Of a stretch of DNA of 20,528 nt, positions 1-20,528 are shown in pieces. The DNA is from a virus. Each line of letters opens with the position of its first letter. The first letter of the stretch is position 1. The position numbers and the translations under genes were made by a program. The notes below the pieces were generated by a model. That model did not search any database. It saw only the letters and a list, made by a program, of their open reading frames with translations, and was not told the DNA's origin. The stretch lies in IMG/VR virus record IMGVR_UViG_3300042731_004504, positions 1-20,528 of that record. One strand, 5' to 3'.

Positions 1-2
1 CA

Positions 3-314
3 CCACCCATCGATTTTGATTCAATTAAAACTTTATTTAACTCTATTTGTACGACACTACCTAAAATAAAAGGAGTGACAGAAAAAAGGAAAAAAACTTT
101 AAGAACGTGGATAAAACAAGAATCAGAAATTGACTTTGTAGAATTTTTCAACATAGTTAATGATTCTGATTTCTTAAGTGGGAGAAATGGAGTTTGGTCA
201 GGGTGTAGCTTTGACTGGATTCTAAAACCTGAGAATAGGATAAAAATCCTAGAAGGTAATTATAAAAATAAAGGAGATGATAAGAGTGATCTCGAAAAAG
301 AACTTGGATGGTAA
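3..314 (+). CDS. Phage replisome-organizer-type replication protein, C-terminal part (5' end outside window)
   Basis: The frame is open from the left edge to the TAA at 312-314, so this is the 3' end of a longer gene; the GTG at 75 is internal. The visible 103 residues read like the C-terminal tail of phage replisome organizers and DnaD-like proteins: a short N-S-I-C-x-x-L-P-K motif, a basic stretch T-E-K-R-K-K, then F-F-x-x-V-x-x-S-D-F-L-S-G, a W-x-x-x-F-D-W-I-L-K block and N-R-I-K-I-L-E-G-N-Y. Family knowledge: these proteins bind the phage origin with an N-terminal winged helix (not visible here) and recruit the helicase. The directly following, overlapping helicase-loader gene fits an origin-opening operon. 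Family assignment is from motif memory and fairly confident; the exact N-terminal domain is unknown. Confidence 0.8.
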   Translation, partial: PPIDFDSIKTLFNSICTTLPKIKGVTEKRKKTLRTWIKQESEIDFVEFFNIVNDSDFLSGRNGVWSGCSFDWILKPENRIKILEGNYKNKGDDKSDLEKELGW

Positions 315-1062
315 TGTATTACAAACAATATCAAGTGAAAAATGTGAAATTTGTGGGCTCAATATAAAAATAAACAAAGTAATGATTTTTGGAGAAGAAA
401 AATCATTCAAACAAAAGTGTAATTGTGAAATTGAAAAACAAAAGAAAAAAGAAAAAGAAATTGAAGCAAGACAGAAACAAAATAGACTCAATCAATTGTT
501 TAGATCAAGTCTATTGGGTAAAAAACTTCTTGAAGCCGACTTCGACAAGTTATCAATAACTAAATATAACAAAGAAATTATAACAGAATATAAAAATATT
601 GTAAATTGTTTCGACAAATATAGTCATGTTTCATATTTGTTGAAATCTCATCCCGGTACAGGCAAAAGCTATATGACAGCGTGTTTAATTAATGATTTGA
701 TTAAACAATATATCGATTGTGTGTATGTTATAGTGCCTGATTTAATCGCATATATAAAAGATACCTACAATAAAAACAATATAAATACAGAAGAAAATTT
801 TATATATACATTAAATAATTGTAGTTCTTTGGTTTTAGATGACTTAGGAGCTGAAAACACAACAGAAACAGCAAAAGAAAAATTATTTAGAATTATTAAC
901 AATAGATATAACAGTAATAAATTTACTATTTTCATCACAAATGAAACAAGCAAAAATTTACAAGAAAGATTAGGAGAAAGAACATTGTCTAGAATACTAG
1001 GCATGACAAGAGGAAATGTATATAAATTAGATAAAGAGATAGATTGGAGGAAATCAAAATGA
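286..1062 (+). CDS. DnaC-like AAA+ helicase loader with N-terminal zinc motif
   Basis: 258 residues, the usual size for phage DnaC/DnaI-like loaders. It should load the replicative helicase onto the origin with the upstream organizer protein. Seen: an N-terminal CxxC...CxC set (C20, C23, C45, C47) likely binding zinc, a charged Lys/Glu helix (about 48-70), Walker A G-T-G-K-S near 124-128, Walker B L-V-L-D-D-L-G-A-E near 182-190, a sensor-1-like F-I-T-N near 216-219, and a basic R-T-L-S-R box near 232-236 that may hold the arginine finger. Start choice: AAGGAG at 271-276 abuts the ATG at 277 but lies nine bases before the GTG at 286, so GTG is preferred (the ATG would add three residues). It overlaps the previous gene by 29 bases, and its TGA overlaps the next ATG (ATGA). 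Confidence 0.9.
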   Translation: MISKKNLDGNVLQTISSEKCEICGLNIKINKVMIFGEEKSFKQKCNCEIEKQKKKEKEIEARQKQNRLNQLFRSSLLGKKLLEADFDKLSITKYNKEIITEYKNIVNCFDKYSHVSYLLKSHPGTGKSYMTACLINDLIKQYIDCVYVIVPDLIAYIKDTYNKNNINTEENFIYTLNNCSSLVLDDLGAENTTETAKEKLFRIINNRYNSNKFTIFITNETSKNLQERLGERTLSRILGMTRGNVYKLDKEIDWRKSK

Positions 1063-1133
1063 TAATAACTCAAGAAAATAGAATATATGTTGAATCAGGA
1101 TATCTAATTGATTCCAAACTTGCAAGAAATTGA
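1059..1133 (+). pseudogene. Truncated 24-codon duplicate of the 1626-1973 gene start
   Basis: An ATG overlapping the helicase-loader stop opens a 24-residue ORF whose first 21 residues match the start of the protein encoded at 1626-1973 with one change (Q5 instead of A5). It diverges after S-K-L-A and stops. At DNA level, 1074-1108 is identical to 1641-1675, and the GATTGGAGGAAATCA before the ATG recurs at 1612-1626. The unknown gene 1151-1600 lies between the two copies. I read this as the disrupted original 5' end of the gene, left behind when the intervening gene was inserted and a second 5' end became attached to the body. It could still be translated as a short peptide. Confidence 0.75.
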
Positions 1134-1150
1134 AGGGGGAGTATTAAACA

Positions 1151-1600
1151 ATGAATAATCTTAAACAGATGTTAAGTGATATATATGGTTGCACTTTTGA
1201 TAAAGAAGTGGAATTGATAAAAGCAGATGGTAAGAGTTACAAGTCTATTTGTGAGAATTATCTTCATAATTATTCTGAAAAGATAGAAAGTATTAGACTT
1301 ACGAAGACTTGGTTGAAAAAGAATATGGCCTGGTCAACAAGTCGATATAATATTTATAGAAAATCAAATGTCATTAATAAAATTTCATTGGCAAATGAAA
1401 GTGTAGATGATTGTCTTATAAGTTTTTATAGTGGTTGTTACAGCCAAAAATCAATTGATTTGAAGGTAAGTACTAAAGTAAGCAGTGATATTACATTTTA
1501 TAAATTTGGGACTGAAAAATTTATATTTTTAGGCATATCAGAGGATTATCCAGAGTCATCAAGTGTAAAAATATTTAAAGTTGCAAAAAATAAAAAGTAG
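1151..1600 (+). CDS. Unknown 149-residue protein, apparent inserted cargo gene
   Basis: Good ribosome binding site (GGGGGAG about nine bases before the ATG) and a clean frame. I do not recognise the family. It appears soluble, with no signal peptide or membrane segment. The N-terminal two thirds are Lys/Tyr/Ser-rich and probably mixed helical; the last third (about 95-145) looks like beta strands (S-S-D-I-T-F-Y-K-F-G, K-F-I-F-L-G-I-S) with a basic Lys-rich end. It is bracketed by a direct repeat (1042-1123 against 1612-1690), which suggests it entered the replication operon as a unit, like a phage moron. No HNH, GIY-YIG or LAGLIDADG homing-nuclease motif is visible. Confidence 0.75.
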   Translation: MNNLKQMLSDIYGCTFDKEVELIKADGKSYKSICENYLHNYSEKIESIRLTKTWLKKNMAWSTSRYNIYRKSNVINKISLANESVDDCLISFYSGCYSQKSIDLKVSTKVSSDITFYKFGTEKFIFLGISEDYPESSSVKIFKVAKNKK

Positions 1601-1625
1601 ATAATGAGAACGATTGGAGGAAATC

Positions 1626-1973
1626 ATGATTATAACAGCGGAAAATAGAATATATGTTGAATCAGGATATCTAATAGACTCTAAATTAGCATGTATGCTA
1701 ATAATAAATTTGAAACTTAAGAAAATAAAACTAAGCAAAGATAAAGTAACAGAACAAATAAAAGAATACTGGAATAAAAAATATAAAAGTAGCATAAGTA
1801 TTGAAAAAGTCGAAAATAAAGCACTAAAGAGGGAAAATAGATATATTTTATACTTTGAAAATAATCAGGCAAAAGTAGTAAATTTGCTTGATTATGAAGG
1901 TGATGAAGAAGAAAAAAAAGATAAGTTTGAAAATAAATTAAATAACTTAAAGGAGTTGGGAATGCTATGCTAG
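1626..1973 (+). CDS. Unknown small phage protein in replication operon (intact copy)
   Basis: 115 residues from the ATG at 1626, which has GGAGG at 1616-1620 five bases upstream; a TTG further upstream (1614) overlaps that site and is less likely. The N-terminus starts M-I-I-T-A-E-N-R-I-Y-V-E-S-G-Y and is duplicated in truncated form at 1059-1133. The middle is Lys-rich and helical, with a likely beta segment R-Y-I-L-Y-F-E-N near 77-84, and the end is acidic then helical (D-E-E-E-K-K). I do not recognise the family. It overlaps the next ORF by seven bases, so the two are probably translationally coupled. Confidence 0.7.
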   Translation: MIITAENRIYVESGYLIDSKLACMLIINLKLKKIKLSKDKVTEQIKEYWNKKYKSSISIEKVENKALKRENRYILYFENNQAKVVNLLDYEGDEEEKKDKFENKLNNLKELGMLC

Positions 1974-2275
1974 AAAAAACACTTAAAATAATAAATCGTT
2001 GCAAAAATGGCATTGAGATTATAAAAAAAGAGCCTAACACAGAAAAAATAAAAGCTTATAAAAATATAATCATTAATTTACTTGAAGAAGTTGAAGTATA
2101 TGCATTATTGTTGATAGATACATATACAAAGATATCTTTGTATAAAGTATTAAAAGATATTAATCATAGTAATATAGATAAATCAATTAAAAAAATAGAA
2201 GAATTAATAAAAAGTAATGATAATCCTATTGATATTAAAAATAAATTGGCTGGAGGGATTATATGCAACAAGTAA
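1967..2275 (+). CDS. Unknown 102-residue helical protein
   Basis: The ATG at 1967 overlaps the end of the previous gene; AAAGGAG at about 1949-1955 lies 11 bases upstream. The protein is Lys/Ile/Glu-rich and predicted all-helical, with no Cys cluster or membrane span. Its last residues overlap the next gene by 13 bases, and the GGAGGG used by that gene (about 2252-2257) lies within this coding region. I do not recognise the family; context places it with replication or nucleic-acid metabolism genes. Confidence 0.65.
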   Translation: MLEKTLKIINRCKNGIEIIKKEPNTEKIKAYKNIIINLLEEVEVYALLLIDTYTKISLYKVLKDINHSNIDKSIKKIEELIKSNDNPIDIKNKLAGGIICNK

Positions 2276-3138
2276 GCTTTTATATTGATACTTTAAAAGA
2301 CAAAGTAAAAAAAGCGATTGAAAGAATTAAAATATTTGAACAAAGCGCTTTAAGCTACTGTAATGATGGTTACTATCTTGCTTATTCAGGTGGTAAGGAT
2401 TCTGATGTAATTTTAAAACTCACAGAAATGGCAGGCGTTGAATTTAAAGCGTACTATAATCTTACAACGGTTGACCCTCCTGAACTTGTGCGGAGAGTGA
2501 AGAGAGATACAAGAATAAAAATAAGTTATCCAGGGACAACTATGTGGAAGCTTATTGTTAAAAAGAAAATGCCACCGACGCGAATTGTAAGATATTGCTG
2601 TAGTGAATTAAAAGAACGTGGCGGAGATGGGAAATTTGTAATTACTGGTGTAAGGTGGCAAGAGTCGGACAAAAGGAGAAAAAACAGAAGTACTATCGAA
2701 CTAAATAGTTACAGAAAGTATACAAACAAGCTGAATGACAACACAGAAGCAAGAAAAATGATTGAAAAATGTGAAATGAGAAGTAAACATATATTAAATC
2801 CTGTCATAGATTGGTCTTTTGATGACATATGGAATTTTATAAATGAATATGCTATAGATTATTGTGAACTGTATGATGAAGGATTTAAAAGACTCGGGTG
2901 CATAGGTTGCCCAATGCAGGGGAAAAATGTAATAAGGGGATTTGAAAGATATCCAAAATACAAGGATATGTACATAAATGCTTTTACAAAGATGATAAAG
3001 AAAAGAATAGATGATGGATTGAAAACAGAGTGGGAAACTGGCGAGGAAGTGTTTAATTGGTGGGTAAATAGTGATGAAAGAGCAAAGGAAAAAAAAATAA
3101 CAAAACTTATATATGAAAATCAAGTAAGTATATTTTAA
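2263..3138 (+). CDS. PAPS-reductase-fold (adenine nucleotide alpha-hydrolase) family protein
   Basis: 291 residues with the PP-loop S-G-G-K-D-S at 42-47, which in this family binds ATP or an adenylated sulfur compound. Further landmarks are R-Y-C-C-S-E-L-K-E at 110-118, V-R-W-Q-E-S at 130-135, L-N-P-V-I-D-W-S near 178-185 and C-I-G-C-P-M at 213-218. C112/C113 with C213/C216 could hold an iron-sulfur cluster or act in catalysis; the classical ECGxHxG tail of assimilatory PAPS reductase is absent. Phage members of this family (PF01507) are common and sometimes linked to DNA sulfur modification (DndC-like), but no dnd partner is visible here, so the reaction is unknown. The start has GGAGGG about five bases upstream. 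It ends the first operon. Confidence 0.85.
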   Translation: MQQVSFYIDTLKDKVKKAIERIKIFEQSALSYCNDGYYLAYSGGKDSDVILKLTEMAGVEFKAYYNLTTVDPPELVRRVKRDTRIKISYPGTTMWKLIVKKKMPPTRIVRYCCSELKERGGDGKFVITGVRWQESDKRRKNRSTIELNSYRKYTNKLNDNTEARKMIEKCEMRSKHILNPVIDWSFDDIWNFINEYAIDYCELYDEGFKRLGCIGCPMQGKNVIRGFERYPKYKDMYINAFTKMIKKRIDDGLKTEWETGEEVFNWWVNSDERAKEKKITKLIYENQVSIF

Positions 3139-3149
3139 AAAAACTAATT

Positions 3150-3202
3150 TTATGTTGCATATTGAATCAAATATGAAAATAAAGTTTTAATATGCAACAT
3201 AA
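3150..3202 (+). repeat. Inverted repeat, 14-bp arms, 25-bp spacer
   Basis: TTATGTTGCATATT (3150-3163) is exactly the reverse complement of AATATGCAACATAA (3189-3202). It begins just after the stop of the PAPS-reductase-fold gene. No T-run follows, so it is a weak candidate for a classical terminator; RNA hairpin at the operon end or a protein-binding site are alternatives. Confidence 0.6.
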
Positions 3203-3208
3203 TTTTAA

Positions 3209-3232
3209 TTTTAAATGCACTAGCATTTAAAA
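3209..3232 (+). repeat. Hairpin, 10-bp stem and 4-base loop
   Basis: TTTTAAATGC pairs with GCATTTAAAA around the loop ACTA. It is directly downstream of the preceding inverted repeat and has no T-tract after it. Together the two structures fill much of the gap between the PAPS-reductase-fold gene and the next small ORF. Confidence 0.5.
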
Positions 3233-3312
3233 TAACAAAGATTATATGTCAAGATATAAATTTATAAGTCTGAAAATGAACACGCTTAAAATTAAACGAG
3301 AGGACGGTTAAA

Positions 3313-3414
3313 ATGATGAGTAAATTTGGAAAAGTTGTAAGATACAGACTAATATATGCAAATTTGAACTTAGATTTGTATAAAAATGATTATAAAAAAT
3401 ATAGAACTTTTTAA
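3313..3414 (+). CDS. Small basic 33-residue ORF
   Basis: GAGAGGA about nine bases before tandem ATG ATG codons gives a good initiation site. The peptide starts M-M-S-K-F-G-K-V-V-R-Y and is Tyr/Lys-rich. The next ORF begins inside it in another frame with no ribosome binding site of its own, which suggests translational coupling. Function unknown. Confidence 0.5.
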   Translation: MMSKFGKVVRYRLIYANLNLDLYKNDYKKYRTF

Positions 3415-3562
3415 AGGATACAAAGTAAAAAAAATTGAAAAAGCAACTAAAAAAGGAACAAGAATTATTTTTGAGAAATTGGAAGATGATAAGTTTGATT
3501 TTGAAATGAAAAAAATTAGAAATTATCTAGGAGTTGATCACGTGAATAAAATCGACAAATAA
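3386..3562 (+). CDS. Small 58-residue ORF coupled to the upstream mini-gene
   Basis: ATG at 3386 lies within the 3313-3414 ORF (29-base overlap, different frame). The product is rich in Lys, Ile and Glu with a strand-like stretch K-G-T-R-I-I-F-E-K and a helical end, and looks protein-like rather than random. There is no clear Shine-Dalgarno of its own, so expression probably relies on ribosomes finishing the upstream ORF. A terminator follows 14 bases after the stop. Unknown function. A frameshift splitting one ancestral gene is possible but cannot be shown from this sequence alone. Confidence 0.45.
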   Translation: MIIKNIELFKGYKVKKIEKATKKGTRIIFEKLEDDKFDFEMKKIRNYLGVDHVNKIDK

Positions 3563-3576
3563 ATAAAAAAAATGAT

Positions 3577-3613
3577 AAAATACAATATATTACAACATAT
3601 ATTGTATTTTTTT
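3577..3613 (+). terminator. Intrinsic terminator before the ArpU-like gene
   Basis: AAAATACAATATAT (3577-3590) pairs perfectly with ATATATTGTATTTT (3597-3610) around the 6-base loop TACAAC, and the T-tract runs on to 3613. It separates the early small ORFs from the regulator gene, whose ATG is only 13 bases downstream, so that gene is probably expressed by read-through or by a promoter overlapping this hairpin. Confidence 0.8.
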
Positions 3614-3625
3614 GCGAGGTGAATT

Positions 3626-4174
3626 ATGAAAAAAACAACAACAAAACAAAGAATTATATATATTTTAAAAACTTATTTGCAAACGTTAGCAAATATAGAG
3701 ATTTCAAAAATGAATATTGAGTTCTATACAAAAGAACTCAATAAGGTTAGAGCTGGGGGAGTAACCTTGGTAGAATATGACGAAATATTCTATATGCGAA
3801 AAAACCTTTTTGACTATATGTACTTTTCTGATGTAGAAAAAGAAGTTCTAAAGAATGAGAGTGTAAAATATGCAGATGAAAAGAATCTACAAGAGAAAAT
3901 ATATCATGAAAGAGGGTTATTTGACCATTATAATGCCATAGTGGATTTAGTTGAAACGTCACTTAAAACATTGACCAAAAAAGAAAAATTTATTATTGAA
4001 ATAAAGTATTTAAGTGACATAAGTTATAAATGGGAAGATATTACGAAAAACTTTAACAGGCATTTCAAGACAGAAGTTTCTAAAGATTACCTTTTGAATG
4101 AGTTACATCACAAAATAATTGAAAAATTGGAAAAAACTATGGGGAATTGTTATATTATAAACTTAATCTTTTAG
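3626..4174 (+). CDS. ArpU/RinA-like late transcription regulator (sigma region 4-like)
   Basis: 182 residues. The C-terminal third resembles the sigma-70 region 4 or ArpU-type helix-turn-helix: L-T-K-K-E-K-F-I-I-E-I-K-Y (about 116-128), W-E-D-I-T-K-N-F (136-143), then a recognition-helix-like V-S-K-D-Y-L-L-N-E-L (151-160) and a basic I-I-E-K-L-E-K end. The N-terminal part is helical and charged, likely for dimerisation. Family knowledge: ArpU/RinA/LtrC-type phage proteins switch on late genes in Gram-positive phages and sit just upstream of the packaging genes, as here. AGGTGAAT lies before the ATG. Assignment is from pattern recognition; HTH position and size fit, but the sequence is divergent. 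Confidence 0.65.
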   Translation: MKKTTTKQRIIYILKTYLQTLANIEISKMNIEFYTKELNKVRAGGVTLVEYDEIFYMRKNLFDYMYFSDVEKEVLKNESVKYADEKNLQEKIYHERGLFDHYNAIVDLVETSLKTLTKKEKFIIEIKYLSDISYKWEDITKNFNRHFKTEVSKDYLLNELHHKIIEKLEKTMGNCYIINLIF

Positions 4175-4177
4175 TTA

Positions 4178-4205
4178 TTGACTATTTAACGGTATCGCTT
4201 ATAAT
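4178..4205 (+). promoter_or_regulatory. Consensus sigma-A-type promoter for the HTH gene
   Basis: TTGACT at 4178-4183 and TATAAT at 4200-4205 with a 16-bp spacer, 21 bases before the ATG of the excisionase-like gene, so the leader would be short. The spacer contains GGTATCGCT, close to the GTTATCGCT found in the palindrome at 4468-4509, hinting at a shared binding protein. Confidence 0.8.
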
Positions 4206-4226
4206 TGAAATGAGGAGGTAATAAAT

Positions 4227-4421
4227 ATGAATGTAATAGACAAAGTGGTTACTGTAAATGAAGCAGCTAATATACTGGGGAAAGGTGAAAGTACAGTAAG
4301 GAGACTGTGTGCAAAAAACCAAATCCCAAAAAAATTTTATAAAAAGGTCGGAAAAACATATATTCTTGACAAAGAATGGCTATACAACGAATTATCCAAG
4401 GAATTGAAAAAAGCCGAATAG
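4227..4421 (+). CDS. Excisionase/MerR-like helix-turn-helix DNA-binding protein
   Basis: 64 residues with a canonical HTH_17 layout: V-T-V-N-E-A-A-N-I-L-G-K-G (about 8-20), turn, S-T-V-R-R-L-C-A-K (22-30), I-P-K-K-F-Y-K-K (33-40) and a wing ending Y-I-L-D-K-E-W-L. Such small proteins bind bent DNA as recombination directionality factors or as regulators. No integrase is in the window, so I cannot say it excises anything; a role as regulator binding the nearby 42-bp palindrome is equally plausible. It has an excellent AGGAGGT seven bases upstream and its own consensus promoter. Its stop codon lies within the terminator hairpin that follows. Confidence 0.85.
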   Translation: MNVIDKVVTVNEAANILGKGESTVRRLCAKNQIPKKFYKKVGKTYILDKEWLYNELSKELKKAE

Positions 4422-4434
4422 GCTTTATTTTTTT
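4410..4434 (+). terminator. Intrinsic terminator overlapping the HTH gene stop
   Basis: AAAGCC (4410-4415), loop GAATA, GGCTTT (4421-4426), then a T-rich tail to 4434. The TAG stop (4419-4421) is inside it. With the promoter at 4178-4205 it makes the HTH gene a one-gene unit. Confidence 0.85.
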
Positions 4435-4467
4435 GTCCTTTTAGCTTAATAATATTGTTATTGTATA

Positions 4468-4509
4468 AGCGTTATCGCTATGATAGTATTGAATCATAGT
4501 AATAACGCT
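4468..4509. repeat. 42-bp symmetric interrupted palindrome (operator-like)
   Basis: The order is AGCGTTAT, 3 bases, TATGAT, 8 bases, ATCATA, 3 bases, ATAACGCT: two nested arm pairs, perfectly symmetric in spacing. With a one-base slip the outer arms extend to GTATA/TATAC. It lies in the gap between the HTH terminator and the next small gene. Two half-sites per arm is the layout of a dimer-of-dimers operator or a recombinase/Xis site. TATGAT at 4479-4484 could also serve as a -10 element with TTGTTA (4455-4460), in which case a bound protein would block it. Confidence 0.65.
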
Positions 4510-4580
4510 ATACAGATGAAAAAATTTATTGAAATATAATTATATCAAGAAATGCAAAAAAAATCAATGGAGGTAAAATT

Positions 4581-4802
4581 ATGGTAATTGACAAAGAAAC
4601 GTTATTTGAAAATGAATTGAATAAAAAAATTAATTTTTACACAACTAAAGCACTAACAGATAGTGAAATTGATGAGTTGATCGAGGAACACGAAGCGCAA
4701 AACCTAATATTTATAGGTTATGAAGGTGATGAGATTTACAGTAATGACATAGTAAGAAAATACAAAATAATTGGAGAAGATAACGAACCATTACCGTTTT
4801 AA
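4581..4802 (+). CDS. Small acidic protein of unknown function
   Basis: 73 residues with a strong GGAGGT six bases before the ATG. It is acidic (many Glu/Asp), with a helix around 25-40 (L-T-D-S-E-I-D-E-L-I-E-E-H) and a likely beta hairpin around I-F-I-G-Y-E-G-D-E-I-Y. No cysteines or membrane segments. Small acidic phage proteins sometimes mimic DNA or inhibit host enzymes, but nothing here proves that. It sits between the 42-bp palindrome and the recombination gene. Confidence 0.7.
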   Translation: MVIDKETLFENELNKKINFYTTKALTDSEIDELIEEHEAQNLIFIGYEGDEIYSNDIVRKYKIIGEDNEPLPF

Positions 4803-4806
4803 TTAA

Positions 4807-4827
4807 GAGAGAGATTTCTCTCTCTCT
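4807..4827. repeat. GA/TC hairpin downstream of the small acidic gene
   Basis: A run of alternating AG followed by its complement forms a stem of eight to nine base pairs with a two-to-three-base loop. It is followed by A-rich rather than T-rich sequence, so on the + strand it is not a standard intrinsic terminator; it could slow or protect transcript ends. Confidence 0.5.
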
Positions 4828-4871
4828 CAAAAAAAATATCTGGAAAAATTTTTGTCTAAGGAGATGATACC

Positions 4872-5516
4872 ATGGAAAACAATATAATGCAATTATTACA
4901 AAAACCCTTCATGCCAAACGAACTAGAATGGCGAGTTGGAGCGACAACAAAAGATAAAACTAAAGGGATAGCACTTGTTTACGTAACCAATAGAGCAATA
5001 CAAAATAGGCTAGATAAAGTTTTTGGATGTTTTAGCTGGAAAAATGAGTTTAGAATATGGAAAAACGGTCAACTATGCGGAATAAGTGTAAAGAATGAAA
5101 ACGAATGGATAACAAAATGGGACGGAGCGGATGATACAGAATTTGAATCATTGAAAGGAGGACTTAGTGACAGCATGAAAAGAGCCGCGTATCAGTGGGG
5201 AATTGGAAGATATTTATATTCATTACCTACAAAATGGGTTAAGATAAAACAAGTTGGAAAGTCTTATAAAATTGACATGACAAAAGAACAATTAGAAAAA
5301 TTAATACCAACTGAATTTTTGCCAAATGAATATAAAATTACTCAAGAACATATAAAAAAAATAATGACACTTGCACATTCTTGTAATTTTACGGATGACG
5401 ATATAAAAAAATGGATAAAAATTAAATTTAGTAAAAAATCTAAAAAAGATTTAAATTTAATTGAATATGAAACTTTGGTTAATGAATTATCCAAACATAA
5501 AAAAGAGGCTGTTTAA
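4872..5516 (+). CDS. Rad52/22-family single-strand annealing protein
   Basis: 214 residues. The diagnostic block K-G-G-L-S-D-S-M-K-R-A-A-Y-Q-W-G-I-G-R-Y at 95-114 is the Rad52/Sak-type core signature. W-R-V-G-A-T near 20-25, V-T-N-R-A-I-Q-N-R-L-D (38-48) and W-K-N-E-F (56-60) fit the same fold. Family knowledge: these proteins bind single-stranded DNA and anneal complementary strands during phage recombination and replication. The C-terminal region (about 145-210) is helical with Lys-rich parts, ending in L-I-E-Y-E-T-L-V-N-E-L, as in many phage homologues. GGAGATGAT lies upstream of the ATG. No SSB or exonuclease partner is visible beside it. Its stop lies in a hairpin. Confidence 0.92.
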   Translation: MENNIMQLLQKPFMPNELEWRVGATTKDKTKGIALVYVTNRAIQNRLDKVFGCFSWKNEFRIWKNGQLCGISVKNENEWITKWDGADDTEFESLKGGLSDSMKRAAYQWGIGRYLYSLPTKWVKIKQVGKSYKIDMTKEQLEKLIPTEFLPNEYKITQEHIKKIMTLAHSCNFTDDDIKKWIKIKFSKKSKKDLNLIEYETLVNELSKHKKEAV

Positions 5517-5526
5517 ACAGTCTCTT
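5503..5526 (+). terminator. Hairpin at the end of the Rad52-like gene
   Basis: AAGAGGCTGTTT (5503-5514) pairs with AAACAGTCTCTT (5515-5526) with one G-U pair and essentially no spare loop. It covers the TAA stop. The sequence after it is A-rich, not T-rich, so termination efficiency on this strand is doubtful. Confidence 0.5.
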
Positions 5527-5605
5527 ACAAAAAAAAGAGGGAAATATTGTGAAAATATGAAACTAACTATAAAATAATAAAATAACAATGGAGAAAGGAG
5601 TATTT

Positions 5606-5722
5606 ATGAAATATATAGTTGATTATAAGGAAAAATTTGAAAATACATTTGAAATATCATTTGATGATTATTTATATGTTTTGAAAAATACGGTAAAAAA
5701 AATCGAATGGGGAGGATATTAA
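5606..5722 (+). CDS. Small 38-residue ORF
   Basis: GGAGAAAGGAG precedes the ATG with good spacing, so translation is likely. The peptide is Tyr/Phe/Lys-rich, with F-E-I-S-F-D-D-Y-L-Y in the middle and K-K-I-E-W-G-G-Y at the end. The final Trp-Gly-Gly codons double as the GGGGAGG ribosome binding site of the next mini-ORF. Function unknown. Confidence 0.55.
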   Translation: MKYIVDYKEKFENTFEISFDDYLYVLKNTVKKIEWGGY

Positions 5723-5770
5723 ATGAGGAAATGTAAAAATTGTGGTGGAATAATAATAGATAAAATTTAA
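5723..5770 (+). pseudogene. 15-codon zinc-ribbon start, probably truncated
   Basis: The ATG follows the preceding TAA directly, with GGGGAGG about nine bases upstream. The peptide begins M-R-K-C-K-N-C-G-G, the first knuckle of a zinc ribbon, then stops after 15 codons without the second CxxC. It looks like the remnant of a small zinc-finger gene; a functional micro-peptide cannot be excluded. Confidence 0.45.
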
Positions 5771-5786
5771 AATATTTTTAAAATTT

Positions 5787-5809
5787 AAGAGCTAAAATAG
5801 CTCTTTTTT
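5787..5809 (+). terminator. Intrinsic terminator closing the recombination unit
   Basis: AAGAGCTA (5787-5794), loop AAA, TAGCTCTT (5798-5805), then a T-tract. It insulates the upstream genes from the strong promoter that follows at 5853. Confidence 0.85.
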
Positions 5810-5852
5810 ATGCAAAAAATAAAGCATTTGTTTTAAATTGCAAAAAAATTTG

Positions 5853-5882
5853 TTGACAATTGAAAAATTTGAATCTTATAAT
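5853..5882 (+). promoter_or_regulatory. Strong consensus promoter upstream of the packaging genes
   Basis: A perfect TTGACA (5853-5858) and perfect TATAAT (5877-5882), spacer 18 bp. The expected start is near 5889. It is the best promoter in the window and lies directly before the zinc-ribbon/terminase genes, so it probably drives late transcription. An intrinsic terminator sits only about 60 bases after the start site. Confidence 0.85.
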
Positions 5883-5906
5883 AAAAGGTATAAGTTGGTG
5901 ATCGAT

Positions 5907-6074
5907 ATGAATTCAAGAAAGTTAAAGTCAAAATCTAAAACTAAAGACTCCTCCCAGGAGTCATTTTTTTTGCAAAAAAAAGGGCTTTTTGGAAAATGTA
6001 AATTTTGCGGTGAAGAAGCTAAATCATGGTCTTTATACTGTGGGAATTGCAAAAATTATAAATTAGAGGCGTGA
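5907..6074 (+). CDS. Small zinc-ribbon protein upstream of terminase
   Basis: 55 residues from the ATG at 5907. A longer frame from a TTG at 5838 would start before the -35 box of the promoter, so it is rejected. GGTGAT ends four bases before the ATG, a rather close ribosome site. The N-terminal 30 residues are Ser/Lys-rich and read through an intrinsic terminator (5946-5971); the C-terminus has C-K-F-C-G-E-E and Y-C-G-N-C-K, a compact treble-clef or zinc ribbon. In many Firmicute phages a small Zn-finger or HNH protein precedes terminase, but no HNH residues are seen here. Translation may compete with terminator folding. A TTG at about 5969-5971 could start a shorter product after the terminator. 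Confidence 0.6.
   Translation: MNSRKLKSKSKTKDSSQESFFLQKKGLFGKCKFCGEEAKSWSLYCGNCKNYKLEA
5946..5971 (+). terminator. Intragenic terminator/attenuator in the late-operon leader
   Basis: GACTCCT (5946-5952), loop CCC, AGGAGTC (5956-5962), then A and eight T. It is a textbook intrinsic terminator, located inside the zinc-ribbon ORF and about 57-80 bases after the predicted start of the promoter at 5853-5882. The position suggests regulated read-through, either by an antitermination factor or by translating ribosomes melting the stem. Confidence 0.8.
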
Positions 6075-6078
6075 TAAA

Positions 6079-6741
6079 ATGAATAAATTTGGTAAATTGA
6101 ATGAACGACAAGTAAAGTTTTGTGAATATTATGTAAAAAATTTAAATGCTAGCTTGTCCGCGAAATTAGCGGGATATAGTGAAAAATCAGCAAGGACAAT
6201 AGGTCCTGAATTACTAAAAAAAGGGAATATAAAGCAAAGGATAAAGAATCTACAAGGCTTTAGACGAATAGACGTTAGAGATCATATAACATTTAATGAT
6301 ATTTTGCTATATCATTTGAAAGTAGCAACAGCAAATCTAGGGGACTATATGGAATTTGGAAGTAATCACAATGGACAATCACACGTAAAGTTGAAAAATA
6401 GTAACAAAGTAGATCTAACAGCGTTAGAGAGCGTGACAGAAGGAAAGGATGGAATTAAAATAAAACTTGTAGATAAAAAACAGTCTCTTGAATTTTTGAA
6501 TAAATATTTAGATCAATTTAAATTAAATCATGCAAATTTCAAAAATATAGAAAATATAGAAGACATAAAGGATTACTTAAATAATCTTTTGAAAAATAGT
6601 GCAGAAACATCAAACCAAGGCATAAGTAATCAAATCGCTATAACATCAAAAATATTAGATTGCTTAAAATCTAACAATGATCAAAAATTAGAAGAAATTG
6701 AAAGAATATTGAAAGAGATAACAGAAGATGAAAAAAGTTAA
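6079..6741 (+). CDS. Terminase small subunit
   Basis: 220 residues. The N-terminus L-N-E-R-Q-V-K-F-C-E-Y-Y (7-18), then N-A-S-L-S-A-K-L-A-G-Y-S (about 23-34) and A-R-T-I-G-P-E-L-L (38-46) is the typical terminase_2-type helix-turn-helix for phage DNA recognition. The middle L-G-D-Y-M-E-F region and the helical, charged C-terminus match the oligomerisation and large-subunit-contact parts of the family. Its role is to bind the packaging site and load the large subunit. It ends 14 bases inside the next gene, the usual terS-terL overlap. AGGCGTG lies before the ATG. Confidence 0.88.
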   Translation: MNKFGKLNERQVKFCEYYVKNLNASLSAKLAGYSEKSARTIGPELLKKGNIKQRIKNLQGFRRIDVRDHITFNDILLYHLKVATANLGDYMEFGSNHNGQSHVKLKNSNKVDLTALESVTEGKDGIKIKLVDKKQSLEFLNKYLDQFKLNHANFKNIENIEDIKDYLNNLLKNSAETSNQGISNQIAITSKILDCLKSNNDQKLEEIERILKEITEDEKS

Positions 6742-8545
6742 TGTTCTTCTAGACAAAGCATTACAACTAAAAAAACTCAATCAAAATACAATTCAAAAAA
6801 ATACAAAAAAAATTGATGATATAGAATTCTTGAAAAAATATATATGGATAATAAATAAAAAAAAAGAAAGACAAAGATTAACATTAAACAATATTCAGTT
6901 AAAAATCGAGGCAAAAATAAAAGAATTAAGGGCAAATGATATACCTCCTCGGATTATTATCTTAAAAGCACGACAAGAGGGAGTAACGACATACAGTCAA
7001 GGGAAAATGATGTCTCAATGTGTGCAAAATAAAGACATGAATTGCTTAATTGTATCACATCAACAAGATTCTACTAATGCGATTTTTTCCAAGACAAAGT
7101 TTATGTATAATAATCTTGATAACAGTGTAAAACCGTTGCAAAAAGCTAGTAATGCAAGAGAGCTTATATTTGACGTACCTAGAAACTATAAAAAAAACGA
7201 TAAAGGGCTAAATAGTAAAATAGTTGTTAAAATCGCTGGAAAAGAGTCCATAGGAAGATCAGATACATATAGTTTTGTCCATCTATCAGAGTTTGCGTTT
7301 TGGTCAGGTAGAGACGATAATAGCCCGCAGCACCAGTTATCGGCAATAATGCAAGCATTACCAAGAAATTTGGATTCGTTGGCAATTATTGAGAGTACAG
7401 CGAAGGGATTTAATGACTTTAAAGATGTATGGGATAAAGCCGTTGCAGGAGAAAATGGATGGTATCCTTTATTTTTCCCGTGGTTTGACGACCCTGATTA
7501 TCGTATCCCAGTAACAGAACCAAATTTCGAAGACACTTTAGACGATTATGAAAAAAAAATAAGAAAAGAATTTAATTTAGATTTAGATCAAATAAATTGG
7601 TATCGATATACAAAAAAAACAGATTGTAATAATGATTATGACAGCATGAAGCAAGAAAATCCGAGTTTTCCAGAAGAAGCATTCATTTTTTCAGGGACTC
7701 CAGTTTTTGACAATAACTTGATAATGAACAGAATAAATTATTTGAAAAATTACTATAAAAAAAATCCTTATATTTCTGGGGAATTTAAATATTACAAAAT
7801 TTTTGAGGAAGAAACAATAAATGTATCTATTACAAAATTTAGAATAAAAGATAAAGAAGATAAAAACTTTTATATAAGAATATATGAAAAACCAATATTA
7901 GGTTATCCATACACGATTGGTGCAGATACAAAGGGAGAAGGAAGAGACTTTTTTACTGCAACGGTTTGCAATTGTATAACAGGCAATACAGTTGCAGTGT
8001 TAAAAAGCAGCTTAAGTAATAGTGTTGAGTTTACAATGCAGTTATATTGCTTAGGTATGTACTACAACGGAGCTCTAATCGGAGTAGAAATAAACTTTAA
8101 CACAAGTCCAATTGAGAGACTTGTTGATTTAAGATACTTTTCAATGTATCAAAGAGAGAGAAAAGACGATTTTACGGGGAAATTACAACCTAAATGGGGA
8201 TGGAAAACAGATAAAATTACTAGACCATTAATGATTGACAATCATATAGCTTTTGTAGATGAGCATATAGAGTGTTTTTTTGATATAGAAACACTTCGAG
8301 AGATGTTGACATTCGTAAAAGATGAAAATGGTAAACCTGACGCCCAGAGCGGGTATCACGATGATCTATTGTTTTCTCATATGATTTCTAGAGAGATACA
8401 GTCTCAAAAAGTTAAAAGAATAGACGTAGACACGAATAAAAGACTAGAAAATATTGAGTTTTCGAGGGAAAATGTTAAAGATGATTCTTTCTCAAAATGT
8501 TTAATAAATAAAATAGAAGAAATTAACAATAAATATGGAGAATAA
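6728..8545 (+). CDS. Terminase large subunit (packaging ATPase/nuclease)
   Basis: 605 residues with both domains. ATPase: a Walker-A-like K-A-R-Q-E-G-V-T-T at 80-88, a Walker-B-like V-H-L-S-E-F-A-F-W at 184-192 (Ser-Glu rather than Asp-Glu), and coupling motif I-I-E-S-T-A at 220-225. Nuclease (RNase H fold): D400 in G-A-D-T-K-G-E-G-R-D, E454 in G-V-E-I-N, and D545/D546 in H-D-D-L-L, the expected acidic triad. S-F-P-E-E-A-F-I-F-S-G between the domains is also typical. It pumps DNA into the prohead through the portal. The ATG is inside the end of terS; no separate strong ribosome site is needed if coupled. Subtype (headful or cos) cannot be told from sequence alone. Confidence 0.95.
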   Translation: MKKVNVLLDKALQLKKLNQNTIQKNTKKIDDIEFLKKYIWIINKKKERQRLTLNNIQLKIEAKIKELRANDIPPRIIILKARQEGVTTYSQGKMMSQCVQNKDMNCLIVSHQQDSTNAIFSKTKFMYNNLDNSVKPLQKASNARELIFDVPRNYKKNDKGLNSKIVVKIAGKESIGRSDTYSFVHLSEFAFWSGRDDNSPQHQLSAIMQALPRNLDSLAIIESTAKGFNDFKDVWDKAVAGENGWYPLFFPWFDDPDYRIPVTEPNFEDTLDDYEKKIRKEFNLDLDQINWYRYTKKTDCNNDYDSMKQENPSFPEEAFIFSGTPVFDNNLIMNRINYLKNYYKKNPYISGEFKYYKIFEEETINVSITKFRIKDKEDKNFYIRIYEKPILGYPYTIGADTKGEGRDFFTATVCNCITGNTVAVLKSSLSNSVEFTMQLYCLGMYYNGALIGVEINFNTSPIERLVDLRYFSMYQRERKDDFTGKLQPKWGWKTDKITRPLMIDNHIAFVDEHIECFFDIETLREMLTFVKDENGKPDAQSGYHDDLLFSHMISREIQSQKVKRIDVDTNKRLENIEFSRENVKDDSFSKCLINKIEEINNKYGE

Positions 8546-8546
8546 T

Positions 8547-8990
8547 ATGAAAAGATTTGAAATAAAGTTTCAGAAAATAATAAAAGAATTCATGTTAATG
8601 ATTTTAGAAGAAGATGACATAAATAAAGTGGTGCAAGTAGGAATAAGAAAAGATGAATTAAGCAAGATTATGAAAATTACTGCATTTAGAATAAAAGATA
8701 TAAAAAACGACCTTGTAAACTGGGTAGAGGAACCACCATTAGATAAGTACAGAATTAAATTATCTTTCAAGCCATCACCATTCGAGATTTACACTAAAGC
8801 ACTAGATTATATTTCTATGTGCAAAGAATATACATTTCTACAAGATTTTAAAAGAATATTAGATATGATATCTGAAAAGTTCAATGTAACAATGTTTCAT
8901 TCGATGTCAGATGCAGAAAATGAAGAATACATGAGAGAAAATTTCAAGGATTATGGAGAAAAAAAGAAATTGAACTCGTTTTTTCAATAA
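8547..8990 (+). CDS. Unknown 147-residue protein following terminase
   Basis: The ATG at 8547 has GGAG at 8537-8540, six bases upstream; an in-frame ATG at 8535 overlaps the terL stop and lies before that GGAG, so 8547 is preferred. The protein is mainly helical and charged, with a possible HTH-like stretch R-K-D-E-L-S-K-I-M-K-I-T-A-F (about 34-47) and D-L-V-N-W-V-E-E-P-P next to it. The C-terminus is acidic then Lys-rich. I do not recognise the family. A DNA-binding role is only a guess. It is followed by an AT-rich gap with a new promoter. Confidence 0.65.
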   Translation: MKRFEIKFQKIIKEFMLMILEEDDINKVVQVGIRKDELSKIMKITAFRIKDIKNDLVNWVEEPPLDKYRIKLSFKPSPFEIYTKALDYISMCKEYTFLQDFKRILDMISEKFNVTMFHSMSDAENEEYMRENFKDYGEKKKLNSFFQ

Positions 8991-9023
8991 AAATAAAAAA
9001 TAATGTAATTTAATAAATAATTA

Positions 9024-9032
9024 TGATATAAT
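9024..9032 (+). promoter_or_regulatory. Extended -10 promoter before the winged-helix gene
   Basis: TGATATAAT gives an extended -10 (TG-N-TATAAT). The -35 region is poor (TGTAAT at 9004-9009), which the TG motif could offset. The ATG of the OmpR-like gene lies 34 bases downstream, with AGGAA between. Confidence 0.6.
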
Positions 9033-9066
9033 CTTGTAATAAAAAAATGATAGGAACAAGTGAAAA

Positions 9067-9354
9067 ATGGATGAACATATATTAAAACATGAAGATGTAG
9101 AGATTAATCTGAAAAGATATGAAGTAAAGAAAAATGGAAAATTTGTAGATATGGCTTATGCTGAATTTTCTGTATTGGTAATGTTAATAGAAAATAAAGA
9201 TAAAGTTGTTTCTAGAAAAGAAATCTTGACGAAAATATGGGACATTGACGACAATTCGAGTATGAGAATTGTTGATGTTGTTATATCAAGATTGAGAAAA
9301 AAAGGATTTGAAAATTTAATAAAGACTAGAAGGAAAGTAGGTTATTATGTTTGA
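9067..9354 (+). CDS. Stand-alone OmpR/PhoB-type winged-helix DNA-binding protein
   Basis: 95 residues, almost exactly one trans_reg_C domain and nothing else. Landmarks: N-terminal four-strand part (I-N-L-K-R-Y-E-V), A-E-F-S-V-L-V-M-L (32-40), V-V-S-R-K-E-I-L-T-K-I-W (47-58), recognition helix M-R-I-V-D-V-V-I-S-R-L-R-K-K (66-79) and wing hairpin I-K-T-R-R-K-V-G-Y-Y (85-94). There is no receiver domain, so control by phosphorylation is not expected in cis. Family knowledge: OmpR-type domains bind direct repeats and contact RNA polymerase. In a phage it may regulate the accessory block or hijack a host regulon. It has its own promoter, and the next ORF overlaps its stop. Confidence 0.88.
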   Translation: MDEHILKHEDVEINLKRYEVKKNGKFVDMAYAEFSVLVMLIENKDKVVSRKEILTKIWDIDDNSSMRIVDVVISRLRKKGFENLIKTRRKVGYYV

Positions 9355-9503
9355 ATACTTTAGCTTTGTCAATTGAAGAAGTAAAAAAAGAGAATAATTG
9401 TGTAAAAATAAATAAAGATAGTATAAAGAAGATTCAAGATTATGCAAACAAGATAGTTGACATATCAAATACAATTAAATTTAATGACGAATGGGATGAT
9501 TAA
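9351..9503 (+). CDS. Small 50-residue ORF with TTG start, coupled to winged-helix gene
   Basis: A TTG overlaps the TGA of the winged-helix gene (TTGA), the usual sign of translational coupling, and the frame continues for 50 codons. The product is helical (A-L-S-I-E-E-V-K-K-E, then I-K-K-I-Q-D-Y-A-N-K-I-V-D-I) with an acidic end D-E-W-D-D. It could be a partner or antagonist of the winged-helix protein, but that is inference from position only. No ATG or clear Shine-Dalgarno supports it. Confidence 0.4.
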   Translation: MNTLALSIEEVKKENNCVKINKDSIKKIQDYANKIVDISNTIKFNDEWDD

Positions 9504-9543
9504 AAAAGATGTAGTTAATAATAAAAAAAAGAAAAGGGAATTT

Positions 9544-9810
9544 ATGGATAATATAGATTTTGTAATAGATTGGATAATAAATATAATATTATGTTTTATA
9601 ATGATAATATTTACTATAGTGACAGCAAATGTTTTTGCTGCTATACTTCAATCCATGTTAGAGGCAATAAAAAAAATAAGGAAAAGTAAAAGGAAAAGGA
9701 AAAGGAAAGAAAATGTTGAAATAAATGAAAGATACAATACTTTAAAGCAAATAGAGCAAAAAATAGAAAACGATGGTAAAATAATTAAAATGTATAAAAA
9801 TGATAAATAA
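9544..9810 (+). CDS. Small single-span membrane protein, holin-like layout
   Basis: 88 residues from the ATG at 9544, preceded by AAAGGGAA; upstream in-frame codons lack a ribosome site. Residues about 5-36 are strongly hydrophobic (I-I-N-I-I-L-C-F-I-M-I-I-F-T-I-V and onward), followed by a very basic K-R-K-R-K-R-K stretch (near 50) and a helical charged tail. One membrane helix plus a charged cytoplasmic tail is the layout of some small phage holins and of superinfection-exclusion proteins. The endolysin lies 2 kb downstream, so a lysis role is possible but unproven. Confidence 0.65.
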   Translation: MDNIDFVIDWIINIILCFIMIIFTIVTANVFAAILQSMLEAIKKIRKSKRKRKRKENVEINERYNTLKQIEQKIENDGKIIKMYKNDK

Positions 9811-9904
9811 TAAATTTAAAATAGATACTTTATCAAAAAGAGAAAGAGATTGTTTATACACTTTTAAAAACTATTTGTTTTTCATTCCATCCAAAAGAAT
9901 TTGA
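9800..9904 (+). CDS. Possible 34-residue ORF overlapping membrane-protein end
   Basis: An ATG overlaps the end of the membrane-protein gene by 11 bases in another frame. The peptide has L-S-K-R-E-R-D-C-L near its middle, which resembles the start of a sigma region 4 or LuxR helix, then an aromatic stretch and a stop. No ribosome site. It may be a fragment of a lost regulator or chance. Confidence 0.25.
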   Translation: MINNKFKIDTLSKRERDCLYTFKNYLFFIPSKRI

Positions 9905-9937
9905 CATAATTTGAAAATAGGAAGGATTGAATCTTGC

Positions 9938-10105
9938 ATGAAATGCGATTCTTGTAAAGAAGAAGTACCATTAGTAGTTTTGGTTGGAGATACCAAAGCT
10001 CAATATTGTATTGAGTGTTATAATGTGTTAATTAATTTTATTAATCAAATAAGTCCACAAAAAGTTATAGATGATTCTATATTGATAGAAATGTTTGAAA
10101 TTTAA
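9938..10105 (+). CDS. Small two-knuckle zinc-finger protein
   Basis: 55 residues from the ATG at 9938; AGGAAGG lies about 12 bases upstream. A longer frame begins at a TTG at 9911 that precedes this ribosome site and is less likely. C-D-S-C (residues 3-6) and C-I-E-C (27-30) form a zinc ribbon around a strand-like V-P-L-V-V-L-V-G-D. The C-terminal part is a helix with an acidic end. Such proteins often contact nucleic acids or host RNA polymerase; no specific role can be claimed. Confidence 0.6.
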   Translation: MKCDSCKEEVPLVVLVGDTKAQYCIECYNVLINFINQISPQKVIDDSILIEMFEI

Positions 10106-10180
10106 AATTATGTTTTTTACAGTTTAAGTAAGATTTATTTCCAATTATTTTAATAGCTAAATTAGAACAATTTTACATAG

Positions 10181-10225
10181 TTGGAAATTGAACAGTTGGA
10201 AATTGAGTATGAAAATTGGAAATTG
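10181..10225 (+). repeat. Three direct repeats of TTGGAAATTG
   Basis: Exact 10-mers start at 10181, 10196 and 10216 (steps of 15 and 20 bases), and TTGGAAAT recurs at 10363. Too short and irregular for CRISPR; consistent with iterons or regulator half-sites. The upstream TTTCCAATT near 10138-10146 is an inverted relative. Confidence 0.75.
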
Positions 10226-10253
10226 TATTTAAATACTTGGAAAAGACAACTAG

Positions 10254-10284
10254 AACGCAGTATTTTAAATGGTTTAGCTGCGTT
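10254..10284. repeat. Stem of 7 bp with 17-base loop
   Basis: AACGCAG (10254-10260) pairs with CTGCGTT (10278-10284), followed by TATTATATA. It could be a weak terminator for the zinc-finger gene or part of the regulatory region. The loop is long, so I give modest weight to it. Confidence 0.4.
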
Positions 10285-10295
10285 TATTATATAAA

Positions 10296-10332
10296 TCTGA
10301 ATCTAACACAATATCATTGTGTTAGATTCAGA
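10296..10332. repeat. Perfect 17-bp hairpin with 3-base loop
   Basis: TCTGAATCTAACACAAT (10296-10312) and its exact complement (10316-10332) flank the loop ATC. It is the most stable-looking hairpin in the window. On the + strand A-rich sequence follows, so it is not a standard terminator; on the - strand a moderately T-rich tract follows it. Confidence 0.8.
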
Positions 10333-10386
10333 ATAAAAAATTAGAATTTTATAAAATAAAAATTGGAAATTAGAGAGGAATAATTA

Positions 10387-10689
10387 ATGGAAATAAAAAA
10401 AATAAATTCAGAATATAATAGTCATCTAAATTTTATTAAAGAAAGGTACTCAGATAAATATTTTCTTGAATTAGGAATAGGTAAACATATAAGAGAATGC
10501 AATTTCAAGTTAAATGCTTATAATAACTCTAGCCTTTTTGGCAGAGATAAAAAATATTATAAACATGAATTAATTAAGGAATTAGCAGACTTATTTTTAT
10601 TGTTGCATATATTTTTTGAAAGTGAAGAAACTAATTGGCTTAGAGTAAGACTTGACAGATTTATAGAAAAAATAGAGGAGGAGAAATAA
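10387..10689 (+). CDS. Unknown 100-residue helical protein, faintly MazG-like
   Basis: AGAGGA lies upstream of the ATG. The protein is helical; H-E-L-I-K-E-L-A-D-L-F-L-L-L-H (about 59-73) resembles the E-x-x-x-E-L-A-D-L helix of MazG-like all-alpha nucleotide pyrophosphohydrolases, but the other metal-binding E-E-x-x-E helix is not evident, so the assignment is weak. It is followed by the sponge-domain gene at a gap of one base, and the GAGGAG in its last codons is that gene's ribosome site, so the two are surely co-translated. Confidence 0.6.
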   Translation: MEIKKINSEYNSHLNFIKERYSDKYFLELGIGKHIRECNFKLNAYNNSSLFGRDKKYYKHELIKELADLFLLLHIFFESEETNWLRVRLDRFIEKIEEEK

Positions 10690-10690
10690 T

Positions 10691-11242
10691 ATGGATAAAT
10701 ATATAGGAACAAAATTAATTGAAGCAAAACAAATGAATTTAGGGGATTATATTAAATACAAAGGTTGGACTATTCATGATAATGAGGACCCTAAGACTGA
10801 AGGATATTTAGTAAAATATTCAGATTCTTACGAATCTTGGAGTCCTAGGAATATTTTTGAATATACTTACAAAAAATTAAATATTAATTCTGATATTCCA
10901 GAAATATTAGAACATGATTTAATTACAAATGATAATACTTATGTATCACATGATAAAGAATTATTTAATGCTCCAAATAATTATTTAATTCATGAAAAAA
11001 ACAGTTATGCTATATTAGCAGGAATACATTTCCAAGAAGGACCTGTCGGAGATCGTGGTGTAAATGGTATATTTATGGAAGATTTACTAGCTATTGTTAT
11101 CGACAGATTATATAAATTTCAGGAAAGTGAATTTAAGTGCCGAGAAAATGCAATAGTTATCACAAAATTAGAAGAATCTTTAATGTGGTTAAGGAAAAGG
11201 ACTTTAAATAGACAAAAAAGGAATCACAAGGACTTTAAATAG
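10691..11242 (+). CDS. Phage protein with C-terminal Acb2/Tad1-type cyclic-nucleotide-sponge domain (probable anti-defence)
   Basis: 183 residues in two parts. Residues 3-62 (Y-I-G-T-K-L-I-E-A-K, Y-x-x-Y-K-G-W, E-G-Y-L-V-K-Y, E-S-W-S-P) form an N-terminal module common in phage proteins. Residues about 113-175 match the Acb2/Tad1 hairpin family as I remember it: F-Q-E-G-P-V, G-V-N-G-I-F-M-E-D-L-L-A-I-V-I-D-R-L, F-K-C-R-E-N-A-I-V-I-T-K-L-E-E-S-L-M-W-L and R-K-R-T. Family knowledge: Tad1 and Acb2 proteins sequester the cyclic nucleotide or gcADPR signals of Thoeris and CBASS immunity; binding by this protein is inferred. The C-terminal residues were changed by a 31-bp tandem duplication. The family often ends in an R-R-G-V-E-G-T tail, missing here. 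Confidence 0.75.
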   Translation: MDKYIGTKLIEAKQMNLGDYIKYKGWTIHDNEDPKTEGYLVKYSDSYESWSPRNIFEYTYKKLNINSDIPEILEHDLITNDNTYVSHDKELFNAPNNYLIHEKNSYAILAGIHFQEGPVGDRGVNGIFMEDLLAIVIDRLYKFQESEFKCRENAIVITKLEESLMWLRKRTLNRQKRNHKDFK

Positions 11243-11258
11243 ACAAAAAAGGAATCAC
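11197..11258 (+). repeat. Perfect tandem duplication, 2 x 31 bp
   Basis: Copies 11197-11227 and 11228-11258 are identical. The unit carries the last codons of the sponge-domain gene and the AAAAAAGGA ribosome site of the next gene. As 31 is not a multiple of three, the second copy is read in a shifted frame, giving the tail N-H-K-D-F-K; with a single copy the frame would end N-H-N-E, overlapping the next ATG. Confidence 0.95.
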
Positions 11259-11259
11259 A

Positions 11260-11778
11260 ATGAATAATGAATTATTTAAAATTTTAGAGTTTGACCCTGA
11301 TCTTAATAAAAATTGTGTTGGATGTGGGTATTGTTGCATAAGGGCAATGTGTCGCATTGGTTTAGAAAAATATGGGTTACATGACATTTGCCCTGGACTT
11401 TTTTGGGATGGTAAAAAATATAGATGTAGGCTAGTAAGGAGCAATTACAAGAACATTATTTTAATACTTGCAATCGGAAAAGGATGTTGTAGCAACCTAA
11501 ATACCTGGAGGAAAAATGTTAGAGAAAGAGATAATAAAGAAATTGAAAAAATACTTCAAAAAAGTTGGGTTAATATCAAGGATTTAGTATATGATTTTTT
11601 TGATCTTGCCTACATAACTAGAGTTGGAATATTGAAAGATTTAGAATTGATAAATGAAGAAGAACTTGACATAGAGCATACAAAAATAATAGAAAAAATA
11701 GTAAAGCGAGCTAAAGACAGAGGAAAATTAATTGAATTAAGGGAAAAAATAAAAGAAAATGGATGGAGAAGTAAATAA
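11260..11778 (+). CDS. Cysteine-rich phage protein, YkgJ-like CxxCGxCC motif
   Basis: 172 residues; AAAAAAGGA six bases before the ATG. The N-terminal half holds nine Cys: C-V-G-C-G-Y-C-C (19-26), C31, C44 in C-P-G-L-F-W-D-G, C56 and C76/C77. This resembles the YkgJ-type metal or Fe-S binding pattern (C-x-x-C-G-x-C-C), which also occurs in an uncharacterised phage family next to accessory genes. The C-terminal half is helical and Lys/Glu-rich with no Cys. Likely binds zinc or an Fe-S cluster; activity unknown. It follows the sponge-domain gene and its TAA overlaps the ATG of the remnant that follows. Confidence 0.7.
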   Translation: MNNELFKILEFDPDLNKNCVGCGYCCIRAMCRIGLEKYGLHDICPGLFWDGKKYRCRLVRSNYKNIILILAIGKGCCSNLNTWRKNVRERDNKEIEKILQKSWVNIKDLVYDFFDLAYITRVGILKDLELINEEELDIEHTKIIEKIVKRAKDRGKLIELREKIKENGWRSK

Positions 11779-11819
11779 TGGGATGCGATATACATTTATT
11801 TGTTGAAAAAAGATTCTGA
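11778..11819 (+). pseudogene. Remnant of the MGCDIH phage protein gene
   Basis: The ATG overlaps the preceding TAA. The 13 codons M-G-C-D-I-H-L-F-V-E-K-R-F correspond to the very characteristic N-terminus of a common phage protein of unknown function, normally over 100 residues, which begins M-G-C-D-I-H-x-x-V-E. Here a TGA follows immediately and no continuation is found before the endolysin, so most of the gene has been deleted. Confidence 0.7.
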
Positions 11820-11867
11820 AAATATTACAACTTTGTCAAATATTGGAGTAGGTTACTATATTGAGAG

Positions 11868-12404
11868 GTGATAATTATTAATACAAAAGATGTACAAAAA
11901 AAAATATATAGTCTAGGGTTAAAGAACATTTTTATTGATGGGTTTAATGGCCCTCAAACAAAAATGTATATAAAGGGAATTCAATATGCAACAGGAATAT
12001 ACGAAGACGGGATAGTAGGGGAGAAAACCATAAAAGCAATGGAAAAGTTGTTGAAAGACAAGAAAGTAAAACATTTCAATGACAAAGAATTTGAGTGTCC
12101 TTGCTGCAAAGAAATAAGAGTAGACTTAGGACTGAAACTATATTTAGAAATTATCAGGAGAAGGTTTAAAAATATTGTTGTCATAAATTCTGGCTATAGA
12201 TGTGATAATCATAACAGAAAAGTTAGAGGGGCTAGGCATAGTCAACATAAAAAAGGAATGGCGGCGGATATAAGAGTGTACAACGTACTTCCTATCAATA
12301 TTTTTAATTTTTGTAAAACATTAAATAGGAAATTTGGGGGGATAGGACAGTATGACGAGTTTGTACATTTTGATGTGAGGAGCGATGAAATTGCTATTTG
12401 GTAA
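11868..12404 (+). CDS. Endolysin: peptidoglycan-binding domain plus M15 peptidase
   Basis: 178 residues. Residues about 8-63 match PG_binding_1 (D-G-F-N-G-P-Q-T near 24-31, E-D-G-I-V-G-E-K-T near 46-54), a cell-wall anchor. Residues about 69-178 form an M15 zinc peptidase: S-G-Y-R-C near 107-111, S-Q-H-K-K-G-M-A-A-D near 124-133 with the His and Asp zinc ligands, and V-H-F-D near 166-169 with the last His. It should cut peptidoglycan peptides at lysis; cytoplasmic, no signal peptide, so it needs a holin. Start is uncertain: the GTG at 11868 overlaps the good AGGTGAT Shine-Dalgarno; an ATA or ATT codon just after it would have better spacing. It ends before a strong terminator. Confidence 0.9.
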   Translation: MIIINTKDVQKKIYSLGLKNIFIDGFNGPQTKMYIKGIQYATGIYEDGIVGEKTIKAMEKLLKDKKVKHFNDKEFECPCCKEIRVDLGLKLYLEIIRRRFKNIVVINSGYRCDNHNRKVRGARHSQHKKGMAADIRVYNVLPINIFNFCKTLNRKFGGIGQYDEFVHFDVRSDEIAIW

Positions 12405-12432
12405 TAAATAAAAAAGAATAATTAAGTTAAAT

Positions 12433-12467
12433 AAAAAAGTAACTGGATTGTATCCAGTTACTTTTTT
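12433..12467 (+). terminator. Strong terminator after the endolysin
   Basis: GTAACTGGA (12439-12447), loop TTGTA, TCCAGTTAC (12453-12461), flanked by A-run and T-run, so it would work in both directions. It ends the accessory/lysis unit directly next to the inverted-repeat element. Confidence 0.92.
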
Positions 12468-12648
12468 ATTTGGGGGCACGGCAAACGCATATGGAAAATC
12501 ATTTAAATTTAAATGCGCTAAATTAGAAATTACAGTCATATATAACGATGATATTCTTTACAAAACAAAGTGTTTTCGCTAATTTTATGTAATTACAGTT
12601 ATTTTATTTGAATGAAATTTTCATATGCGTTTGCCGTGTATTTGGGGG
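12467..12648. mobile_element. 162-bp MITE-like element with 10-bp flanking direct repeats
   Basis: CACGGCAAACGCATATG (12477-12493) is the exact inverse of CATATGCGTTTGCCGTG (12622-12638), and after a one-base slip the arms continue with GGAAAAT/ATTTTC. Immediately outside lie two direct copies of TATTTGGGGG (12467-12476 and 12639-12648), as expected for a target-site duplication. The element (12477-12638) has no ORF and is AT-rich, with a 16-bp perfect palindrome at 12500-12515. It therefore resembles a MITE mobilised in trans. The right flank GGGGG supplies the ribosome site of the beta-helix gene. An invertible regulatory segment is the main alternative. Confidence 0.75.
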
Positions 12649-12656
12649 TGATTACT

Positions 12657-14579
12657 ATGGGAAAATTTAAATGGGCATACAATACAAGAAATACAGACGG
12701 ACAACCAAGGATTTATAAAATTGCTGCTACAACAGCAATTGAAAAAGGTGATGTTGTTAGAAAAGCATCTGGACTAATTGTTGGAATTGGTGACACAGAT
12801 CAAAGTATAGTATACCAGGGTGTTTCAGCAGAAGATCACGACGGAAGCACTACAGGGAGAGACACAGGAAATGAAATTAAAATATATGATAATCCTGATG
12901 ATGTTTTCGCGTATACTCCAAGAAATACTTGTACTGCAACTGGCGGTTCTACAACAACATTTGTAGACAGTAATTTAAAATTTCTTAATGATGATGATCT
13001 AAATGGTGGATTTATAATAATTGTAAGTTGTGCTGCTAGTAGCAGTTTAAACGGTAAAAAAGTAAAAATATCTGATTATACCGCAAGCACAGGGACAATT
13101 ACCTTAGCTGAAACATTAGCGTATACGCTAGCTGCTGATGACACATGTTACCTTTGTCCTGGACCACAGGTAATAGGAACCCACATTCATAATTTATACT
13201 CAAATGGAGAAATCGATTGGGAATCAGCAGGTGGAGAAGCTATAGAAATATTTGATATTGATGTTAATACATTTACTGTATTTGTAAAGATAAGGCAACA
13301 CTTAAATGCTAACTATGCAACTGCTAGAAGTGCTATATATCTACATGAATTTGGAATAATTGGAGATGGAACAGAAGAAACAACAAATATTCAAAAAGCT
13401 ATAAATTATTGTTGCTCAAATGAAAAAATTCTAAGGCTAGACAGAAACAAGACTTATAGAATGCAAAAAGTTGATTTAGCTTCAAATTTAAATTTAGATG
13501 GGAATCAATCTACATTAAAGCTTATTGATGATATGGAAATAGAGTCGGCTTATGATTATAGGTTTAGTATTTTTAGATGTCTATCAAATAATAATATAAA
13601 AATTAAAAATACGATTTTTGATGGAAATGCAGCAAATGTATTTACTGTAAATCCAACTTTTTCGAGTCATAACACTGGGATTATATTACAAGATACATAT
13701 AACGTAGATATAGAAAATTGCAAATTTAATAATTTTCTAAATACAGGGATACAATCTGCACAAATAACGACTTTTGGAGTAAGAAACTTATATATAAACC
13801 GTTGCTCTTTCTACAATGACACAGTTTACACTCCAGGACGAGGTATACAAATCACTCAAGGAGACAACGAGAATATTAGGATTCTAAACTGCAATATTGA
13901 GAATATGGGAGAACATGGAATTGTATGTTATCCTGGGACGGTAAAAGTAAAGATAATTGGTAATGTAATTGAAAACACTGGATTACAACTAACGGGAGCT
14001 TATTCAAATGGTGCTTCTATCAAGTTGAATGGTGTTGAAGATGGCAATATAAACATGAATAGTTGCTATAACAGCAGGTATGCAATGATACATATTACAG
14101 GAACAGGAAGCAAAAATATAAACATTGAAAATAATGTAATCGAAGGTGCTGATGTACAAAGGACAGGGGGAGGAATAACAGTAGAGACACCCTCGGAAAA
14201 TGTACGAATAACAAACAATACACTGGAATACCACAAAATAAAAACTCTTGGAGACTATGCATATATAGATGGTATAAGTGTAAGTGCTTCAAATGTACAA
14301 ATTTTTAACAATGTGATTTACAACTGTGAAAATGGGATAAATACAGCAGATTATATACTAATCGATGGAAATTACATAGATACAATTGTAGATAAAGGAA
14401 TCAAAGTAGATGGTGACTACAATGTAATATCAAAAAACATATGTTCTAATTGCGATTATGGAATTTATAATGCTGCGGATGGAACGCTATTAATTGCAAA
14501 TCAATATAGCAGTAATACAACAGCAGATTTCCATAAAGCTTCGGGAACAGCTTCAAACGCTGATTTTTCAGCAGTTTAA
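12657..14579 (+). CDS. Capsid decoration domain fused to right-handed beta-helix (spike-like) protein
   Basis: 640 residues from the ATG at 12657; GGGGGTG is upstream and the N-terminus then aligns with the free decoration protein at 18140. The frame is open upstream from 12612, but that part lies within the inverted-repeat element. Residues 1-222 match the whole 18140-18823 protein (W-A-Y-N-T, A-I-E-K-G-x-V-V, V-F-A-Y-T-P-R, T-A-T-G-G-S-T-T-T-F). Residues about 231-640 begin with E-F-G-I-I-G-D-G-T-E-E-T-T-N-I-Q-K-A-I, typical of pectate-lyase-type phage spikes, followed by many N-I-x-I-x-N-x-x-I/F rungs. A likely role is carbohydrate binding or cleavage displayed on the virion; catalytic residues cannot be identified. 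The fusion puts the helix on a capsid-binding domain. Confidence 0.85.
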   Translation: MGKFKWAYNTRNTDGQPRIYKIAATTAIEKGDVVRKASGLIVGIGDTDQSIVYQGVSAEDHDGSTTGRDTGNEIKIYDNPDDVFAYTPRNTCTATGGSTTTFVDSNLKFLNDDDLNGGFIIIVSCAASSSLNGKKVKISDYTASTGTITLAETLAYTLAADDTCYLCPGPQVIGTHIHNLYSNGEIDWESAGGEAIEIFDIDVNTFTVFVKIRQHLNANYATARSAIYLHEFGIIGDGTEETTNIQKAINYCCSNEKILRLDRNKTYRMQKVDLASNLNLDGNQSTLKLIDDMEIESAYDYRFSIFRCLSNNNIKIKNTIFDGNAANVFTVNPTFSSHNTGIILQDTYNVDIENCKFNNFLNTGIQSAQITTFGVRNLYINRCSFYNDTVYTPGRGIQITQGDNENIRILNCNIENMGEHGIVCYPGTVKVKIIGNVIENTGLQLTGAYSNGASIKLNGVEDGNINMNSCYNSRYAMIHITGTGSKNINIENNVIEGADVQRTGGGITVETPSENVRITNNTLEYHKIKTLGDYAYIDGISVSASNVQIFNNVIYNCENGINTADYILIDGNYIDTIVDKGIKVDGDYNVISKNICSNCDYGIYNAADGTLLIANQYSSNTTADFHKASGTASNADFSAV

Positions 14580-14594
14580 AGGGGGGAACAATAA

Positions 14595-14939
14595 ATGGGA
14601 TTAAATCAAAAACCGCGGGGCAAAAAAGTTCTGTTAATGTCTGGAATAACAGCAACAACTACAAGTTCAAATCAAAAGGCTAACGGACACAATGCGATAA
14701 GAATAGACTTTAGAATTACAGTAGGTTCAGGGACGTGGACAATTAAAATACAAAACAAGAGTGTTACAGGTGCATATATTGACGCATATGACCATAACGG
14801 GAATCAAATGTATATAAATGGAGCAACGGCAGATAAAAGTCAAGTTTTCCTCTATTTAGCAGATGATTTTCGTATTGTAGCTACAGAAGACGGTGACGGT
14901 GCTACCGTATCAGTGTCATATCAAGTGTTTAGCGTGTAA
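14595..14939 (+). CDS. Small beta-rich probable virion protein
   Basis: 114 residues with AAAGGGGGG before the ATG. Sequence is Thr/Gly/Ser/Asn-rich with alternating hydrophobic strands (A-I-R-I-D-F-R-I-T-V, T-W-T-I-K-I-Q, Y-I-D-A-Y-D, F-R-I-V-A-T, A-T-V-S-V-S-Y-Q-V-F), suggesting a beta sandwich. No cysteines or signal. The lack of Lys/Ile-rich helical bias seen in the early genes, and its place between the beta-helix fusion and portal, point to a virion component such as a head fiber or accessory decoration. I do not recognise the family. Confidence 0.7.
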   Translation: MGLNQKPRGKKVLLMSGITATTTSSNQKANGHNAIRIDFRITVGSGTWTIKIQNKSVTGAYIDAYDHNGNQMYINGATADKSQVFLYLADDFRIVATEDGDGATVSVSYQVFSV

Positions 14940-14951
14940 GAGGGTGAAAAA

Positions 14952-16934
14952 ATGTTTTCTTGGACAAAAAAAACTAAAAAAGAAATAGAAGCTATAAGAG
15001 ATGATAGCAGCATAGAAGAAGTACCACAATTTACCGAAGAAGAACAGGAACTAACATCAAGGATAATAGCTGATTATATGGATAGTTCATCTTCAAGAAA
15101 ATCATCAGACGAGACAGGAAGATCAATTGAGGATAATTGGGAAGACGATTATAAACTATATAAAGGTAAAGGACTGCAATGGTCGACTACTTTTGCGTAC
15201 AGATCGAAAAAAGCAATGTCAAATAGACCAAATTCAGAAGACAATTTTATTTTCAATACTATAGAAGTACAAAAATCTAACATAACAGCTAATATACCAG
15301 AAATTAACATTGGTGGAGTTGAAGATTCTGATAATGAAATTGCTGATAAACTAACTTTTGCTTCTCGATTCAATGATGAAAAAAATAAATTTAGAGAGAC
15401 TTTTAAAAAATGGGTCCATGATTTTTGTACAAGTGGCCCAACAATTGGTTATGTTGCGTGGGACAATAGCTGGATAGGTGGAAGAGGAGCAAAAAGATGG
15501 ATAGGTGATGTGAGATTATTAAGAGTAGCAAAGGAAGAGATATATTTTGACCCTGCCATCCTGGATTTAGAAGAAAATTTGCAAGATTGTGGATATATAA
15601 TCAGAAGAGTAAGAAAGAAACTACAATATATTAGACAAAATTGGGAAAATGGGAAATATGTTGGAAATCAATACAATGAAGATGAGTATGTAGATGAAGG
15701 AGCTAACCCAGAGAGCACTTATTTGATTGAATACTGGCATAGAGGATATCCTTATCATATGACTAAGGAAAGAGAAAAAGAACTTAAAGAAACAGCAAAA
15801 AGAGTGTCTTTAGAAGATGGTTATAAAGCTAAAGATTATGAAGATGCGGCAAAAGGTGTATTAGAAGGAATACATGTAGCTTATTTTGCAGATGATGTAT
15901 TACTAGAGTACAGGGCGTATGAGTATGAGGATGGGTTATACCCATTTGTTTTCACTACGAAATATCAAGACGATAAGTGTCAATGGGGATTCGGTGAAAT
16001 AAGAAATCTTTCAATCCCACAGGTAATGCATAATAAAGCAGACGAAATAGAGTTGGAAGCAATGAGTAAGGAAGGTCTAGGAGGACATTATTATCAAAAA
16101 GGTGCTATAAGTAAAGGGCAAAAGAATTTAATACTAGAAAATAGCGCTCTAGGCGGGCAATGGTTTGAAGTAGATAATGTAGCTCAAATAAAACCTAGAG
16201 AGGGAGTACGAGTGCCAAACAGCATTCGAGAATACAAGCAAAACAAAGAAAGGATTATAAATGCAATACAACCAGCCACGACGATACAACAAGGTATTTC
16301 CCCGGGGTCGAATGTACCTTATAGCACTGTTAAAGAATTAGGTAATCGAACCGATGTAAGAATGAAGCAAGTTTCAGACAAATTAGAAGATTTTTTAATT
16401 AAAATAAATCAGCTAAGAATTAACAGATTTGAACAATTTTATACAGAAGAACGATATTACAGAATTCGTGGAGCAGACAATAAAATAACTCAAGGGACTT
16501 TAAGAAATGATGAAATGAAAAAAACATGGGTAAGAGACACTGTCCAACAAGAAAATCCAACAACTGGGTTAATGGAGCAAAAAGATTTAATAGAAACATT
16601 TGTGCCTGAATTTGACATTAAAGTTACTATAATGAGTGAGAAGCCTACTGATCGAAATTATTATACTCAATTAGCAAATGTTCTCTACGACAAGCAGCTA
16701 TTGTCCCCAGAGGACTTTTATTTTTGTTTGGAAGAAGGGAAACTTCCACCAATTAAGGATATTCTTAAACATTTATACGCGAGACAACCAATTTTGGCAG
16801 TTCTGTCTAAAATACAGGAATTACCTGAAGAAATACAGCAACAAATTCTAGACACTTTGAAACAATCAATACAGCAAGCACAACAGACTCAAATGATGTC
16901 TATACAAAATCAAAATATGAATGGAGAAATGTAA
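14952..16934 (+). CDS. Portal protein
   Basis: 660 residues, between the small virion protein and scaffold/coat genes. An acidic start (E-E-V-P-Q-F-T-E-E-E) leads into a body with portal-type blocks: N-I-T-A-N-I-P-E-I (about 111-119), V-A-W-D-N-S-W (172-178), F-D-P-A-I-L-D (198-204), Y-L-I-E-Y-W-H-R-G (about 256-264), Y-P-F-V-F-T-T-K-Y (332-340), W-G-F-G-E-I-R-N-L (347-355), then a long helical part and a Gln-rich tail (640-655). The length and layout suit P22-like or long clostridial portals. It forms the dodecameric ring that docks the terminase. GAGGGTG precedes the ATG. Position and size make the call firm; subfamily is uncertain. Confidence 0.88.
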   Translation: MFSWTKKTKKEIEAIRDDSSIEEVPQFTEEEQELTSRIIADYMDSSSSRKSSDETGRSIEDNWEDDYKLYKGKGLQWSTTFAYRSKKAMSNRPNSEDNFIFNTIEVQKSNITANIPEINIGGVEDSDNEIADKLTFASRFNDEKNKFRETFKKWVHDFCTSGPTIGYVAWDNSWIGGRGAKRWIGDVRLLRVAKEEIYFDPAILDLEENLQDCGYIIRRVRKKLQYIRQNWENGKYVGNQYNEDEYVDEGANPESTYLIEYWHRGYPYHMTKEREKELKETAKRVSLEDGYKAKDYEDAAKGVLEGIHVAYFADDVLLEYRAYEYEDGLYPFVFTTKYQDDKCQWGFGEIRNLSIPQVMHNKADEIELEAMSKEGLGGHYYQKGAISKGQKNLILENSALGGQWFEVDNVAQIKPREGVRVPNSIREYKQNKERIINAIQPATTIQQGISPGSNVPYSTVKELGNRTDVRMKQVSDKLEDFLIKINQLRINRFEQFYTEERYYRIRGADNKITQGTLRNDEMKKTWVRDTVQQENPTTGLMEQKDLIETFVPEFDIKVTIMSEKPTDRNYYTQLANVLYDKQLLSPEDFYFCLEEGKLPPIKDILKHLYARQPILAVLSKIQELPEEIQQQILDTLKQSIQQAQQTQMMSIQNQNMNGEM

Positions 16935-16936
16935 AT

Positions 16937-17248
16937 ATGAAAAATTGTATAACAGAAGATAGCCTTGAGAAAATAATAAAAAAAGAAGATTATCATTTTG
17001 TAGGAAAGAAAACAACTGTATGTTTATTAACTCTTGAAAATGGATTTGAAATTATTGGTTTTTCTGCATGTGTTGATGCTTCTAATTTTGATAAAGAAAT
17101 AGGAATGAAAGAATCTTATAAAAATGCATTCGACAAACTATGGCAACTAGAAGGATATAAATTGCAATATAACCTTCAAAGAGAAAAGTTTAATATTAAA
17201 AATGACGAAATAGGCAAAATAGAAGATTTTATAAATTTAGATGAATAA
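16937..17248 (+). CDS. N4 gp49 / Sf6 gp66 family protein
   Basis: 103 residues starting two bases after the portal stop; GGAG in the portal's last codons serves as ribosome site. The block T-V-C-L-L-T-L-E-N-G-F-E-I-I-G-F-S-A-C-V-D (27-47), N-F-D-K-E-I-G (50-56) and A-F-D-K-L-W-Q-L-E-G-Y (64-74) is the recognised signature of the phage gp49/gp66 family (PF13876). Function is not established in the family; it is frequent in podoviruses and siphoviruses. In this position it may be an accessory assembly or decoration-related protein. Confidence 0.88.
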   Translation: MKNCITEDSLEKIIKKEDYHFVGKKTTVCLLTLENGFEIIGFSACVDASNFDKEIGMKESYKNAFDKLWQLEGYKLQYNLQREKFNIKNDEIGKIEDFINLDE

Positions 17249-17269
17249 ATTATGAAAGGAATAAATAAC

Positions 17270-18124
17270 ATGGATGAAGATAAAAACTATGAAAACGATA
17301 GTCAAGAGAATGTCGTGGATTCTCAGAATGAAGAAACTGAGCATATAGGTTCAGATTCACAGGAAAATCTTGATACAGAATCTAATGAACAAGCGGAAAA
17401 AAATCAGGAAGTCGCTGAAACTGATACATTAGAACAAGATCAAGAAGAAGGAAAAGAAGAAGAAACTCAGTCTAAAGAAGATAATGCAATATATAAAAAA
17501 ATGAGACTGAGAGCAGAACAAGAAGCAAAAGAGAAATTTGACAAAGAAAGAGAAAAATTAAGAGCAGAAAAGGAAGAACTTAGCAGATTAAGGCAAGAAA
17601 GAGAAAGTTATAACATTGAAAAGAAAATTAAATCTGAGTTACTGACTGAAGATAATATACAGCAAGTAGAATACAATCAAAATGTATCTAGAGAAATAGC
17701 CATGAAGTTGCTAGAATCTGAAGCTAATCAATTGATATCTTCTGAAAAACAAAAATTAACTGAGAGATTTAATTCATTACAGCAGCAAAAAAAAGAAATT
17801 TCAAAAAGGAAATTTTATAATTTGATAGAGGATGAAGTTGATCGGATAGTACAAACTAATCCAAACCTGGATTATAATACGGCTTATTCTTATGTAGTTG
17901 GCTCTAAGTACGAAGAATTGCAAGAAAAGTTAGATAAAGATTCTGAGTCTAGAACAGTAGCAAATATTCAAGACAGAATGAAAAGGCAACCTGTTACATC
18001 AAATGCACAAACAAAAAAAGAAGAAGGTTATAAACTGTCAAAAGAAGGACAGGAAATGGCTAATGTTTTTGGGATTGACCCAAAAGCGGTTAGCCAGCGA
18101 GTTTACAAAAATAGACGTAAGTAA
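17270..18124 (+). CDS. Capsid scaffolding protein
   Basis: 284 residues from the ATG at 17270 (AAAGGA nine bases upstream); an in-frame ATG at 17252 precedes that site and is less likely. The N-terminus (about 1-75) is extremely acidic and low-complexity (Glu, Gln, Asp, Asn, Ser). About 80-115 form a charged coiled coil (R-A-E-Q-E-A-K-E-K-F, R-L-R-Q-E-R-E), and more helix follows to about 250. The last 30 residues are basic, ending Y-K-N-R-R-K, as expected for the part that contacts coat protein. Acidic-helical-basic order and location between portal and coat genes identify the family type. A role in assembling the prohead and then leaving is known for such proteins, inferred here. Confidence 0.85.
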   Translation: MDEDKNYENDSQENVVDSQNEETEHIGSDSQENLDTESNEQAEKNQEVAETDTLEQDQEEGKEEETQSKEDNAIYKKMRLRAEQEAKEKFDKEREKLRAEKEELSRLRQERESYNIEKKIKSELLTEDNIQQVEYNQNVSREIAMKLLESEANQLISSEKQKLTERFNSLQQQKKEISKRKFYNLIEDEVDRIVQTNPNLDYNTAYSYVVGSKYEELQEKLDKDSESRTVANIQDRMKRQPVTSNAQTKKEEGYKLSKEGQEMANVFGIDPKAVSQRVYKNRRK

Positions 18125-18139
18125 GGAGTGTGATTTAAA

Positions 18140-18823
18140 ATGTCTAAACATTTCAGATGGGCATACAATACAGCAGGAAGAGCAGGGCAACCAAGGGAGC
18201 TTGAAATAGCTAGCGCGACAGCTATTGAAAAAGGAGAAGTTGTAAAAGTAACAAGTGGGTTGATTGTTGCAATCGGAGATACAGACCAAGACGATCCAGT
18301 AAAAGGTGTTGCAGCAGAAGATCACGACGGGAGTACATCTGGAAGACAGTCAGGAACAAAAATAAAAGTACACGACGACCCAAACGATGTCTTCGCGTAT
18401 ACTCCAAGAATTGTTTGTACTGCAACTGGCGGTTCTACAACAACATTCGTAGATAGTAATTTACAATTTGCTAATGACGATGATCTAAACGGTGGATTTT
18501 TGCATATTGTAAGTTGTGCAGCAGATTCAACATTAAACGGAAAAATAGTGAAAATTTCTGATTATACAGCAAGCACAGGAACGGTAACGCTAGCAGAAAC
18601 ATTATCTGCTACATTAGCAGCTAGCGATACAGCGTACATTTGCCCTGGTCCAATTGCGAGAGGAAGTCATAATTGGAATCTAAACAGCGACGGAACAGAT
18701 GTAAGCTGGGAGGATAGTTCAGCTGGGGAAGCTTTAGAATTATTTGATGTAGACCCAAACACGTTTACAGTGTTCTTTAAATTCAGATTGCACTTAAACG
18801 GTAATTATCCAATTGCTGTTTAA
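18140..18823 (+). CDS. Capsid decoration protein
   Basis: 227 residues with AAGGAGTGTGAT before the ATG. It consists of a DUF2190/gpD-like module (about 20-90: A-T-A-I-E-K-G-E-V-V-K-V-T-S-G-L-I-V, V-K-G-V-A-A-E-D-H-D-G), and a Thr/Ser-rich insert (about 93-170). It lies directly before the coat gene, as decoration (cement) proteins often do, so it probably binds the outer surface of the capsid. The whole protein is repeated as residues 1-222 of the beta-helix fusion at 12657. No beta-helix here: it stops exactly where the fusion diverges. A terminator follows. Confidence 0.82.
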   Translation: MSKHFRWAYNTAGRAGQPRELEIASATAIEKGEVVKVTSGLIVAIGDTDQDDPVKGVAAEDHDGSTSGRQSGTKIKVHDDPNDVFAYTPRIVCTATGGSTTTFVDSNLQFANDDDLNGGFLHIVSCAADSTLNGKIVKISDYTASTGTVTLAETLSATLAASDTAYICPGPIARGSHNWNLNSDGTDVSWEDSSAGEALELFDVDPNTFTVFFKFRLHLNGNYPIAV

Positions 18824-18854
18824 TTAAATAACTATTCAAACTTAAATAACCAAA

Positions 18855-18880
18855 AAAGAAGTTTTATACTTCTATTTTTT
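18855..18880 (+). terminator. Terminator between decoration and coat genes
   Basis: AGAAGT (18857-18862), loop TTTAT, ACTTCT (18868-18873), then ATTTTTT; an A-run precedes it, extending the stem. The downstream coat gene ATG is only 23 bases away, so partial termination may set the ratio of decoration to coat transcripts, or the transcript is anti-terminated. Confidence 0.75.
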
Positions 18881-18903
18881 ATGCAAAAAAGGAGTTGAAA
18901 ATA

Positions 18904-19800
18904 ATGGCATTAACAGAACAACAGTTTTTAGAATTAGAAGGCAGCATTCAAGAATTATGGGAAACGGCAAACAAATCTAGTAAAGATTACCTGCCATTAA
19001 TGTTTGCTATGCCTAAGTCGAAAAGAGCGAGAGAACTACATCAATCGATGGGTACAATGGGAAGAATGCAAGCATTCAATGGTTCTGTGTTTTACGATGA
19101 AATCGAATTGGGTTATGAAAAAGAATACAGGCATGGTGCATTCACGACAGGGATAGCAATTGATTGGAGGCTTTACGATGATCAAGAATATAACAAAATA
19201 AAAACAAAAGTAAATGATATAAATTATTCAGTTTACAAGTCACTGCAATACGACGGTGCTAGCGTATTTAATAATGCTTTTACAGACGCAAGTGATTATC
19301 ATGGACCAGATGGAGTCCCACTTTGCTCCGCAAGCCATCATCTTGTAAGTGGGGATGATGCTCAAAACAACACTGGAACTGATGATATGACTATTGACGC
19401 TATAGATACAATCCAACAAGCAGGCATGGGATTTAAAGATAATCGTGGGGATATAATGCCGGTTGAATTCGACACGATACTATGTGGTACATACTGGATG
19501 AAAGAAGCAAAACAAATTTGTGGAAGTGAAAAAGAACCATATACTTCAGATAATCAGAAAAATGTAATGACAGAATTGAGCTATATAATAAATCCGTGGA
19601 TAACTGGTAGAAAATGGTTTATGTTATCTTCTAGGTTAGCTAAAGATGGAAAAGGATTAAATTTCTACATGAGACAAAATCCTAAAAATATCGAAAGAGA
19701 CTCAACATTTGACGAATTAGTACTAAAATGGAGAGCAGTTGGCCGTTGGTCTTATGGATGGGATAATTTTTATTGTACATATGGAAACAATGCAGCATAA
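18904..19800 (+). CDS. Major capsid protein (HK97-fold, Mu gpT-like type)
   Basis: 298 residues from the ATG at 18904; AAAGGAG is nine bases upstream. An in-frame TTG at 18895 abuts that site and is rejected. It contains a central D-G-V-P-L-C-S-A-S-H-H region (near 136-146) and L-C-G-T-Y-W-M (near 195-201) that resemble the Mu gpT-type head subunit (Lfs-x-x-H-p-l pattern). N-terminal part helical (E-L-W-E-T-A-N), then E-loop-like Gly/charged region. Place (after scaffold and decoration) and size also fit a coat protein. It would form the icosahedral shell with the portal at one vertex. There is no obvious delta-domain extension since a separate scaffold is present. Confidence 0.88.
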   Translation: MALTEQQFLELEGSIQELWETANKSSKDYLPLMFAMPKSKRARELHQSMGTMGRMQAFNGSVFYDEIELGYEKEYRHGAFTTGIAIDWRLYDDQEYNKIKTKVNDINYSVYKSLQYDGASVFNNAFTDASDYHGPDGVPLCSASHHLVSGDDAQNNTGTDDMTIDAIDTIQQAGMGFKDNRGDIMPVEFDTILCGTYWMKEAKQICGSEKEPYTSDNQKNVMTELSYIINPWITGRKWFMLSSRLAKDGKGLNFYMRQNPKNIERDSTFDELVLKWRAVGRWSYGWDNFYCTYGNNAA

Positions 19801-19805
19801 ACACT

Positions 19806-19836
19806 AAGTTGTGACTAGCTAGCAACTTTATTCTTG
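19806..19836 (+). terminator. Possible weak terminator after the coat gene
   Basis: AAGTTG (19806-19811) pairs with CAACTT (19823-19828) around a loop of 11 bases containing CTAGCTAG; the tail TATTCTT is only partly T-rich. Likely a partial terminator limiting expression of the following gene. Confidence 0.45.
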
Positions 19837-19870
19837 TAGCTAAATAAAACAATAAAGAAGGTGTAAAATA

Positions 19871-20528
19871 ATGGCAAATAACGGTAAGTACGGAAGGCAA
19901 TTTGAGTATAAGTATAGTCATTTTGGACAAGATACTTATGGTCACGATATAAAAGCATTTGGAGACACAACTGGAAAATACTTTTTATGGGATGCAAGTG
20001 CCAACACATTCACTATTGTTGGCACTTTAACTTTAGATGGGACATTTAACGCTGATAATATAGCATTAATAGACGCTGAAACGCTTACATTTGGCACTGG
20101 TTCTGATGTCACAATACAATGGGACGGAACAAACATGATTATTGCAGCAGCAACAGATGACTCATTGATTGAAATTGGCGACTCAGCAGCAACACAAAAA
20201 TCATTCGATTTGAAATGGTATGCAAATGAGGCAAATGGAGCTAGTTATCTTTACGCGGATGCAAGTGAAAACTTAATATACACAACTGGAGTAGACTTGC
20301 AATTTAAAGATAGTGACTATTTAGTATTTGGTACAGGAGCAGGAGCAACCGGGGATGTAGGTATTACCTGGGACGGTACAAACTTGATTGTAAGTGCCGT
20401 AGCAGACGATACACTTATAGAGATAGGTGATAGTGCAGCTACACAGTTAAGTTTTGATCTTAAATGGTATGCAAATGAAAATAATGGAGCTAGTTACTTG
20501 TATTGTGATGCAAGCGAAAACTTAATAT
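19871..20528 (+). CDS. Tandem-repeat beta-rich structural protein, 3' end outside window
   Basis: The ATG at 19871 follows AGAAGGTG; the frame is open to the right edge, giving 219 residues of a longer protein. A unique N-terminal part (1-70, with F-G-D-T-T-G-K-Y-F-L-W-D-A-S near 30-43) leads into an 83-residue repeat: F-G-T-G-x(n)-W-D-G-T-N, L-I-E-I-G-D-S-A-A-T-Q, S-F-D-L-K-W-Y-A-N-E, N-G-A-S-Y-L-Y and D-A-S-E-N-L-I occur twice, and the window ends inside the second copy. The strands and W-D-G-T motif suggest a beta-solenoid or stacked-sandwich virion protein (head fiber or cell-facing). A function in DNA metabolism is unlikely. I recognise the repeat style from phage structural proteins but cannot name the family. 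Confidence 0.8.
   Translation, partial: MANNGKYGRQFEYKYSHFGQDTYGHDIKAFGDTTGKYFLWDASANTFTIVGTLTLDGTFNADNIALIDAETLTFGTGSDVTIQWDGTNMIIAAATDDSLIEIGDSAATQKSFDLKWYANEANGASYLYADASENLIYTTGVDLQFKDSDYLVFGTGAGATGDVGITWDGTNLIVSAVADDTLIEIGDSAATQLSFDLKWYANENNGASYLYCDASENLI

Follow-up and report, generated by a model that had tools for sequence, protein, structure and literature searches.

In phage phi29, the head fibre protein gp8.5 combines within one chain a decoration-type base, which is bound to the capsid, and a projecting spike that has been implicated in attachment to cells (PMC7602432). The capsid turrets of HFTV1, made of gp30 and gp31, present a trimeric deacetylase-like domain on the capsid and have been proposed to meet the host surface (PMC12494034). 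Trimers of a cement protein, gp1, sit at the quasi-threefold axes in GP4, of which gp2 is the capsid protein (PMC9698820), and in TW1 the capsid-stabilizing gene 56 lies directly before coat gene 57 (PMC7602432). Here we describe a viral gene in which a copy of a decoration-like protein is fused to a beta-helix of the tailspike type, while the free protein is retained in its place before the capsid gene.

The window analysed is an entire virus contig of 20,528 bases, from an uncultured, probably short-tailed bacterial virus. Its late genes are arranged in the order terminase small subunit, terminase large subunit, several small genes, M15 endolysin, fused gene, small beta-rich gene, portal, scaffold-like gene, free decoration-like gene, major capsid gene and an open, repeat-rich gene. 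The contig ends shortly 3' of the capsid gene, with the tail genes lying beyond it. The main features are:

6079-6741: terminase small subunit
6728-8545: terminase large subunit
11868-12404: M15 endolysin
12429-12471, plus strand: terminator-like hairpin 3' of the M15 endolysin gene, a 20-nt perfect inverted repeat with a T run
12467-12476, unstranded: left copy of the 10-bp direct repeat TATTTGGGGG (target-site duplication)
12477-12638, unstranded: MITE-like element of 162 bp, its terminal inverted repeats perfect over 17 bp and its 38-nt arms 79% complementary
12639-12648, unstranded: right copy of the direct repeat, in which lies the fused gene's Shine-Dalgarno-like G run
12657-13322, plus strand: decoration-like domain of the fused protein, residues 1-222, 68% identical to the free copy
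13323-14579, plus strand: right-handed beta-helix spike module, approximately residues 223-640, delimited by Pfam, a tail spike match and structural alignments
14595-14939, plus strand: small beta-rich protein of 114 aa, directly 3' of the fused gene after a 15-bp gap
14952-16934, plus strand: P22-like portal protein (Pfam P22_portal, 6.6e-23; PHROG 156, 4e-34)
17252-18124, plus strand: scaffold-like protein, a charged coiled-coil, assigned by position and composition
18140-18823, plus strand: free decoration-like protein of 227 aa, between the scaffold-like and major capsid genes
18904-19800, plus strand: major capsid protein (tblastn; PHROG head protein, 4e-6)

Several other features of the window were noted. 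The 114-aa protein, which gave no significant match in family and phage searches, adjoins the fused gene downstream and is a possible partner of its product; the scaffold-like protein likewise matched no family in the PHROG search. The open-ended protein after the capsid gene (19874-20528) is virion-like and contains a repeat, about 83 aa long, that reads TIQWDGTN...DLKWYANEANGASYLY; its copies are spaced at 249 nt and are 72% identical in DNA. Between the terminase and portal genes lies a stand-alone OmpR/PhoB-type DNA-binding domain (9067-9354; Trans_reg_C, E 1.3e-18). The protein encoded at 10691-11242 possibly carries an anti-defence domain, by a sub-threshold match to Pfam Acb2_Tad1_hairpin (E 1.3e-4, 22.6 bits against a cut-off of 27), and an exact 31-bp tandem duplication (11197-11258) spans the 3' end of its gene. 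Also in the late region, 11260-11778 encodes a cysteine-rich protein whose C-terminal domain is of the GAAD (GTPase-associated adaptor) type (E 6e-11). Near the start of the window, a gene-start segment is present twice (1020-1124 and 1590-1691; 66 nt, 85% identical, same RBS context), flanking the ORF at 1151-1600, and the pair resembles a duplication or insertion scar.

The fused ORF (12657-14579) is open and in frame, encodes 640 aa, and is preceded by an RBS-like GGGGGTG at 12644-12650. It precedes the portal gene, unlike the free copy, which lies directly before the capsid gene. The preliminary description of this DNA had claimed that the N-terminal domain repeats the free protein, and BLASTP bears this out: residues 4-223 align with residues 5-226 of the free protein with 152 of 222 positions identical (68%), 2 gap columns and E 7e-107. 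The genes themselves are about 70-80% identical in register, the copies lying 5486 bp apart. It had further placed the start of the beta-helix at the point where the free protein stops; this proved correct to within a few residues, the tail spike match starting at residue 219 and the structural alignments of the C-terminal model at about residue 222-226.

The C-terminal module has a right-handed beta-helix fold, of the kind seen in tailspikes and polysaccharide lyases. It opens with an N-terminal cap motif, FGIIGDGTEETTNIQKAI, and matches Pfam Beta_helix (8.3e-16, 58.4 bits against a cut-off of 25.9) and NosD (5.6e-7), while a Vibrio phage tail spike protein aligns to residues 219-607 (E 1e-4), beginning at the junction. 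A model of residues 219-640 predicted from the single sequence has a pLDDT of 49 overall and of 60-79 across much of the core. Foldseek returned weak matches to the PDB, the best of them a tailspike (E 1.7e-3), and among viral models mostly tail or beta-helix proteins. After realignment the model gave Z scores of 20-23 to PfbA, RbmB, AlgE, the Sf6 tailspike, phi29 gp12 and K5A lyase, a set of polysaccharide-active proteins and adhesins. The module may be carbohydrate-active. A fold in common with enzymes is no proof of catalysis, and the module may bind without cleaving; the model is too uncertain for placing active-site residues.

We consider it rather probable that the fused gene encodes a trimeric, capsid-anchored spike, held on the head by its decoration domain. 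The N-terminal domain, a duplicated and diverged presumed cement protein, would dock on the same class of capsid-lattice sites as the free protein, most likely as a trimer, and the beta-helix would point away from the capsid to bind, perhaps also cleave, a polysaccharide on the host surface or in its biofilm. Expression of the free copy from the head operon would give heads on which most cement trimers are plain and some bear spikes. The beta-helices of known tailspikes form trimers and cement proteins of the GP4 type are trimeric as well, so that the decoration base and the beta-helix would match in symmetry. The preliminary description also proposed that the spike is borne by the head "instead of" the tail and that the free and fused forms compete for the same sites; both may apply to such virions.

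A more specific version, which we advance only tentatively, is that a polysaccharide-cutting beta-helix of the tailspike type has been moved to the capsid by means of the duplicated cement protein, giving heads with a tunable mix of plain and enzyme-bearing trimers. If so, duplication of a coat protein and addition of a spike would be a simple route for shifting receptor-binding or depolymerase activity from tail to head. The virus would offer a natural case of a large trimeric sugar-binding module on a capsid, and an adsorptive role of heads would become testable in one protein.

Alternatively, the fused protein could be the tailspike of this phage, the copied domain serving as an adaptor by which an ordinary trimeric spike is joined to the portal vertex or to the tail. 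We regard this as unlikely. Its beta-helix is like those of the tailspikes of P22-like podophages (Sf6, HK620), the portal is P22-like, the fused gene lies close to the gene for it, and the contig shows no second spike. However, the tail genes of such phages follow the capsid gene and thus fall off this contig, so the lack of another spike on it means nothing; and the N-terminal domain, for which Pfam and PHROG searches gave no match to a known tail-attachment family, matches a pre-capsid protein instead. With the contig stopping short of the tail genes, we give a location on the tail a low but real probability.

The gene for the free protein occupies the classic decoration place, within the head module and immediately 5' of the capsid gene. 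The capsid gene itself has tblastn matches (E 2e-7 to 1e-10) to capsid/head proteins of HTVC023P, 023Pt_psg01 and Pag-Yong1. Phages related through this gene (Pelagibacter phage HTVC023P, phage 023Pt_psg01, Planktothrix phage Pag-Yong1 and Alcaligenes phage QDWS535), and further relatives, have a gene of 170-218 codons at the pre-capsid place, which is conserved in eight podophage-like genomes. When a profile of eight of these genes was aligned with the fused/free pair by hhalign, a score of 37.8 was obtained (P 3.7e-5, a single-comparison value). None of 300 column shuffles reached this score (best 24.1), four neighbouring gene families from these phages scored 10.6-20.2 against the pair, and the match survived all eight drop-one tests. 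HMMER searches with the pre-capsid family alone detected neither the fused nor the free protein. Landmarks common to the family and to both copies are V-x-D-D/N-P-x-x-V/I-F and a C-terminal strand V-x-V-K-I-x-x-H. In sequence searches that included the PDB, no solved or named decoration protein matched the decoration-like domain, and none of the PDB sequence searches found a solved structure for the pre-capsid family. Weak PHROG matches of the domain were to head decoration (E 0.018) and virion structural families. The AlphaFold model of the free protein, built from a two-sequence input, has a pLDDT of 38, too low for fold claims such as assignment to one of the known cement folds (beta-tulip, Ig-like or OB). 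TW1 gp56 was considered as a relative of the domain and rejected, there being no sequence match. Gene position and homology to these uncharacterised pre-capsid genes together support a putative role of the free protein as a capsid decoration (cement) protein.

A second alternative is that the pre-capsid protein is some other head component or a trimerisation/assembly domain, the fused form being displayed elsewhere or the copied domain serving only as a base for spike folding. This is improbable in our view. Decoration function is indeed deduced from position and from an uncharacterised family (phrog_37556, unknown function), but in GP4 (gp1/gp2, PMC9698820) and TW1 (gp56/gp57, PMC7602432) the capsid gene is immediately preceded by a cement gene, the pre-capsid place is kept in eight distant genomes, and the weak PHROG matches given above fall in families of head decoration and virion structure.

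Comparison of the N-terminal domain with the free copy gave dN 0.25 and dS 1.06 (saturated in parts), a dN/dS of about 0.23, which implies constraint on the decoration-like domain; the two copies, to judge from their codons, represent an old duplication under purifying selection. Silent sites in codons 84-101 show unusual similarity, with 16 consecutive identical codons at conserved residues and 33 identical bases (permutation p 0.011), which hints at local gene conversion and is suggestive only. Pre-capsid relatives occupy one place per record in the nine matched records, and are unfused in those examined. An assembly chimera, or a decaying recombinant without a role, is a most improbable source of the fusion, which does come from one metagenomic contig only, no further example having turned up, and from copies having a 33-bp identical tract in common, but whose ORF is intact over 640 codons in DNA of 31-35% GC behind an upstream RBS, and whose junction lies outside any sequence common to both copies, so that a repeat-driven misjoin cannot have produced it and misassembly is unlikely, given also that the N-terminal domain is under purifying selection.

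The preliminary description had also pointed to an inserted element beside the fused gene. The element is real: 162 bp with terminal inverted repeats, flanked by the direct repeat TATTTGGGGG, which occurs only twice in the window (at 12467 and 12639), and situated downstream of the endolysin terminator, ahead of the fused gene's start codon. As the maker of the fusion it was rejected, since it sits in the leader and ends 18 bp before the start codon, its target duplication including the RBS. The insertion may alter expression of the fused gene. The earlier interpretation is supported in part: for the fusion, for the decoration-type gene position and for the carbohydrate-active-type beta-helix (by sequence, profile and fold). 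The inserted element does not account for the fusion.

Other examples were sought in viral contigs, genome contigs, phages and, with the fused protein, plasmids, by scans that reach mainly close relatives. Neither the fusion nor the decoration-like domain was found elsewhere in these. Capsid and portal searches in viral contigs gave no matches. Terminase searches in viral contigs gave two 62% relatives, on short contigs with no head genes beyond the portal, and six remote relatives, and the decoration-like domain was absent from the contigs of all of these. No published case of a decoration/beta-helix fusion was found in the open-access literature, most subscription journals being outside this scope.

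Among described systems, the pre-capsid genes of HTVC023P, QDWS535, CRP-901 and relatives (phrog_37556) share the genomic place of the free gene and are homologous by profile to the decoration-like domain; they are single-copy and unfused in the records examined, and are without an inserted segment of about 80 aa that this domain contains. GP4 gp1 resembles the free protein in that its gene is numbered directly before the capsid gene; it lacks a spike module, and the parallel is one of gene place and of presumed role. The tailspikes of P22-like phages (Sf6, HK620), phi29 gp12 and K5A lyase have a right-handed beta-helix as here (Z about 20-22), whereas their attachment to the tail is through other N-terminal domains. 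With the HFTV1 turrets the fused protein would have in common a carbohydrate-active-type trimer on the capsid, but in that archaeal siphovirus base and head are separate proteins located at hexamer centres, and no beta-helix is involved. In domain layout a close parallel is phi29 gp8.5, whose single chain also comprises a decoration-type base and a spike that projects, and docking on the head may likewise be common to both. The spike of gp8.5 is an alpha-helical coil, however, whereas that of the fused protein is a beta-helix with no coiled-coil; the base of gp8.5 has a beta-tulip fold (PMC7602432), and no free paralogue of it is described (PMC7602432), whereas here one is present. With moderate confidence, we assign the fusion to the head-fibre/decorated-capsid kind and not to a new category.
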